This document shows positions 1 through 64,000 of a stretch of 64,000 nucleotides of DNA, piece by piece. A program made the position numbers and the translations under genes. Where the stretch lies: assembly GCF_000346485.2 (NCBI RefSeq), contig NZ_KQ976354.1:11478207-11542206 (forward strand), written 5' to 3'. This DNA is from Scytonema hofmannii PCC 7110 (GTDB lineage: Bacteria; Cyanobacteriota; Cyanobacteriia; Cyanobacteriales; Nostocaceae). Position 1 is the first letter of the stretch. Each line of letters begins with the position of its first letter. The notes beneath the pieces were generated by a model that was not told where the DNA came from, did no database searches, and saw only the letters and a list, made by a program, of their open reading frames with translations.

Positions 1-764
1 TGAAGTTGTCGCACAATTAACTGTAGTGCTTCTTCCTGCTTAACTTCCTCTTTAACTTCTTCGCGAACTTCCTCTTTAACTTCTTCGCGAACTTCCTCTT
101 TAACTTCTTCGCGAACTTCCTCGTAGTACCTTGTCTTCTTGATGTCAAAATCACTAAGTCTGAACATTTTAGCTAACTCCTGACGGTTAATACGTGGCAG
201 TTTGTACAGTACAATTGTTTCTATCAAGTCTAACACTTGCTGTTGTGCTTGTTTGGGGAGTTCCGCACGCGCTTTATCCACCAAAGTTTGTGCTGCTTGT
301 GGAGTACGTTTTCTTGTCTCCACTACTAACTTCATTATCCCAATTCCCAATGATTGCTCAGCTATATCCCCTAGCTCGTTTAAGTACAAACACGTGACTT
401 GTTCGCTTCCTAATAAAGTCACGAATGGATCTACTTCCTTTGGTTCTATGCTGCGTCTGGCAAAGATCGCAACAGCTCGCCACTTTTTAGTAGGTGCATA
501 AAGGCGTATGTAGAGAAAAATTTCCGAAAATAACCGGGCGTATAGTGCGGGATCTTTTTGGAATTGAACTTCAACAAAGAAAATCGGTTTTTCCTTTAAA
601 TCAGGAGTAGGAAGAAAGATTCCATCTATCCGAAAAGCTGTTTGTTTTAATTCCACGGAAGCAAAATCATAGGCGTTGGCTTCCGTTTCTTGCTGGGCAA
701 TAAGTTCAAAAAAAGCTTCTGGAAATGTTTGAAAGAGACGATAAAAAATTGAGTCAGTTTTCAT
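1..764 (-). CDS. Rpn-family PD-(D/E)XK nuclease-like protein (DUF2887 type), 3' end off the window
   Basis: The minus-strand frame opens at an ATG at 764 and stays open to the left edge, so the C-terminus is missing. The N-terminal ~70 residues have the layout of Rpn/PDDEXK_2 proteins common in cyanobacteria: an FYRLFQTFPEAFFEL opening, an acidic residue in FRIDGIF (D47) and VEVQFQ (E65, Q67), which fit the PD-(D/E)XK active site. The family is linked to recombination-promoting DNA cleavage; whether this member is active is not known. The visible C-terminal end is a charged EVREEVKE octapeptide repeat encoded by a 24-bp tandem repeat, the usual coiled tail of these proteins. It stands alone, with pseudogene fragments upstream. 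Family call fairly sure, function inferred. Confidence 0.8.
   Translation of the reverse strand, partial: MKTDSIFYRLFQTFPEAFFELIAQQETEANAYDFASVELKQTAFRIDGIFLPTPDLKEKPIFFVEVQFQKDPALYARLFSEIFLYIRLYAPTKKWRAVAIFARRSIEPKEVDPFVTLLGSEQVTCLYLNELGDIAEQSLGIGIMKLVVETRKRTPQAAQTLVDKARAELPKQAQQQVLDLIETIVLYKLPRINRQELAKMFRLSDFDIKKTRYYEEVREEVKEEVREEVKEEVREEVKEEVKQEEALQLIVRQL
42..122. repeat. 24-bp tandem repeat inside the Rpn-type gene
   Basis: Three identical 24-bp copies (42-65, 66-89, 90-113) and a partial fourth encode EVREEVKE octapeptides in the C-terminal coil. The unit is a multiple of three, so copy number can change without shifting the frame. Confidence 0.9.
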
Positions 765-967
765 GTAAGTTTAAATAGACATTCCTATTATTTTAAGTAT
801 ATATGTCTGATTTTTTATGTCAAAACTATAATTTATTTGTGAAGTTAAATGATATAGTTTCCTAGAGAAGCGTAAAAGACGATTCAAGAAGATCTAAAGT
901 CATGTACTTCTTGATAGAACGTTCGAGAAGTTTATTTTAGGAGTTAACAAAAATGAGTTCCTTAAAT

Positions 968-1324
968 CTATCGTCCGGCGATGCACAAGAAATAGTAGGA
1001 CTTCAATGGTTTTTGATTGTAGTAAACTGTGAGTCGATACTTTGACTTTTCAATCAAAATAGAGGTTTTCTCTTTAACATTTGCACTATTAATAAGTTGT
1101 GAAAGAGGTTTGTTGTAGTTCAATAATTCTTTGCCTGTAGGAGGAATGTGTAAGACTTGTTGTGACGGACACCCTGTTAGACAAACTACCTCTGGAATTG
1201 CCGTCAAGGGAACCATCAATCCCTGACGAGCTAAAAGAAAATATAGTGTGGAAAAACTGGCTCCCAACAAAGCCGTTCCAAGAATATTCCTTTGATGATT
1301 TTTGTAAAAACTTTTCCAACTCAC
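968..1324 (-). pseudogene. Truncated L,D-transpeptidase (YkuD-type) N-terminal fragment
   Basis: 118 codons from a GTG at 1324. A membrane segment near residues 14-33 is followed by a stretch ending TSILIEKSKYRLTVYYNQK, which matches the first strands of a YkuD L,D-transpeptidase domain (typically S-x-L-x-x-S-x-R-R-L-x-V-Y). The frame then runs into KSYYFLCIAGR and stops. The rest of the domain, including the catalytic HGT...SHGC region, is absent, so the product cannot be an active cross-linking enzyme. I read it as a 3'-truncated relic of a periplasmic cell-wall enzyme; a short expressed membrane protein is less likely. Unrelated sequence follows the break. Confidence 0.6.
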
Positions 1325-1440
1325 AGTATTTAATAAAATAGAAGTCTTTATGTGCTAGTTTAGTTTGGAAAATTTTTAATCTGCAAGGAAATTTGTTTGA
1401 AAAGTTTTTAGAAATGCTTCTGGTTTACTAAGGCGCTATT

Positions 1441-1527
1441 CTACAAAGGCTTTTGAATCCGAGCGCACTTAAAGGCAATGGCTCTGCCAATGCCACGTGA
1501 ACCTCCTGTAATCAATACGTATTTATC
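1441..1527 (-). pseudogene. Short-chain dehydrogenase N-terminal remnant
   Basis: The minus strand encodes DKYVLITGGSRGIGRAIAF, the first strand and TGxxxGIG cofactor loop of an SDR, then a few residues and TAG at 1441. There is no start codon: TAA lies two codons upstream of the remnant. Only about 28 residues of a ~250-residue family survive, so this is a deletion scar. Confidence 0.65.
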
Positions 1528-1714
1528 GATTTAATTATTTTTATTTAGATAGTGAAATACGAGGAGCGCTCATAAATGTCCTCGATATTGAAATAGTGTC
1601 ACACCAATGCGATCGCTTGTCGCGATCGGTCATAATAATGACTGAGGCTGCGGAGGCAAATTTGCTAGCGCCATTGAACTACCTGGCTTTTATAACCTGC
1701 AATTCTAGTGAAAC

Positions 1715-2566
1715 ATGACTAATGATATGCGACGCGAGTTTACTAACCGCGATGAACTTGTAGCTTACCTCCGCGAACAATTTCCTGAAGCCGCACAACG
1801 GGATGACAATGTCAGCGAAACCGTAGGCGGACGCAAAGCCGCAAATAAAGCATTGCAAAAAGTAGATCCAGCACGCTACGGAAAAACACGTAACTTTTTT
1901 ACTGGTGCTGTCACTCGGCTTTCTCCCTATCTTCGCTATGGCGTACTTAGTTTACGCGAAGTTAAGGAATACGCCCTGGAAAAAGTTAAAAACCAAGATG
2001 ATGCTACAAAATTGGTTAATGAATTAGGTTGGCGCGATTACTGGCAAAGACTGTATGCCAAACTAGGTGATGGGATTTGGAAAGACCAAGAAGAATATAA
2101 AACTGGTTACACTGTCGCTGAATATGCGCCCGAATTACCCAATGACATTAAACAAGGAACCACAGGGCGAGTTTGTGTAGACAGCTTTAGCCGGGAGTTG
2201 CGGGTGACTGGTTACTTGCACAACCATGCACGTATGTGGATTGCAGCATATATAGTGCATTGGCGGCGCATCCGTTGGCAAGCAGGCGCAAAGTGGTTTC
2301 TCGAACACCTTCTGGATGGCGATCCAGCCAGTAATAATATGTCATGGCAATGGGTAGCTAGCACATTTAGCCACAAACCCTATTTTTTCAACCGCGAAAA
2401 CCTGGAACGCTATACCGAAGGCGTTTACTGTCGGCAATGTCCACTATACGATCATTGTGATTTTGAAGGAACTTATGAAGCCATAGAAGCAAAACTTTTT
2501 CCCAAAGGAGAATTCACCAAACAACCCAACAGTCAAAGCTGGCAAAAAGGGAAAAAGCGACGGTAA
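1715..2566 (+). CDS. Photolyase/cryptochrome-type FAD-binding domain protein (no antenna domain)
   Basis: 283 aa with the all-helical FAD-binding half of the photolyase/cryptochrome family. Visible are the ELGWRDYWQRLY segment, TGYLHNHARMWIA, and the FAD/DNA signature DGDPASNNMSWQWVAS around residues 198-213. The N-terminal alpha/beta domain that normally precedes it is absent: the protein begins about 40 residues before the FAD domain. A Cys cluster CRQCPLYDHC lies after the signature; it does not match the known four-Cys Fe-S layout well enough to call one. Likely role is FAD-dependent blue-light DNA repair or signalling. An antenna-like half occurs as a separate gene at 8191-8607 and may be its partner. 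Domain call sure; substrate unknown. Confidence 0.85.
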   Translation: MTNDMRREFTNRDELVAYLREQFPEAAQRDDNVSETVGGRKAANKALQKVDPARYGKTRNFFTGAVTRLSPYLRYGVLSLREVKEYALEKVKNQDDATKLVNELGWRDYWQRLYAKLGDGIWKDQEEYKTGYTVAEYAPELPNDIKQGTTGRVCVDSFSRELRVTGYLHNHARMWIAAYIVHWRRIRWQAGAKWFLEHLLDGDPASNNMSWQWVASTFSHKPYFFNRENLERYTEGVYCRQCPLYDHCDFEGTYEAIEAKLFPKGEFTKQPNSQSWQKGKKRR

Positions 2567-3121
2567 GCTTCTTTGCGCCTTAATCTGAAAAGAGTTTATA
2601 GCTTCATAGCCATAATATAACCGGAAATATTCAATTTCAGTGTGTTTTACTTAATAAAGCGTAGATTGATTAAGAGATCGCAGTCAAAATGCAGCTAATG
2701 CTAGACAAGCTAGAAGGTAAACAGCGAAAAAAATTATAAGAAGTACTTATGAGTGCATTTTCGTCCTTTACAAAACTGGAGCAGATAATTAGATAGAACC
2801 TATTCTGTCTTTATCCTAGCACTTTTGTCGCCCCGTCAGGTTAGCAACAGCAACTGCCGACCGCATCTTTTAAAGATTATCATTATATTTAACGGAGTCG
2901 GTTATTAGCACACCATTCATTAAATCGTCATATCATCATAGAGTCATTTTTAGTTTATTTACCTGCACTTACTTAATTTAACCTCAAAATTAATTATTTA
3001 TTGTTGGGTAATAAATTATTTGTTGTCTGAACACGCTAGTTTTGCTCTGTCGCGAAACCTACTAATCCATAGTATATTTAAAGACTAGCCCATCCCACCC
3101 ACCTGATTAAAAAAACAATTC
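2567..3121. other. Gene-free gap with an EAD1 relic
   Basis: 555 bp without an intact gene. It holds the degenerate EAD1 fragment at 2689-2796; the remainder is AT-rich, and I see no convincing RNA gene or repeat. Confidence 0.6.
2689..2796 (+). pseudogene. Degenerate effector-associated domain 1 (EAD1) remnant
   Basis: One frame from ATG 2689 reads KLEGKQRKKL, stop, EVLMSAFSSFTKLEQIIR, stop. This lines up with the EAD1 start of the CHAT protein at 43183-45093 (QRKQLRDALISAF followed by LLEQLL). Two in-frame stops (TAA 2737-2739, TAG 2794-2796) break it, and nothing recognisable follows. EAD1 is an N-terminal adaptor domain that pairs effectors with STAND NTPases in cyanobacterial conflict systems, so an effector gene probably once stood here. 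Confidence 0.6.
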
Positions 3122-4060
3122 ATGAAAATGTTTTCATTGATTTGGCGTTTGATAATACGTTATTTAAATTTACGTAATGACCTTGTTTTAGATCAACGCT
3201 CTAGTAAAGACTTTCAAAATCTGGTTGTTCACGCTCAGTTCTATCAGTCTGCGGGGTTTAAAATCACAGTAAATGTGGATGAACAACCTGAAACATTTAT
3301 GGATATGTTTCGTAATCGAACCCCAATAAAGCCAAAGTTATTTCAAGAAATGCTCTTCCAACCCAATGGTTTTAAACTGGCAAACCTTGGAGTTTCAATA
3401 GCTCTTGAAGTTGTTTCTCCTACTGGAGAAGTGTATGCAGCATTTACTCGACGGGGTGTAAGTGGAGAGACTCTTGCTCTGATCTCTGGGTATTGGGACG
3501 CACACCGTGACAAGAAGCCATCTTTATGTGCTGTGCGTGAGCTTCTCGAAGAATTTTTGGTCTGTGATGAATCTGAGAGTGAGAAGAAGTTCCTTATTCC
3601 ACAAGGTTTTGACTTTCCGTACAAAGCTAACTGGGAATACTCAGAACGTTGGACTCTTTCTGCGAATGTTGAAGCTCTCAATTGGGTGCAAAGTGCGAAA
3701 GGAATGGTCATTGGGGATAATAGCTGTCGGATTTACTTTGATTCGACAACATCATCCGGGCAGTTAGTCTTCGGGTATAGAGCAATTTTGCGTGACTGGA
3801 AAGATTTATCCCTGCTTCACGCGGAAGATGAGCCAAAAGGAAAGATTCTAATTACCTACTTGCACGACCCCATTGTGCTTTTCCGTCTCGATAAAAGTAA
3901 GAGACACCTTGTTGGAGAACCACTCACGTTGCTTAACGGTAAACTGCTACGAGTGGAACTACCAAAAAATTCCTACTTTCACCAGTCAATGGTGGGAGTA
4001 GATTCTTATGCAATAGTCCACACTCATAGAATTAATTTACACGAGGTTGTAAAATCATAG
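3122..4060 (+). CDS. Nudix-like hydrolase domain protein
   Basis: 312 aa. The middle contains [23 protein letters not shown] (residues ~122-146), which has the REUxEE core of a Nudix box, normally Gx5Ex7REUxEExGU. The first conserved Glu is missing and the spacing to RELLEE is longer, so the metal site may be altered. Surrounding strands ([15 protein letters not shown] upstream; a C-terminal beta-rich part) fit a Nudix fold. Nudix enzymes hydrolyse nucleoside diphosphate-linked compounds; the substrate cannot be told. The ATG at 3122 follows an A-rich leader with no clear Shine-Dalgarno. It is monocistronic and beside pseudogene fragments, which suggests an accessory gene. Assignment moderately sure. 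Confidence 0.55.
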
Positions 4061-4165
4061 AGAAATGAGCCCATATATATCAAAATCGCACTTGTCAGGC
4101 GGATAGCCATATTTCCGCAGCAGGCGCTTGACCAACCTTCGCAGATTCGCCTTAACGTTCCCCCC
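4055..4165 (-). pseudogene. Type I restriction HsdR C-terminal remnant
   Basis: The minus strand reads [16 protein letters not shown] then YGYPPDK, the characteristic C-terminal tail of HsdR subunits ([13 protein letters not shown]), before diverging and stopping at 4055. Nothing upstream on that strand continues the gene. The last codons overlap the 3' end of the Nudix-like gene, marking a deletion junction. A type I restriction system was probably lost here. Confidence 0.6.
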
Positions 4166-4286
4166 CTGTGGTAATTTTGGCTAATTAAAAGCGAATTAGG
4201 GCTAGAGCACTTAATAAGAAACAACAGATGAAAAGCATATACAGCAATACTTTCAGGCTTACTTTGCCCCTGTCAACTCTACCCCT

Positions 4287-5081
4287 TCATTTGAGACCAC
4301 GAATGTAAAGAATAAGGCTGGTTTGCAGACCTGTATAATGATGAAGCCAGTAAAGTGGCCACAATTTTCCTTCACGAGATGAGCGGTGTAAATACTCTGT
4401 CACCCCAGCCCAATGAGCAGGCTTTCCATAATCATGCCAAAGGATAATAGCTTTCTCATTGGCAACCGACAGAGCAAGCTTAGTATCATTTTCAACATAC
4501 ACAAATGAGTGTGAGCCGTCAATAAAAATTAGGTCAAATGTGTCGCTGAAGTTGTTGGCACTAAGGTTCGCTGTATCTGCCTTAAGTTGTATAATTCGAT
4601 TGGCTGTTGGACGACCTTCAAATAGAAGTGACGACTCACCTGCTGGAAAATAACGTCCATTCCATGCATCAGAGTTGAGACGAGGGCGTTGACCATCTGG
4701 AAGGTTAATAGTAAATAACTTTGCCTCATCATTTAATTGAAGAGCTAAGTTATGGGATGTCCAACCGTGAAAAGTTCCAATTTCAAGAACTCGCTGAGGT
4801 TCGAGCCAGCGTGTAAGGACTGCAAGTATTGTCAATTCTAGATGTGAAATACCGCCGTTTTCAATCATAGCACCTACTTCAAGCGATACAAACTGGCGAT
4901 CTAAATTGGGAAATAGCTTAAATAGGTGTTCGTATCCAATTTCATACGGCCCAGCAAATTCGGAGTTACGCGGATCTATATCCAGAGGATCTAAAAGTGT
5001 TGAGGGATATTTCATTGTATTCCTAGTAATTACAGTTTCATTTGATGCATACTTCGACAAGTCAACAAGATATTGAGTCAA
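4287..5081 (-). CDS. Class I SAM-dependent methyltransferase (Methyltransf_24 type)
   Basis: 264 aa. SAM motif I is VLEIGTFHGWTS (about residues 99-110), preceded by GGISHLELTILAVLTRW; the acidic strand LIFIDGSHSF and a later HDYG match family-24 O-methyltransferases and the related cephalosporin-hydroxylase-like group. Such proteins usually methylate hydroxyls of secondary metabolites or sugars; the acceptor here is unknown. The ATG at 5081 lies 33 bp beyond the stop of the NB-ARC gene on the same strand, so the three minus-strand genes from 7918 to 4287 could be cotranscribed. That would be unusual company for a biosynthetic methyltransferase and hints at a role in the conflict module. Fold certain, role inferred. 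Confidence 0.8.
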   Translation of the reverse strand: MTQYLVDLSKYASNETVITRNTMKYPSTLLDPLDIDPRNSEFAGPYEIGYEHLFKLFPNLDRQFVSLEVGAMIENGGISHLELTILAVLTRWLEPQRVLEIGTFHGWTSHNLALQLNDEAKLFTINLPDGQRPRLNSDAWNGRYFPAGESSLLFEGRPTANRIIQLKADTANLSANNFSDTFDLIFIDGSHSFVYVENDTKLALSVANEKAIILWHDYGKPAHWAGVTEYLHRSSREGKLWPLYWLHHYTGLQTSLILYIRGLK

Positions 5082-5114
5082 AAGACATCATAATATCCCA
5101 CTTCAGCAGTTTAT

Positions 5115-7310
5115 TTAAGCATACAAGCTTTCCAGGAAGTTATAAAATTTTCGTAGCTGATCTATTGCAACTTGTCTTGCCCAAGGATAGCTAAGACGAT
5201 ATTTTTCTTCAAGCTCATCTAGGTCTGCAATCAGTCTATTTTCTGCTTCTCCCCAACTTATCAGTGAGTTACCCAAACTTTGATCTCTGACAAGCTCAAA
5301 CTTCGTCTCTAAATTAGCCATCCAAAGATAATATTTGATAATTCTCTCTTCTGGCTTTAACAAGTTTTGAGCAGCTTTCCATAACTGGCCAGTTACCTCG
5401 ACTAATCTCTCAGCTTCTTGTATAAACTCTCGGTCATTTTTGCCTTTTTTAGCCTGATACAGATATCCCCATAATCTAATATCAGCAATTCCTCTGTACT
5501 GATGAGCGGTATCTCCAATAGCTTGAGCAGAGCTAGTAAACTTTTCCAGGGTAACATCATGTTTTTGAAAAGAAGATGAATCCCATTCAGATAACCATTG
5601 AGGCACGTAAGGAGCATTTACTAAAAGAGCTTTTAAATTATTTTCATACTCATCAGGTTGAGATAATCGGAAATTTACAAGCCTGAAGACAGCAGCTTTA
5701 GCATAAGACTCAATTCCTTTGCTGTACAATTCTTGAAACTTCTCAGGGTTAAGATTTTGAATATCTTTAAAAAGTAAAAATCCATATTGATTGCCTCTAT
5801 GCCCCCAATAATGCGCTGCTCTTAAAATATAGGGAGCAACCACGTTAGAAGGAGGATTTGACAACTGTTTCAATTCATCAGGTAATAATTCATCTATAGC
5901 TGCTTCTAAATCTTTAGGAGTAAATATTTTTCCATCAATTTCAATTTTGTGTTTTTCTACTATAAGATTGTGAGCATGATCCAAGCAAAAAAGTTGATAC
6001 CAAAGCCATGCCTCATGCTTACCTTCAAAGTTGATAGAATTTCTACTCTTAACATATTCTCTGGTCATCAAAAAACTTTGAACAGCATTTCTTGTGCCTT
6101 CTTCTCGACGATCCGCATAATAGCTGTGACCGATCATCTTATTTAGAATTATATGTCCCTCAACATCTTTTTCAGACAATACACTCCGAATATTTTTAAT
6201 TCGTTCAAGACCATTATCTAAATAGCCAGTGTCGTAAATATACTGCTGAAAAACGAAGTTATCGAATAAAACACCCCAAATATTTAGAAACTCTTGATCT
6301 TCTTTCAGCTTTTTAAGAAAAAATTCTTGAATCAATGGATGAATAGGATTGCTATCTTCTTCGTGAATTAAGTGCAAGTCCTTAAGATTAATTTTGGCTA
6401 TACCACGTTGTTCATCTAAAGGCTTAACTGCTTTTTCTACTAGAGACCAGGTATATGCAGGAGCATCAAACAGACTTAGAATTGCCCCCAGTTGCTTTCC
6501 CGATTGTCTTAGTTGACTCCAATTCAAGTCAAAAACAGCATAAACACTTTCATATAATCGCCGTTCTCCTTCCATAAGATCGGCTGTAGTTTTGCCATTA
6601 CCAATAGGGATTGCAGTCTCATGCATAGCAGCCTGATCTAAACCTTTTTTCTTGAGTTGCTTAAGCAACTCCAACAAAGTGTCTTCTTTGAACTCTCGAA
6701 GATAGCGACCAACAAGATTCAAACCTAAAGGCAGATTACCTACCCATTCACAAAGCTTTTTGGCCTCATTCCGTTCATTAATAAGTCGCTCTCTACCAAT
6801 ATATGCTTCCAAAAGATTTAGTGCATCTTCTTCTCGTAAAACTTCAAGTACCAAAGAAGCAATATTGAGAGGCTCCAATCTTAGACGTGTTGTAATGATT
6901 ACTTTGAGTTTGGGATCATAAGGAGGTAGAAAATCTTTAACTTGGTCATACGCTGCAACATCATCAAAAATTACCAGTTTTTCTTCTGGAAATGCTTGTG
7001 ACCAAAGATTCCAACAAGCTTCAACTTTTTTAGCCAAATCAATTTCTTTACCTGAAGATTGTTTATCTGGTGGAATAAATTCTAGGTGAATATTTGCAAA
7101 GTCTAAAATTTCATCAGCGACATCTTTTCCTCTGACATCGATCCAACAAATCCCACCAGGATATTGATTACTCTTTCTTGCTGCAATTGCATATTGCAGA
7201 GCTAGCTCGGTTTTCCCAATACCTCCCATTCCTTTAATAGCTGTAATAGCAAGCCTAGTTTCTTTAGTTAGCTGAGTCTCTAGGCTTCTTAGAGCTTCCT
7301 CACGCCCCAC
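5115..7310 (-). CDS. NB-ARC (NLR/STAND) ATPase, probably the 3' part of a frameshifted fusion gene
   Basis: 731 aa from the only available start, GTG 7310. Seen in order: GREEAL at the start, Walker A GMGGIGKTEL (~residues 26-35), Walker B LVIFDDV (~112-118), sensor KVIITTRLR, and the GLPL-like GNLPLGLNLVGR. A long alpha-helical C-terminal half (300-731) follows, probably a diverged TPR-like sensor. The same frame stays open upstream to 7460 and encodes a sensible N-terminus including NRYFVGRE, the usual opening of NB-ARC domains, but contains no ATG, GTG or TTG. The GTG start would cut into that conserved motif. The extension joins the upstream gene at an A9 tract in the -1 frame; read through, the fusion is about 934 aa. 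NB-ARC proteins are nucleotide-switched oligomerising sensors in immunity and programmed cell death. Confidence 0.85.
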   Translation of the reverse strand: MGREEALRSLETQLTKETRLAITAIKGMGGIGKTELALQYAIAARKSNQYPGGICWIDVRGKDVADEILDFANIHLEFIPPDKQSSGKEIDLAKKVEACWNLWSQAFPEEKLVIFDDVAAYDQVKDFLPPYDPKLKVIITTRLRLEPLNIASLVLEVLREEDALNLLEAYIGRERLINERNEAKKLCEWVGNLPLGLNLVGRYLREFKEDTLLELLKQLKKKGLDQAAMHETAIPIGNGKTTADLMEGERRLYESVYAVFDLNWSQLRQSGKQLGAILSLFDAPAYTWSLVEKAVKPLDEQRGIAKINLKDLHLIHEEDSNPIHPLIQEFFLKKLKEDQEFLNIWGVLFDNFVFQQYIYDTGYLDNGLERIKNIRSVLSEKDVEGHIILNKMIGHSYYADRREEGTRNAVQSFLMTREYVKSRNSINFEGKHEAWLWYQLFCLDHAHNLIVEKHKIEIDGKIFTPKDLEAAIDELLPDELKQLSNPPSNVVAPYILRAAHYWGHRGNQYGFLLFKDIQNLNPEKFQELYSKGIESYAKAAVFRLVNFRLSQPDEYENNLKALLVNAPYVPQWLSEWDSSSFQKHDVTLEKFTSSAQAIGDTAHQYRGIADIRLWGYLYQAKKGKNDREFIQEAERLVEVTGQLWKAAQNLLKPEERIIKYYLWMANLETKFELVRDQSLGNSLISWGEAENRLIADLDELEEKYRLSYPWARQVAIDQLRKFYNFLESLYA

Positions 7311-7444
7311 GAAATACCTGTTAGCATTACGCTTTAACTGATTAGGTATTACCGTAGGTCTTTTAGCTAGGATGATTGTATCTGCAATCTGGATACGAAT
7401 ATCTCTAGCGTAAACTTGACTGAGATGAACAACAGATTGCGAAT

Positions 7445-7918
7445 CTATTGCTCTTTTTTTTTAGAGTCTTCATTACTGGTGCCAGTTTTAATACCTTCTA
7501 TTACAAAACCTTCGCGAACCTCAGTGTCACCGATACTTATTGCATAGTTTCCAGATGTTTGAATATCCCTGAATGTGGCAGTTGCTGCTGTAAAACGTTT
7601 AATGTCTATAGCGTATTTTTCAGCCTCTTCTTTTGGCATCTGGCTCAGTGCCTCTGACAGTTTTTGCGCTAATTTTATGACCTCTTCATCTTGATCTGCC
7701 TTAGTTTCTTCCAAGGTTTCAATTAGCAAATTCCGAGCAGCAGAGGATTGAGGCTTTTCTTGTAAAGCTTCAATAGATGCCTTGCTTTTATAGCGATCAA
7801 CTATTATTGTTTTAATGGCTTGATAAGCATCTGAAACAGCTTTGTTAGCAACATCTTTTAGTGCTACAGCAGCCCCTCCTGCGATAGCAGCAACTATAGT
7901 AGCTGAAATTGGCTCCAT
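7445..7918 (-). CDS. Small helical N-terminal adaptor-like protein, in -1 frame with the NB-ARC gene
   Basis: 157 aa from ATG 7918. The first ~45 residues (MEPISATIVAAIAGGAAVAL, then KDVANKAVSDAYQAIK) are a small-residue-rich helix of the kind that opens many cyanobacterial STAND-associated proteins. A charged helical middle and a short Gly/Ile-rich segment (GNYAISIGDTEVREG, ~124-138) follow. It ends SKKKEQ, where three Lys codons form an A9 run. One slip to the -1 frame there continues without a stop into the NB-ARC protein. On its own it could be a separate adaptor subunit; as a fusion it would be the N-terminal signalling region. I cannot name the family with confidence. Confidence 0.7.
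   Translation of the reverse strand: MEPISATIVAAIAGGAAVALKDVANKAVSDAYQAIKTIIVDRYKSKASIEALQEKPQSSAARNLLIETLEETKADQDEEVIKLAQKLSEALSQMPKEEAEKYAIDIKRFTAATATFRDIQTSGNYAISIGDTEVREGFVIEGIKTGTSNEDSKKKEQ
7454..7462 (-). promoter_or_regulatory. A9 slippery tract joining two ORFs
   Basis: Nine consecutive A residues on the coding strand (AAA AAA AAA, then GAG CAA TAG). In the 0 frame the protein ends two codons later; in the -1 frame (or with one added A in the transcript) reading enters the 2.3-kb NB-ARC frame. A-AAA-AAA is a valid -1 ribosomal slippery heptamer, and A9 runs also promote RNA-polymerase slippage in bacteria. Function not shown; an assembly or mutational indel gives the same pattern. 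Confidence 0.5.
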
Positions 7919-8190
7919 ATAAATCCCTTTTTACTATAATGTAAGGTCTTATACTATTATTATTCTTATACTACAATTAGTAGCATTTAAGCTAGTCGCG
8001 ATGCTGTTGGCGAAATATTTTTTAATATTTCACAAACCTAGTGGGCGATCGCATGATTTATACTTTGATTCAGCAACGTCCACAATCATATCTCTCTTAC
8101 CTCCGCGTTCTCTGCGCCCTCTGCGGTTCAAAAAAATAAATAAAACTAGGATAGCAATACTAACCAACCATTCGTAAATCCACACATCCC

Positions 8191-8607
8191 ATGAATAAAC
8201 CAATCATCTGGATACACGGAGACTGTCTCAACCCTCAAAACCCCGCACTTGAAGAATACCCCGACGCACCAGCCATTTGGGTTTGGGACGAAGCTCTGGT
8301 AGAAGAATGGCGACTAGGCTTAAAGCGCCTCACCTTTATCTACGAATGCTTGTTAGAATTACCTGTCGTCATTCGCCGTGGCGATGTCGCAAAAGAAGTT
8401 TTAGCATTTGCCAAAGAGCATAATACTAACAAAGTAGTCACAGCAGATAGTCCCAGTCCTCGATTTGATGCTATCTGTGATGAAATTGAACGTTCTTTGG
8501 AATTGGAAGTCTTTGAGGTAGACCCATTTTTTGACTACGACGGCTATATTGACCTCAAGCGCTTTTCTCGTTATTGGAAAGTGGCGGAACAGTATGTATT
8601 TGAGTAA
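8191..8607 (+). CDS. Photolyase N-terminal (antenna/alpha-beta) domain-like protein
   Basis: 138 aa. The opening IIWIHGDCLNPQNPAL corresponds to the photolyase start (hWFRxDLRxxDNPAL), and PAIWVWDE, LPVVIRRGDVAKEVLAFA and NKVVTADSP follow the strand order of the photolyase alpha/beta domain. The usual WFRRDLR residues are replaced, so chromophore binding may differ. It stops where the linker to the FAD domain would begin. The FAD half is encoded separately 5.6 kb upstream (1715-2566) on the same strand, so the pair may act as a split photolyase-like protein; this is inference. The gene is convergent with padR, 17 bp apart. Start ATG 8191. Confidence 0.7.
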   Translation: MNKPIIWIHGDCLNPQNPALEEYPDAPAIWVWDEALVEEWRLGLKRLTFIYECLLELPVVIRRGDVAKEVLAFAKEHNTNKVVTADSPSPRFDAICDEIERSLELEVFEVDPFFDYDGYIDLKRFSRYWKVAEQYVFE

Positions 8608-8624
8608 ACTTTAAAATTTACAAA

Positions 8625-9167
8625 TTATTCCTTTACATTTTGCAACACTTCTATCGACTCCTCACACCAACTGTTCCACGCCTTCTCACAGCAAATGCCC
8701 ATCTTTAAAACGGTGTATTGACACAACTCGCCATAAGACAGTTCTTCTGGATGTGCAAAAAGGCGCTTTTCTATATCTTTATATGCTTCTAACCGCTTCA
8801 AGTGGAGACGGCGATTTTGTTCTAACTGTTGAAGTAACACCTGAGGAGACACCAACTTACCTGCAAAAACTTTAACCATAATGTCTTCCCTAATTGGTCC
8901 AAGTTCGCACTCTTCGTCAATCCACTCCGCCAACTTTTGCTGTCCGAGTTCAGTTAGATGGTAAATTTTCTTGTCCAAAGGTTTTCCCTGGGCAATAACT
9001 TCGACACTTACCCAGCCTTGTTCTTCTAGCTTTTTCAGTTCTCGATATATCTGTTGGTGAGTCGCTTGCCAAAAATAACCAACACTACCTTCAAATTCCT
9101 TTGCAATTTCATAGCCACTGTAGGCTTTTTTCGCCAACAAAGACATAACAGCGTGTGCTAGCGCCAC
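8625..9167 (-). CDS. PadR-family transcriptional regulator
   Basis: 180 aa from GTG 9167 (an ATG seven codons later is the alternative start). The N-terminal winged helix has the PadR sequence pattern LLAKKAYSGYEIAKEF, then FWQATHQQIYRELKKLEEQGWV. A helical C-terminal dimerisation domain (Vir_act_alpha_C type) ends the protein. PadR proteins are ligand-responsive repressors, often of transporters. It is divergent from the RND efflux operon starting at 9328/9358, and the shared intergenic space has an inverted repeat (9191-9209) resembling a PadR box. Likely role: repression of itself and of the efflux pump. Confidence 0.9.
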   Translation of the reverse strand: MALAHAVMSLLAKKAYSGYEIAKEFEGSVGYFWQATHQQIYRELKKLEEQGWVSVEVIAQGKPLDKKIYHLTELGQQKLAEWIDEECELGPIREDIMVKVFAGKLVSPQVLLQQLEQNRRLHLKRLEAYKDIEKRLFAHPEELSYGELCQYTVLKMGICCEKAWNSWCEESIEVLQNVKE

Positions 9168-9190
9168 GATCGCAACCTCTTGACACGAAC

Positions 9191-9209
9191 AATGTATTGA
9201 ATATACATT
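9191..9209. promoter_or_regulatory. Putative PadR operator
   Basis: Perfect inverted repeat AATGTAT-TGAAT-ATACATT between divergent padR (start 9167) and the efflux operon. It contains the ATGT...ACAT half-sites typical of PadR binding sites. Binding is inferred from position and symmetry. Confidence 0.6.
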
Positions 9210-9357
9210 AGCAGAAACAGAGTTTATGCAATTTTTTGCATAAACTTAATTTAATTAAAAAAATTGATTTAAGAACGGCATTCCCGATCGTGGCTGTAGC
9301 CATGAGGAACGCCTGTATTGTCGTGCAATGTTGAGAATTTCTACGAGGGCAGAACTT

Positions 9358-10698
9358 ATGAGTGATGGGTCTGTAAAGCACGATACGGTATTGCCGATGA
9401 GCAGTCATAACTTAGTGGAAGCCGTATCACCACTCAAATGGAGACGATGGATATTCATTTTGGCAGGTGCGATCGCAATAAGTCTTACAATTACAATTAC
9501 AAATAAAAATAAAGACACACAACAAACTTCTCCTCTCCGTATTCTCCCAGTGAAAACTCAACGGGTAGAAGCAGTCAAGTCCTATCAAGTGTTGCAAACT
9601 TATACAGGAGAAGTGGCAGCACTACGAGCAAGTGAATTAGGTTTTGAGCGATCGGGAAGAGTTGTCAAGCTCAATGTTGATCGCGGCGATCGCGTCACAG
9701 AGGGAACTGCCCTAGCACAACTTGATACCAGTAATCTAGAAACTCAATTCCAAGAATTGCTTGCCCGTAAAGCCCAAGCCGTAGCAGTTCTAGAAGAACT
9801 CAAAGCCGGACCGCGCTTAGAGAAAATAGCTGCCGCCCGCGCCCAAGTCAGACAATTAGAAGAACTCTTAAAGCTAGAAGAAATCAAACGTTCTCGGCGA
9901 CAAAATTTATACACTCAAGGAGCCATTTCTAAAGAGCAGTATGACGAAGTGGCTTTCAACGCCAATGCCTTAATACAACGTCTAGCAGTTGCTCGCAGTG
10001 AATTAGATGAACTCTTAGCAGGAACCCGCAAAGAACAGATTGCAGCACAGCAAGCAGCAGTCAAACAGTTAGATGCCAGCATTGCTGAGGTAAAAGTTAA
10101 CATTGCCAAGAGTACAATCAAAGCTCCTTTCTCCGGAATAATTGCCGCACGTAGGCTAGATGAAGGCACTGTTGTCAATGCAGCTCAGTCAGTAGTGCGC
10201 TTGGTAGAAAACGCTAACCCAGAAGTAGAAATTGGTATCCCCGTGCAATTAACTGCACAGATTAAACCAGGTAGTCAACAGAATGTGCAAGTTGGACAAA
10301 CAATTTACCGAGGTAGAGTTTTATCAATTTTGCCAGAAGTCAATCTCACAACTCGCACTCGCACTATAGTGCTGACATTAGAGAACTCTTTAGCTCAATC
10401 AGTAGCACCCGGACAAATTGCAAGATTAGCGCTTCCACAAACCATCTCAACAACTGGATACTGGTTACCAATTGCCGCATTAGTAAAAGGGGAACGCGGT
10501 CTGTGGTCTTGTTATGCCCTAGGGACAGAAAAAAATTCACAAGACAGAACACCATCTTACCGAGTTGAACAGCGCAACGTAGAAGTATTGCACACCCAGG
10601 GAAACCGCGTTCTCGTGCGAGGAACACTCCAACATACTGACATAGTAATAGTCGATGGCACCCAGCGAATTGTACCAGGTCAGTTAGTCCAGCCTTAA
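9358..10698 (+). CDS. RND efflux periplasmic adaptor subunit (HlyD/MFP family)
   Basis: About 446 aa from ATG 9358, preferred because GAGGG lies just upstream; the frame also has an ATG at 9328. An N-terminal membrane anchor (WIFILAGAIAISLTITIT) is followed by a lipoyl-like half (GRVVKLNVDRGDRVTEG), a long coiled-coil hairpin, a second lipoyl half with IKAPFSGIIAARRLDEG, and a beta-barrel/membrane-proximal domain. The adaptor bridges the inner-membrane RND pump to an outer-membrane TolC-like channel, which is not in the window. It is the first gene of an operon with the RND permease and is probably repressed by the divergent PadR. Substrate unknown. Confidence 0.9.
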   Translation: MSDGSVKHDTVLPMSSHNLVEAVSPLKWRRWIFILAGAIAISLTITITNKNKDTQQTSPLRILPVKTQRVEAVKSYQVLQTYTGEVAALRASELGFERSGRVVKLNVDRGDRVTEGTALAQLDTSNLETQFQELLARKAQAVAVLEELKAGPRLEKIAAARAQVRQLEELLKLEEIKRSRRQNLYTQGAISKEQYDEVAFNANALIQRLAVARSELDELLAGTRKEQIAAQQAAVKQLDASIAEVKVNIAKSTIKAPFSGIIAARRLDEGTVVNAAQSVVRLVENANPEVEIGIPVQLTAQIKPGSQQNVQVGQTIYRGRVLSILPEVNLTTRTRTIVLTLENSLAQSVAPGQIARLALPQTISTTGYWLPIAALVKGERGLWSCYALGTEKNSQDRTPSYRVEQRNVEVLHTQGNRVLVRGTLQHTDIVIVDGTQRIVPGQLVQP

Positions 10699-10700
10699 AG

Positions 10701-10812
10701 GGGTTAGGGAGTAGGGAGTAGGGAGTAGGGAGTAGGAAAATAGTACTTCTTTCCCTACCCCCTAACCTCCATTCCCCACTCACCACTCCCCACTCACCAC
10801 TCCCCACTCCCT
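10701..10812. repeat. STRR heptamer block between adaptor and permease genes
   Basis: Runs of GGGAGTA (10701-10735) followed, after a short spacer, by C-rich units of the opposite sense (10751-10812). The two arms are complementary and can fold into a long hairpin. It fills the whole gap between the operon's two genes. Confidence 0.85.
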
Positions 10813-10815
10813 CAA

Positions 10816-13800
10816 ATGTTGACCCTTTTCTATCGCAACCGCCAACTACTCATCCTCACCTTGACACTCATTCTTGTCTGGGGATTATCTTCCTTCTTCT
10901 CCCTTCCTCGTCTAGAAGATCCGGAAATAACCCAAAGAGTTGCAACCGTCACAACGTTATTTCCCGGAGCCACTGCTGAGAGAGTAGAAATATTAGTCAC
11001 AGAACCCATTGAGCAAGAATTATCCGAGATTGAAGAAGTAGATGTTCTCGAATCTCGGTCTGATACTGGAATTTCCATCGTTACCGTCAACCTGAAAGAA
11101 ACAGTAGAAGATGTTGAGAAGGTTTGGGCAAAGATTCGGAGTCAGATTGATGACGCGATCGCGCAACTACCGCCAGGAGCATTACAGCCCAAGTACGAAG
11201 ACCAAGAAGTCAAAGCCAATTCCCTCATTGCTGGCTTAGTTTGGCAAGACAATACACCTGTAAATTACGCAGTTTTACGTAGATTGTCGGAAACATTAGA
11301 AGATAGGGTGCGATCGCTTTACGGTACTGACAAAGTGGAACTCTTTGGCGATCCAGAAGAAGAAATTCGAGTCGAAATCAACCCCGCTCATTTGGCAATG
11401 TTAGGGTTAACCACTGAAGAATTATCCCGTCAAATTCAAGCGAGTGATGCCAAGGTTAGTGCAGGACAACTCCGCAGTACTACTAACGAACTCTTGTTTG
11501 AAGTTTCTGGGGAATTAGACTCTCTCGATCGCATTCGCAATATTCCCATTCGCGCCAATCGATCGGCACAAGTAACACGTTTAAGCGACATTGCTCAAGT
11601 TAGCAAAGGTATTACTGAGCCAGCAAATAGTTTAGCCTTTGTGTCTGGCAACCCCGCCATTATCATCGCAGCCACAGTTGAGTCAGGAATCCGAGTCGAT
11701 ACCTGGGCGGAATCAGCACGTCAAGTTCTCAAGAAATTTCAATCCGAATTACCCAATGGTATCAGTATCAAAACCGTTCTTGACCAAAGCCATTATGTCA
11801 AGAACCGTATTAGAGGGGTCATTCAAGAGTTGGTGACTGGTTCAGTGCTGGCTATGATTGTGATTTTATTTACAATGGGCTGGCGCTCCGCCGTCGTAGT
11901 TGGTGCAACTTTGCCCTTAGCAACCCTGCTTGTGTTTGGAGGGATGAAAGTTTTAGGCGTTCCCTTGCATCAGATATCGATGACGGGATTAATTATCGCT
12001 ATCGGTCTGTTAATAGATAATGCTATTTGCATGGCAGATGAAGTGCAAATTCGACTGCATCAAGGAATGAGTTCGCAAGATGCGATAAGCCGGGTACGGC
12101 TTGCGCTAAGAGCGATCACAGACAGCGTGCGTCACATGGGTATTCCCTTGCTCAGTTCAACAGTCACAACAGTGTTAGCTTTTTTACCCATTGCTCTAGC
12201 CCCTGGTGGTGTAGGGGAATTCACTGGCACTATTGGAATTAGCGGAATTCTTGGACTTGTTAGTTCACTGTTGATTTCACTGGCTATTCTTCCTGCTTTG
12301 TCAGGTTTACTTCACACCAGGAAGCAAAACTCTCGAATTCCAACTTGGCTGGAACAAGGTTTCTCCCATCCCAGTTTGACCCGAGTTTACCGTTGGACGT
12401 TACAGAAAACATTTAGCCGACCTATGCTTGCAGTCAGTTTGGCTCTCCTAATGCCAGTGACTGGGTTTACCCTCAGTTTGGATCTAAAACAGCAATTTTT
12501 TCCTCCTGCAGGTCGAAACCAATTCTACATTGATTTTGAATTGCCAAGCCAAGCTGCTTTAAGCCAGACACAAGCCCAAGTTCTGCAAGCACGGAATTTA
12601 ATTCTCAAGCATCCTGATATTGTGGATGTCCACTGGTTGGTAGGGGAAAGTGCGCCAACTTTCTATTACAACGTTGTTGGTAAAAGGGAAAATGCAGCAA
12701 ATTACGCTCAAGGACTAGTGCAATTGCGACCAAATGTTTTACCGAGTCGCATGATTCAAAGTTTACAGGATGAGCTTGACAAAGCATTTCCCAGCGCTCA
12801 AGTCCTCGTGCGGCAAATTGAGCAAGGACCCCCATTTGATGCACCAGTTGAAGTTCGCGTGTACGGACCTGACTTAGAAAAGCTCCGAGAATTTGGTAAT
12901 CAAATTCGTGCAGAACTATCGCTAATTCAAGATGTACTTCACACCCGTGCTAGTTTGACAGAAGCACAACCAAAACTGGCAATAAAAGTCGATGAAGAAC
13001 AAGCACGAGTCGTGGGACTCGATCGCAGTGCTATCGCCCGTCAACTCGACACGACCCTTGAAGGTACAACTGGAGGTTCTGTATTAGAATCAACGGAAGA
13101 ACTGCCCGTGCGTGTACGTATATCTGACTCTAATCGTAGCGATCTAGACCGAATCGCTACTCTTGACTTACTACCCAACCAAGCTTCAAATTCGGAAAAC
13201 AATCAAACCATTCCCCTCGCATCTGTTGGTGAAGTACAACTAGTTCCAGATTTAGCAGTAATTCCTCGTCGCGACAGAAGACGAGTCAATATTATTCAAG
13301 GATTTATCACTGCGGGAGCACTTCCTGCGGTTGTTCTCTCTGAATTTCAACAACGCATACAATTAAAAAAATTGCAACTTCCTCCAGGCTATACTTTAGA
13401 ATTTGGTGGAGAAGCTGAAGAGCGCGGTACTGCAATTGCCAATTTGTTATCTACAGTTGGAGTCTTAGGGGTGCTGATGACAGCAACACTAGTACTGACT
13501 TTTAACTCATTTGCTTTGGCTGGATGCATCGGTATCATCGCTTTACTTTCAGTGGGACTGGGATTGCTGGCTTTATGGATATCTGGCTACCCTTTTGGTT
13601 TCACAGCAATTCTCGGTACCATTGGGCTGATAGGAATTGCAGTCAATGAAGCAACTGTTGTTCTGGCAGCTTTGCAGGCAGATCCACGTGCTAGGTTGGG
13701 CGATCGTTCAGCCGTACAAGAAGTTGTTGTGTCCCCCCCCCGCCATATGATTGCCACAACTATTACCGATACTGCTGGCTTTACACCGCTTTTGTTCGAT

Positions 13801-13959
13801 CCAACAGGTTTCTGGAATCCACTGGCAATTATTATTGCTGGTGGTTTGGGAGGCGTGTGTTTGCTGTCACTCTACTTTGTGCCTTCGGTATACCTGCTAC
13901 TTACACGCAGGAAGAAATCTGTTCCTAATTCTGCTTCAAAGCCTATACTGCTACACTGA
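10816..13959 (+). CDS. RND efflux pump, inner-membrane permease (AcrB/HAE1-like)
   Basis: 1047 aa, full length for the family. TM1 at residues ~8-28, a large periplasmic loop, TM2-6 block ~330-500, a second loop, and a C-terminal TM block from ~865. Proton-driven export is expected. The TM4 proton-relay motif reads GLLIDNAI, where AcrB has LVDDAI, so the second Asp is Asn as in some non-HAE RND groups. A 30-bp insertion (12082-12116) adds about ten residues next to TDSVRHMGIPLL; its removal restores the usual AITDSVRH. The ATG at 10816 follows an STRR block. A bidirectional hairpin terminator lies downstream. Substrate unknown; the permease is the exporter partner of the adjacent adaptor. Confidence 0.93.
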   Translation: MLTLFYRNRQLLILTLTLILVWGLSSFFSLPRLEDPEITQRVATVTTLFPGATAERVEILVTEPIEQELSEIEEVDVLESRSDTGISIVTVNLKETVEDVEKVWAKIRSQIDDAIAQLPPGALQPKYEDQEVKANSLIAGLVWQDNTPVNYAVLRRLSETLEDRVRSLYGTDKVELFGDPEEEIRVEINPAHLAMLGLTTEELSRQIQASDAKVSAGQLRSTTNELLFEVSGELDSLDRIRNIPIRANRSAQVTRLSDIAQVSKGITEPANSLAFVSGNPAIIIAATVESGIRVDTWAESARQVLKKFQSELPNGISIKTVLDQSHYVKNRIRGVIQELVTGSVLAMIVILFTMGWRSAVVVGATLPLATLLVFGGMKVLGVPLHQISMTGLIIAIGLLIDNAICMADEVQIRLHQGMSSQDAISRVRLALRAITDSVRHMGIPLLSSTVTTVLAFLPIALAPGGVGEFTGTIGISGILGLVSSLLISLAILPALSGLLHTRKQNSRIPTWLEQGFSHPSLTRVYRWTLQKTFSRPMLAVSLALLMPVTGFTLSLDLKQQFFPPAGRNQFYIDFELPSQAALSQTQAQVLQARNLILKHPDIVDVHWLVGESAPTFYYNVVGKRENAANYAQGLVQLRPNVLPSRMIQSLQDELDKAFPSAQVLVRQIEQGPPFDAPVEVRVYGPDLEKLREFGNQIRAELSLIQDVLHTRASLTEAQPKLAIKVDEEQARVVGLDRSAIARQLDTTLEGTTGGSVLESTEELPVRVRISDSNRSDLDRIATLDLLPNQASNSENNQTIPLASVGEVQLVPDLAVIPRRDRRRVNIIQGFITAGALPAVVLSEFQQRIQLKKLQLPPGYTLEFGGEAEERGTAIANLLSTVGVLGVLMTATLVLTFNSFALAGCIGIIALLSVGLGLLALWISGYPFGFTAILGTIGLIGIAVNEATVVLAALQADPRARLGDRSAVQEVVVSPPRHMIATTITDTAGFTPLLFDPTGFWNPLAIIIAGGLGGVCLLSLYFVPSVYLLLTRRKKSVPNSASKPILLH
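12082..12116 (+). mobile_element. Very small dispersed repeat, copy A (inside RND permease)
   Basis: GCGAT, a 25-bp core, then GCGAT again. The same core occurs at 45654-45688 and 49932-49966. Here it is read in a different frame from the other two copies and adds 30 bp without a stop. The core begins AAGCCGGGTACGGCTTGCGC and contains a near-palindrome AAGCCGGGTACGGCTT. Confidence 0.85.
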
Positions 13960-13988
13960 GGATTTGAGTGTTTACTCAAAAAAATAAA

Positions 13989-14007
13989 CTTGGAACAATG
14001 TCCCAAG
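13989..14007. terminator. Imperfect hairpin after the RND operon
   Basis: CTTGG-A-AC / GT-C-CCAAG stem with one mismatch and an AAT loop, 30 bp after the permease stop. It has no long T run. Its sequence resembles the stronger hairpin at 14193-14223. Confidence 0.4.
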
Positions 14008-14192
14008 CTTTCGTTTAGTTCAAGGAGTGCGTGGTTTGCAGAAAAGAGGAACTGCAGTTTCCTCTTCAAGTACAAACAAAATTACAGAGTTCTTCACAAA
14101 ACCGTCCTCAACTTTTGGGAAGATTTCCCAAAATCCAGTTTTCATTTTTTGTGCTTATTAATACAATAGACACAATGAGAATTTTACTACTG

Positions 14193-14223
14193 AAAAAACT
14201 TGGGACAACGTCTCAAGTTTTTT
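14193..14223. terminator. Bidirectional rho-independent terminator
   Basis: A 14-bp stem (14193-14206 with 14210-14223, one G-T pair), a three-base AAC loop, and A6/T6 flanks forming the stem base on both strands. It can end transcripts from the RND operon and from the converging leader-peptide gene. Confidence 0.85.
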
Positions 14224-14226
14224 CAG

Positions 14227-14442
14227 TTATACTGCTGGTCCCCCAAGGAATCCACCTAGGAGTCCGCTTAGTAGTGGGCCAACGATTGGTATTATGTCAA
14301 AGGGTCCGCCTCCTGCAGCGCCTGGTTCGGTTGGGCCTAATAATCCGCCTACTAATCCACCTACTACAGACGTTAAATCTTCATTGCTAAGTTCTTCAAC
14401 TTGGTTGACGGATTGTAATTCAGTGATTTTGATGATAGCCAT
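14227..14442 (-). CDS. Double-glycine leader peptide (bacteriocin/RiPP-like precursor)
   Basis: 71 aa. The leader contains EELSNEDLTSVVGG (residues 16-29), the ELSxxxLxxVxGG pattern cut by C39 peptidase-containing ABC exporters or RiPP maturation proteases. The predicted core of ~42 residues is hydrophobic and rich in Gly and Pro, with repeats of the type LVGGLLG, LLSGLLGG, FLGG; it has no Cys. This fits a class II bacteriocin-like or signalling peptide. No C39 transporter or modifying enzyme is in the window, so the maturation genes must lie elsewhere if it is processed. It is convergent with the efflux operon and shares its terminator. A structural Gly-rich peptide is the alternative. Confidence 0.75.
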   Translation of the reverse strand: MAIIKITELQSVNQVEELSNEDLTSVVGGLVGGLLGPTEPGAAGGGPFDIIPIVGPLLSGLLGGFLGGPAV

Positions 14443-14611
14443 GATTTTCCCTTGTTGTTACAACAATAATTCTTTTCAGAATATCTACTTAGATTATTCC
14501 GCAAAAAAGGTTACCAACAGACAACTTGAGGGATTTTAGTTCGACGTAAGTGTAACTATTTTGTCCTAGAGAAGGATTGCGGTTTCTCCAGAAATGTGAT
14601 ATTTAGAACGA

Positions 14612-14720
14612 CGGTACAGTATTCAAAAATGAGGCAAAAAACCCGGTTTCTCTCTCCTGCAAAGCTCGATCTCTCGTAGGCTCAACCTAAAGAAACCGGG
14701 TTTTTGGTATTACTGTACCG
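14612..14720. repeat. MITE-like hairpin element, copy 1
   Basis: Outer 10-bp inverted repeats CGGTACAGTA (14612-14621) and TACTGTACCG (14711-14720) enclose inner 15-bp arms (14637-14651 and 14691-14705, AAAAACCCGGTTTCT and its complement) around a ~39-base loop. A second copy lies at 52011-52117. Nested inverted ends and no coding capacity suggest a MITE or a folded RNA. Confidence 0.8.
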
Positions 14721-15214
14721 ATGCTCTAGAGGCTATTTGCAAGTGAGAGGATGGTAGTTATATGTTGTTCATCAAACGAAATGCCAATTTACAAAAACGA
14801 ATTGAAGCAATTGTTAATTGAAACTGCGATCGCTCCCAACTAAAAAATTATACGCCGATTTTTTTGAAGATAAGCTATTCAAAGATGTGTTATCAGTGCT
14901 TAAACACATTGAACTTGTCAGGCTTTGATAGTGACGAAGAGCAACAATTGTAGCGACAATTACGCATACAGTACTAAGGTATAAAAGTTTCATAATGAAT
15001 GCCTTGTAAAAGGTAAGGTGAAAAGTTCTTCAAATGCACAAAACTAAGCCTTATATTTTCAAATTTAAGTTTAATTTTGTGACCCTCATCTAATATCAAA
15101 CATCATTTTGTTTACCAAAATAAGGAAGAAGGAAGAGGAAAGAGGGAAGAAGGTTGGGATTTTCGTTTATATCTCAAAGTCTAACTCTCTTTCTTCTGAC
15201 AAATGGGTCAAAAG

Positions 15215-15290
15215 CCCCTCAATTTATTGATGGATTCATAAAGGTTTTTCACTCTGAAAATCCCCTCAATTTATTGATGGGGATACAACG
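15215..15290. repeat. Two copies of a palindromic CCCCTCAATTTATTGATGG motif
   Basis: Copies at 15215-15233 and 15262-15280; the second continues GGGATACAACG and can fold as CCCC-TCAAT-TT-ATTGA-TGGGG. A related version lies at 24873-24898. This looks like the end of an IS200/IS605-type element, but no tnpA or tnpB is adjacent. Confidence 0.45.
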
Positions 15291-15320
15291 CACGGTCTTC
15301 CTTCTTTCTCCTTACGAGCG

Positions 15321-15620
15321 TTAAGTATTGTTTGATAGGGCAAAAACAATAGTCCCAAGGCTAACTGCTACAGAGGTTTGTTGATATATAAGTTTCATCT
15401 TTACGATACCTCGGTTATTTTTTTGCATCTGGGAGCTATTCAGAGCCTTGGGCTTGTCTTTCACACGCCCAGTAACTACCGCTTGATGCAATCTCATCAA
15501 TGCAGCAACGTCTTCTGGCTCATATCCAGTTTCTAGCAGCTTTTGCAACCACTCAACGGTATCAATACTCAAATATCCAGTAGTTATTGCTTTTCGTACT
15601 ATCTCACTAATTAAAGCCAT
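15321..15620 (-). CDS. Small conserved cyanobacterial protein
   Basis: 99 aa. The first ~55 residues (SEIVRKAITTGYLSIDTVEW, then LETGYEPEDVAALMRLHQAV) have a repeated pattern of small helical proteins I associate with filamentous cyanobacteria, in which a SEIVRKAxTTGYL start and an xxEDxxAxMxLxxAxxxGxV segment recur. The C-terminus (residues ~70-99) is less typical and may be diverged. No enzymatic motif is visible and the function is unknown. It is flanked by long non-coding DNA on both sides, so it is probably transcribed alone. Confidence 0.6.
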   Translation of the reverse strand: MALISEIVRKAITTGYLSIDTVEWLQKLLETGYEPEDVAALMRLHQAVVTGRVKDKPKALNSSQMQKNNRGIVKMKLIYQQTSVAVSLGTIVFALSNNT

Positions 15621-15983
15621 ATTCTCAATTAATATTGAATTTCTAGAGATTTCTTGTTACATCAAGCAGTGCGTACTGCAAAAGCCATGTTTCAAAGGTT
15701 TGCTTCAAGTTTAAATTAGAAAACTTTAATCGTACATCTATCCTATGAGCTTCACCCAAGAGGGTGATTTTTGAAAAGACAGATAATATTATCTATCACA
15801 ATTTGGTATTGTTTATTAGATATTTGTAGAGTAGCTAATTTCATCTCACTCAAATATAGATAAAAGTCATATAGAGTTTATGACTTTAGTCATGCCTTCA
15901 TGACCACTATGTCGTGTAAAAAGGATATGCAAGATCCCCGACTTCTTTGAGAAGTCGGGGATCTGAGCAAATAAAAACCGAGA
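15621..15983. other. Gap between the small protein and lepA
   Basis: AT-rich intergenic DNA. Apart from the strong hairpin at 15932-15964, which serves lepA, nothing recognisable is present. Confidence 0.5.
15932..15964 (-). terminator. Hairpin downstream of lepA
   Basis: Perfect 15-bp stem (AGATCCCCGACTTCT at 15932-15946 with its complement at 15950-15964) and a TTG loop, 19 bp beyond the lepA stop. No long T tract follows on the minus strand. Similar palindromes are dispersed in these genomes, so it may be a repeat reused as a terminator. Confidence 0.6.
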
Positions 15984-17798
15984 TTAACTTTCCCGATCCA
16001 AACGCAGAACTGCCATAAAAGCTTCTTGCGGGACATCCACCGTACCTACAGACTTCATCCGCTTTTTACCTTTTGCCTGCTTCTGCAAGAGTTTCTTCTT
16101 ACGGCTGATGTCACCACCGTAGCACTTAGCAAGAACGTCTTTCCGTAATGCTGGAATGTGTTCGCTAGCGATTACCTTGCTACCAATGGATGCTTGGATG
16201 GGTACTTTAAATTGATGGCGGGGAATGAGTTCTTTGAGTTTTTCCGCCATCGATCGCCCAACACCGTAAGCTTTATCCCGGTGAACAATCATTGCCAAAG
16301 AATCAACAGGGTCACCGTTGATCATAATATCCAACTTGACTAAGGGATTTTCTCGGTAACCAATCAACTGATATTCCATGCTGGCATAACCCCGAGATCG
16401 AGACTTCATTTGGTCAAAAAAGTCGGTGACAACTTCTGCCAAAGGTAGTTCGTATGTCAGTGTAGTACGCCCTTGGGTGAGATATTTCATATCCTTAAAC
16501 ACACCACGTCGATTTTGCGCCAACTCCATCAAAGTACCGACGTAAGTTTCCGGTGTAATCATATCTACCTGAACGTAAGGTTCCTCAATTTTTTCCCGTT
16601 CATTAGGTGAGGGTAAGCGGCTGGGGTTATCAATGTAAATTTCCTCGCCTTTAAGGGTTGTCACCTTGTACACTACTGACGGGGCAGTAATGATGAGATC
16701 TAAATCGTACTCTCGTTCTAAGCGTTCTTGGACAATCTCCATGTGCAACAAACCCAAGAAACCGCAACGAAAACCAAAACCCATCGCACTTGAGGTTTCT
16801 GGTTCAAAATGCAATGCAGCGTCATTGAGTTCCAGTTTGTCTAGTGCTTCGCGCAAATCTTCAAATTGGTCAGCATCAATAGGGAACATTCCACAGAACA
16901 CCATTGGGTTGGCTTCTGTATAACCGGGTAATGCTTCAGTCGCTTTGGAACTAGAGAGCGTAATAGTATCACCCACCCGTGCATCTGCTACAGCTTTGAT
17001 TGCTGCTGATAGGTAGCCCACTTCTCCAGCATGTAATTCATCTACTTGCTTTTGAGTGGGAGAAAGTACTCCAACCTCATCAATTTCGTATTCTTTGCCA
17101 GATGCCATGAGGTAAATGCGATCGCCCTTCTTCAACTTACCATCCATGACCCGGAAATAAACAATCACCCCTCGATAGCTATCATAGTAGCTATCAAAAA
17201 TCAATGCTCTTAGACGCTCATCTACCGTATTTTGTGGTGGTGGTATCCGCTCAACAATTGCTTCTAAAATCTCATTAACGCCAATACCTTCCTTAGCAGA
17301 AGCCAGAACTGCACCACTGCAATCCAAACCGATAATTTCTTCAATTTCCTTGATAACTCGGTCTGGTTCTGCCCCTGGCAAATCAATTTTATTCAGCACT
17401 GGTATAATTTCCAAATTATGCTCTAGAGCCAAATAAACGTTTGCCAAGGTTTGAGCTTCGACACCTTGAGAAGCATCCACGACAAGCAGTGCGCCTTCGC
17501 AAGCTGCAAGACTGCGGGATACCTCATAAGAAAAGTCTACGTGTCCTGGAGTATCAATAAGATTCAGGACATTAGTCTGACCATCTTTTGCCTTATAATT
17601 CATGCGGGCAGCTTGCAGCTTAATGGTAATGCCGCGCTCCCGTTCTAGATCCATGTTATCGAGAAATTGTTCTTTCATTTCTCGCTGCTCCACAGTACCA
17701 GTCACTTGTAACAAACGGTCAGCAAGGGTAGATTTTCCGTGGTCTATGTGAGCAATAATACAGAAATTACGAATGCGAGATGCGGGAACGTCAGTCAT
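15984..17798 (-). CDS. lepA: Elongation factor 4, back-translocating GTPase LepA
   Basis: 604 aa, the normal EF4 length. N-terminal GTPase with G1 [10 protein letters not shown], switch RERGITI, G3 DTPGH and G4 NKID, then EF-G-like domains II, III and V and the EF4-specific C-terminal domain with [17 protein letters not shown]. It binds ribosomes and promotes back-translocation or assembly, with greatest effect under stress. ATG at 17798. It is monocistronic and has a hairpin just after the stop. Core gene, no anomalies. Confidence 0.98.
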
Positions 17799-17884
17799 AG
17801 ACTTCTTTGCTTTAGAGGCAATAAAGAATAAAAGAGCAATATACTTTAACGTATTGTAATGCTTTCTGAGCTAATGCCCAATAA

Positions 17885-17946
17885 CCACCTGACCAGTGAG
17901 CACCTGACCAGTGACCACCTGACCAGTGACCACCTGACCAGTGAGC
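17885..17946. repeat. 15-bp tandem repeat (ACCTGACCAGTGACC)
   Basis: Four copies of a 15-bp unit built from two TGACCAG-type heptamers plus one base, so an STRR variant with a higher-order period. Lies upstream of lepA. Confidence 0.85.
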
Positions 17947-18018
17947 AGATGATACCAAGTTGAAAAAAGAATGCGACAGATCGTAGTGTGAAATTTATTC
18001 CAAGCAAAGCTTTCTCAA

Positions 18019-18047
18019 TCCAAAATCCAAAATCTAAAATCCAAAAT
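18019..18047. repeat. STRR, TCCAAAA heptamer
   Basis: About four TCCAAAA/TCTAAAA units in tandem, intergenic. The same family recurs at 51164-51208. Confidence 0.8.
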
Positions 18048-18197
18048 GGTATGACTAGTATTCACCAATTAGAAGCGTACAATAAACAACAAGTGCGATC
18101 TACACACTAAAAGGAGCGAGAAGCACTCGCGATTCGCCCTAATGTTTGAAGAGAGCTACTTGACAAGCCTTTCAAAAGATCGAGAGTACATCTTCCT

Positions 18198-18434
18198 ATG
18201 ACTATGAAAGAGAAATCTACCGATGCGGAACAAAGAGGAGCCGATAAGGTAGAAATAGCAATTCGCCTGGACTCTGAACTACTAGAGCAAATTCAGCATT
18301 TAACCAACGATCCTAGTAAAGTGATTGAAGTGGCAATTCGCCAATGGTTAAGGGGTGATACGCCAAGAGATGATGAACTCACACGCACGCCAGTACGCAA
18401 ACCCTTACCTCCTCGGGGTGAGTGGAATGACTGA
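18198..18434 (+). CDS. Ribbon-helix-helix-type small protein
   Basis: 78 aa. Residues 17-53 read KVEIAIRLDSELLEQIQHL, then DPSKVIEVAIRQWL: a beta strand followed by two helices, the pattern of RHH (CopG/MetJ/Arc) DNA-binding proteins. A short Pro/Arg-rich tail follows. RHH proteins bind operators as dimers and are often antitoxins; no toxin gene is adjacent, as the next ORF is a histidine kinase 108 bp downstream. It may be an orphan regulator. ATG at 18198 is preferred; a second ATG lies two codons later. Confidence 0.6.
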   Translation: MTMKEKSTDAEQRGADKVEIAIRLDSELLEQIQHLTNDPSKVIEVAIRQWLRGDTPRDDELTRTPVRKPLPPRGEWND

Positions 18435-18542
18435 GATGAAAATAGATAAATCGAGGAATGTTAAAAAAATGTAAAATTTTACCAACTAAACTTCAGAACA
18501 ACCTAAAACTAAATCTCAATTGTGCTATTGCTGTAAAAATTT

Positions 18543-20363
18543 ATGCCAAACTTTATGCAGCGACTAGCAAAGATTTATTGGGTTGCCCTTGATATGTATC
18601 CAACTCGAGCCATGAGTATTACTGCTAACTCACAACGGTCAAATCTATTGTCACAAAATTCGGAAACTACTACCAGTAACACTAATGGCTTGTGGGCAAA
18701 TTTAGGAGCCGAGTTGGTGTATACCCAAGAGAAAACAGGACGCTACCTGACTTTTTACTGGCAACACAGCGAGAGAGTGGGGTTAAGTCCGGAAATGTTA
18801 CTTGATGATGCGAGCGCAGAGCAAGTCTTCGCTCCAAAGGATCGATCTGCCTATTTGGAAAAGTTGCGGCAGATTTTGACAACTTTGGTACCGGAAAAAT
18901 ATCAATGCTGGTTTAGCTACGGTCAGCAGTTGTTTGAGTTGGAGTTGACCATTAGTCCAATAATGTCTTCTGTAGGAAGTGTCTCAACAAATGTTCTAGT
19001 GATGGGACGGCTCGTACAAGAAGTAACAACAAGTCAACCGGAAAGCTTGACACCTCAAAAGCCCGTAGTGCTAAATTCGGCGTTACGTTCCCATCGCCAC
19101 CAAAAACTGATCAATCAAATCACCAGAAATATCCGGCGTACATTGGACTTGGATACTATTTGGCAGCAAACAGTGGATAGTTTGGGGAAAGCGTTACAAC
19201 TAGAACGTTGTATTATCTGTCCGTATCACTCGTCTAGTACGAAGGTAGAGGTAACAGCAGAATACCACCAGTCAACCAGAGGATCAATGCTGGGCTTGGA
19301 AATAGATTTTGATTCTGAGTCTGGCTTTGCTCGGGCAATCTCAACTCTGGAACCAATTGTAGTAGAGGCCCCTCAACATCCTCAATTAGAGCAGCAAAAA
19401 ACGCTGGTGATTGCTACATGTTACCAGGATCAACCCAATGGGTTAATTGCTGCAACTCTTCGCGATTCATGTTGTCTCATCACAGCAGATGACCTCGATT
19501 TGGCAAAAGATGTCGCAGATCAACTTGGAACTGCGATCGCTCACGCAACTTTATACAAAGAATTAGAAGCCGCGCGTCAGGAAGCCGAACAAGCCACTCG
19601 CCGCATTCGAGATTTCCTTGCCAATGTCACTCATGAATTGCGAACGCCGCTCAACGGTATTATTGGCTTCTTAAAGCTGATTTTAGAGGGCATGGCAGAC
19701 GATCCCGAAGAACAAAAGCAATTTCTGCAAGAATCACACAAATCATCATTATATTTGCTTGATATTATTAACGATATTTTAGATATTGCCAAAATCGAAG
19801 CAGGCAAAATGGAATTGGAGCTGCGTTCGGTGAAATTAGATGAGCTATTTAGTGATGTAGAAAATTTTATGCGCCCTCAAGCAGAGGGGAGAAACCTCAG
19901 TTTCCGAATGCAAATGCCAGCCACGTCAGATGAAATTATTGTTCAAGGCGATTACCAGCGATTAAAGCAGGTGATGTTAAATTTAATTGGTAACGCCATT
20001 AAATTTACCCATGAAGGGGGCATAACTGTTAGCGCTGATGTTGTTCGCAAAAAAGTCACTTTCCAAGACCGACAACTCCCCGGTATGGTGCGTGTACGTG
20101 TAGCCGATACGGGTATTGGAGTTTCCCTCGACAAACAAGACAAACTGTTTCACTTATTCAGCCAGGTAGATGGTTCTCGCACCCGTCAGTATGGCGGTAC
20201 GGGTTTGGGGTTGGCGATCTCTCAAAAGCTGGTTGAGGCGATGGGTGGTGAAGTGAATTTTTATAGTTTAGGTGAAGGGCTTGGCTCAACAGTAACTTTT
20301 ACAGTCCCTTTATATCAGCAACCACTCATAATTTCAAGCTCGGATGGCGATACGCAAGATTAG
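18543..20363 (+). CDS. PAS/GAF sensor histidine kinase
   Basis: 606 aa at most; ATG 18612 (MSITANSQ) is also plausible because the first 23 residues look unstructured. Order: PAS-like region (~50-145), GAF domain (~190-340) with Cys residues that do not form a clear bilin motif, HisKA with phospho-acceptor His364 in NVTHELRTPLNG, and HATPase_c with N box NLIGNAIKFT, G1 VADTGIGV and G2 GGTGLGLAI. It autophosphorylates and should pass phosphate to an unlinked response regulator, since none is encoded nearby and it has no receiver domain. No TM segment is seen, so it is cytosolic. Signal unknown. Confidence 0.9.
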   Translation: MPNFMQRLAKIYWVALDMYPTRAMSITANSQRSNLLSQNSETTTSNTNGLWANLGAELVYTQEKTGRYLTFYWQHSERVGLSPEMLLDDASAEQVFAPKDRSAYLEKLRQILTTLVPEKYQCWFSYGQQLFELELTISPIMSSVGSVSTNVLVMGRLVQEVTTSQPESLTPQKPVVLNSALRSHRHQKLINQITRNIRRTLDLDTIWQQTVDSLGKALQLERCIICPYHSSSTKVEVTAEYHQSTRGSMLGLEIDFDSESGFARAISTLEPIVVEAPQHPQLEQQKTLVIATCYQDQPNGLIAATLRDSCCLITADDLDLAKDVADQLGTAIAHATLYKELEAARQEAEQATRRIRDFLANVTHELRTPLNGIIGFLKLILEGMADDPEEQKQFLQESHKSSLYLLDIINDILDIAKIEAGKMELELRSVKLDELFSDVENFMRPQAEGRNLSFRMQMPATSDEIIVQGDYQRLKQVMLNLIGNAIKFTHEGGITVSADVVRKKVTFQDRQLPGMVRVRVADTGIGVSLDKQDKLFHLFSQVDGSRTRQYGGTGLGLAISQKLVEAMGGEVNFYSLGEGLGSTVTFTVPLYQQPLIISSSDGDTQD

Positions 20364-20365
20364 GA

Positions 20366-20392
20366 AGTGGGGAGTGGGGAGTGGGGCATGGA
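20366..20392. repeat. STRR, GGGAGTG heptamer
   Basis: Three to four GGGAGTG units directly after the histidine-kinase stop codon. Confidence 0.8.
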
Positions 20393-20473
20393 GCATGCCC
20401 AATTAAATCTAGTAGGATTGTTTTAGTAGTAGGTTAGCCAATTTCCTATCTTTAACTTACGAGGTTTAAAACT

Positions 20474-20704
20474 ATGGAACTCACAATTGACAATGTTGAA
20501 ACAGTTTTAGATGAAATGCGTCCCTACCTTATATCTGATGGCGGTAACGTGGAACTTGTAGAGCTTGATGGTCCTGTGGTCAAACTGCGGTTACAAGGTG
20601 CTTGTGGTTCTTGCCCCAGTTCTACTATGACTCTCAGAATGGGTATTGAGCGACGCCTTCGGGAAATGATTCCAGAAATTGCAGAAGTGGAACAAGTTGT
20701 GTAG
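20474..20704 (+). CDS. NifU C-terminal-domain Fe-S scaffold (Nfu/CnfU)
   Basis: 76 aa, a single NifU C-terminal domain. The cluster-binding motif is CGSCPSS (CxxC), preceded by [14 protein letters not shown]. In cyanobacteria this CnfU-type scaffold assembles a [2Fe-2S] or [4Fe-4S] cluster at the dimer interface and hands it to apoproteins such as ferredoxin and photosystem I. ATG 20474 follows a GAGG at suitable spacing. It stands alone, ~95 bp upstream of the GH57 gene. Symbol nfu/cnfU would be reasonable. Confidence 0.95.
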
Positions 20705-20798
20705 AGAATAGGGCATGGGGTAAAGGGCATAGAGAATAGTAGCTAAATTACTATGCCCTATGCCCTATGCCCTACGCCCTATTTCCTAATTACTACCT

Positions 20799-23033
20799 AT
20801 GTCTCATCCCCTCTACGTCGCCTTTATTTGGCACCAACACCAGCCGCTGTACAAATCTCCTGACAGCGGCGTTTCACTATCTAATTCCCAACAGTATCGT
20901 TTGCCTTGGGTACGTTTGCACGGTACTAAGGACTACCTGGATTTAATTCTGATTCTGGAACGCTATCCCAAGTTACACCAAACAGTGAATTTGGTTCCAT
21001 CTCTGATATTGCAACTAGAAGATTACATTGCTGGCACTGCTTTTGACCCTTATTTGGAAGTGAGTTTGACACCAGTTAAACAACTCACTGACCCACAACG
21101 GGAATTTATTATACAATACTTTTTTGATGCCAATCACCACCATTTGATCGATCCGCATCCCCGTTATGCTGAGTTGTACTATCAGCGACAGAACAAAGGA
21201 CAAGCTTGGTGTTTTTCTAATTGGGGATTGCAGGATTACAATGATTTGTTAGCTTGGCACAATTTGGCATGGATCGATCCTTTGTTTTGGGACGATCCGG
21301 AGATTGAGGCTTGGTTAAAGCGCGGTAAGGATTTTACTCTAAGCGATCGCCAGCGAATTTACTCCAAGCAGAGAGAAATTCTCAAGAGAATTGTCCCTAC
21401 TCACCGAAAGATGCAGGAGACGGGACAGTTGGAAGTGACAACCTCACCCTACACCCATCCTATCTTGCCGTTGCTAGCTGATACTAACTCCGGGCGCGTA
21501 GCAGTGCCTAATATGACTTTACCAGAATCTCGGTTTCAGTGGGCGGAAGATATTCCCCGGCATTTGCGAAAAGCGTGGGATTTATATGTAGACAGATTTG
21601 GACAGACACCACGCGGTTTGTGGCCCTCAGAACAGTCAGTCAGCCCGGAAATATTACCGTATATTATTAATCAAGGATTTAAGTGGATTTGCTCAGATGA
21701 AGCTATTTTGGGATGGACGCTAAGACACTTTTTCCATCGCGATGGAGCAGGTAATGTTAAAGAACCAGAATTGCTGTACCAACCATATCGCTTGCAAACT
21801 CCTGTAGGTGATTTGGCGATTGTGTTTCGCGATCATAGATTATCAGATTTAATTGGGTTTACCTATGGTGCTATGTCTGCCAAACAAGCCGCAGCAGATT
21901 TGATAGGACATTTACAAGCCATTGCGCGGATGCAAAGAGAAAAACAATCAGAACAACCTTGGTTGGTTACCATTGCTTTAGATGGTGAAAATTGCTGGGA
22001 ATTTTATCCAGAAGATGGTAAGCCTTTCTTAGAAGCTTTGTACCAGAGTTTTACAGACGAACCACATCTAGAACTGGTCACAGTCTCAGAATTTATCGAA
22101 AAGTTTCCTCCAAGAGCAACTATTCCAGGAGAAAGATTGCACAGTGGTTCTTGGGTTGATGGCAGCTTTACAACTTGGATTGGCGATCCTGCGAAAAACC
22201 GCGCTTGGGATTACTTAACACAAGCCAGGATAACCTTAGCCAGTCACCCAGAAGCAACAGAAGAAAACAATCCCGAAGCATGGGAAGCTTTGTATGCAGC
22301 AGAAGGTTCTGACTGGTTTTGGTGGTTTGGTGTAGGGCATTCCTCAAATCACGATGCTATCTTCGATCGCTTGTTTCGAGAGCATTTGCATGGGATATAC
22401 AAAGCTTTGAATGAACCTAGCCCCTCTTATCTTCGCCAACCAGTCGAAAGCCACGAAGCACGTTCAGATCGCCGTCCAGAAAGTTTCATCCATCCTGTCA
22501 TTGATGGTAAAGGTGATGAGCAAGACTGGGACAAAGCCGGACGTATTGAAATAGGTGGATCGCGGGGTACAATGCACAGCAGCAGCCCCATTCAGCGACT
22601 TTGGTATGGAGTGGATCACCTCAATTTTTATTTACGGGTAGACTTTAAAACAGGTGTGAAACCAGGGCAAGATTTGCCACCAGAATTGAATTTACTGTGG
22701 TTTTATCCAGACCAACCCATGAATAATAGTCCAGTTCCCCTAGCAGAAGTTCCTGATATTGCACCAGTGAACTACCTGTTCCACCATCATTTGGGAATTA
22801 ATTTGCTTACGCAGTCAACTTATTTTCGAGAAGCAGGGGAACACTATCAATGGCATCCTCGCTTCAGTCGAGCCCAAGTTGCTTTAAACAATTGTTTAGA
22901 GGTAGCAGTACCTTGGGCAGATTTGCAAATTCCACCAGATTATGCTTTGCGCCTAGTTTTGCTTCTTGCAGATGAAGGGAGTTACCGTGCGTACTTTCCA
23001 GAGAATGCTTTGATTCCTATTGAGGTACCTTAG
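20799..23033 (+). CDS. Glycoside hydrolase family 57 protein
   Basis: 744 aa. GH57 regions are seen in order: WHQHQPLY (residues 11-18), GLWPSEQSVSPE (~274), WICSDEAILGW (~298, a candidate nucleophile Glu), FRDHRLSDLIGF (~345, a candidate acid/base Asp) and ALDGENCWEFY (~397). A C-terminal beta-rich domain (~580-744) is like that of cyanobacterial GH57 proteins annotated as alpha-amylase or amylopullulanase. It acts on alpha-glucans, probably glycogen, in the cytosol as no signal peptide is present. It is monocistronic, preceded by a short STRR-like direct repeat and followed by a dispersed hairpin repeat. Confidence 0.92.
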   Translation: MSHPLYVAFIWHQHQPLYKSPDSGVSLSNSQQYRLPWVRLHGTKDYLDLILILERYPKLHQTVNLVPSLILQLEDYIAGTAFDPYLEVSLTPVKQLTDPQREFIIQYFFDANHHHLIDPHPRYAELYYQRQNKGQAWCFSNWGLQDYNDLLAWHNLAWIDPLFWDDPEIEAWLKRGKDFTLSDRQRIYSKQREILKRIVPTHRKMQETGQLEVTTSPYTHPILPLLADTNSGRVAVPNMTLPESRFQWAEDIPRHLRKAWDLYVDRFGQTPRGLWPSEQSVSPEILPYIINQGFKWICSDEAILGWTLRHFFHRDGAGNVKEPELLYQPYRLQTPVGDLAIVFRDHRLSDLIGFTYGAMSAKQAAADLIGHLQAIARMQREKQSEQPWLVTIALDGENCWEFYPEDGKPFLEALYQSFTDEPHLELVTVSEFIEKFPPRATIPGERLHSGSWVDGSFTTWIGDPAKNRAWDYLTQARITLASHPEATEENNPEAWEALYAAEGSDWFWWFGVGHSSNHDAIFDRLFREHLHGIYKALNEPSPSYLRQPVESHEARSDRRPESFIHPVIDGKGDEQDWDKAGRIEIGGSRGTMHSSSPIQRLWYGVDHLNFYLRVDFKTGVKPGQDLPPELNLLWFYPDQPMNNSPVPLAEVPDIAPVNYLFHHHLGINLLTQSTYFREAGEHYQWHPRFSRAQVALNNCLEVAVPWADLQIPPDYALRLVLLLADEGSYRAYFPENALIPIEVP

Positions 23034-23498
23034 GGATTACCAAGAAACACTCCCTCACCCTCGTTCCCAGGCTCTGCCTGGGAATGCCTTCACTCTAGGC
23101 TCCACCTCCCGTACTTAGTTAATTGAGCTGGAACAATTTATGCCGATCGCTCAGCCTGGACACGGGTTGAGATGTTTCAAGAAAATCCCCTAACAATTCT
23201 TCAAATCTTTGTATCTTCAGAAAGAGACTTGATTCAATCCTCAATACACTTTGTACCTCTTCGTGAATCACGCTTAATGCCACTTTATCAACAAGCGATC
23301 CTACCCAGTCTTCAATGTATAGCCAAAGGGCATAACAGGGGGGAGCAAGACAAGTGCGTTTACATTGTTATACAAATTTGGCATTTAATGTTCCATATTT
23401 TACAAAAAATTTAGTCAATGTTAGATTCTCAAAATTTTTGGGCAAGATAAACCTAACATCACTGTAATCATTATCATTCAGAATTAGGAGTCATCGCC
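23034..23498. other. Gap with dispersed hairpin
   Basis: 465 bp. Holds the hairpin repeat 23064-23084; an 80-codon frame at 23172-23414 has no family features and is not called. Nothing else is seen. Confidence 0.5.
23064..23084. repeat. Dispersed palindrome TTCCCAGGC-TCT-GCCTGGGAA
   Basis: Perfect 9-bp stem with a TCT loop, 30 bp past the GH57 stop. I recognise this as a common intergenic repeat in filamentous cyanobacteria; it could also stop transcription. Confidence 0.65.
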
Positions 23499-24558
23499 AT
23501 GTCTCGTTTCGATAAAAATGCTATTGCCGATTTAAACCGCATTGCAGCGCAAAAAATCTCTGAAAAGATGCGGATTTTAAGGATGTCATCCATGGAAAAC
23601 TTCAAGAGACGCTGGATTTGGGAACTTTTACAAAATGCCAATGACAAGGCTGCCATTGATTTTCCATCCGAACAAGTTGCCGTCAGGGTAAGATTGACTC
23701 CAGAATCTATAGAATTCAGTCACAATTTTAGTTATTTTACCAATAAAAATATTAAAGGTTTAATTCGCCAAATTAGCTCTGATGATAAAGACTGGGGAGA
23801 AGCCGATAAAACAGAGATGCCCAAAACGATAGGGAGATTTGGTACGGGCTTTTTGACCACTCACTTGCTTTCAGAGAAAGTTAACGTCAGCGGTCTTTTT
23901 CAAGATGACAAAAAAATCGCACGCAAAAGCTATATTTTGCGTGTTTGTCAAAAGAACTGACAAGTATAGCCATTCAAATTGACAAAGATGAAAACCAGAC
24001 ATCAATTTCCTCTGTTCATGAAAAAACACCAAAAATTTTCCTGGGTTTTCCACTGATTGGTACGGAAGATTTTCATTTTCCTGTTGTTATCAACAATCCC
24101 TTTCTAGAACCTACAGAGCCTAGAGATGGAGTGTTTCTCACCATGAAGGATGAAGAGAACATTATCAATAATAAAAAGATTGTTCAAGAATCTGTTGAAC
24201 TCTACTTTATTCTTTTACAGTATGCTGTTGAACGAGACTGGCAAAACTTGTACTTATTGGCAAGAACGGATTTACCGAACCAGAGAGATTGGGTTTCCAC
24301 AGATTGGTACAGGCAAAATATTCAAAAAGTCTTAAGAGCTAGATTAATGGAATCTAGTATTGTTTATACTGACAATGCAAACCTCCCTAAAATTCAACTT
24401 GCAGAAGCTTTATTTCCTTACGCCAAGTCAAAATCCAAAATATTAGAGATTTGGGATTTTGTCAATGCTTTTTTAAGCGATCGCTTACCTAAAAAAGAGC
24501 ATATTGAATTTTGGTACGAGATTAGCGACAATAGTTGGGGAAAAGATTTACGTTATGG
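23499..24558 (+). pseudogene. Broken HSP90/sacsin-like ATPase (defence-type), frameshifted and 3'-truncated
   Basis: Two frames. The first (23499-23960) encodes a GHKL/sacsin-type N-terminus: WELLQNANDKAA (N box with ELxxNAxD), FSHNFSYF, and TIGRFGTGFLTTHLLS (the lid glycine motif). It stops after RKSYIL. The second (frame +2, from ~23966) continues TSIAIQIDKDENQTSI and a transducer-like region to about 24555, then is cut off and joined to an unrelated minus-strand fragment. Intact relatives are much longer and occur in phage-defence islands. The nucleotide site is partly present, but the product cannot be complete. ATG 23499 follows AGGAG. Confidence 0.7.
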
Positions 24559-24559
24559 T

Positions 24560-24805
24560 TCAATCTCTTTCCTCATTATCTTCATACTTACCAGCCACGA
24601 TGGAACGAATGATAGGAAAAAGAGATGTTGGTTTGTTGAGAACTTTCAGCAATCGCTTAATCTCGCGTTCCACTTGAGGCTGTTTCGGTAGATAGTTTTT
24701 AACTTTACAACCATTCAGTTCGGGCTGAAATAAGTCCACATAATATTGTTCCTGTTCGTTCAAACAGTGAACAGGAACTTGTTTCCAATAAATTATATGG
24801 CACAA
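24560..24805 (-). pseudogene. GIY-YIG-like nuclease fragment
   Basis: The minus strand encodes LNEQEQYYVDLFQPELNG, then KVKNYLPKQPQVEREIKRLL. The E..YY.D.F.P.LN element resembles the C-terminal catalytic Glu/Asn region of GIY-YIG endonuclease domains. The GIY and YIG strands are absent upstream and the end is fused head-on to the broken ATPase, so this is a fragment. Family assignment is tentative. Confidence 0.45.
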
Positions 24806-24872
24806 CTTGCGGTTTGACCTGATTAACTGTGGATATCTGTGATGACTTCTACCAGCCCATCTGTATGCTTTT

Positions 24873-24898
24873 CCCCCACCTATTGATGAGGATACAAT
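24873..24898. repeat. Relative of the 15215-15290 motif
   Basis: CCCCCACCTATTGATGAGG followed by ATACAAT matches the second half of the 15262-15290 copy (ATTGATGGGGATACAA). Lies between the nuclease fragment and the Uma2 pseudogene. Confidence 0.4.
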
Positions 24899-24960
24899 AA
24901 GAGGGCGATGCTTAAAAAGCCGTGCGAAAGCGCGAACGCGTTTATAGAGCTAGACCGTAA

Positions 24961-25537
24961 GTGAGTATCTTAACGCTAGATTTATCTCCTGTTGGAGACT
25001 TAACAGAGGATGCTTTCTACGAATTGGTAAAAGCGAATCCAGAAATGAAGTTTGAACGTACAGCATCTGGAGAATTAATCGTCGTGTCGCCTACAGGTGG
25101 AGAAACAGGAAATCAAAATTTTGAGCTTTATCTTGACTTAGGAATTTGGAACCGTCAGCAAAATTTAGGAAAAGCGTTTGATTCATCGACTTGTTTCAAA
25201 CTCCCCAATGGAGCAAATCGCTCTCCAGATGTAACTTGGATTAAATTAGAAAGGTGGGAATCTCTGACTTCCGAGCAACGACAAAAATTCCCACCGATTG
25301 CTCGGTGATTTTGTTGTTGAGTTGCGTTCTGCAACTGATGATTTGGAGACGTTGCAGGCTAAGATGCAGGAGTACATGGACAATGGAGTTCGTTTGGGTT
25401 GGCTGATCGATCCACAGAACCAGCAGGTGGAAATTTATCGCCAAGGACGAGAGGTGGAGGTTATAAAGTCCCCTACTATTTTATCTGGAGAAGATGTGCT
25501 ACCTGGTTTTGTTTTAGATTTACGTGGTATTCTGTAG
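24961..25537 (+). pseudogene. Uma2-family (DUF820) endonuclease, frameshifted
   Basis: From GTG 24961 the protein follows the Uma2 pattern: DAFYELVKANPEMKFERTASGEL, then VSPTGGETGNQN and SPDVTWIKLERWESL. At about 25300 the frame breaks where the family has PPIAPDFVVELRS: the sequence has an extra base (PPIAR then TGA). The rest, FVVELRSATDD with the catalytic-type D and E...., and VRLGWLIDPQNQQVEIYR, continues in the +1 frame to 25537. Restored length is ~191 aa, normal for Uma2. These PD-(D/E)XK proteins are very abundant in cyanobacteria and prone to decay. A base error in the assembly would give the same picture. Confidence 0.85.
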
Positions 25538-25636
25538 AGTGAAATTTAAAATGAGTTATATATTTAAAAGTAACAATTGAAGTGAGTGTGGGTATATCGT
25601 ATAATAATTGTTTTACCTTAACTCCCTTTTTGTCCG

Positions 25637-26677
25637 ATGAACTGCTCTTCACCAGAAGTACTTAAGTCCCATGCTGAGATTTTACAGCGGACTCAGCTTG
25701 GTAAACTGTGCGGTACTAAACAGCTATTTCGCGATCGCTATACAATACTAAGAGTTTTAGGGAGAGGTGGTTTCGGTGTCACGTTCTTAGCTAGGAATGC
25801 AGTGTTACCAGGGAAACCACTTTGTGTTATCAAACAACTTTGTCCGAAAGTAGACAATGTCAACAGCTGGAAACGTGCTTGCCATCGCTTTGAAAAAGAA
25901 GCAAAAACATTGGCTCAATTAGGAAGTCATTCTCAAGTTCCCATGCTTTTGGACTACTTTGAAGTCTGTGGGGAATTTTACTTAGTTCAAGAATATGTCA
26001 AAGGTTTTAACTTAGCACAGGAAGTTAAAAGGACTGGTTTATACACTGAAGACACAGTTAAAAAATTTTTGCAAGAATTGCTGCCAGTATTACAGTACGT
26101 ACATAAAAATCATGTCATTCATAGAGATATTAAACCTCATAACATACTACGTTGTGAAGATGATAAACGGTTAGTGCTCATTGATTTTGGTGCTGTCAAA
26201 GAGGAGTTGGTGTTAAAGAATGAAACATCAATGGATGCACCTGCAAATACTAATTTTATTGGAACGATGGGATTTGCTCCGCCAGAACAGCTTTCCTTGC
26301 GTCCAGTTTATGCTAGTGATATTTACGCACTAGGTGTGACTTGTCTTTATCTTTTGACTGAAAAACTACCTCTGGAATTTGAGTATGATGTTAAAACAGG
26401 TGAGATATGTTGGCAAAAAGCGGTAAGCGTCAGTGCTTATTTTGCTCAAATTCTAGATCGAATGCTCAAACTTTCTCTAGAAGAGCGTTTTAAATCAGTC
26501 GATGATGTCATTTGGGCTTTAGAGATGGAAAATCATTTGCCCACCTTGACTGACTGTTTAACAACTCAAAGATTGGGAGTCCAGGAGAAAAGTGTCAGCG
26601 AAGAACCAGAATACTTGACGCCTACAGAAAGAACTGCAAGAGCGATTCGCGACTGGCAAACAAGGAAAAAACAGTGA
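25637..26677 (+). CDS. Ser/Thr protein kinase, Hanks type, kinase domain only
   Basis: 346 aa. P-loop LGRGGFGVTFLA (~residues 40-51), VIKQL Lys, catalytic HRDIKPHNIL, DFG in LIDFGAVKE, and FAPPEQ of the activation segment. All catalytic residues are present. No TM or WD40 region follows; the C-terminus is a short tail. ATG 25637. It is the first gene of a kinase/WD40 cluster on the same strand, with an STRR run directly after the stop. It is presumably cytosolic; targets unknown. Confidence 0.93.
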   Translation: MNCSSPEVLKSHAEILQRTQLGKLCGTKQLFRDRYTILRVLGRGGFGVTFLARNAVLPGKPLCVIKQLCPKVDNVNSWKRACHRFEKEAKTLAQLGSHSQVPMLLDYFEVCGEFYLVQEYVKGFNLAQEVKRTGLYTEDTVKKFLQELLPVLQYVHKNHVIHRDIKPHNILRCEDDKRLVLIDFGAVKEELVLKNETSMDAPANTNFIGTMGFAPPEQLSLRPVYASDIYALGVTCLYLLTEKLPLEFEYDVKTGEICWQKAVSVSAYFAQILDRMLKLSLEERFKSVDDVIWALEMENHLPTLTDCLTTQRLGVQEKSVSEEPEYLTPTERTARAIRDWQTRKKQ

Positions 26678-26709
26678 CCAGTGACCAGTGACCAGTGACC
26701 AGTGACCAG
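26675..26709. repeat. STRR, TGACCAG heptamer
   Basis: Five TGACCAG units beginning at the stop codon of the kinase gene and separating it from the next kinase. Confidence 0.85.
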
Positions 26710-26834
26710 CGATCAATAATTACTAACCATTAACACTTATCAGAAATCTCATATAAGATAGAGGATAATTAATCCTTATAAAAAACTCAGGGATAATTTA
26801 GCATAAATTATTACGCTATCGCGTTCTTTTGGTG

Positions 26835-28937
26835 ATGATCTGCTGTCTCAATCCTGATTGCCCAAATCCCCTGAACAAGAGTGGAAGGACGTTTTGTCAA
26901 ACGTGCAACACCCCACTGGTTCATTTGTTACGAAATCGCTTCCGCGTTACAAGTGTACTGTCTGATGAAGGAGGATTTGGTAGAACCTATTTAGCAGAAG
27001 ATATCGATAAGTTAGATGAACTGTGTGTTATCAAGCAACTTGCTCCCAAAGTCCAAGGAAATTGGGCATTAAAAAAGGCGATGGAGTTGTTTCAAAAAGA
27101 GGCTGAAAGATTGCAGGAACTTGGAGAACATCCCCAAATTCCAACTCTATTAGCTTACTTTGAACAAGATAACTACTTATATTTGGTTCAGCAATTTATA
27201 GATGGGCAAAACCTGTTAAAAGAGTTACAACAACGGAGAGCGTATAACTCTCAAGAAATTAAAGAAATTTTGTTAGATTTGCTGCCCGTTCTGAAATTTA
27301 TACATGAGCGAGGAGTGATTCACCGAGATATAAAACCTCAAAATATTATCCGTCGTCGAACTTCTCAAGCAACAACTGGAAAAGTTTTTCATCATACCTC
27401 CACTAAAGTAAAAAAGGTTGAAAATCTAGTTCTGATTGACTTTGGCTCTGCAAAGCAGTTTACAGCAAAAGTACAAATGAAAATGGGGACTTCCATCGGC
27501 TCGCAAGGCTATTCCCCAATTGAACAAATTAGAGATGGTGTCGCTTATCCAGCTAGCGATCTGTTTAGTTTGGGTGCAACTTGCTTTCATTTGCTGACTG
27601 GAATTTCCCCTTTTAAGTTATGGACTGAACAGGGATATGCTTGGGTAAAGAATTGGCGAGAATACGTCAAAAGTCCAATTAGTCAGGATTTAGAGCGGGT
27701 TTTGGATAGGCTGTTGCAAAAAGATATTCAGCAGCGCTACCAATCTGCTGATGAAGCTATAGTAGATTTAACATTAAAGCAGCAAATACCACCACCGCTT
27801 CCGACTGCAGGTGCGCCGACTCCTTCTGTTGTTGTGCCTCCGACTCAAGCACCATCGATACCCAAACAATACATTTTCTTCAGAAATTCTCTCCTTGCAG
27901 GAACTGCTGTATTAGTGTTGGGTTCGGGAGAGTTTTGGTACAAGCAACTTCGACGTCTTGAAACCAAAATATCTTCTAGTATCAGTCAGCCTAATAACAG
28001 CACAGCAAATCGAGATGTCGCTCTTCATACGCGATCGCCATCCCCATTAGGTCGTTTTTCCCTAGTCTCAACTGTCAGAGGATATTCCCACCCCATTTTA
28101 GCTGTTGCTATTAGCCCAGATAGTAAAACGATCGCTAGTAACAGCGAAAGTGGAATTAAACTCTTAAGTTTAATAACGGGACAGGAAATTTCTACCTTAA
28201 ACGGTCACGGTGGTATAATAAATACCCTAACTATTAGCTCAGATGGACAAACTCTTGCTAGTGGAAGTAAGGACAAAACCGTTAAAATTTGGAACTTGGC
28301 AACCGGTCAGGAAGTCCGTACACTTATAGGGCATTCCAACTCGGTTCATGCCCTTGCCTTCAGTCATGATAGTAAAATTCTTGCTGATGGTAGTGATGAC
28401 AACACTATTAAACTGTGGAGTCTAGTAACAGGAGAAGAAATTAGCACGCTAGCAGGACATTCTAACTCGGTTCGGTCGGTCATTTTTAGTCCCAGTGGTA
28501 GAACTCTTATTAGTGGTAGCTATGACAAAACAATTAAGTTATGGAATTTAGAAACGGGAGAGCAAATTCGTACTTTAGAAGGACATTTGGGTACAGTGAC
28601 TTCTATTGCAATCAGTCCTAATGGCAAACTTCTTGCAAGTGGAAGTTCTGACAAAACGATCAAATTATGGAATCCGGACACGGGAAAGCAAATTCGTACT
28701 TTATTTGGTCATTCCGATAAGGTGACCTCTATCGCTATCAGTCCGAACGGCAAACTCCTTGCCAGTAGCAGTTTGGATAGAACTATCAAACTGTGGAATT
28801 TAGAGACTGGACAGCAAATTCGCGTTCTGCTAGGTCACTCTGATAGTGTCCTTTCCATCGCCTTTAGTTCAGATGGAAAAACTCTTGTCAGTGGTAGTAA
28901 AGATAACACTATTAAGATTTGGCGAGTTTCTCGTTAA
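26835..28937 (+). CDS. Zn-ribbon/Ser-Thr kinase/TM/WD40 fusion protein (copy 1)
   Basis: 700 aa from ATG 26835 (a TTG six bases upstream keeps the frame). N-terminal Cys motif CCLNPDCPNPLN plus FCQTCNTPL looks like a small zinc ribbon. The kinase domain has P-loop LSDEGGFGRTYLA, HRDIKPQNII and LIDFGSAKQ. After a Pro-rich linker a TM segment (YIFFRNSLLAGTAVLVLG) leads to seven WD40 repeats ending in IKxW. The topology puts the kinase in the cytosol and the propeller probably in the periplasm, as a receptor-type kinase sensing through WD40. It is a close paralogue of 31904-33940. Confidence 0.93.
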   Translation: MICCLNPDCPNPLNKSGRTFCQTCNTPLVHLLRNRFRVTSVLSDEGGFGRTYLAEDIDKLDELCVIKQLAPKVQGNWALKKAMELFQKEAERLQELGEHPQIPTLLAYFEQDNYLYLVQQFIDGQNLLKELQQRRAYNSQEIKEILLDLLPVLKFIHERGVIHRDIKPQNIIRRRTSQATTGKVFHHTSTKVKKVENLVLIDFGSAKQFTAKVQMKMGTSIGSQGYSPIEQIRDGVAYPASDLFSLGATCFHLLTGISPFKLWTEQGYAWVKNWREYVKSPISQDLERVLDRLLQKDIQQRYQSADEAIVDLTLKQQIPPPLPTAGAPTPSVVVPPTQAPSIPKQYIFFRNSLLAGTAVLVLGSGEFWYKQLRRLETKISSSISQPNNSTANRDVALHTRSPSPLGRFSLVSTVRGYSHPILAVAISPDSKTIASNSESGIKLLSLITGQEISTLNGHGGIINTLTISSDGQTLASGSKDKTVKIWNLATGQEVRTLIGHSNSVHALAFSHDSKILADGSDDNTIKLWSLVTGEEISTLAGHSNSVRSVIFSPSGRTLISGSYDKTIKLWNLETGEQIRTLEGHLGTVTSIAISPNGKLLASGSSDKTIKLWNPDTGKQIRTLFGHSDKVTSIAISPNGKLLASSSLDRTIKLWNLETGQQIRVLLGHSDSVLSIAFSSDGKTLVSGSKDNTIKIWRVSR

Positions 28938-29080
28938 TTTTTTGTTATGAATTCTACAGTGTTAAGAAATCCGGAATTCTACTGGCTCAATCGGTAACTA
29001 CATTATATTCCCATAAAAGTAAGATACCTCTGATTTCACATCAGAGAGCGATATAAAAGCAGCGTAACGTGGAATTTGCA

Positions 29081-30124
29081 ATGTCTGTAACAACAACTGA
29101 CACAAAAATTAAAGTTATGACGGGTGCGGCGATCGCGCTTTTGGGATTTGCTGGAATGTGGTATTGGCCATCTCCTCCTGCAGCAACCAGTGCGTCATCC
29201 CAATCAAGTCAATCTCAAAAAAAAACCCTATCAAAGTTCGCTGAAGCTTTCACTCTTAAAGGTCACGCTGATACAATTTTGGCTGTTGCGGTTAGCCCTG
29301 ACGGACGCACTCTTGCTAGCGTTAGTGCCGACAAAACCATCAAGTTGTGGAATTTAACGACAGGAGTTGCGATCGGCATTCTCAAAGGTCATTCCGATTG
29401 GGTTAATTCTGTCACCTTTAGCCCTGACAGCAAAATCCTTATCAGTGGAAGTACTGACAAGACAGTCAAACTGTGGAGCGTAAATACTCAACAAGAAATA
29501 CGTACTCTTAGGGGACATTTAGCTGCAGTCCAGTCTGTCGCTATTAGCCCGGATGGTTTAACTATCGCTAGTGGAAGCTGGGATCAGAGTATCAACTTGT
29601 GGAACTCTGCCACTGGAGCAAAAGTTCTTACTCTTAAAGGAAGCTGCGACGTTGTTAATTCTGTTGCTTTTAGCCCAGATGGTAAAGTTTTGGCTAGTGG
29701 TAACTATTTTGACAATACCATTAATTTATGGAATACGTCAACAGGAAAAGAGATCCAAACTCTTTCGGGACATTCTGATGCTGTTTATTCTCTTGCATTC
29801 AGTGCTGATAATCAAAAACTTGTCAGTGGCAGTTGGGACAAAACTATCAAAATTTGGGATCTCAATACGAGAAGAGAAATCAATACACTCACAGGACACA
29901 ATAACAGAGTTTGGTCTGTAGCTGTAAGCCCTGATGGTAGTACTCTTGCTAGCAGTAGCTGGGACAAAACAATCAAAGTTTGGAACTTGGCTACAGGACA
30001 AGTCATGAATACACTCACAGGGCATACAGACAGAGTATGGTCTGTCGCTTTTAGTCCGGATGGTAAGACCCTTGCTAGTGGAAGTTTTGATAAAACAGTT
30101 AAGATCTGGCGGTTGGTGCAGTGA
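29081..30124 (+). CDS. Membrane-anchored WD40 propeller protein
   Basis: 347 aa from ATG 29081 (a GTG at 29069 extends it by four codons). One N-terminal TM helix (TGAAIALLGFAGMWYW), a Ser/Gln-rich linker, and seven WD40 repeats of the form LKGHxxxVxSVAFSPDGxxLASGSxDKTIKLW. The layout equals the TM-plus-propeller half of the flanking kinase fusions, so it probably arose by loss of the kinase part. It may bind the same ligands or the same partners and act as a decoy or co-receptor. That role is inference; the structure is clear. Confidence 0.9.
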   Translation: MSVTTTDTKIKVMTGAAIALLGFAGMWYWPSPPAATSASSQSSQSQKKTLSKFAEAFTLKGHADTILAVAVSPDGRTLASVSADKTIKLWNLTTGVAIGILKGHSDWVNSVTFSPDSKILISGSTDKTVKLWSVNTQQEIRTLRGHLAAVQSVAISPDGLTIASGSWDQSINLWNSATGAKVLTLKGSCDVVNSVAFSPDGKVLASGNYFDNTINLWNTSTGKEIQTLSGHSDAVYSLAFSADNQKLVSGSWDKTIKIWDLNTRREINTLTGHNNRVWSVAVSPDGSTLASSSWDKTIKVWNLATGQVMNTLTGHTDRVWSVAFSPDGKTLASGSFDKTVKIWRLVQ

Positions 30125-30134
30125 AAAGGCATTT

Positions 30135-30162
30135 GTCACTGGTCACTGGTCACTGGTCACTG
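30135..30162. repeat. STRR, GTCACTG heptamer
   Basis: Four GTCACTG units (reverse sense of TGACCAG/CAGTGAC) in the 40-bp gap between convergent genes. Confidence 0.85.
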
Positions 30163-30166
30163 TTTC

Positions 30167-31519
30167 CTAAAACACAGTCAACCGATACGTACCCCGTTCT
30201 CTTGAATTTGCTGAGATAACGACTACATAGTACGTGCCATCTTCAGGTAACTTGGCTCGGTCAATGAATGCACTGTACCTTCCATCCTTGTTATCATCTG
30301 TAGCGACAATTTGCCCTTGGGAATTCAACAAGACTATGTAAGGTGAAAACTGTTCAAAGACACTGTCAGCACGGATACTCACAAGTTGGTCTTTTTTACC
30401 CTGAAACTTAGATATATTATAAGGGCTGCCACTTTTTCGTTGGATTCGACTTTCTTGGGTTAATTCATCAGAGCGATCGAGACTGTAACTTGCTCTGTCA
30501 TTTCTAAGAGCCAAACTGTACCGCCCTGTATCTCCGGGCTTACGGCTGGTGACAGCGATCGTGTAGGTACCTGTTCTTGGCAATCGGACAAAAATAAATG
30601 CATCTTTGACTCCTTGAGGATTCACCTCTTCATTACCTCTCGTCAAAAGCACGTTATTATCTGGATCGAGCAAAAACATGAAGGGGTCTAAATTCAAGTT
30701 GTTTGTACGACGCCGATCTGCACTACCACTTAGCCTAATTTGAACAAGTTGGTTTTCTCTACCTTCAAACTGGTAGAAGTGATAATATCTGCCCTGTGAT
30801 TGATAATCTCCTGGAGCCAAAACACCGAATGCGATATCTACAAAGTTTATTTCTTGAAACTCAGGTGTTTTGGACAAAGAAACAGATGAAGTAGCTGCTG
30901 TTGTTGGCGTAGAATTTCCCTGGCGTGAAGGCTTAGAATTTCCCTGGCGTGAAGGCTTAGAATTTCCTTGACGCGAAGGCGTAGAATTTCCTTGGCGCGA
31001 AGGCGTAGAATTTCCTTGACGCGAAGGCGTAGAATTTCCTTGACGCGAAGGCGTAGAATTTCCTTGGCGCGAAGGCGTCGAGCGATCGCCTGAAGGACTA
31101 GGTACTGGAATGGAAACACCTGTGCCGGATGGAGTAGATGTTGTGCTAGTGTTAGAGGGTTGCGTTGGTGTAGTTGAGACGTTCGGTTTTGAGGCCGTGC
31201 TGGTCTCAGAAGGATTAGATTTTGGGGTGGAATTTACAGATCCCGAAGATACACCTGCAGGTAGAGGCGATTCAATGGGTTGTTTTACCTGTCGGGGTAC
31301 GGGTTGTTGGGCTATAGGAATTTGCTCAATACCTTTTTCTACTGCTGCTGGTTGTCTCTCATCGGCGGGTTTGGCAATTAAAAAGGGTTTTGAGTGTAGG
31401 ACATTTGCTAAAACCTTGATAGGAAAGGCATAATTTGTTATCAACAAACTACTACTCATGCAACCAATTAAAGCCAACTTTAATTTGTTTGCACATTGTT
31501 TGTTGCTTTTTTCTACCAT
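30167..31519 (-). CDS. Secreted protein with two PPC-like domains and an Arg/Ser/Pro octapeptide repeat
   Basis: 450 aa from ATG 31519, preferred over the upstream ATG 31591 because it has AGGAG ten bases before it and starts a signal peptide (KLKLALIGCMSSSLLITNYA). A Ser/Thr/Pro-rich linker contains seven PSRQ units of a GNSTPSRQ octapeptide. Two beta-sandwich pre-peptidase C-terminal (PPC)-like domains follow; the first has YYHFYQFEGRENQLVQIRL and GTYTIAVTSRKPGDTGRYSL, the second GTYYVVVISAN..ERGTYRL. No protease domain is present. PPC domains bind or guide secretion; here the protein is probably an exported surface or matrix protein. It is convergent with the WD40 gene and divergent from the second kinase. 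Confidence 0.8.
   Translation of the reverse strand: MVEKSNKQCANKLKLALIGCMSSSLLITNYAFPIKVLANVLHSKPFLIAKPADERQPAAVEKGIEQIPIAQQPVPRQVKQPIESPLPAGVSSGSVNSTPKSNPSETSTASKPNVSTTPTQPSNTSTTSTPSGTGVSIPVPSPSGDRSTPSRQGNSTPSRQGNSTPSRQGNSTPSRQGNSTPSRQGNSKPSRQGNSKPSRQGNSTPTTAATSSVSLSKTPEFQEINFVDIAFGVLAPGDYQSQGRYYHFYQFEGRENQLVQIRLSGSADRRRTNNLNLDPFMFLLDPDNNVLLTRGNEEVNPQGVKDAFIFVRLPRTGTYTIAVTSRKPGDTGRYSLALRNDRASYSLDRSDELTQESRIQRKSGSPYNISKFQGKKDQLVSIRADSVFEQFSPYIVLLNSQGQIVATDDNKDGRYSAFIDRAKLPEDGTYYVVVISANSRERGTYRLTVF
30908..31078. repeat. 24-bp coding tandem repeat
   Basis: Seven near-identical 24-bp units encoding GNSTPSRQ/GNSKPSRQ in the linker of the PPC protein. The repeats abut without spacers, so this is not a CRISPR array. 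Confidence 0.9.
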
Positions 31520-31903
31520 TTTTACGCTACTCCTGTTGATTGAAACATTGTACTCAGGGTAGATTGACACCGTACTATATTTCACCAACAAAATACTATA
31601 GTTAATCTGCTGATTTACTGATATAGATTACTGTTGCTTGGTACCTAAAAAAACGTCACAAACATAACTTCTATAAATCTTTACACTAGCAATGCTTTTA
31701 TTTATCTATATTAAAGAAGCTTTTGTAGCTTTCCCAACAAATCCAGATGTTAACATCAAAATATCGAGAAACAATGTAGAGACGCGCCATGGCTTGTCTG
31801 TACAGGGATTGTAGACGATGCACAATAAATTTCTGGAGATGTTTAATATAAATCTTCGATATTTCTTCCTGAAAGCTAAACCATTCACTTATGGATTCCC
31901 AGT
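31520..31903. other. Divergent promoter region
   Basis: Gap of ~384 bp between the divergent PPC and kinase genes. AT-rich; I see no further gene or repeat. Promoters for both genes must lie here. Confidence 0.5.
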
Positions 31904-33940
31904 ATGCTCTGCTGCCTGAATCCCGACTGCCTAAATCCCCTAAATCCTGACGACAGCGTGCTGTGCAAAAGCTGCGGTACACCATTGGTATCGCTGTTAA
32001 GGAATCGTTATCGTGTTATCAAAGTATTGTCTGATGAAGGTGGATTTGGCAAAACTTATCTTGCTGAAGACGTGGATAAGTTGAAAGAATTGTGTGTAGT
32101 CAAGCAGTTTGCGCCAAAAATTCAGGGAACAAGTGCTCTAAAAAAAGCAGTTCAGCTATTTCAAGAAGAAGCGCAGCGATTGCAACAACTTGGAGAACAC
32201 AATCAAATTCCCCATCTTTTGGCTTATTTCGAGGAGAATAATTATCTATTTTTAGTACAGCAATATATCGATGGTCAAAATTTATTAAAAGAATTGCAAC
32301 TAGTGGGAACTTATAGTGAAAGTAACATTCGTGAACTTTTACTAGATTTATTACCTGTGCTCCAGTTTATCCACAAACAAGGAGTTATCCACCGAGATAT
32401 TAAGCCGCAAAATATTATTCGTCGTGATAGTGATGGGCGATTGGTGCTGATTGATTTTGGAGCCTCAAAGCAGCTATCGGTAACAGTACAAACTAAAATC
32501 GGGACAACCATTGGGTCTCATGGTTATACCCCAATGGAACAGATGGAAGACGGAAAAGCTTATCCATCAAGCGATTTGTTTGGTTTGGGTGCAACTTGCT
32601 TCCATTTACTGACAGGGATTTCTCCGTCTAAACTTTGGCTGCAACATGGCTTTAGTTGGGTGAATGATTGGCAGCGATATCTCAAAAAACCAGGTAGCGG
32701 AGAAGCAATTTTAAGTCCCAAGTTAAGTAAGATTCTCGACAAACTTTTGAAAGTAGAATTTCAACAGCGCTATCAAGGAGCAGAGGAAGCCCTCAAAGAT
32801 TTATCAGAGCTTTTACCGCCACCATCTTCAACCCTACTTTCGGTCAATTCATTACAATCTCAGTTGCTTCCTTTACCGCGATCGGCTAGCAAGGTAAGAC
32901 ATCAACTCTTGATAAGTGCTGGTATGGTTCTGTTGGGATTGGGAGGAGTTAGTTTATACCTATTTTACCCACCTGCAGTTACTCAGTCTTCTGATGTCAG
33001 TCAGCCAAGCAATAAAACCGTTCAAAGTTCTAACTCACCAGAGACCCTGAGAGGTCACTCCAGCGATGTTAACTCCGTCGCCTTCTCTCCAAATGGGCAA
33101 TCTCTTGCTAGCGCCAGTGACGATCGCACAATTAAAATCTGGAACTTAGCGACCCGACAGACAACCCTTACCCTCAAAGGTCACTCTCAATGGGTTTGGA
33201 CTGTTGCCTTCAGCCCAGATGGTAAAACTCTTGCTAGTGGCAGTGCAGACAATACTATCAAACTGTGGAATTTAGAAACAGGGCAAGAAATGGGTACTCT
33301 AAAGGGACATCCGGGCGGAGTTTCTTCAGTTGCCTTTAGCCCAGATGGCAGAACTCTTGCCAGTGGAGGTTTAGATAAAACTGTAAAATTGTGGGATGTG
33401 GTAACGGGAAAAGAAATTCGCACGCTAAAAGGACACTCAAGGGCAACTGCTTCTGTTCGCTTTAGTCCTGATGGCATGACTCTTGCTAGTGGGAGTTGGG
33501 ATAAGACAATTAAACTGTGGAATGTATTAACAGGTGAAGAAGTTCGTACTTTAGAAGGACATACTGACTACGTTCTTTCTGTTGCCTTTAGTCCAGATGG
33601 TGTCACTCTTGCCAGTGGTAGTAAAGATAAAAGAATTAAACTTTGGAACTTAGCAACGGGAGAAGTTACGCATACATTAACACAACATTCCGACAAAATA
33701 AATTCTGTTGCTTTTCTACCAAATGCAGGTTATGGCAAAAGCTTAAACGGAGTTATCCTTGTCAGTGGTAGCAATGACAATACAATTAAACTGTGGAATT
33801 CTACAACTGGAGAAAAAATTCAGACTTTAAAGAAGGATTCTGGTTATATTTACTCTGTCACTATCAACCCAGATGGACAAACGATTGCTAGTGGTGGTAG
33901 TGCTGACAACATCATTAAAGTTTGGCAGTTGCCACTGTGA
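31904..33940 (+). CDS. Zn-ribbon/Ser-Thr kinase/TM/WD40 fusion protein (copy 2)
   Basis: 678 aa. Cys motif CCLNPDCLNPLN and LCKSCGTPL at the N-terminus; kinase P-loop LSDEGGFGKTYLA, VVKQF Lys, HRDIKPQNII, LIDFGASKQ; then TM LLISAGMVLLGLGGVSLYLF and seven WD40 repeats, the sixth carrying a small insertion (NAGYGKSLNG). Architecture and sequence match 26835-28937, so these are tandem paralogues with different propellers. The divergence is concentrated in the sensor half, consistent with different inputs and a shared output. ATG 31904. Confidence 0.93.
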   Translation: MLCCLNPDCLNPLNPDDSVLCKSCGTPLVSLLRNRYRVIKVLSDEGGFGKTYLAEDVDKLKELCVVKQFAPKIQGTSALKKAVQLFQEEAQRLQQLGEHNQIPHLLAYFEENNYLFLVQQYIDGQNLLKELQLVGTYSESNIRELLLDLLPVLQFIHKQGVIHRDIKPQNIIRRDSDGRLVLIDFGASKQLSVTVQTKIGTTIGSHGYTPMEQMEDGKAYPSSDLFGLGATCFHLLTGISPSKLWLQHGFSWVNDWQRYLKKPGSGEAILSPKLSKILDKLLKVEFQQRYQGAEEALKDLSELLPPPSSTLLSVNSLQSQLLPLPRSASKVRHQLLISAGMVLLGLGGVSLYLFYPPAVTQSSDVSQPSNKTVQSSNSPETLRGHSSDVNSVAFSPNGQSLASASDDRTIKIWNLATRQTTLTLKGHSQWVWTVAFSPDGKTLASGSADNTIKLWNLETGQEMGTLKGHPGGVSSVAFSPDGRTLASGGLDKTVKLWDVVTGKEIRTLKGHSRATASVRFSPDGMTLASGSWDKTIKLWNVLTGEEVRTLEGHTDYVLSVAFSPDGVTLASGSKDKRIKLWNLATGEVTHTLTQHSDKINSVAFLPNAGYGKSLNGVILVSGSNDNTIKLWNSTTGEKIQTLKKDSGYIYSVTINPDGQTIASGGSADNIIKVWQLPL

Positions 33941-34230
33941 AGTCTCTGTAAAGAGGTTTTTATTGACATTGAGACTCTCATCTCGCTTGCAACTGGATGG
34001 CTCCGCGCTCGCAATTTGGCCCGTTCACTCAATAACTCCTGAATGTATTGACGGATACTATTTAACCGCTTTGGATTCATTGATCGGCTATACTTGAGCC
34101 TTCATGCTTCATAATTCATCATTTATTTGAGAAAAGTTACTAATTTAAACAAGAAATAAATAAATGAGGAATTCTGTTAAGACTTGGTACATTATGAAAC
34201 AGAGCGCCATGTTCCTTTGTAAAACTAGCC

Positions 34231-35166
34231 ATGCAATACGATGACATACAGCTAAGTGAGCCAGCAATAGAAGCAGCAATAGACTATAATCCACTCACAG
34301 TTACAACTGACACACTACTAATAGACGTTATTGCTTTAATGAACCAAAGGCGGATTCACAGTTGTTCGTTATCTGGTGTCAATTCGTACTCAGATGGGTT
34401 TCCCTCCTATGAGACAGGTTCTAGTTGTGTTCTAGTGATGCAGGGAACGGAGTTGTTAGGAATCTTTACAGAACGGGATATTGTGCGACTGACAGCAGCA
34501 AGCATACCCTTTGAAAAGGTGACAATCGCTGAAGTCATGACAAAACCAGTGATTACACTCTCTCAAACTACTTTTAAAGATATTTTTGCCCCTCTATTTT
34601 TATTTCGGCGCTACCGGATTCGTCATTTACCGATTTTAGGACAGAAGGGAGAACTCATTGGAGTTGTTTCTCATGAAAGTATTCGTAGTATTTTGCGCCC
34701 CATCCATCTCCTCAAGCTTATGCGTGTAGGGGATGTGATGACAACCCAAGTGATTCGTGCGCCAGTCACTGCTTCAATTTTGAGCTTAGCTCAAGTCATG
34801 GCGGAGTATAAAATTAGCTGTGTTGTCATTACCGAGCAATATCCAGAATTAGAACTGGGACACTTTATTCATGTTCCTGTAGGAATTGTTACCGAGCGAG
34901 ATATCGTACAATTCCAAGCGCTACAAATGAATTTGACAGAAGTCCGGGCGCAGTCTGTTATGAGTACGCCGCTTTTTCTATTAAGTCCTGAAGATTCTCT
35001 TTTAACGGCTTTGCGGGAAATGCATAGGCGGCATACAAAAAGATTAGTCGTGTCTTGGGATGGTGGCAAAGAACTGGGACTTGTAACTCAAAGCAGCCTG
35101 CTACGAGTTCTCGATCCAGTCCAGATGTATGGGGTAATCGAAACGTTACAAAAAACTGTTATCTAA
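34231..35166 (+). CDS. Four-CBS-domain protein
   Basis: 311 aa with two CBS pairs: LVMQGTELLGIFTERDIVRL, EVMTKPVITL, HLPILGQKGELIGVVS, DVMTTQVIRAP, GIVTERDIVQFQALQ and VMSTPLFLLSPEDSL. CBS pairs bind adenosyl ligands (AMP, ATP, SAM). In cyanobacteria this four-CBS block, with TERDIVxxQA, usually forms the N-terminus of large PAS/GAF hybrid kinases; here it ends just after the fourth CBS with no kinase. It is therefore an orphan sensor or the 5' remnant of such a kinase. ATG 34231. An 11-bp inverted repeat follows the stop. Confidence 0.9.
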   Translation: MQYDDIQLSEPAIEAAIDYNPLTVTTDTLLIDVIALMNQRRIHSCSLSGVNSYSDGFPSYETGSSCVLVMQGTELLGIFTERDIVRLTAASIPFEKVTIAEVMTKPVITLSQTTFKDIFAPLFLFRRYRIRHLPILGQKGELIGVVSHESIRSILRPIHLLKLMRVGDVMTTQVIRAPVTASILSLAQVMAEYKISCVVITEQYPELELGHFIHVPVGIVTERDIVQFQALQMNLTEVRAQSVMSTPLFLLSPEDSLLTALREMHRRHTKRLVVSWDGGKELGLVTQSSLLRVLDPVQMYGVIETLQKTVI

Positions 35167-35213
35167 AGGATGAAGTGAATACAAAACTTTTATCTTTGAT
35201 CGTTCATCCTTTA
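35164..35213. terminator. Inverted repeat at the CBS gene stop
   Basis: TAAAGGATGAA (35164-35174) and TTCATCCTTTA (35203-35213) pair perfectly around a 28-base loop, starting at the stop codon. Confidence 0.45.
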
Positions 35214-35271
35214 TACTTTATTATGTGTCCTCCGGAAATACCCGTTAACTTAGGTAGTTCTAATTAAGAGT

Positions 35272-35306
35272 AAAATGGAGTTAACCGTAATATTTAACTC
35301 CATTTT
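35272..35306. terminator. Hairpin between the CBS and TnpB-like genes
   Basis: 13-bp perfect stem AAAATGGAGTTAA / TTAACTCCATTTT with a nine-base loop. It may terminate the CBS transcript or be a subterminal palindrome of the TnpB-like element. A second, 8-bp hairpin (CTACGTTT/AAACGTAG) lies at 35357-35378. Confidence 0.55.
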
Positions 35307-35412
35307 GTTTATGCAATACTTATCACCAGCATTGCTTCAGTTCAAGACTGTACTTTCTACGTTTGGAGTAAAACGTAGTATTATGTAGTTAATACCCAAC
35401 CTGAATACACCA

Positions 35413-36930
35413 ATGGCACGGAAAAAAGTAGTCCAGACAACTGAATATACAGTTACTCGGATTGCCTACTCTGTTGGTGACGTACCAGACAAGTTAAGTA
35501 ATCTGGCTCAAGCTTTAGGCGACTTACGCTCAGAGTTATGGAACAAATATGGGTCACTGCAAGCTTGGGGGATTGATAAAAATACAATTATTAAGAACAT
35601 CCGAAACGCCCCAGAGCTAAGAGCACTATATGGGTCAGAAAGATTTAACCTTAGCTCTGAAATATGGGAAAGAACTGTACAAGCCGTCATTGATGATATT
35701 CATACAGTTCAAGAAGCGGCTATTGTACAAGTTATTCGGAAAATATACTCTACCTTTAAACCTGAAAAAAAGCAGGTGATTAAAGGTAAAAAAACAAGAT
35801 TAGTAGATAACCCAGAAACTTCATTCAGAGATGAGCTTACTAAAAGTCTCAATTCTCAGGAGTGGCGACAATACCCTTTAATTAGTCGTTGGGTTAGGCA
35901 ATATTATAAGCGTGGTCATACTTGGGTTGATAACCAAATTGTAATCAACGCCCTTGGTTCAAATATGAAAGGTAAGGTGTCCCATAAAGGAAAAGTGACT
36001 ACTTACCAAATACCTGGTTTTATGAATGGAAAGAAAGTATCGTGGATATCTATTTCCGTCCTCACTGGTAGAGTTACACCCTCTTCTGGACGCCTACGTT
36101 TTATAATCAATGATTCGGGAAATGTAGAACTTCATTATCCTAAAACAACTAAGATTGAAGTCAATCCTAGCAAGGATAACTTAGGCGTTGACAAGGGGGT
36201 TACTGAAGGCTTTTATGGTAGTAATGGTATAGCTTATGCTAAAGGTTTAGGAAGTGTTATTAATGATGCTTCTGACAGAAGAACTAAGAAAAATAAGAAG
36301 CGCCAAAAGTTATTTGCTATCTCAAAAAAGGTTGACCCTGCTAAGTCAGCTAGAATCTTAGAAAATAACTTAGGGCGGAAAAAAGCGAACAGGTTAGATA
36401 TTAGAAAACGTCAAACAATTACTCAGATCATTCGCACTGATACCAAGAAAATATTTGATAACTTTGGTGAAGTGGTAGCCGAAGATTTAAGTAAATACAT
36501 AAAAGGGAAAAAGAGATCCAAAGCTGTAAATCGCAAATTAAATGAATGGAGCAAAGGTGAATTACAGAAAGCATTAGATGAAATTTCTATCCGTAAGGGT
36601 GGAGTGGTTAAATTAGTCAATCCTGCGTATACTTCACAGGTTGATCATCGCAATGGTACGTTACTGGGAAAACGTCTGGGAGATCAATTCTTGACCTTTG
36701 ATGGGGTGGTATTGCAAGCTGACCAAAATGCGGCGACGAACATCAAAACTAGGGGGTCTGACCTTCAAATAACTAAGTTTATGAAAAAGGAACAGATTCA
36801 TAGAATTTTGCTGGAACGTACTGCACTATTCCTCTCTGAGTTAGGTCATAGTTTGGAGTCTGCTGTCTCAATGGGATGGTTAGATGAAAAGCATCTCGGT
36901 AGAGGTAAACCGCTACGGCGTAGGCGGTAG
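35413..36930 (+). CDS. TnpB/Cas12-like RuvC nuclease without zinc-ribbon cysteines
   Basis: 505 aa, longer than a typical TnpB (~400). RuvC-I is NLGVDKGVTEGFYG (Asp), RuvC-II VVAEDLSKYI (Glu) and RuvC-III LQADQNAATNI (Asp), so the DED triad appears intact. Between RuvC-II and -III the usual CxxC...CxxC ribbon is replaced by TSQVDHRNGTLLGKRLGDQF, in which no Cys remains. The N-terminal half is helical and Lys-rich as in the TnpB recognition lobe. TnpB proteins are RNA-guided nucleases of IS200/IS605 elements and ancestors of type V Cas effectors. No tnpA, cas1/cas2 or CRISPR array is near. The 3' end of the ORF overlaps a GC-rich stem (36910-36927), where a guide RNA would be expected to start. 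Confidence 0.75.
   Translation: MARKKVVQTTEYTVTRIAYSVGDVPDKLSNLAQALGDLRSELWNKYGSLQAWGIDKNTIIKNIRNAPELRALYGSERFNLSSEIWERTVQAVIDDIHTVQEAAIVQVIRKIYSTFKPEKKQVIKGKKTRLVDNPETSFRDELTKSLNSQEWRQYPLISRWVRQYYKRGHTWVDNQIVINALGSNMKGKVSHKGKVTTYQIPGFMNGKKVSWISISVLTGRVTPSSGRLRFIINDSGNVELHYPKTTKIEVNPSKDNLGVDKGVTEGFYGSNGIAYAKGLGSVINDASDRRTKKNKKRQKLFAISKKVDPAKSARILENNLGRKKANRLDIRKRQTITQIIRTDTKKIFDNFGEVVAEDLSKYIKGKKRSKAVNRKLNEWSKGELQKALDEISIRKGGVVKLVNPAYTSQVDHRNGTLLGKRLGDQFLTFDGVVLQADQNAATNIKTRGSDLQITKFMKKEQIHRILLERTALFLSELGHSLESAVSMGWLDEKHLGRGKPLRRRR
36910..36927 (+). other. GC-rich stem at the 3' end of the TnpB-like gene
   Basis: CCGCTACGGCGTAGGCGG folds on itself at the last codons of the ORF, the position of the omega-RNA scaffold in IS605 tnpB loci. 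Only suggestive; similar GC-rich palindromes are dispersed in these genomes. Confidence 0.3.
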
Positions 36931-37047
36931 GGTCTAGATACGGTGTCCTAAGAGAATTGCTTTACTTGACCAGCAAAGTAGTTACTACCGTCAATCAGAC
37001 TGCGAAACAAATGAACAATTGTATATTTTGGGATTTACTCCGATTGA

Positions 37048-37248
37048 CTACGATATGTTGTTACGCCATTTAGGAGGTTCCATCAGTTTTTTCATTCTTG
37101 CCATTTCAGCTATTTCGATCATTTGGTCTAAGGGAGTATCTTCAATAAACTTTGAAGCAGCTTCTTTGAACTCTGTGTTGGGACACTCATCCCCTAAAAC
37201 ACAACCATTGACGCAAGCTTCGGCGCAGTTAATTTTTGCTTGTTCCAT
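37048..37248 (-). CDS. Small conserved cysteine-containing protein
   Basis: 66 aa from ATG 37248. The N-terminus holds four Cys in CAEACVNGCVLGDEC, followed by a helical acidic part (KFIEDTPLDQMIEIAEMA) and PPKW near the end. I recall this CxxxCVNGCVLGD...PPKW layout as a small hypothetical protein of filamentous cyanobacteria; metal binding by the Cys cluster is likely but unproven. GGAG lies before the ATG. The 92-codon plus-strand frame over the same DNA is judged a shadow. Divergent from mnmE, with an STRR run between. Confidence 0.7.
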   Translation of the reverse strand: MEQAKINCAEACVNGCVLGDECPNTEFKEAASKFIEDTPLDQMIEIAEMARMKKLMEPPKWRNNIS

Positions 37249-37266
37249 GATTAACTCCTTGGAAAA

Positions 37267-37299
37267 TAGGGAGTGGGGAGTGGGGAGTAGGGAGTAGGG
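37267..37299. repeat. STRR, GGGAGTG/GGGAGTA heptamer
   Basis: Four to five units between the small Cys protein and mnmE. Confidence 0.85.
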
Positions 37300-37379
37300 A
37301 TGAGGCGTGGTAACAAATATTGGTACACTTGAACTATGATAAGTTTAATTTTTTGCAATTCACTATAAATCGTAACTGA

Positions 37380-38762
37380 ATGTCAGAAAACTTTGCAACC
37401 ACTGGAACTATTGCCGCGATCGCAACTGCTATTGTCCCCCAACAAGGCAGTGTTGGGATCGTGCGTGTCTCCGGGACGGAAGCAATGCACATTGCTCAAA
37501 CATTGTTTCACGCACCAGGGCGTCAAGCTTGGGAAAGTCACCGTATCCTCTATGGTTATATTCGCCATCCACAGACACAACAAGTGGTGGATGAAGCGCT
37601 TTTGCTGATTATGAAAGCACCTCGTTCCTATACTCGTGACGATGTGGTGGAATTTCACTGTCATGGAGGAATCATGGCAGTACAGCAGGTTTTGCAGCTC
37701 TGTTTGGAAAATGGGGCTAGACTGGCTCAGCCGGGAGAGTTTACCCTGCGGGCGTTTTTAAATGGACGACTGGATTTAACTCAAGCAGAAAGTATTGCCG
37801 ATCTGGTGGGTGCGCGATCGCCGCAAGCAGCACAAGCCGCATTGGCAGGATTGCAAGGAAAATTAGCGCATCCTATCCGTCAGTTACGGGAGAGTTGCTT
37901 AGATATTTTAGCAGAAATCGAAGCTCGAATAGATTTTGAGGAAGATTTACCACCGTTAGATGAAACTAGAGTTATCTCGGAAATTGAGAGAGTTGCTGTA
38001 GAAATAGCCAACATCTTGGCAACTGCTGACAAAGGCGAACTGCTTCGCACTGGGTTAAAAGTGGCGATCGTTGGGCGTCCGAATGTAGGTAAGTCGAGTT
38101 TGTTGAATGCTTGGAGTCGAAGCGATCGCGCCATTGTGACTGACTTACCCGGTACAACTCGCGATGTTGTAGAATCACAGTTAGTTGTGGGTGGAATTCC
38201 CGTGCAGGTCTTAGATACAGCCGGAATTCGGGAAACAGAAGACCAAGTAGAAAAGATTGGGGTTGAACGTTCCCGACGTGCTGCAAGTGGTGCGGATTTA
38301 GTGCTGTTGACTGTAGACGCTTCAACAGGTTGGACAGCAGGTGATAGAGAAATCTATGAACAAGTGCAACATCGTCCTTTGATTTTAGTGATCAACAAAA
38401 TTGACCTAGCATCACCAGCAGAAGTGCAATATCCCAAGAGTATTAGCCATGTTGTTAAGACAGCCGTTGCTCAAAACCAAGGGCTTGATGCTTTAGAAGC
38501 AGCGATTTTGGAAAAAGTCAGAATAGATAAAGTACAAGCCTCTGACTTAGATTTAGCGATTAACCAAAGACAAGCAGCCGCACTTGTCAAAGCGAAAATG
38601 TCGTTACAACAAGTACAGGAAACAATCGCTCAGCAGCTACCTCTTGATTTTTGGACGATTGACTTGCGAGGCGCAATTCAAGCGCTGGGAGAAATTACTG
38701 GTGAGGAGGTCACAGAATCAGTATTGGATAAAATTTTCAGTAGGTTCTGCATCGGAAAATAG
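37380..38762 (+). CDS. mnmE: tRNA modification GTPase MnmE
   Basis: 460 aa. The N-terminal tetrahydrofolate-binding domain begins with [20 protein letters not shown]. The GTPase insert has G1 [10 protein letters not shown]2 TTRD, G3 DTAGI and G4 NKID, and the C-terminus is FCIGK with the catalytic Cys. With MnmG it makes the 5-carboxymethylaminomethyl group of wobble U34 in tRNA. Length and motifs are normal. ATG 37380; monocistronic core gene, mnmG is elsewhere. Confidence 0.98.
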
Positions 38763-39040
38763 ACCACTAAGTATTGGACTTTGGACAAAAAGGAGTGTTC
38801 GTATAAAGCCCTCATTCCGCACCTAAAATGTAACGGGTTAAGCATAGTTCACTCAAAAAATGTATTTTGGGTTACAAAATTGCGGACATCGCTCTTCTGG
38901 AGAAAAACTTTACGATTTACTGACTTTATCTGCAAACCCACCTCAAAATATGGTAATTTCGAGCTACAAAGCTTTCCTATCTTCATAATATCTGAATTTC
39001 ACTCTCTGTTGAAACCACATTTTGAAGAGGACAACAAGTT

Positions 39041-40192
39041 ATGAAATTTTGGTCACGACGGCGCGTACTCCAGTTACTTAGTTTTACTAGTTATGGATTC
39101 AGTACAGCTCTATTTACCAGAACAATATTTCCATTACGTGGATTAGCGAAAACGAATTCAATTGTCACACTCCCCTTTCAATTTGAGAGTGTTGCAGTAA
39201 ATTCCCAAGGGCAAGAAATCCACAGTATTGGTCATGCCAAACGCTTTATTGAAATTCTTGGTAGTGATGAAATCCTAGAGATGGTTGCTATTCCTAGTGG
39301 TACCTTTGAAATGGGATCGTCAGAAACTGAAATAGGACGAGACGAAAATGAAGGTCCAACGCACGCCGTAACAGTAGATGCTTTTTCCATAGGTAGGTAT
39401 CCTATCACCCAGTCACAGTGGCAGTCTGTAGCAGCACTCCCCAAAATTAAACGTTTTCTTGATCCTAATCCGTCCGCTTTCAAGGGAGACAACAACCCTG
39501 TAGAGCGTATCTGCTGGTATGATGCTGTTGAGTTTTGTGCACGTCTCAGCAAGCAGACAGGACGGACATATCGACTACCCACTGAAGCCGAGTGGGAATA
39601 TGCTTGTCGCGCTGGCACTACAACCTCGTTTCACTTTGGTGAAAACCTGACAACTGTTCTAGCGAACTACAACGGACACGCCATCCGTAACTTCAAAAAG
39701 ACCCATAGTACTGAAATTGATGAAATGCTTAGTCAGGGGAGTTCTTCCAGTCCTTCAGGAGGTAGTCCTTCAGGAGGTAATCCTTCAGGATGTCCTTCGG
39801 GATGTCCTTCAGGACGTAATCCTTCAGGGCAAAGCGGTTTCAATTCTTCAGGAAACATGGGAGATGTATCCTCTCTCAAGCAAAACAAGCAAGTTATATA
39901 TCGTCAACAAACGACTTCTGTAGGAAGTTTTCAAGTTGCGAATGCATTTGGTTTGTCCGATATGCATGGGTTAGTTTGGGAATGGTGCGCTGACCATTGG
40001 CACGATAACTATGAAGGATCTGACGCAAAAGGACGGGCATGGTTATCAGACAATGAGTATCAATTCCGGGTGATGCGTGGGGGAGCCTGGAGTACCTTCT
40101 TTGATCGCTGTCGGGCAGCAAGTCGCAGTAAGGGTGGACTGTACGATCAAAGTTATAACATCGGTTTTCGGGTTGTGTGTGAATTGACTTAA
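39041..40192 (+). CDS. Tat-exported formylglycine-generating-enzyme (SUMF1) domain protein
   Basis: 383 aa. Twin-arginine signal SRRRVLQLLSF near residue 5 implies export in folded form. The FGE-sulfatase domain has IPSGTFEMGSSETE, GPTHAVTVDAFSIGRYPIT, YRLPTEAEWEYACRAGT, GLVWEWCADHW and VMRGGAWSTFFDRCRAASR. One Cys lies in the usual C-terminal site, but the second catalytic Cys of true FGE is not evident, so conversion of Cys to formylglycine is doubtful. A Ser/Gly/Pro insert of PSGG/PSGC units (~residues 228-265) interrupts the domain. It is followed at 39 bp by the HEAT-NACHT gene, probably one operon; FGE-like domains are a recurring component of cyanobacterial STAND conflict systems. Confidence 0.85.
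   Translation: MKFWSRRRVLQLLSFTSYGFSTALFTRTIFPLRGLAKTNSIVTLPFQFESVAVNSQGQEIHSIGHAKRFIEILGSDEILEMVAIPSGTFEMGSSETEIGRDENEGPTHAVTVDAFSIGRYPITQSQWQSVAALPKIKRFLDPNPSAFKGDNNPVERICWYDAVEFCARLSKQTGRTYRLPTEAEWEYACRAGTTTSFHFGENLTTVLANYNGHAIRNFKKTHSTEIDEMLSQGSSSSPSGGSPSGGNPSGCPSGCPSGRNPSGQSGFNSSGNMGDVSSLKQNKQVIYRQQTTSVGSFQVANAFGLSDMHGLVWEWCADHWHDNYEGSDAKGRAWLSDNEYQFRVMRGGAWSTFFDRCRAASRSKGGLYDQSYNIGFRVVCELT
39745..39840. repeat. Coding repeat TCCTTCAGGA in the FGE-like gene
   Basis: Irregular 12- and 15-bp units centred on TCCTTCAGGA encode PSGG, PSGN, PSGC. TCCT...AGGA makes each unit a small palindrome. Confidence 0.75.
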
Positions 40193-40230
40193 GCTGAACG
40201 GTGATTGAATCACTTTGTGGGAAACGATAG

Positions 40231-43167
40231 ATGCTTAAATGCGTAATACAAAACCTACTTTTAGCGCTTAAAAGCAGTTTTATTGCGTATGTTCCTTTAT
40301 CGATACTCCTAGTTTGTTATCCGGGGTGGACTCGAACTCCGGAGGCAGAGGTAAAATACCATGTCCAGCAACTAGTAGAAGAGAACACGGCTCCAGTTGA
40401 TCGCGTCAATGCTGCCTCTGCTTTAGGCAATCCAACCTTAGGCGATAAGGTTGCTGTCACAGCCCTCATCAAAGCCCTGAAGCAAGATCCTGAAGCAGCC
40501 GTTCGCATTAGTGCCACTGCTGCATTACAGCACAGAAGTTTGACTAAGGATCGCGATTCCCTTCTCACGCTTGTTGAATCAGCAGTTCCTGCACTGATTA
40601 GTACTTTAGATAAACAGCAAGAATTTAGATCGGATGTTCGTGCAAGAGCAGCTGATGCTTTAGGAAAAATTATCTGGCAGGCGCGACAACACGCTGGCTT
40701 GCAAGAACAAGATGAGCCGATTGGACGCGTTGTCTCTGCTCTCCTCAGCACCTTAAAAGACAAAACTCAGGAGGTACAAGTTCGTGCTAGAGCAGCATAT
40801 GCACTAGGATGGATGGGATCTTCTGCCAAAATAAGCGTTTCTACTCTCATTGATGTCTTAGACGATGAGAAGGAAAATGATATTCTTCGTGCAAGAGCTG
40901 CCGATTCCCTTGGTCATTCTGAGTTGAATGCAGTGTCTGATAGTCGTGCTGTTCTCGCTCTTATCAAAGCTCTAGCAAAGAAAAATGAAGTAGGTCTTCG
41001 TGCGAGTGCCGTTTCTGCTTTGGGAACTATTAAAGCAGACAGGGAACTTGCTGTTCCGGCTCTCATTACAGTTTTAAAAGAGGATACTGAAGCACAAGTT
41101 CGAGAAAGAGCAGTATATGCGTTAGGAGGTTTTGGGAACGATACTAGATCTACTTCTGCTCTTATAAATGTATTAAAGGACGAGACACAAGAGGAAGGCA
41201 TACGTGCAACCGCTGCGTCTGCCTTGAGAGTAATGGCTTCAAACTTCCAAACAACTCTCCCATTAGATGCTATCTCAGTTCTAGTCAACGCATTAAAGAA
41301 TGGGAGTTCAGAAATTCGAGCAAATGCTGCTTATGCCCTGGAATCGACCCATAGTTCAGATGCGAGGACTGTTGTTCCGGCTTTGATCGATCTTCTCAAG
41401 GACAAGAAGAAACAGGTTCAGGTAAATGCTCACTATGCATTAGAACAAGTGGTTTTAAGATTTCAGAACGAAGGCAAAACTGCTCCGCTCTCAAAGTTAG
41501 ATCGATTTATATTGGATGCGGAGAAGTCCTCTAAAGCTATGAGAGAAGCTGGTTTTTCCACCGCAACAGTTGATCGTTCCCTTGAAAGCCTCAGACTACA
41601 ACGGCAATCTCGTATACTAGACAGAGTGTTAGAATGGTTGTATAAAAATCCTTGGAGCTTAGGGCTAGCGTTCTACTTTGTGAGTTTACCATTGCTTTGG
41701 GGCATTATTTTTTGGTTACGCCCACTCTGGCTGCTAAAAATCAATAAAGCCTTTGTTCCACTCCTCAGTGTTGAAGTACCTAGTCCGATTGTTGGTGCGT
41801 TTAAGATAACACTTCAGACCGTTCCTTATATTACGTTTTTTGCGTTTTTTCGTTACCGACATCGGGTGCTAGATGCATGGGTCACAAAATATCTTGAACC
41901 TACCCAAGCAGCTTTTCAGAAAAAAGATACCGTCCGCTCTCACATTACTCGTATTCCCATCCCGCTTAATCTAGACGAGCAAACGATTTCTAATCTGACG
42001 AGTCAAGATTTGCGATCGACATTCTCTAGAAATCCAAGTTATATTCTCATTTGGGGGGAAGGGGGATCGGGAAAAACGAGTCTGGCTTGCCAACTGGCGT
42101 GGTGGGCAATATCGAGCGAAAAGACCAAACGTCTTTGTCGCCACCCCATGATACCAGTATTGATTGAGTTTGACATTGATTTAGATGTTGCAGCAAGCGA
42201 ACAACCATTTATCCGATCTATATCTAGACAGCTTTATAGCTTAATCGGTAAAGCTGAGCCGATTCCGAAAGAATTGCTCGAACATTTGCTTCGGCAACGC
42301 CGTGTATTAGTCATTGTGGATCGTTTGTCTGAGATGAGTGAAGACACACAAAAGAAAATCAAGTTTGGCGATCCGGACTTTCCTGTGAATGCTTTAATTG
42401 TCACATCTCGGATTAAGGAAGTATTCAACGTTGAACCTAAGACTACAATTGAACCTCAACGCCTTAAGAGCGCTTCGCTGTCCGTATTTATAGATAGCTA
42501 CCTAAAACTACAAAAAAAGCGGAACAGTTTTAGCGATGTAGATTATTTTGAAGCCTGTCGTCGCTTATCACAAATGATTGGTCAGCGCAATATTACGGTT
42601 TTACTTGCCAAATTATACGCAGATCAGATGATTGTTACTAAGAACAATCAATCAGACAGATCTTTGCCTGTAACTGACAATATTCCTGATTTGATGCTCA
42701 GCTATTTGAACGCGGTGAATCGTAGTATGGAAGGAACAAGCAAGCTAGACAATCGCACGGTTCACCGTGATATGGGAGTAATTGCTTGGAATTGTCTGAA
42801 GGACACCTATCAACCAAGACCAGCTGACTACGATACTGTACTAGCCTCGTTAGGCGATAATGCCGAAACCCATCTCCAGTATCTTGAAAAACGACTTCGT
42901 CTCGTTAAAATACTCGAACCGACTCAGGATAAAGTTCAAATAGTGCTCGATCCCCTGGCTGAATATCTTGCTGGGCTATACGTATTAAACTATTACGGTA
43001 ATGATGAAGAAAAATGGCATAACTTCCTAGAAACGGTAGACTTGATGAAGAATAGGCAGGCGCTTATCAAAGGTTTCTTACTAGCAGTACAAGACTGTTG
43101 TATCGCTAAAGGCATGGACGCAAAAACTCCTAGTTTCGTACTAGATGAGCTTAAAAAGCGAATTTAG
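40231..43167 (+). CDS. Membrane HEAT-repeat/NACHT NTPase
   Basis: 978 aa. N-terminal hydrophobic segment (~12-30), then about ten HEAT-like repeats to residue ~430 (ASALGNPTLGDKVAVTALIK, RASAVSALGTIK). A TM segment (WSLGLAFYFVSLPLLWGIIF, ~473-492) precedes a STAND NTPase with Walker A IWGEGGSGKTSLACQL (~610) and Walker B RVLVIVDRLSEM (~690), and NACHT-like helical domains to the end. It fits a ligand sensor (HEAT) coupled across the membrane to an oligomerising NTPase. It follows the FGE-like gene by 39 bp and converges, 15 bp apart, with the EAD1-CHAT-GUN4 gene. The order HEAT-TM-NACHT is unusual. Confidence 0.85.
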   Translation: MLKCVIQNLLLALKSSFIAYVPLSILLVCYPGWTRTPEAEVKYHVQQLVEENTAPVDRVNAASALGNPTLGDKVAVTALIKALKQDPEAAVRISATAALQHRSLTKDRDSLLTLVESAVPALISTLDKQQEFRSDVRARAADALGKIIWQARQHAGLQEQDEPIGRVVSALLSTLKDKTQEVQVRARAAYALGWMGSSAKISVSTLIDVLDDEKENDILRARAADSLGHSELNAVSDSRAVLALIKALAKKNEVGLRASAVSALGTIKADRELAVPALITVLKEDTEAQVRERAVYALGGFGNDTRSTSALINVLKDETQEEGIRATAASALRVMASNFQTTLPLDAISVLVNALKNGSSEIRANAAYALESTHSSDARTVVPALIDLLKDKKKQVQVNAHYALEQVVLRFQNEGKTAPLSKLDRFILDAEKSSKAMREAGFSTATVDRSLESLRLQRQSRILDRVLEWLYKNPWSLGLAFYFVSLPLLWGIIFWLRPLWLLKINKAFVPLLSVEVPSPIVGAFKITLQTVPYITFFAFFRYRHRVLDAWVTKYLEPTQAAFQKKDTVRSHITRIPIPLNLDEQTISNLTSQDLRSTFSRNPSYILIWGEGGSGKTSLACQLAWWAISSEKTKRLCRHPMIPVLIEFDIDLDVAASEQPFIRSISRQLYSLIGKAEPIPKELLEHLLRQRRVLVIVDRLSEMSEDTQKKIKFGDPDFPVNALIVTSRIKEVFNVEPKTTIEPQRLKSASLSVFIDSYLKLQKKRNSFSDVDYFEACRRLSQMIGQRNITVLLAKLYADQMIVTKNNQSDRSLPVTDNIPDLMLSYLNAVNRSMEGTSKLDNRTVHRDMGVIAWNCLKDTYQPRPADYDTVLASLGDNAETHLQYLEKRLRLVKILEPTQDKVQIVLDPLAEYLAGLYVLNYYGNDEEKWHNFLETVDLMKNRQALIKGFLLAVQDCCIAKGMDAKTPSFVLDELKKRI

Positions 43168-43182
43168 AGTCGAAAGTTCAGA

Positions 43183-45093
43183 CTATAGGTTACACTTTGC
43201 AAGTCTCAATGCGAGAGAAGAGGAGACCACTCCCGTAGAGGACAAGGATACGACCCAAAAACCGCACCAAAACCCGCCAGGAAGGTGTCCACGGGGAACT
43301 TTTACGGTATCAAATGTAACTTCTCCATATCCAATCCAGCTTTCTTCCACTCTCCATCCCACGCGATCGCCAAATTTTTCCCAGGCTTCTTTATAGTAGT
43401 TGCCGTCGGGTAACCCCCCGACTTCAAGATAAATTTGTTTTTGAATGCTGAAGCCAAAGCGTCCTGAGCTATATTTTACCCATAAGCGATCTATGGTGCG
43501 GAGGTCTGTACAAGGAAAGTTCAAAAGTTCTTCATCTCTAATCCAATCACCTTCAGAGCGACCAACAGCTTGGAGCATCACCAAATAGGTTTCATAGTCT
43601 GCTTCTTTCCACTGTCCTGCTTTTAGGAAATTTCGGAGTTTGGTATAGTCTATACCCTTTTCACTACTTAGGGCATCATCTGAATCTTCAGTTACAACGG
43701 TACTTCGAGTTTCAATAACTTCACTTGAGGGTGGGTTACAATCCTGTCCGCGAGCATTGGGGGAATCATTCAACTGTTTTTTATCCAACAACTTGGGAGT
43801 CAGTTCTTCTGCAATCCCCTGAATCTGAATCAGTGTGCAACCAAGTTCATATGCAAATTCAATCGATTCTCCAGCACCTAAAGCATCGTAAAAACCAACT
43901 GCGAATTCAATGGCTGCTTTATCTCCAACTGCTTGCCTCATACCAATAACATAATCAATATGTTGAGCTATTGCCTTAGCTTGAATCTCTGAATAACAAG
44001 CATTAAGCACTACACATTTGACGCGGTTGCCAAATAGCTTAAATAGTCTAGCTAGAGCCAAAGCGTCTACTAGCTTTGCTTGTCCTGTTTCATCCTCGAA
44101 AATCAGACCGTCAAGTCCTGCTCCATGTCCAGAAAAGTGAACGATATTTGGTTTGAAATCTAAAATAGAGCGGTGAATATCTCTAGAACGGACAGCTAAT
44201 GCTGACTTGATTTCAAATTGCTCGCGTTGTCTAGCCCGTTGTAACCCTTGTTCAATTTCACGCAACTCTTCGTCTAGACGCAACTGACTAGTACCTTTTG
44301 GATTTGCTGCCAAAATCAAGATTTTCTGCAAATGGTTAATTGGCTCTAAACGGGTATTAAGTGTTGAGGCTGTGGAAGTAGATTGCTGTTGTCGTCGTCT
44401 TGAGGCTTCTTCCTGTTCTCGTTGTCGTTGCAATCTCTGTACTTCTTGTTGTTCAGCTTCTTTTTCCAAAAGAGCTATATCCTCATGTTTAAGCTGATAG
44501 TGTTCTTGCAGTTTCTTCAAATCAGCTTTAGCCTTTTCTAAGAGCGGATATCCTTGTTCATCTACCCACTTGGTAAAGACTTGCCTATATTTATCCAAAT
44601 TTTCTTTATATATCCCAAAAGGTTCTAATATTTTGTCTCGGACTGCACGAACTTCTTCTTCGGTTAATTTTAGTTTTTTTTGTAAATCCTTTAATATTTC
44701 CGATTCCCCAAAAGAAATCTCTCCATCTTCTGCAAATGCCTCAACCTGCTTGTGATATTTATCTATGGCATCTTCCTTATTGCTGTAATGTGAAGGGATG
44801 TTTAGTGACTTAACAGAAGGTATCTCCGGAGTCAACAATTCTTGAGCAATGGTTGCTAACTGAGAGTTCCCAGGGTTTTCTTCGTATGCAGCGCGAACTA
44901 GGTCAACAAGCCATCCTTGAGCTTGTGCCGTTTTTATCAATTGGTATACAACGCTTTGTAAGTTACTATCTAGAGTAATTTGGTTTAGTTTTTTATCTAG
45001 ATCGAAATCTAACAATTGTTCCAACAATGACCTTTCGGGAAAAGCACTGATTAGGGCATCTCTTAATTGTTTGCGCTGCAGGGGAGTCATCAT
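43183..45093 (-). CDS. EAD1-CHAT protease-GUN4 fusion effector
   Basis: 636 aa. Residues 1-80 are an EAD1 domain (QRKQLRDALISAF, then VYQLIKTAQAQGWLVDLVRA and NPGN). A charged helical region (110-240) leads to a CHAT caspase-like domain (255-440) with catalytic His in VHFSGHGAG and Cys in VLNACYSE. The C-terminus (~495-625) is a GUN4 domain (DYTKLRNFLKAGQWKEAD, RLWVKYSSGRFGFSIQKQIY). CHAT proteases are cleavage effectors of prokaryotic cell death, EAD1 recruits them to a matching EAD1 on a STAND partner, and GUN4 binds tetrapyrroles, which suggests a light or porphyrin-linked input. The matching EAD1 partner is not in the window, apart from the relic at 2689. ATG 45093 (or the next codon). 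Confidence 0.92.
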   Translation of the reverse strand: MMTPLQRKQLRDALISAFPERSLLEQLLDFDLDKKLNQITLDSNLQSVVYQLIKTAQAQGWLVDLVRAAYEENPGNSQLATIAQELLTPEIPSVKSLNIPSHYSNKEDAIDKYHKQVEAFAEDGEISFGESEILKDLQKKLKLTEEEVRAVRDKILEPFGIYKENLDKYRQVFTKWVDEQGYPLLEKAKADLKKLQEHYQLKHEDIALLEKEAEQQEVQRLQRQREQEEASRRRQQQSTSTASTLNTRLEPINHLQKILILAANPKGTSQLRLDEELREIEQGLQRARQREQFEIKSALAVRSRDIHRSILDFKPNIVHFSGHGAGLDGLIFEDETGQAKLVDALALARLFKLFGNRVKCVVLNACYSEIQAKAIAQHIDYVIGMRQAVGDKAAIEFAVGFYDALGAGESIEFAYELGCTLIQIQGIAEELTPKLLDKKQLNDSPNARGQDCNPPSSEVIETRSTVVTEDSDDALSSEKGIDYTKLRNFLKAGQWKEADYETYLVMLQAVGRSEGDWIRDEELLNFPCTDLRTIDRLWVKYSSGRFGFSIQKQIYLEVGGLPDGNYYKEAWEKFGDRVGWRVEESWIGYGEVTFDTVKVPRGHLPGGFWCGFWVVSLSSTGVVSSSLALRLAKCNL

Positions 45094-45478
45094 TATATTT
45101 TTTTATAAATATACGTTCGTAATGCACTACTGGAACTCAGAACTGGGTGTTGGCAAATTAACAACGTATAATGCCCCTTGTAACGAGCTTTTGACTCTCC
45201 CCAGTGACCTAACCAACTCTTGCGTTGCCTATTGAGAGCTAAAGACAAGCTTTAGTTTTTGGCAAGCCTACACCTACTCCGCTTCGGAGAGGTTTAGGTA
45301 GTTGACTCTCTGACCGTACAGCAATGTGTTGAGTCAATGACAACTAACTATATTATTATGTACTCTCGGATTTAGAATTTGTACCGCAAGACAGAGAAAA
45401 GTCAGCCGAGATAACTTGCTTTGTGACCATTTTGCAGTTAAAAGCATCTCTGAGTTATGATATAACTTTACATCAAAA
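45094..45478. other. Gap upstream of SDR and CHAT genes
   Basis: 385 bp between divergent genes. Contains a GC-rich hairpin near 45269-45303 (CTCCG-CTT-CGGAG core flanked by CCTA/TAGG arms). No gene seen. Confidence 0.5.
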
Positions 45479-46279
45479 ATGTCTTTTATTCAAAAAATAA
45501 AAAATGCTAATGCATTGATTGTAGGAGCAAGCCAAGGTATCGGTTTTGGTTTTGTAAAAACATTACTGCAAGATGATAGAATTGCCAAAATTTATGCAAC
45601 CTATCGTCAACCAGATTCTGCTTCTGAGTTGTTAACTTTAGCAGACAAATACTGCGATAAGCCGGGTACAGCTTGTGCCAAGGGCGATCGCTTAACTTGT
45701 CTGTCAATGGATATTACTGATGAATCACAGATTGCTGACGTTGTCCAAAAGATCCGCACAGAAGTACAGCAACTTCATCTAGTCATTAATTGTGTGGGTA
45801 TGTTGCATGAATCTTCTCTAGAACCAGAAAAAAGTTTACGACAAATTAATCCAGAACACTTAATGCGCTACTTCCAAGTTAACAGTATTGGCTCGGTTTT
45901 ACTCGCCAAACATCTATTACCCTTATTCCGTCACAAAGAGCGTAGTGTTTTTGCTAGTATTTCAGCCAAAGTCGGTAGTATAGGTGATAATCAACTTGGA
46001 GGATGGTATGGTTATCGAGCCTCGAAAGCGGCTCTTAATATGTTCTTGCGAACAGTGGCGATTGAGTATGGAAGAACTAGTCCCAAAACCATAGTTGTCA
46101 CCTTACATCCCGGTACAACAGATACTCGTCTTTCCAAACCGTTTCAAGCAAACGTACCACCTGAAAAATTGTTTTCCGTTGAGCGGACAGTCACTCAGTT
46201 ACTGAGTGTTATTGAGCAACTTGAAGAAGACGATAGCGGAAAGTTTTTTTCTTGGGATGGTAGCCAATTGCCTTGGTAG
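45479..46279 (+). CDS. SDR-family oxidoreductase
   Basis: 266 aa. Cofactor loop GASQGIG (~residues 17-23), DIT, NCVGMLH (NNAG equivalent), Ser in SISAKVGSI and catalytic YRASK (Y-x-x-x-K). NAD(P)H-dependent; resembles CsgA-like/C-factor SDRs in size and in TLHPGTTDTRLSKPF near the end. A 30-bp dispersed repeat inserts DKPGTACAKG after YC (residues ~60-69), in the loop after the second strand, away from the active site. The enzyme is probably still functional. ATG 45479; monocistronic, STRR after the stop. Confidence 0.9.
   Translation: MSFIQKIKNANALIVGASQGIGFGFVKTLLQDDRIAKIYATYRQPDSASELLTLADKYCDKPGTACAKGDRLTCLSMDITDESQIADVVQKIRTEVQQLHLVINCVGMLHESSLEPEKSLRQINPEHLMRYFQVNSIGSVLLAKHLLPLFRHKERSVFASISAKVGSIGDNQLGGWYGYRASKAALNMFLRTVAIEYGRTSPKTIVVTLHPGTTDTRLSKPFQANVPPEKLFSVERTVTQLLSVIEQLEEDDSGKFFSWDGSQLPW
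45654..45688 (+). mobile_element. Very small dispersed repeat, copy B (inside SDR gene)
   Basis: GCGAT, 25-bp core (three base changes against copy A's first 21 bases and a different end), GCGAT. The right-hand copy continues CGC, completing a HIP1 site at 45684-45691, so the element appears to have entered a GCGATCGC. Confidence 0.85.
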
Positions 46280-46280
46280 C

Positions 46281-46331
46281 AGTAACCAGTAACCAGTGAC
46301 CAGTGACCAGTGAGCAGTAACTAGTGACTAG
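46281..46331. repeat. STRR, CAGTGAC/CAGTAAC heptamer
   Basis: Six to seven units starting at the SDR stop codon. Confidence 0.85.
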
Positions 46332-46336
46332 TCAGA

Positions 46337-46453
46337 TTACTCTCCGAATTCTTGAGACTTGCGTTTTTCTGTTTCTGCCCACACCCAAGCCATAAAAAGT
46401 AAAACGAGCAGTGGGCAGAGACTAACTATTGCGATCGTAATGACTAACAACAT
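46337..46453 (-). CDS. Possible 38-aa single-TM protein
   Basis: The minus strand from ATG 46453 reads MLLVITIAIVSLCPLLVLLF followed by MAWVWAETEKRKSQEFGE: one strong TM helix with a charged cytoplasmic tail. Composition and topology are those of a real small membrane protein, but I do not recognise the family and see no strong ribosome-binding site. A 62-codon frame on the other strand has no such character. Confidence 0.4.
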   Translation of the reverse strand: MLLVITIAIVSLCPLLVLLFMAWVWAETEKRKSQEFGE

Positions 46454-46938
46454 TGATAGAAATTTTCAGGATAGTAGACTACCAAGAGGAATGAATTTGT
46501 TAACTTTTGACCAAGAACGTGAATATCTTGATTGGTTTAGTTTGTAGTATGCATTAAATGCTTATACTAAAGTTAAGGTAGCAGAAAAAAAAGTTTAACG
46601 AAAGTTTTTTTGGAGAAATTACGCAAACAAGACAATTGTTTTATAATTCTTCATAATTATTTTACAAAGTAAAAAAAAATACGTATGTATTTGTGTGTTT
46701 CATTGTATTTTTTTAAATTTAAAGGTTTAAAAAAATTGCTAAAGAGTAATATAAGGTACTTCCTTAAAAAGAAATTACTTATATATTGCGATTTTAATAA
46801 ATTTTGTTAGAGACAAGTGAGTGGGATGATTGACAACTGAATCCCCCATTAGTTAACTTTCAAAGTGTTAAAGAACGCAATCACTTTCTTTTCTATATCT
46901 GCGGTAGATTCGTTCCAAAAATCCGGTTTCTTTGAGAG

Positions 46939-46977
46939 ACAACTAACAACTAACAACTAACAACTAACAACTAACAC
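46939..46977. repeat. STRR, TAACAAC heptamer
   Basis: Five TAACAAC units ending 13 bp before the phosphatase ATG, so they fill its 5' untranslated region. Confidence 0.85.
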
Positions 46978-46989
46978 CCTTCTATATTT

Positions 46990-48582
46990 ATGAAATCCAA
47001 TTCTCCACTAAAGCTCAACCGTCGCCAGTTTTTGATAAGTTCAGCTATGACAAGTGGTGGAATCATAGCCACGGATCTTCTATCAAAATCACAAGTTTTT
47101 GCCCAAGCACCTGCCATCATCAAATCAGACCGTCCTACTATCCCTTATGGTGTAGCAAGTGGTGATATCAGTGGCAATAAAGCTGTCATCTGGAGTCGCA
47201 GCGACAAACCGGCAAAGCTGATTGTGGAATACAGTCTAGATGAATCTCTCCGAAATGCACAACGTGTTGTTGGACCCAATGCTTTAGAAGTCAGCGATTA
47301 TACGGCACGGGTTTATCTTAAGAACTTACCATCAGATCAAAAGATATACTATCGGGTACTTTTCCAAGATTTAGATGATACCAGCAAAGAAAGCGAACCT
47401 GCGATCGGATCTTTCCGAACTTCTCCTACTTATAAAGGTCAACGAGATATCTTTTTTGCATGGTCGGGGGATACTGCCGGTCAAGGATGGGGTATTAATC
47501 CAGACTTTGGTGGTATGAAGATTTACGAAACCATGCGGAAGCTCAATCCAGACTTTTTCATTCATTCCGGTGACACTATTTATGCCGATGGTCCAATCCA
47601 ATCAGAAGTCAAATTGGATGATGGTAGCATCTGGAAAAACATTACAACTCCGGAAAAGTCAAAAGTTGCTGAAACTCTAGAGGAGTTTCGAGGTAACTAC
47701 ATTTACAACTTATTGGATAATAACGTCCGACGTTTTAACGCTGAGGTTCCTATATTAGCCCAGTGGGATGACCACGAGACAACCAACAACTGGTATCCGG
47801 GTGAAATTCTTAATGACAATCGCTACACCGTCAAAGATGTTTCTTTGTTAGCAAGACGAGCAAATCAAGCTTTCTTGGAATATTTCCCCATTGACATCAA
47901 TGGTAAAGACCCAAGCAGAATTTACCGCTCGTTCAATTATGGTCCTTCACTGGAAATTTTCATGATCGATAAGCGCAGCTACCGGGGACCCAATACACCA
48001 AATCGTCAAACAGAACAAAGCGCAGAAACAGCATTTTTAGGCAACGCCCAGGTGCGCTGGTTAAAAAACCAATTGCGGAAATCGACAGCAACCTGGAAAA
48101 TTATTGCTAGTGATATGCCAATTGGGTTATTGGTTCCAGATGGTCCTACCGACTTTGAAAATTTAGCGAACGGAGATGGTCCTGCTTTGGGGCGGGAACT
48201 CGAACTTGCCGATTTACTGAGCTTTATCCATCGCAGTGACATTAAGAACGTCGTGTGGTTAACAGCTGATGTACATTACGCAGCAGCCCACTACTACGAC
48301 CCCACTCAAGCACAGTTTACCGACTTTAAACCTTTTTGGGAGTTTGTTGCAGGTCCTCTTAACTCTGGTACTTTTGGACCAAATCGACTTGAGAATACCT
48401 TTGGTCCGCAGTTAAAATTCCTGAGTATTCCTACAGATTTACCAGCAAATCGACCCCCAAGTGATGGTTTCCAGTTCTTCGGAACTGTGAAAATTAACAG
48501 TAATACAGAAGTGATGACAGTGGCATTGCTGAATCTAGAGGGCAAAACTCTTTACAGCACGGATTTGTCGCCGGAAAAGTAA
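46990..48582 (+). CDS. PhoD-type alkaline phosphatase/phosphodiesterase
   Basis: 530 aa. Tat signal NRRQFLISSAMTSGG, with a probable cleavage after VFAQA (~residue 39). An N-terminal beta domain with IPYGVASGDISGNKAVIWSR precedes the metallophosphatase core: WSGDTAG, HSGDTIYADG, WDDHETTNNW, and DVHYAAAHYY. These match the PhoD family (Ca/Fe-dependent phosphomonoesterase/diesterase), secreted for phosphate scavenging. ATG 46990. A short GC hairpin (48585-48598) lies 3 bp after the stop. No Pho-box could be identified by eye. Confidence 0.93.
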   Translation: MKSNSPLKLNRRQFLISSAMTSGGIIATDLLSKSQVFAQAPAIIKSDRPTIPYGVASGDISGNKAVIWSRSDKPAKLIVEYSLDESLRNAQRVVGPNALEVSDYTARVYLKNLPSDQKIYYRVLFQDLDDTSKESEPAIGSFRTSPTYKGQRDIFFAWSGDTAGQGWGINPDFGGMKIYETMRKLNPDFFIHSGDTIYADGPIQSEVKLDDGSIWKNITTPEKSKVAETLEEFRGNYIYNLLDNNVRRFNAEVPILAQWDDHETTNNWYPGEILNDNRYTVKDVSLLARRANQAFLEYFPIDINGKDPSRIYRSFNYGPSLEIFMIDKRSYRGPNTPNRQTEQSAETAFLGNAQVRWLKNQLRKSTATWKIIASDMPIGLLVPDGPTDFENLANGDGPALGRELELADLLSFIHRSDIKNVVWLTADVHYAAAHYYDPTQAQFTDFKPFWEFVAGPLNSGTFGPNRLENTFGPQLKFLSIPTDLPANRPPSDGFQFFGTVKINSNTEVMTVALLNLEGKTLYSTDLSPEK

Positions 48583-49275
48583 AGCGCCCCAACGGGCGGT
48601 TTCGGAAAAAATAATTACCCAAATATTGTGGAGTGGGCATCCTTGCCCCTCCGTTGAACAATTCCCAACAAATCCATTGAGTTCTCGCGTCTTTTCAACT
48701 ATCGACTATCCAACTCAGTGGTTTGGCCTTATAATAAGTGCCTAAGGGCTAAAGTATAACCCCACAAATTCTGTTAATTCAGTTTTAAGGCTAGCTGCAA
48801 ACTATAACAGCTAGCTAGCGGGATGCTTTGTCTTTAACTCGAGAACAACTCCTCAGGGGGCATCTACCTTTTTTTGTTTTCTCTTTTATATTTAATAGCA
48901 ATTATTCGCCCTACTTAATACTAACGTTTGTCATTTTTTTCTGTCAAGAATTCATTCAAAATTGACGTAAGATTAATAGTTAGTAATTTAATTCCTATTT
49001 CTACAATTTAGGTCAAATGCGGGAAAATAAAGACAAGCGTGATATCAGCCGTCTACGGAATGGCAAACAGAGGAGTACGTGAACTGGAGCAATGAGCGAG
49101 AAGATCGAAGCAATTCGGTCTGCTGACTCCACCATGACTCAGCACGGAATATGGATTCTGTGTTTGTCGAGGCAAACAATACCCCGTTTGGAGTGCTCAA
49201 ATGAGCAGTAATTTTGGCCAATTTGTCCAGAATTCTGCCAAAATCTTCCGAAATAACGTTACCCAGTAACATGAC
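48583..49275. other. Gap between phosphatase and regulator
   Basis: 693 bp. Includes a GGGCA-TCCT-TGCCC dispersed palindrome near 48635-48648. Around 49060-49210 short frames (for example ATG 49092, 39 codons) are open, but nothing is recognisable. Confidence 0.45.
48585..48598 (+). terminator. Short GC hairpin after phoD-like gene
   Basis: CGCCC-CAAC-GGGCG directly after the stop, followed by GTTTC. Weak terminator or repeat. Confidence 0.4.
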
Positions 49276-49731
49276 ATGACTGACAAAAGGCGTTCTGTTG
49301 ATTACAAACAAGTCAGCGGCTATGTTCTCCTAGATATAGCGCGGGAATTCAAAAGCGTTTGTGCTCGTGAGGGAATTTCCCAAAGTGATGCAATAGAAGA
49401 GATGCTTTGTGAGTGGCTGGCTAAACGAACTGCTTCCAACTTCTCAACACCCGAACAAACCTATTTCCCAAGAACGATTGCGGAGTTGGTTCGAGTCAAT
49501 ATGACAAAACTGAGGCACCTTGGAATCAAAAACTTGCAAGCGCTTGCCAAAGGGGAAGTACTACCCACACCTGGGGACTTCGCCATTATCACGTCTACTT
49601 TGGGCATTCCCGAGCAAGAACGTAAGATGATTTGGCAACAAACTTTTAAGTGCTTACATGACAATTCTGGAGGTGTAATAGATGAGTATGAGTGTTCTGA
49701 AAGTCATCAATCAACCAGGTTGGAACTATAA
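49276..49731 (+). CDS. DNA-binding regulator-like protein overlapping the next gene
   Basis: 151 aa. Residues ~10-50 (VSGYVLLDIAREFKSVC, SQSDAIEEMLCEWL) have strand-helix-helix character like a ribbon-helix-helix unit. Residues ~65-125 (TIAELVRVNMTKLRHLGIKN, ALAKGEVLPTPGDFAIITS) look helical and may form a second helix-turn-helix. The last 50 bp overlap the start of the PAS-like gene in another frame, with the latter's GGAGGTG ribosome-binding site inside this ORF, so the pair is translationally coupled. No such partner precedes the second PAS-like copy. Function inferred; no named family recognised. Confidence 0.6.
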   Translation: MTDKRRSVDYKQVSGYVLLDIAREFKSVCAREGISQSDAIEEMLCEWLAKRTASNFSTPEQTYFPRTIAELVRVNMTKLRHLGIKNLQALAKGEVLPTPGDFAIITSTLGIPEQERKMIWQQTFKCLHDNSGGVIDEYECSESHQSTRLEL

Positions 49732-50383
49732 GCTGTCTTCTGAAGGAGTTTCTATCCTTGCCCCTACAAAGCAAGATGCAACTCGTCTTGCTCAAACTTA
49801 TGGGGATGTTTTGACTGAAACCGCAGCAAAAATTAAGGGGAAAGTGCGAATAGCATGGAAACGCTGCAAGCATCCCATTGAGTTTTACGGGTGGATGGGG
49901 TTTCAAAAAATGCCTGTATCTGCTAAAACTAGCGATAAGCCGGGTACGGCTTGCGCCAAGGGCGAACGCATTTTCCCTGGAGAAACAGTTTTTTGCAGCC
50001 AGTTGTACTTACCGACAGCATTGTTGTATCGAATGATTGCAGCATCTGAAAATCAGCGTCCAGTCAGTATTGTCAGACAAGATAACAACCAGCAAATCAT
50101 TGTTAACCAAGCAATGTCTGATATGTTGCAGTCTTTTCCAAAGATTGCCACTCAAAGGGTGATGACCCGATTTTGGCTACCGGAAGATTTAGCAGAACTG
50201 CAACGGCGCTTACGCAATGAGAGCCGATTTATTTGGACTTACTGCGGTGGACTCAACGAACAAACTTGGGCAATCCTTACAACTGAGTTCGAGGCTTTTG
50301 AAGTTGAGGGAATCTGGTACAGACAGGGAACCTGTTTGACCACTCCTCAACCTGTGCCGATCCCACCAGGGTCTTTTCAGTGA
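49682..50383 (+). CDS. PAS-like domain protein, copy 1 (with 30-bp repeat insertion)
   Basis: 233 aa. It aligns throughout with 51268-51945. The N-terminal ~65 residues (NQPGWNYKLSSEGVSILAPT, CKHPIEFYGWM) form a shared domain of unknown type. The C-terminal part (RPVSIVRQDNNQQIIVNQAM, then RVMTRFWLPEDLAELQRRL and WYRQGTCLTTP) has PAS-like strand order with a possible ligand pocket. Residues ~84-93 (DKPGTACAKG) are encoded by a dispersed repeat missing from copy 2; removing them makes the two proteins align without a gap there. ATG 49682 has a strong GGAGGTG. Partner of the overlapping regulator. Role unknown, probably sensory. Confidence 0.7.
   Translation: MSMSVLKVINQPGWNYKLSSEGVSILAPTKQDATRLAQTYGDVLTETAAKIKGKVRIAWKRCKHPIEFYGWMGFQKMPVSAKTSDKPGTACAKGERIFPGETVFCSQLYLPTALLYRMIAASENQRPVSIVRQDNNQQIIVNQAMSDMLQSFPKIATQRVMTRFWLPEDLAELQRRLRNESRFIWTYCGGLNEQTWAILTTEFEAFEVEGIWYRQGTCLTTPQPVPIPPGSFQ
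49932..49966 (+). mobile_element. Very small dispersed repeat, copy C (inside PAS-like gene)
   Basis: GCGAT, 25-bp core, then GCGAA CGC (a one-base variant of the duplication and of HIP1). Absent from the paralogue at 51268-51945, which shows the ancestral state. Confidence 0.88.
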
Positions 50384-50407
50384 CCAGTGACCAGTGACCA
50401 GTGACCA
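50381..50407. repeat. STRR, CAGTGAC heptamer
   Basis: Four units running through the stop codon of PAS-like copy 1, so the last residue and stop (Q, TGA) are formed by the repeat. Confidence 0.85.
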
Positions 50408-50503
50408 GCAATTAGCCCCCTGCATTTATTTATAAAAAAAATTTATTATTCAAATCCCCTACTTTTAAGTATGAGGATCAATTGTTCACTGGTTTGAGGT
50501 GTC

Positions 50504-50536
50504 AGAACCCCGGTTTCTTCAAGAAACCGGGGTTCT
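50504..50536. repeat. Perfect palindrome AGAACCCCGGTTTCTT
   Basis: 16-bp arms (50504-50519 and 50521-50536) around a single C. Shares CCCCGGTTTCTT/AAGAAACCGGGG with the inner arms of the hairpin elements at 14612 and 52011, so a shorter relative of that family. Confidence 0.75.
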
Positions 50537-50548
50537 AATTTCGTCACG

Positions 50549-50612
50549 AATTACTGGTCACTGGTCACTGGTTACTGGTCACTGGTTACTGGTTACTGGT
50601 CACTGGTCACTG
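50549..50612. repeat. STRR, GTCACTG/GTTACTG heptamer
   Basis: Nine units, the longest heptamer run in the window. Confidence 0.88.
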
Positions 50613-50784
50613 ATAACATTTTTACTTTTGTATAAAATTCTAAACATTTGTAATCACTTACAGAAAAGTATCACAGGAAACAATTCTTAACAGTAACTCT
50701 CTAAATTCTATAAAAAAAAACACATAATTTTTGGATATTAATTGACTATTATTAAATAATAGACATCATTACAAAACCAAAATG

Positions 50785-50818
50785 CTTAACTCCTTAACAG
50801 GCTTGTTAAGGAGTTAGG
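50785..50818. repeat. 15-bp-stem hairpin
   Basis: Perfect 12-bp arms AACTCCTTAACA / TGTTAAGGAGTT (50788-50799, 50804-50815) with a GGCT loop, extendable by three pairs. No T run, so not a typical terminator. Confidence 0.65.
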
Positions 50819-50936
50819 TTGGGTACTGACTACCAACATTGAACGGTGGTCAGCAACCAAGCTGCAAAAATCGGTAATTTTAGAGCGGGAGGGGAGTAAC
50901 AGTAATACTGCTCGGTTGGTAATGCTCAACCTACTA

Positions 50937-50992
50937 AGACCCCCTCTGCCTCCCTTAAAAAGGGGATTTGCTACCCCGGTTTCATAAGGCAG
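50937..50992. repeat. Dispersed CCCCCTCTGCC... repeat
   Basis: C-rich left half (ACCCCCTCTGCCTCCCTTAA) and partly complementary right half (GGCAGGGGCATGGGGG at 50981-50992 region). I recognise this as a common intergenic repeat of filamentous cyanobacteria. Confidence 0.5.
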
Positions 50993-51163
50993 GGGCATGG
51001 GGGATCAAGTCTTAACCGAGAAGTATTAGGACTAACAGCTTAAAAAAACTGTTAATTAAGTTTGCGCTATAAATTAATGGTGCTGTAAATAATACACTCA
51101 TTAATGGCGGGATTTTTGTTTGTTTAACACTATTTATTCCTCAGCTTGCTGGGCAGTGATTTA

Positions 51164-51208
51164 ATCCAAAATCCAAAATCCAAAATCTAAAATCCAAAAT
51201 CCAAAATT
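51164..51208. repeat. STRR, TCCAAAA heptamer
   Basis: Six units 60 bp before PAS-like copy 2. Confidence 0.85.
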
Positions 51209-51267
51209 GCTATAACTTGGCAACAAAATTTTCATCACTTCATATGATAAATCAGAAGGTGTGAGAG

Positions 51268-51945
51268 ATGAGCACGTGTGTTCTTAGAGTTCTCAATCAA
51301 GCAGGGTGGAACTATAAATTGTCCTACCAAGGGGTTTCTATCCATGCCCCTACAAAACAAGATGCCATATATCTTGCTCAAAACTATGGGGATGCTTTGT
51401 CGGAAACGGCAGCAAAAATTAAGGGGAAAGTAAAAATAGGGTGGAAACGTTGCAAACACCCAATTGAGTTTTTTGGATGGATGGTCGATCAAACACCACC
51501 TCCACCAGCTGAGACTGCTGAGAGTCTCTTACCAACAGGTTCAGTTTTTTGCAGTCAGTTGCACTTGCCAATGGAATTGTTGTATCGAATAATTGCAGCA
51601 GCTGAAAACGAGCGTCCGGTCAGTATTGTCAGACACGATAATCAGAAGCAAATTATTGTCAATCAAGCAATGTCTAATTTGCTACAAACTCCGCCGGAAA
51701 TTGCCACTCAAAGAGTCATGACTCGATTTTGGCTACCTGATGACTTGGCAGAACTAGAGCAACGATTGCGGAGTGAAAGCCGATTTACTTGGACTTATTC
51801 TGGTGGACTCAATGAACAAACTTGGGCAATCCTTACAACCGAGTTTGAGGCTTTTGAAGTAGAGGGGATTTGGTACAGACAAGGAACCTGCTTGACCAGC
51901 CCTCAGATTGTACCCATTCCTGTCGGGGCTTTTGCTCCAGCTTGA
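51268..51945 (+). CDS. PAS-like domain protein, copy 2 (uninterrupted)
   Basis: 225 aa, paralogue of 49682-50383 and about the same length once that copy's ten-residue insertion is removed. Shared blocks: GWNYKLS.QGVS.HAPTKQDA, AAKIKGKVKIGWKRCKHPIEF, ATQRVMTRFWLPDDLAEL and TWAILTTEFEAFEVEGIWY. The PAS-like C-terminal half is preserved. Unlike copy 1 it has no overlapping regulator gene, only repeat-rich DNA upstream, so its control must differ. ATG 51268 follows AAGGTGTGAGAG. Function unknown, probably sensory. Confidence 0.7.
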   Translation: MSTCVLRVLNQAGWNYKLSYQGVSIHAPTKQDAIYLAQNYGDALSETAAKIKGKVKIGWKRCKHPIEFFGWMVDQTPPPPAETAESLLPTGSVFCSQLHLPMELLYRIIAAAENERPVSIVRHDNQKQIIVNQAMSNLLQTPPEIATQRVMTRFWLPDDLAELEQRLRSESRFTWTYSGGLNEQTWAILTTEFEAFEVEGIWYRQGTCLTSPQIVPIPVGAFAPA

Positions 51946-51948
51946 GTC

Positions 51949-51994
51949 AGTGACCAGTGGCCAGTGACCAGTGACCAGTGACCAGTGACCAGTT
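51949..51994. repeat. STRR, CAGTGAC heptamer
   Basis: Six to seven units just after PAS-like copy 2, adjoining hairpin element copy 2. Confidence 0.85.
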
Positions 51995-52010
51995 ATTAGT
52001 CACATTAATC

Positions 52011-52117
52011 AAAAAGAGGGCAAAAAACCCGGTTTCTCTCTGTCAGAAAACTCGATATCTCGTTGGCTCAACTTGAAGAAACCGGGTTTTTGGTATTACT
52101 GTACTGGTGCTCTAGTC
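52011..52117. repeat. MITE-like hairpin element, copy 2
   Basis: Inner arms AAAAACCCGGTTTCT at 52023-52037 and complement at 52077-52091, with loop sequence largely shared with copy 1 (CTCGAT.TCTCGT.GGCTCAAC). The right end GGTATTACTGTAC...GCTCTAG is shared too; the left outer repeat is replaced by STRR DNA. Confidence 0.8.
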
Positions 52118-52203
52118 ACTGTTAATGATTTTTTAAATGAATTCTTGACACGACAAAATGACAAGCGCTAAGATAAGCAAGTAGGGCAATATGCCATACA
52201 TTG

Positions 52204-52230
52204 AAAAAAAAACCCCATCTACAGATGAGG
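52204..52230 (-). terminator. Rho-independent terminator of the osmoprotectant transporter operon
   Basis: Read on the minus strand: CCTCATC-TGTA-GATGGGG stem followed by nine T residues. It lies ~185 bp after the substrate-binding-protein stop. Confidence 0.75.
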
Positions 52231-52416
52231 CTAGCTGATATTTGTGCACTATAGGGTATTTTACTGTGATTAAAATACTCCGGTGTGTCTTATTAGAAAA
52301 ACAAATTTAAAATGAAATAATGTTACAAGATATTAATGAAGTAATGTAAAGAGCAAGGATTTATAGCAAGTCTTGTTGCTTACCAGATCTAAAACATAGA
52401 ATTTGTAGCTGTACAA

Positions 52417-53331
52417 TCAAAACCTATCTGCACGGGTTAACTGTATTGACTTGCGGAATTCTTGCACGACTTCTTTCATATCCCGTAACTCACCCTCAAC
52501 AAGGTCATTCATTTGCCGCATTTCATCGGCTGAGATTTTACCAACAAGTTCGGCGATCGCTTTCTCCAATTCTGGATACTTTTGTAATGTTTCCGAACGA
52601 ACTATGGGAGTTGCTTCATAAGGTGGAAAATACTGCTTGTCATCTTTCAGCACCACTAAACCCAAGCGAGCAATTTGTCCATCTGTTGAATTGCCATTCA
52701 CCATATCTACTTGCTTTTGCAATAGCGATCGATATATCAATCCTAAATCCATGATGCGAGGAGATTTGGCAAAGCGCAAACCATAGGTTTTCGCCAACCC
52801 AGGAAAACCATCTTCCCGTTCCATAAATTCATAACTAAAACCCCCACGCCATTGAGGTGTATACCGAGCAGCATCAGACAGAGTTTGAATATTGAAACGT
52901 TTGGCATCTTCACCGCGTATAGTCATGGCAAAAGTATTTTCAAAGCCCAAAGAACCCATAACTTCTAAATTAAACTGTTGGGCATAAGCTTGTTTCAATC
53001 GTTGAAAAACAATTTTTGGATCGCTAATTGTTTTTTGTTTTAAAATACCAGTAAAAGCCGTACCTGTATATTCAACATAAGCATCAATTTTACCAGCAGT
53101 AATAGCTTGATGAGTCACAAAAGAACTTGTGAAGCGACGGCGATCAACCTTTAAATTAGTGTTTGCTTCAATTTGTTGTGCCAAAAGTTCACTTAAAATA
53201 TCCTGTTCCGTAAAGCCTTTAGAAGCAACAACAATATCACCTCCACTCCCCCCTATATTCCTAGAGTTACAACTAGCAACTCCCAAAACCAAAGCAAAAG
53301 TTAAAAGAAAAAAGACTAAAAATTTTTTCAC
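52417..53331 (-). CDS. OpuC/ProX-type osmoprotectant ABC transporter substrate-binding lipoprotein
   Basis: 304 aa from GTG 53331, preferred over the upstream GTG at 53367 because AGGAG sits five bases before it and a lipoprotein signal begins at once (FLVFFLLTFALVLGVASC, lipobox VASC). The mature protein has GDIVVASKGFTEQDILSELL, VEYTGTAFTGIL and GNSTDGQIARLGLVVLKDDK, which match the glycine betaine/carnitine/choline-binding family (OpuAC type). It delivers compatible solutes to the permease and ATPase encoded upstream, in the order ATPase-permease-binding protein. If 53367 were used the start would overlap the permease stop. Confidence 0.88.
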   Translation of the reverse strand: MKKFLVFFLLTFALVLGVASCNSRNIGGSGGDIVVASKGFTEQDILSELLAQQIEANTNLKVDRRRFTSSFVTHQAITAGKIDAYVEYTGTAFTGILKQKTISDPKIVFQRLKQAYAQQFNLEVMGSLGFENTFAMTIRGEDAKRFNIQTLSDAARYTPQWRGGFSYEFMEREDGFPGLAKTYGLRFAKSPRIMDLGLIYRSLLQKQVDMVNGNSTDGQIARLGLVVLKDDKQYFPPYEATPIVRSETLQKYPELEKAIAELVGKISADEMRQMNDLVEGELRDMKEVVQEFRKSIQLTRADRF

Positions 53332-53356
53332 TACTCTCCTTTCCCCCTCTAGAGTT

Positions 53357-53385
53357 AACCCGGTCACTGGTCACTGGTCACTGTT
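53357..53385. repeat. STRR, GTCACTG heptamer inside the permease 3' end
   Basis: Three to four units encode the last residues of the permease (LTVTSDQ, stop). The repeat has invaded or created the C-terminus. Confidence 0.75.
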
Positions 53386-54008
53386 AATTTTTTCTCTAAC
53401 CAACCAAGAGCAAAGTCAGCGAGTAAAGCAATAATTGCCGCAGGAATCGCACCTGCTAAAATTAACTGATTGTTGACAACTGCAATTCCTCGAAAAATTA
53501 GCTCTCCCAATCCACTTGCACCAATTGCAGTGGCAATAGTTGCGATTCCAATGGCAATGACTGTTGCAACACGGACTCCTGCTAAAATCACACTGACTGC
53601 CAAGGGAATCTCTACCTGTAATAATAATTCTTTATCTGTCATTCCCATGCCACGACCTGCTTCTGTGATGGCAGGATCGATACCAACAATGCCAGTGTAT
53701 GTGTTGCGGATAATAGGTAATAAAGAATATAAACTTAAAGCGACAATAGCAGGATTCTGTCCTATTCCACCAACCACAGGCACGGGAATAAGCAAGCCAA
53801 ACAGCGCTAAACTAGGAACAGTTTGCAGAATATTTGCGATGCCGAGAATTGGTTGACGAAGATTTTGTTGGCGGCTAGTTAATATGCCTAATGGAATACC
53901 TATGATAGTAGCAATACTAATAGAAATTGCCACTAGAAGCAAGTGTTAAAGAGTGCGTTCTAGAATCTCTTGAGCATATTTTATCAAGAAGAAGTTGCTT
54001 AAGTTCAT
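53364..54008 (-). pseudogene. Osmoprotectant ABC transporter permease with in-frame stop at codon 21
   Basis: The full frame runs from ATG 54008, which overlaps the ATPase stop as ATGA. Codon 21 (53948-53946) is TAA in RTL-stop-HLLLVAIS, where one base change from CAA (Gln) would restore the reading; downstream the frame is intact. Past the stop it encodes a BPD-type permease with about five TM helices and the EAA-like GMGMTDKELLLQVEIPLAVSV segment. Translation could resume at TTG 53942 (codon 23), giving 192 aa without the first 22. So either a recent pseudogene, a reinitiation case or a sequence error. Pair of the neighbouring ATPase and binding protein. Confidence 0.8.
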
Positions 54009-54769
54009 AAAGCAAATTTTAAAGACTGCAAAAATGCCAGAGCTTCAGGATGCTGGGATTGCAAAAATTGTTCTGGTGTACCCAATACTACCAATTCTCC
54101 CCCACACATCAAACCAATTCTAGATGCCAAAACAAATGCTTCGTGGATATCGTGAGTCACGAACAACACAGTCTTGCCCAATTCTGTCTGCAAACGCTTA
54201 AATTCTTCTTGTAGTTCTAAGCGCGTAATGGGATCTAACGCCCCAAAAGGTTCATCCATCAACAACATAGGTGGATCTGCTGCTAACGCCCTTGCTACTC
54301 CTACTCGTTGTCTTTGCCCTCCTGAAAGTTGGTGTGGAAATCTTTGAGCAAATTTCTCAGGTTCTAAACCAACTAAATGCAGTAATTCATAGACTCTTGT
54401 TTTTATTTGTTTTGGCTTCCAACCTTCTAAAGTAGGAACCAAACCAATATTGCGTTCCACAGTAAAATGGGGAAATAAACCTGTTTCTTGAATAACGTAA
54501 CCAATTTTTCTGCGTAGTTTTATTTCATCCCATTGAGTTGTAGAAATCCCATTAAATAAAACTTCACCTTCTGTTGGTATCAAAAGATGGTTGATTAATT
54601 TTATTATTGTTGTTTTGCCACTCCCACTACGCCCTAGTAAGAGCAGCGCTTCTCCTTGGTAAATAGTAAAATTGAGATGTGATACCAAAGGGCGCTTGTT
54701 TAGGCTGAAGGTCACATTGCGAAATTCAACTGCGGTTTCTGTATCCTGCGGCATTATAAGTAACTGCAA
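54005..54769 (-). CDS. Osmoprotectant ABC transporter ATPase (OpuCA/ProV-like)
   Basis: 254 aa. Walker A GRSGSGKTT (~residues 46-54), Q-loop QETGLFPHF, signature LSGGQRQRVGVARAL, Walker B MLLMDEPFGALD, and H-loop FVTHD. It lacks the C-terminal CBS pair found in many OpuCA proteins, so no internal ionic-strength sensor. It energises uptake of glycine betaine or related solutes; first gene of a three-gene operon with ATGA overlap to the permease. ATG 54769, or an internal ATG six codons later. Confidence 0.93.
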   Translation of the reverse strand: MQLLIMPQDTETAVEFRNVTFSLNKRPLVSHLNFTIYQGEALLLLGRSGSGKTTIIKLINHLLIPTEGEVLFNGISTTQWDEIKLRRKIGYVIQETGLFPHFTVERNIGLVPTLEGWKPKQIKTRVYELLHLVGLEPEKFAQRFPHQLSGGQRQRVGVARALAADPPMLLMDEPFGALDPITRLELQEEFKRLQTELGKTVLFVTHDIHEAFVLASRIGLMCGGELVVLGTPEQFLQSQHPEALAFLQSLKFAL

Positions 54770-54837
54770 ATTGGCTTTATGCCATTATAAAGAACCAGGA
54801 GTAAGCTGGAGGCATTTAATTTTCCCATGTTGACCGA

Positions 54838-54857
54838 GGGGGAGAGTGGGGAGTGGG
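54838..54857. repeat. Short GGGGAGAGTGGGGAGTGGG run
   Basis: About two GGGAGTG heptamers after the flippase gene stop, the STRR family. Confidence 0.7.
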
Positions 54858-54867
54858 TTGTTCGCCC

Positions 54868-56118
54868 CTACATTTTAAATACGTAGCGTGTTGTCCACAA
54901 GGTAAACAAGGGCAGAAACAGCCAATGAATAGCTAGAACAGCTGTAGCGACTCCAATGACTTTCCATTGAATTCCGAATAAAAGTGCAGCAGTAAATATA
55001 GTAGTGAATAATACATTCCAACGAAAGTTGAGATGTGGTTTACTAATAGCAACTAGTAATTGGGAAGCTGCATCTGCAAATGGCCGAGGAATAGCGGATA
55101 GACAAATGAGCACGACAATGGGAATAGCAGGTGTCCATTTTTGACCAAAAATAATTGGTACGTATATGGGAGCTAAACTAGCTTGAAAAATAACAAAGGG
55201 AATGATGACAAAGCTAATGGCTTTTAAACTGTTGAAATAACTGTTTCTAAATTTGTCCCATTCTGCCCTAGACGCACATAAATGTGGTAGGATTACGGAT
55301 TCTATTGCACTGATAAGACTTAAACTAATTCCCAACCCGGCGTTAAAACCAAAAAAATAAATTCCTAATTCTTTAACGCCTAGAAATCCCAAAATTATCC
55401 AATAATCCAAGTTATTTCTTAAAGTTTTGAGTAAGCCAACTGCTAGAATATTTTTACCAAAATTCCAAATTTCTTGCCAATACTTGGTCGTAAATCCTGT
55501 GCTGGGACGCCAGGAATGCTGTTGTCGGTAGATTATGATTTCTAATGGGGCGACTAAAACGGCTGGTAAAGCAAATGCCCAAATCCCCATACCCATCACG
55601 GCAAGTAATGCTGAGAGTATAGTGGAAATTGAGTATTGAATACTATCAGCGATCGCTATGCTTTTAAAGCGGTTTTCTCGTTGCAGCATGACTTTTTGGA
55701 TATTGGATACAGGCCAAATTAAATAAGTCAGCCCTGACACACAAATGGGTAAAATCACGTCATAGGTGTTTTGAATCCAAGAAATGGGAAAAGCCGCAAG
55801 ACACTGAAGAAGAAATAAACCACTGAACACCACCCAATTTAACCAATAAGCAGAATTACTTAACTCCTTGAGTTCGCTGTCATCCGCCTGGATGATTTTG
55901 GCACCAATACCTATGTCAGAAAAGGTAATGGCAAATTCCCGCACTGCTAACACAATTGCTCCCAAACCGTAGTCGTAGGGTGTGAGAAACCGGGCAATAA
56001 TGACTACGAGTCCCAAACGCAAGACTCTGTAGGCTATCTGTGCCATTCCTAACCAGCCTAGATTGCGAATGAACTGGTTTGAGTTAATGATTTTAATGAG
56101 TCGTGTGATGGGATTCAC
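54868..56118 (-). CDS. Polysaccharide flippase (Wzx/oligosaccharide flippase family)
   Basis: 416 aa with about 12 predicted TM helices and the typical N-terminus NLGWLGMAQIAYRVLRLGLV then IIARFLTPYDYGLGAIVLA. MOP-superfamily flippases move lipid-linked repeat units across the inner membrane. It starts 14 bp after the Wzc-like gene stop on the same strand, so they are cotranscribed. With the Wzy-like protein and glycosyltransferases on the other strand it makes a Wzx/Wzy-type exopolysaccharide locus. Slightly shorter than typical (~440-480 aa). ATG 56118. Confidence 0.9.
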   Translation of the reverse strand: MNPITRLIKIINSNQFIRNLGWLGMAQIAYRVLRLGLVVIIARFLTPYDYGLGAIVLAVREFAITFSDIGIGAKIIQADDSELKELSNSAYWLNWVVFSGLFLLQCLAAFPISWIQNTYDVILPICVSGLTYLIWPVSNIQKVMLQRENRFKSIAIADSIQYSISTILSALLAVMGMGIWAFALPAVLVAPLEIIIYRQQHSWRPSTGFTTKYWQEIWNFGKNILAVGLLKTLRNNLDYWIILGFLGVKELGIYFFGFNAGLGISLSLISAIESVILPHLCASRAEWDKFRNSYFNSLKAISFVIIPFVIFQASLAPIYVPIIFGQKWTPAIPIVVLICLSAIPRPFADAASQLLVAISKPHLNFRWNVLFTTIFTAALLFGIQWKVIGVATAVLAIHWLFLPLFTLWTTRYVFKM

Positions 56119-56132
56119 TGTGCAGGGGTTGC

Positions 56133-58427
56133 TTACACTTTATTATTGGCAATCATACCTAATACTGGAATGCGGGCGGCTTTCAGTTCATCCAATGCTT
56201 GCTGAAGGTTGGTGCGGGTTGTTTTGCCAAGTCCGACGACAAACAGAACTCCATTGGTGCGACTAGCCAAGAGACTGGTGTCAAGCAATCCCATGACGGG
56301 GGGTGCGTCGTAGATGACTAAATCAAACTTGGTTTGCGATCGCTCGATAAAAGTATCCAATTGTACAGACGAGAACAATTTTGCCGGGTTTTTTGGCTTT
56401 TCTCCAGCAGTCACTACAAAGAGGTTTTCTTCTTGTGGTGCTTGTCCGATGACATCCTCTAAATCCAGACCTTTGGAGAGAACTTCACTGAGTCCTTGTC
56501 TATTCACTAAACCTAGTATGGTGTGTACGTGAGGATAGCGCAAATCTGCATCCACTAGAAGTACTCGTAAACCAGCTTGAGCAGCTATTTTGGCCAGATT
56601 AATAGCTACAGTAGATTTACTATCTTCCAATGTTGCATAAGTTACTATTAAGGATTGAATTTGAGCATTAAATCTTAAAGTATGGACTCGACTGTAGAGA
56701 GAATAGAAAGCTTGAGATAAGGAAGAAGCTTGATCTTGATATTTTACCGCTTTCGGTAAAAGTCGAGGGATGGGCTTTTGTGTATTAACTGCTTCTTCAC
56801 CTGCTGTCAATAGTTTGGCATTTCTCTGGAAAGGAATAACGCCTAACAAGGGAAGTTTTGTTTTCCGTTTCACCTCTTCAGGATCGTAGAAAACATTTTT
56901 CACATTTTCTAAAACAAAAGCAGCAAATATGCCCAACAGAACACCTACAACTCCACCCAAAAGTACGGTGCGGGAAGGTTGAAGTGACACTGCTATTAAA
57001 CGACCTTTTTTGTCACGCGGTAATGTAGGGGGCATGATCAATTCCCAAGGAATTTCCTGTTGGGCGACATCTACCCTGAGTGCTTCTTGCTTAGCTAAAA
57101 GCTGGTTGAGGGTGTCTGTCGCAACTTGTAACTCTCGTTGTAAATTACTATGGTTACGTGCAATAGCTGGATATTTTTTAATTTTCTGGTTGAGTTCAAG
57201 TGTGGCTTTGTTATTTGCATCGAAACTAACTGCGAGTAACTTCACTTGATTGGTAGCATCAACTAGTTGTGTTGTTAAATCGCGACGAACTGTGTTTTGA
57301 TATGTTCTAACTTTAGAAGTGAATCTGTTTATTGATGAATTGTTACCAAGAGCAACTTTTGCTTCTTGTTCTAATAAACGAAGTAGTTTTTTTCTTTCTT
57401 CCTTTAAATTCAACATCACAGGATTGGAATCAGTTAGACGGGTTGATTCTGCGGCGATTTTAGCTTCAATCTCTCTCACCCTAGTCCCTATTTCCTGATA
57501 CTGAGGTGATTCACTTAAAGCTGATGCTGCGATCGCTTCTTCTTCTAACATTCCCAATTGCTTTTTTAAGGATGTGGAAAGTGACTTAGCCTCAGCGAGT
57601 TGTCTTTCAGTTTCTCTCTGTTGTGCTTGAAGTTCATCTAATCGTTTAAGGAGTTGTTCGCCTTGAAGTTCAGGATTAAAAACACCGTATTGCTGCTGAA
57701 AGGATTGTAGTTGTCCTTGAAGTGTCGTGACTCGCTGTCGCGATTTGGGAATTTGTTGTTCTACAAACCGCACTCCCTGACGTAAATTGGTTTGCTGCTG
57801 CTCTTTACTATAGTTTTGATAAGCTTTGACTACCCGCTCTAATATAACCTGAATTTTTTCCGGGTTTGTATCTTGATAGCGTACCTCTACGACTCTGGAT
57901 TCTTCTTTGCCCTGGACAAGACGATTAATATAGAGTGTCCCTTCTCGCCCTTTTAGTAATTTGTGACCGGACACATCACTACCGACGAGTTGGTCATAAC
58001 TTATATCTGGATATCGACTTTGAAGTTCGTTGACAACTGGATTGAGAAGTTTTGGACTTTTCAACACCTCCATCAATGCTTGATAATCTAAGGCGGTGTT
58101 GTTGTGTCGGGTAATTTCGTTAACGTCTTGTTTTAGAGTTTCAGAGAGTAAAACCAGCAGTTCGCTGTCTGCAGTTTGTAAAGGTTCAACAAGAAGTTGA
58201 ACTCTTCCTTCGTATTTAGGGGTGAGGGTTGCAGCCCATACAGCCGCTACAGTTGTGACAATAACCGTTACGCCAGCAATCAAACCCAATCTCCGACGCA
58301 AAACTGCCAAAATTGGACTCAACCCTGCATTCTCTTCATCATTTACTAGACGCCATAATTCTTCTGGTTCCCTTAATGAAGAACTGGGATAGGTCAGTTG
58401 CTGCAAGCTACGTTCCTGAATTGGCAT
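56133..58427 (-). CDS. Wzc/GumC-like co-polymerase with BY-kinase domain
   Basis: 764 aa from ATG 58427, which has TGGAG eight bases upstream; the frame extends to a TTG at 58496 but that part is a dispersed repeat. An N-terminal TM (LGLIAGVTVIVTTVAAVWAA) and Wzz domain, a long periplasmic coiled-coil (to ~residue 460), a second TM (VLLGGVVGVLLGIFAAFVL) and a cytosolic P-loop kinase. The Walker A is TLEDSKSTVAINLA, with Ser in place of the usual GEGKST glycine; Walker A' VLLVDADLR and Walker B DLVIYDAPPV are normal. The C-terminus ends MIANNKV without a tyrosine cluster, so autophosphorylation on a C-terminal Tyr tail is unlikely. Controls polymer length and export. Confidence 0.92.
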   Translation of the reverse strand: MPIQERSLQQLTYPSSSLREPEELWRLVNDEENAGLSPILAVLRRRLGLIAGVTVIVTTVAAVWAATLTPKYEGRVQLLVEPLQTADSELLVLLSETLKQDVNEITRHNNTALDYQALMEVLKSPKLLNPVVNELQSRYPDISYDQLVGSDVSGHKLLKGREGTLYINRLVQGKEESRVVEVRYQDTNPEKIQVILERVVKAYQNYSKEQQQTNLRQGVRFVEQQIPKSRQRVTTLQGQLQSFQQQYGVFNPELQGEQLLKRLDELQAQQRETERQLAEAKSLSTSLKKQLGMLEEEAIAASALSESPQYQEIGTRVREIEAKIAAESTRLTDSNPVMLNLKEERKKLLRLLEQEAKVALGNNSSINRFTSKVRTYQNTVRRDLTTQLVDATNQVKLLAVSFDANNKATLELNQKIKKYPAIARNHSNLQRELQVATDTLNQLLAKQEALRVDVAQQEIPWELIMPPTLPRDKKGRLIAVSLQPSRTVLLGGVVGVLLGIFAAFVLENVKNVFYDPEEVKRKTKLPLLGVIPFQRNAKLLTAGEEAVNTQKPIPRLLPKAVKYQDQASSLSQAFYSLYSRVHTLRFNAQIQSLIVTYATLEDSKSTVAINLAKIAAQAGLRVLLVDADLRYPHVHTILGLVNRQGLSEVLSKGLDLEDVIGQAPQEENLFVVTAGEKPKNPAKLFSSVQLDTFIERSQTKFDLVIYDAPPVMGLLDTSLLASRTNGVLFVVGLGKTTRTNLQQALDELKAARIPVLGMIANNKV

Positions 58428-58456
58428 TTTTGGCTCCATTTTTAAAACAGACCCCC

Positions 58457-58493
58457 ATGGGCGTTCGCAAAGCGTACCGGAGGTAATCGCCCA
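58457..58493. repeat. Dispersed GGGCGTTCGC...GCGCCC-type repeat
   Basis: An imperfect palindrome beginning ATGGGCGTTCGCAAAGCG and ending ATCGCCCA, upstream of the Wzc-like gene. It supplies the artificial N-terminal extension of that ORF. Confidence 0.6.
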
Positions 58494-58496
58494 CAA

Positions 58497-58811
58497 CCAG
58501 GGAATGAAAATTTCTTACCCCTATTCCCTACTCCCCACTCCCTACTCCCTAGTAGACTTCAAGTAAAAGTAATTTAGCTCTTTCTGTGACGTTTCATCCT
58601 TTCTTTAAAAAAGATTGATATAAGCTACAGGATTATGAAGATTGAATAAAGCATAAATTGAGTAACTTTGTAAAAAAGTTATGAATTCAAATGTATAATA
58701 TAGAGCGTATTTTCTAGCCCTATTTTCTTATCCGTTAGCCACGAGCGTGGGTGCATCACTGCGGCTAAAAATAGTTATTCTCTAAACTCCCTATAACCAT
58801 AGAGATTCTCT
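58497..58811. other. Divergent promoter region of the EPS locus
   Basis: About 315 bp between the Wzc-like and Wzy-like genes, with a C-rich STRR at 58519-58552 and AT-rich DNA that must hold both promoters. I see no gene. Confidence 0.55.
58519..58552. repeat. STRR, ACTCCCT/ACTCCCC heptamer
   Basis: Four to five units, complement of the GGGAGTA/G family. Confidence 0.85.
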
Positions 58812-60152
58812 ATGCCAAGATTACCAAACCTGATTGAAAAGGTGTTTGTTGTAATTGCTCTTTTTCTTTCCACAACTGCTTTAGTTCCGCTTCTCATAGA
58901 AGATGAACAAAGCAGCATTGCAGAAGACCCCTACACTCCCCTCTTGTTTATGGGAGTTTATGCGGTGACGCTAGTGTTGATTCTGGCTAGGCGGAGAAGT
59001 TTTCTACGTATTGCCCAGAAACACATTTGGATCTGGTTAGTGATTGGTACTGCAATAGCATCAGTGGTGTGGACGATCGCACCAGAAGTCACATTACGAC
59101 GCAGCCTACTTCTTTTAGGGACAACTCTGTTTGGGGTTTCCCTGGGCTTACGCTACACCATTAGAGAACAACTACAGTTATTAGCCTGGATGCTAGGTAC
59201 TGTCATTGTCCTCAGCTTCCTATTTGCGATCGCACTTCCGAACTACGGTGTGATGAGCTATCAAGAGTCTGGAATCCATGCAGGGGCGTGGCGGGGTGTT
59301 ATGACCCATAAAAATATCTTGGGTCGGATGATGGTTCTTGGTACGATGGTATTTCTATGTGTTGCGTTAACAAATCCTATAAGTAACCGCAGATACCAAT
59401 GGCTTCCTTGGGCTGGTTATATTCTGTCAATTCTCCTGATTATTCTTTCCACTTCCAAAACATCATTGATTGTTTTTCTCACCATCACAGCTATTATTCC
59501 TCTATACAGAACTTGGCGACATCACTACACTCAACTCATTCCAATATCAATAGTTGTGTTATTCGTCCTTGGAAGTACAGCTATACTGCTGTTCGATAAT
59601 CTGGATTTTGTCGCCCTTGCTTTAGGAAAAGACTTAACACTGACAGGACGCACGGAAATTTGGAATGCAATGCTAGACCTAATTTGGGAACGTCCTTTAC
59701 TTGGCTATGGGTATAATGCTGTTTGGCGAGATTGGAATAATGAAGTCACCGCCTATCTTTGGCGTACCTTGGAATGGGAATGTCCTTACGGTCACAACGG
59801 CTTCATGGACTTGTGGATTGAACTAGGTTTAGGGGGATTATCATTCTTTTTAATAAGCTACGTTATAACCTATTTACGCGCACTCAAGTGGTTGCGGATA
59901 ACTAAAACTGTTGAGGGTTTGTGGCCATTAACGTATTTGACGTTTCTAGTTATTTACAACGTCAGTGAAAGTACTCTTGTCGCAACCAACAGCATCTTTT
60001 GGATACTCTACGTCTCAACTATCTTTTCAGTAACTGTGGAATTTGAACGCGCAAAACTCTACCGTCGTGTCAGTCCTGTAATCGAAGAATGGTCAGGAAT
60101 CCAAGCGCTAAAAGTCAAAAATCAAGAATCAAAACAGGTGAGAGGATGCTAG
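58812..60152 (+). CDS. O-antigen ligase/Wzy-like polymerase
   Basis: 446 aa, polytopic with roughly 10-12 TM helices. The periplasmic loop contains the Wzy_C-type pattern: MTHKNILGRMM, LLGYGYNAVW and PYGHNGFMDLWIELGLGG with the conserved His-Asn-Gly. It polymerises or ligates lipid-linked glycans. ATG 58812. Its stop overlaps the ATG of the following glycosyltransferase (ATGCTAG), so translation is coupled. Which of polymerase or ligase cannot be decided from sequence. Confidence 0.88.
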   Translation: MPRLPNLIEKVFVVIALFLSTTALVPLLIEDEQSSIAEDPYTPLLFMGVYAVTLVLILARRRSFLRIAQKHIWIWLVIGTAIASVVWTIAPEVTLRRSLLLLGTTLFGVSLGLRYTIREQLQLLAWMLGTVIVLSFLFAIALPNYGVMSYQESGIHAGAWRGVMTHKNILGRMMVLGTMVFLCVALTNPISNRRYQWLPWAGYILSILLIILSTSKTSLIVFLTITAIIPLYRTWRHHYTQLIPISIVVLFVLGSTAILLFDNLDFVALALGKDLTLTGRTEIWNAMLDLIWERPLLGYGYNAVWRDWNNEVTAYLWRTLEWECPYGHNGFMDLWIELGLGGLSFFLISYVITYLRALKWLRITKTVEGLWPLTYLTFLVIYNVSESTLVATNSIFWILYVSTIFSVTVEFERAKLYRRVSPVIEEWSGIQALKVKNQESKQVRGC

Positions 60153-61078
60153 TTTCTATATGTGTAGCAACTTATCAACGTCTAGAAGGACTACAACGTC
60201 TGCTTGATGGACTCAATCAGCTAACTTTTCGTAAGATAGCTAGACCAGATATCGAGGTGGTTGTTGTTGATAATGATGCGAATGGTTGTGCAAATGCAGT
60301 TTACACAACTCAAGTGAGTCATTTTCAGTGGTCTCTGAAGTACTGTGTTGAATCAATCCAAGGTATTTCTTATGCACGCAATCAGGCGATCGCGTCCCTC
60401 AACCCAAACACAAACTTTGTCGCGTTCATTGATGACGATGAAGTCCCTAACCCATCCTGGTTAGATGAACTGCTATCCGTACAGCAAATATATGATGCGG
60501 ATGTCGTCACAGGACCCGTTTTACCCCATTTTATTCAGTCAGATGTCCCTGATTGGGTTGTGAAAGGGAAGTTTTTTGAACCTCAGCGTTTCCCTACAGG
60601 ACATTTGATGAAGGTTGCATTTACAAACAACGTCTTAATCCGCTTTGAAGTTTTACAAAAACTAGGCACCATTTTTGATGAGCGTTTTGCTCGCAGTGGT
60701 GGCGAAGATGTCCACTTTTTTATGCGAGTTTATCGTGCGGGATACAAGATTGTATGGGCGGATGAAGCCCTAGTGTATGAATGGATACCTGAAAGCCGTA
60801 TGCAGGTGAAATGGATTCTAGAGCGAGGTTTTCTTGGTTGGAGTAGACACAGTTTTTGCGAACGAGAACTTTATCCCTCCTTCTTCGTACTTGCTACACG
60901 TATCGTCAAAGGAATCGGATTGATGACTCAAGGGATATGCTTGATTTTCCCATCCCTGTTTTTAGGACAGCATAGGTTGATTAAAGCCCTACTCAATATT
61001 TATAGGGGTGTGGGAACACTAGCGGGTCTCTGTGGAGTTCGTTATGAAGTGTACAAAGCCGTTCCCTGTTCCCTATAA
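60146..61078 (+). CDS. Glycosyltransferase family 2
   Basis: 310 aa from ATG 60146, which has GAGAGG upstream; the frame runs back to an ATG at 60089 inside the preceding gene. GT-A fold with VSICVATYQR, VVVVDNDANG and the metal-binding FIDDDEVPNPSWL, then SGGEDVHFFMRVYRAGYKI. The C-terminus has a hydrophobic tail. It transfers a sugar from a nucleotide sugar during repeat-unit assembly. Cotranscribed with the Wzy-like gene. Confidence 0.92.
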   Translation: MLVSICVATYQRLEGLQRLLDGLNQLTFRKIARPDIEVVVVDNDANGCANAVYTTQVSHFQWSLKYCVESIQGISYARNQAIASLNPNTNFVAFIDDDEVPNPSWLDELLSVQQIYDADVVTGPVLPHFIQSDVPDWVVKGKFFEPQRFPTGHLMKVAFTNNVLIRFEVLQKLGTIFDERFARSGGEDVHFFMRVYRAGYKIVWADEALVYEWIPESRMQVKWILERGFLGWSRHSFCERELYPSFFVLATRIVKGIGLMTQGICLIFPSLFLGQHRLIKALLNIYRGVGTLAGLCGVRYEVYKAVPCSL

Positions 61079-61109
61079 GTTTTGTTAATGATGGAATATT
61101 TAGCCTACT

Positions 61110-62288
61110 ATGAAGATTTTATACTTGACCACAGTTCTTCCCAGCCAAAGGAAAACTGGAGGAGAAATAGCTTCTCAGTGTTTTATTGACGCACTAAAGC
61201 AGGGCGGACACAAAGTTCTGGTGCTTGGATACCGACGACAGGGTGATGTTGTGCTCAACCCCGTCCCTGATGAAATGCCAGTTGGCTACCGATTCATAGA
61301 AACATATAAATCTAAATTTTACCCTCTTCTTTGGATGGGTTTAAGTTTAATCACAAAGCTGCCTTATTCTTCGGCTAAATATTACTCTCAAAACTATATC
61401 AGAAAAGTCACAACGCTTTTAAACAGCTATAACTATAACATTATCATCCTAGACCACGCACAAATGGGATGGCTGTTACCATTAATAAACAACAAATTGC
61501 CCTTTATCTTTATTGCCCATAATATTGAACGAGATATATATCAAGAACAGTTGACTACAACATCTAGTAAAGTCTGGAAACAGATATACAAGCGAGAAGC
61601 TAAACTCATTCAAGTAATGGAAGATTGTTTGGCTAAAAATGCTCGAGAAGTTTGGACATTTACAGACCATGATGCCAGCTATTTTAGCACCATTAATCAA
61701 GCGACTCGTGTTTTCCATCTTCCCTCCAGTGTAGTCAACTTAGAGAATCCAATTGTAAGCAAAACCTGTGATATTAGCATCATAGGTAGTTGGACGTGGA
61801 AAGCAAATATGTTGGGTTTAAAGTGGTTCTTCCAAGCTGTTTATCCCCACTTACCTACAGATTTATCTATTTATGTTGCTGGGAAAGGTGCGGAATGGTT
61901 ACAGGGACAATATTCTAATGTTAAATATTGCGGTTTTGTTCCTGATGCACAAGAATTTATGGCACAAGCAAGGGTGATTGCGATTCCTTCTATCAGTGGT
62001 GGAGGTATACAGATTAAAACTTTAGATGCCATTGCTACTGGAACTTCTATTGTCGCCACTCCTACAGCCATGCGTGGAATATCTGAGTATCCATCCTCTT
62101 CTATCAAAGTTACCGAAAATCCAAAAGATTTTGCCCATAACTTAGTCGAATTACTCAAGGGAAAGGTTGGACAGATTTTTGATAAGGAGAATAGTCAAGA
62201 ACTGCTGCCATTAAATCTTGCATGGTCTTACAATCGTCGAGAAAAATTTTTCGCAGATGTTGCTTATGCATTAAGACTTAACAGTTAA
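61110..62288 (+). CDS. Glycosyltransferase family 4/1-type
   Basis: 392 aa. GT-B fold: N-terminal MKILYLTTVLPSQRKTGGEI with the TGG turn, AHNIERDIY in the middle, and the C-terminal donor site IPSISGGGIQIKTLDAIATG then TSIVATPTAMRGI. In the donor motif a Gly replaces the usual first Glu of the EX7E motif partly (SGGGIQIKTLDA), as in several cyanobacterial members. Third gene of the plus-strand EPS operon. Acceptor and sugar unknown. Confidence 0.9.
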   Translation: MKILYLTTVLPSQRKTGGEIASQCFIDALKQGGHKVLVLGYRRQGDVVLNPVPDEMPVGYRFIETYKSKFYPLLWMGLSLITKLPYSSAKYYSQNYIRKVTTLLNSYNYNIIILDHAQMGWLLPLINNKLPFIFIAHNIERDIYQEQLTTTSSKVWKQIYKREAKLIQVMEDCLAKNAREVWTFTDHDASYFSTINQATRVFHLPSSVVNLENPIVSKTCDISIIGSWTWKANMLGLKWFFQAVYPHLPTDLSIYVAGKGAEWLQGQYSNVKYCGFVPDAQEFMAQARVIAIPSISGGGIQIKTLDAIATGTSIVATPTAMRGISEYPSSSIKVTENPKDFAHNLVELLKGKVGQIFDKENSQELLPLNLAWSYNRREKFFADVAYALRLNS

Positions 62289-62304
62289 CCAAATGTGACT
62301 ACTG

Positions 62305-63528
62305 ATGTTTTTACAGAGAAATCGGAGCCAAAACACCAATCTCAGAAAATTCATCAAGTACATCATCTGTGGCTTGGTGTTAGTGTTACTTAACTGTATT
62401 ATTCATTTTGATTCGCCCAAATTATTGGCACGAGTTCAAAGCAATAATCCAGTAGCAAATCAAATTGTTCCCCCTTTATACACTCGCGGTTCTCAAATTG
62501 TAGATGCAAGAGGTCGAACCGTTATTCTCCAAGGTATCAACTGGTTTGGTATGGAAGTCAAAACCCATACCCCTAATGGGCTTTGGGTGAGAGATTACAA
62601 AGATATACTTGCTCAAATCAAAACTCTGGGCTATAATATTATCCGTTTACCCTATTCTGTGGAAGGATTGCGCTCAAAAGATATCAGTGGTGTTGATTTT
62701 TCTATTGGCGCAAATAAGGATTTGAAAGGAAAGACTCCTTTGGAAGTCATGGACTTGGTGATTCAAGAAGCCCAACGCCAAGGACTGCTGATTTTATTAG
62801 ATAGCCATACTCTTAAAGATGGGCAGATTCCAGAGTTGTGGTATGGAGACGGTTATACCGAGAAGGACTGGATAGACACTTGGCTGTTCTTAGCAAAACG
62901 TTACAAAAATTCTAAAAATGTGATTGGAGCAGATTTAAAGAATGAGCCTCATGGTCGTGCAAGTTGGGGAACAGGTGATATCAGTACAGACTGGCGTTTA
63001 GCCGCCGAACGAGCCGGAAATCAGATTCTCAAGGTAAACCCAACGTGGCTGGTTTTGGTAGAGGGAGTCGAGAATAATGTACCTCAGCAAAAACAGTGGG
63101 GTTATGTATGGGGTGCCAATTTAGAAGGCGTCAGTAAATACCCAGTACGAATTAATGTATCAAAAAAACTTGTGTATTCTCCACATGAATACGGTAGATC
63201 TGAATATTCGTGGTTTAAAGAAGCTTCATTTCCTCGTAATTTATATAAACGTTGGGAAATTGGATTTCACTATATTGCCACTCAACGTATTAACCCTATT
63301 TGGGTAGGAGAATTTGGCGGTTACCATGTTGATAACGTATCAAAAGAGGGAATTTGGCAGCAAAAATTTGTTGAATTTATTGGTCAAAAAAACTTGCACT
63401 TTACTTACTGGTGTTTAAACCCTAACAGTGAAGGAACAGGAGGCATTTTGCTTGATAATTGGCGGAGTGTTAATGTTCCTAAACAGGCACTTTTAAATAA
63501 GATACTGCGATTGAATGCAGTTAGATAA
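62305..63528 (+). CDS. Secreted glycoside hydrolase family 5 (cellulase-type)
   Basis: 407 aa. Membrane anchor or signal IKYIICGLVLVLLNCIIHF near residues 18-36. The GH5 domain starts GSQIVDARGRTVILQGINWFG; acid/base Glu is in GADLKNEPHG (~residue 213) and nucleophile Glu in WVGEFGGYH (~339). It hydrolyses beta-glucans. Placed 16 bp after a glycosyltransferase in an exopolysaccharide operon, it most likely trims or releases the polymer, as in bacterial cellulose loci, instead of degrading external cellulose. ATG 62305. Confidence 0.9.
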   Translation: MFLQRNRSQNTNLRKFIKYIICGLVLVLLNCIIHFDSPKLLARVQSNNPVANQIVPPLYTRGSQIVDARGRTVILQGINWFGMEVKTHTPNGLWVRDYKDILAQIKTLGYNIIRLPYSVEGLRSKDISGVDFSIGANKDLKGKTPLEVMDLVIQEAQRQGLLILLDSHTLKDGQIPELWYGDGYTEKDWIDTWLFLAKRYKNSKNVIGADLKNEPHGRASWGTGDISTDWRLAAERAGNQILKVNPTWLVLVEGVENNVPQQKQWGYVWGANLEGVSKYPVRINVSKKLVYSPHEYGRSEYSWFKEASFPRNLYKRWEIGFHYIATQRINPIWVGEFGGYHVDNVSKEGIWQQKFVEFIGQKNLHFTYWCLNPNSEGTGGILLDNWRSVNVPKQALLNKILRLNAVR

Positions 63529-63536
63529 TACGACAT

Positions 63537-64000
63537 ATGTCACAACTCTTTCCACAAACGTTACATTCCTGCTCCAATAAACCACCACGTATTTTAGTGG
63601 TATCCATGCGGGGGTTTCATTCTGAAGCTTTTCGCTCTCCTGAATACGAGTTTGAAGATAATATTTGTAATTTTGATTATGCTGACCTCCTCACCCCTGT
63701 GTCAGCGTCTGGTTTATTCAATCAAGTCAATAAAAGGTTGTCAAACTTTGCAGGACAAGTTTTAGGTAAAGGCAAATTTTTGAAATCTGATCATAGTACA
63801 ACTGTGATTGAGAAAGAGTATGACTTTCTCTTTTTTATCTGTCAGCATTTTTGGGATATCACTTCTATTAATTCCATTAAAGGATGGCGAGAAAAGTGCC
63901 GGAAGGCTATTCTATGGATAGATGAAATATGGGTAAAAGAGCTTCAAGAAAAGAAAGTTCAGCTTTGTTTTAACCTCGTTAAAGAGTTTGATTGTGTTTT
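63537..64000 (+). CDS. Glycosyltransferase-like protein, 5' part (cut by right edge)
   Basis: 154 codons from ATG 63537, 8 bp after the GH5 stop, without stop at the window end. The start (RILVVSMRGFHSEAFRSPEY, then FEDNICNFDYADLL) and YDFLFFICQHFWDITSINSI resemble the N-terminal half of GT-B glycosyltransferases encoded in cyanobacterial EPS loci, in which an acceptor-side domain precedes the donor site. The C-terminal part that would prove it is outside. Last visible gene of the operon. Confidence 0.6.
   Translation, partial: MSQLFPQTLHSCSNKPPRILVVSMRGFHSEAFRSPEYEFEDNICNFDYADLLTPVSASGLFNQVNKRLSNFAGQVLGKGKFLKSDHSTTVIEKEYDFLFFICQHFWDITSINSIKGWREKCRKAILWIDEIWVKELQEKKVQLCFNLVKEFDCV

Follow-up and report, generated by a model that had tools for sequence, protein, structure and literature searches.

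The 64,000-bp stretch of the Scytonema hofmannii PCC 7110 genome analysed here (the window) contains three copies of a short dispersed repeat, all on the forward strand and all inside protein-coding genes. Copy 1 (12082..12116, +), a variant of the 30-bp unit (GCGCTAAGA), lies in a gene for an RND permease of the AcrB/AcrD/AcrF family (PF00873; 10816..13959, +). Copy 2 (45654..45688, +) lies in a short-chain dehydrogenase gene (PF00106; 45479..46279, +), and copy 3 (49932..49966, +) in the first of two PAS-like genes (49682..50383, +; 233 aa). The PAS-like paralogue (51268..51945, +) is without the insert, its empty position falling after residue 84, near 51519. Neither of the two PAS-like proteins has a Pfam match at E ≤ 0.001, and the three host genes are mutually unrelated. 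A scan of the window with a 32-base pattern, allowing up to three mismatches, retrieved these three copies and no others, and the same pattern had no match in 100 dinucleotide-preserving shuffles of the window.

Direct reading of the sequence confirmed the three 30-bp inserts at 12082, 45654, and 49932 that a preliminary description had reported, together with its claim that two genes gain the same ten residues and the third gains ten different ones. Copies 2 and 3 add DKPGTACAKG (residues 85–94 of the first PAS-like protein); copy 1 is read in another frame as ISRVRLALRA (residues 424–433 of the permease). The two PAS-like proteins are 75% identical, and the only internal gap in their alignment corresponds to the ten columns of DKPGTACAKG, so that, as had been claimed, they align without a gap once these residues are removed. 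The flanks proved less regular than described. GCGAT had been expected on both sides of each copy; it is present on the left of copy 3, but positions 49962–49966 on the right read GCGAA, within GCGAACGC. Similarly, the proposed HIP1 target (GCGATCGC) is found on the right side of copy 2 in the dehydrogenase gene, whereas the site at 12112, on the right of copy 1, reads on as GCGATCAC, an incomplete HIP1.

Homologues of the host genes were compared across the insertion points. The ten residues are missing from the dehydrogenase in 29 of 29 counted loci from the sister species and other genera (two with longer gaps), eight further strong matches standing outside the count. PAS-like loci of other genera lack them in 17 of 17 cases, with gaps of nine or ten residues; this count excludes L253, L259–L261, and L254 and L255, the last two having returned the insert-bearing gene and not the paralogue. 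In the sister species, the PAS-like orthologue carries the ten residues together with eight more. For the permease, the sister and five other homologues with more than 40% identity are without the ten residues, and 23 distant homologues (20–26% identity) are too divergent for the gap to be placed. A second S. hofmannii RND gene, 78% identical, gives a match that, judging by its coordinates, is 30 bp shorter than the query stretch. The presence of the ten residues in orthologues of distant genera, which the preliminary description had named as contradicting insertion, was thus not observed among the dehydrogenase, PAS-like, and RND homologues examined. In a PDB sequence match, an 11-residue gap of 3wxb chain A falls over the dehydrogenase insert, which therefore likely sits in a variable loop. 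A single-sequence AlphaFold2 model of the dehydrogenase with the insert was discarded (mean pLDDT 41).

The complete S. hofmannii PCC 7110 genome (12.29 Mb, 39 contigs) contains 76 copies that differ from the 35-mer at no more than three positions, and 158 units (83 and 75 on the two strands) that match the 18-mer AGCYGGGTACRGCTTGCG within one mismatch; the reversed control patterns gave no match in either search. The core is abundant, and its absence elsewhere in the genome, the second outcome named as contradictory, did not occur. Twelve of 192 genomes of the family, evenly drawn from a larger group, have a match, namely S. hofmannii PCC 7110 (158 units), a sister species of the same genus (69 units), and ten genomes with one or two units each; the other 180 contain no unit. 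Among these 192 genomes, the expansion is restricted to two genomes of one genus. An exact 32-base scan of 84,980 species, each represented by one genome and with the records of the genome under study possibly left out, matched only Scytonema sp. NIES-4073 and Brasilonema sp. UFV-L1. The lone copy in Brasilonema (6117–6148 of the fetched locus) is 30 bp long and antisense inside an ORF for a 1664-residue polyketide synthase, and its flanks are identical in genome G163. Such lone copies would likely result from transfer between genera.

From 350 kb of fetched pieces, we collected 128 units in 95 clusters, which were picked by search score, blind to genes, and cover most of the listed 30-bp copies and only part of the 28-bp ones. 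By register, 89 units are 30 bp long, 32 are 28 bp (three of these are really 27 bp), six are 29 bp, and one remained unassigned. The overall range of lengths is 24 and 27–31 bp; e.g., cluster 144511 spans 30 bp and cluster 7454254 spans 57 bp. Three loci in the fetched pieces share a 24-bp unit of different sequence, and 31-bp relatives, in arrays as well, carry a loop GCTCTTTCA that replaces the GGTA hairpin. The 31-bp relatives were seen at 229209 and 2000994 of S. hofmannii contig C1 and at 3616047–3616134 of contig C1 of the sister genome (G001). More 24-bp units with GCGAT boundaries and other sequences (stems GCTGCAAAGCAGC and GGCGCACAGCGCC) adjoin 30-bp units at the sister PAS-like site, at S. 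hofmannii C1 6129354, and in Scytonema sp. NIES-4073. Arrays are arranged head-to-tail with unit types mixed; inside frames they reach 90 bp, and two arrays of 87 bp resolve by sequence into 30+27+30. A 58-bp pair (30+28) occurs in three copies at C1 1867011, 1867913, and 1868909, 0.9–1.0 kb apart and with an identical left flank; these were probably duplicated along with a larger local repeat.

Unit length is related to location within genes. The earlier statement that each copy adds 30 bp and keeps the frame is valid for the 30-bp units; relatives of 28 and 29 bp exist and are rare inside frames. Frames were assigned not from annotation but with a codon model for which 26 window ORFs served as the training set. 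On this basis, 33 of the 61 clusters with a length divisible by three fall inside a single frame, compared with 3 of 34 others (p = 7.5e-6). Under a stricter threshold of the codon model, the proportions are 26/61 and 2/34 (p = 1.2e-4), and without two local duplicates the original test gives p = 1.6e-5. For single units, 27 of 49 of the 30-bp class and 1 of 17 of the 28-bp class are inside a frame. The 30-bp unit can be read without a stop in five of its six frames, and the sixth contains TAA; none of the 33 in-frame clusters uses the TAA frame, 19 use the DKPGTACAKG frame, and 14 use other frames. The share of the DKPGTACAKG frame exceeds the 21% expected from HIP1 phases, which are 9:8:4 in 30 window ORFs (p = 5e-6). 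This pattern reads as HIP1 insertion in any frame followed by the loss of harmful copies, the best tolerated being those read in the most hydrophilic frame. Three frame-shifting clusters of 58, 58, and 28 bp (C1 3508911, 10203879, and 10538905, respectively) are located inside an apparent single frame and may represent broken genes; the first of them lies in the TAA phase, against a clean rule. Runs of orientation along the genome gave p = 0.17 for 93 clusters, p = 0.009 for the 57 outside frames, and p = 0.03 for the 36 inside frames; a replication-strand bias, weak and confounded by gene direction, was not used.

The insertion junction can be delimited from the context of the clusters. The unit is followed by GCGATCGC in 66 of 95 clusters and by GCGAACGC in 12, and is preceded by GCGAT in 85. 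GCGAA stands on the right in 13 clusters and is never observed on the left (p = 1.6e-4), so the left T is probably contributed by the unit. The left GC would be part of the target, as suggested by sister cluster 6523879, the empty form of which is AAGATCGC. Filled/empty pairs together with cluster context place the junction within GCGA. Empty sites in the sister include HIP1 itself and sequences that are merely HIP1-like (GCGAGCGC, GCGCTCGC, GCAATTGC, GCAGTCGC), and a few, e.g., 9152016, 10751541, and 7207264, barely resemble it; later change or looser targeting would explain such sites.

For 30 in-frame S. hofmannii clusters, the flanks were joined without the insert and aligned to the sister species, with 20 sites alignable and ten not. 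The sister is shorter by exactly 30 bp at 13 of these 20, the permease and dehydrogenase genes of the window among them; flank identities are just 0.72 and 0.78 at two of the 13, which possibly are not orthologous. At two further sites the unit is absent from the sister and the difference is inexact, i.e., 81 bp for an 87-bp array and 45 bp for a 30-bp unit followed by a second unit. Five sites are occupied in each species, the count at one of them being a single unit in the sister and two in S. hofmannii. At the PAS-like site, both are filled, and the sister bears an extra 24-bp unit. In the reciprocal comparison, 22 of the 26 sister clusters in the fetched pieces were queried and 14 could be aligned. 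Ten of the 14 are empty in S. hofmannii, the net difference being equal to the unit or array length (at least six of 30 bp, plus 27, 28, 116, and 120 bp), with flank identity of 0.74–0.80 for three of the ten. Two more differ in copy number (1 vs. 2 and 1 vs. 4), and at another two a 30-bp unit in the sister corresponds to a 28-bp unit at the orthologous S. hofmannii site. The proposed check of empty sites in relatives has thus yielded exact presence/absence differences at HIP1-like sites between two species, and in both directions.

When set in HIP1, the unit is predicted to fold as DNA into a three-way junction of −13.5 kcal/mol, a value reached by none of 200 shuffles; the RNA fold is less distinctive (8/200 and 11/200 shuffles as low for the two strands). 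Predicted folds of seven unit types set in HIP1, including two 24-bp types of unrelated sequence and one idealised type, have a single topology, a three-way junction closed by the HIP1 halves. The outer stem of this junction is contributed by the HIP1 palindrome itself, and the 24-bp types support the junction only weakly, since 14/300 and 26/300 shuffled inserts fold as low. Compensatory swaps are seen in both hairpins. In 113 30-bp units from both species, pair 10/17 is CG in 74, TA in 31, and other in 8, and pair 26/30 is CG in 75, TA in 33, and other in 5. Among 26 distinct variants, 16 cells have changes on both sides of a pair vs. 7.0 in shuffles (0/500 as high), sequence kinship being disregarded in this comparison; two of five covariation measures, namely pairs with both-side change and further pair types, show no excess over shuffles. 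Apart from these two measures, the units display the stable hairpin with compensatory changes by which REP/REPIN elements are recognised.

Taken together, these data leave very little doubt that the unit is a mobile small repeat targeted to HIP1. The copies are dispersed, expanded in one genus among the genomes searched, situated at HIP1-like sites, and matched by exact filled/empty pairs; for the window genes, the insert is absent in other genera. To this are added the mixed head-to-tail arrays, the compensatory changes, and the scarcity of frame-shifting lengths inside frames. The initial proposal of a very small mobile repeat, aimed at HIP1, tolerated in frame, and akin to the small dispersed repeats of Nostoc, is supported accordingly. 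As to the complete explanation, we lean towards a non-autonomous very small repeat that enters HIP1 and is spread by an activity acting in trans on the folded strand. The unit would enter HIP1-like palindromes within the GCGA of GCGA/WCGC, leaving an intact HIP1-like site on its right. A putative trans-acting activity would recognise the folded strand, in which two hairpins are closed by two HIP1 halves in a three-way junction, cut within HIP1, and then copy or move the unit; the chances of such a structure-recognising activity appear evenly balanced. Repeated entry into the regenerated HIP1 at the right end could build arrays, and purifying selection would clear from genes those copies that cause a frameshift or introduce the TAA. 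In all likelihood the extra peptide has no function and is simply tolerated.

Several observations speak against this explanation: no enzyme or parent element was found among the Y1 loci scanned and the flank pairs compared; the empty sites of the sister include several that merely resemble HIP1 (GCGAGCGC, GCAATTGC, GCAGTCGC) and a few that hardly do; two of the five covariation measures show no excess over shuffles; the junction is weakly supported for the 24-bp types and as RNA; and the two orthologous sites with differing unit types fit recombination too. Because of the latter, a process without any dedicated enzyme is a serious rival, albeit one that we consider somewhat unlikely: patches bounded by GCGAT would spread from one HIP1 site to another, either by gene conversion or by microhomology-driven switching of template, perhaps aided by nicking at HIP1. 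Such a process agrees with GCGAT boundaries being common to families of unrelated core sequence, with the two of the 14 aligned sister clusters at which the species differ in having a 30-bp or a 28-bp unit, with the within-gene differences in copy number, and with the evidence tying HIP1 to site-specific recombination stated in PMC4390886. Yet any DNA between HIP1 sites should then spread, whereas the recurrent units, as surveyed in the fetched pieces, have two hairpins with compensatory pairs, and the expansion is limited to one genus despite the wide occurrence of HIP1 in cyanobacteria (per PMC4390886).

A dedicated enzyme of known type would be a Y1 (HUH) transposase, either a RAYT or one like those of IS200/IS605, that moves a REP-like element by acting on single-stranded hairpins. 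Y1 enzymes act on hairpin units that enter site-specifically beside a fixed short sequence and produce no clear duplication. The features of the unit match this behaviour, and the S. hofmannii genome has 24 matches to PF01797 (Y1 transposase); moreover, REPINs with RAYTs are reported in Nostoc punctiforme (PMC3116915). The stem-1 hairpin was searched for in 48 PF01797 loci from four genomes (23 of the 24 of S. hofmannii, and relatives), and no repeat copy was found beside the Y1-transposase genes scanned. Five matches with two or three mismatches in four of these loci were judged to be chance, none having a flanking GCGAT. RAYTs are often flanked by their REPs, and the GTAG tag of REPs (both points from PMC3733652) was not noticed in the unit; we therefore regard a Y1 origin as rather improbable. 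An all-against-all comparison of the 1-kb flanks of the 95 clusters gave 83 pairs with local similarity, and the longest 50 of them contain no shared extension at the junction. Hence, a full-length element with a transposase sharing the unit ends, for which the preliminary description had recommended a search, was not found in the 48 Y1 loci or the longest 50 of the 83 flank pairs. Loss in place of gain, with the ten residues ancestral and HIP1-promoted excision having deleted them in the paralogue and in other genera, would draw on the direct GCGAT repeats flanking each unit and on Robinson et al. 1997, who by the title listed among the references of PMC4390886 found that HIP1 promotes excision. 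Given that the residues are missing in 29/29 dehydrogenase loci and 17/17 PAS-like loci of other genera, and that 180 of 192 family genomes are without any unit, this is scarcely credible as a general account; excision may act on single copies. Retention of the inserts owing to a useful peptide DKPGTACAKG could account for 19 of 33 in-frame clusters sharing one frame; still, the other 14 use different frames, the window host genes are unrelated, and the sister is without most of the inserts compared. The frame bias is explained more simply by better tolerance of the hydrophilic reading, and a benefit to the host proteins is very improbable.

Returning to the mobile HIP1-targeted repeat, the best reading of the sequences, set against published families by their descriptions, is that the units form a new family of cyanobacterial small dispersed repeats (SDRs; Elhai et al. 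2008, as cited in PMC4390886, PMC2884548, and PMC3116915). Like SDRs so described, they are very small, mobile, and dispersed (about 20–30 bp in many copies, 158 units against none in the control) with filled and empty sites in relatives (13/20 and 10/14 aligned sites). Insertion of SDR5 inside HIP1 is already in print (PMC4390886), and the present units share this precise insertion (GCGATCGC in 66 and GCGAACGC in 12 of 95 clusters). As to differences, the exact scan of one genome per species matched the present sequence only in Scytonema sp. NIES-4073 and Brasilonema sp. UFV-L1, and the expansion is confined to one genus among the genomes searched. In the results of our literature searches on related repeats, some of them partial texts, the present sequence is named nowhere. 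HIP1 (GCGATCGC) is itself the target of the units and the source of both ends of the fold; unlike the units, it is an over-represented octamer and not mobile, as portrayed in PMC4390886. The units resemble REP/REPIN elements, as outlined in PMC3116915 and PMC3733652, in being small dispersed hairpin repeats that form arrays and in part lie within genes, REPs inside genes being known in several species (PMC3733652). In contrast to REP/REPIN systems with RAYTs, no copy stands beside Y1 genes in the 48 loci and the units are bound to HIP1 sites, and unlike REPINs, which are inverted doublets, their arrays are direct and head-to-tail. Rickettsia palindromic elements (RPEs), as presented in PMC2229807, also sit in frame in unrelated conserved protein genes, but are 105–146 bp long, compared with 24–31 bp at HIP1-like sites here; RPEs are similar in working, and the units are not assigned to them. 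Judged by the description of SDRs, the kind is already known, and the present family is probably new and unusually testable.

The family bears on how elements of 20–30 bp move and on the role of HIP1. Two related genomes supply many exact filled/empty pairs, the length classes provide an internal test for reading-frame selection, and the predicted fold could serve as a defined substrate in the search for an enzyme; the family also illustrates one route by which ten-residue loops enter conserved proteins. A broader idea, which we regard as unlikely but worth stating, is that the sequence-unrelated families of 24–31 bp constitute one mobile class set by shape, i.e., by two hairpins and a HIP1-closed three-way junction. 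If so, one junction-recognising, HIP1-cutting activity would spread all of these families, into genes as well as spacers, and HIP1 would be a docking site for short protein insertions.

The window contains other repeats as well. Heptamer tandem arrays (CAGTGAC, TAGGGAG, ACAACTA, AATCCAA) occupy positions 10705–10736, 26672–26709, 30135–30162, 37267–37300, 46280–46332, 46939–46976, 50378–50408, 50551–50612, 51163–51207, and 51948–51993, several of them directly 3' of genes, and a CAGTGAC-type stretch of approximately 50–60 bp is common to the flanks of several unit clusters. Tandem arrays with a 24-bp period were observed at 42–122 (3.4 copies) and at 30906–31078 (7.2 copies), the latter within an ORF on the reverse strand (30167–31591).
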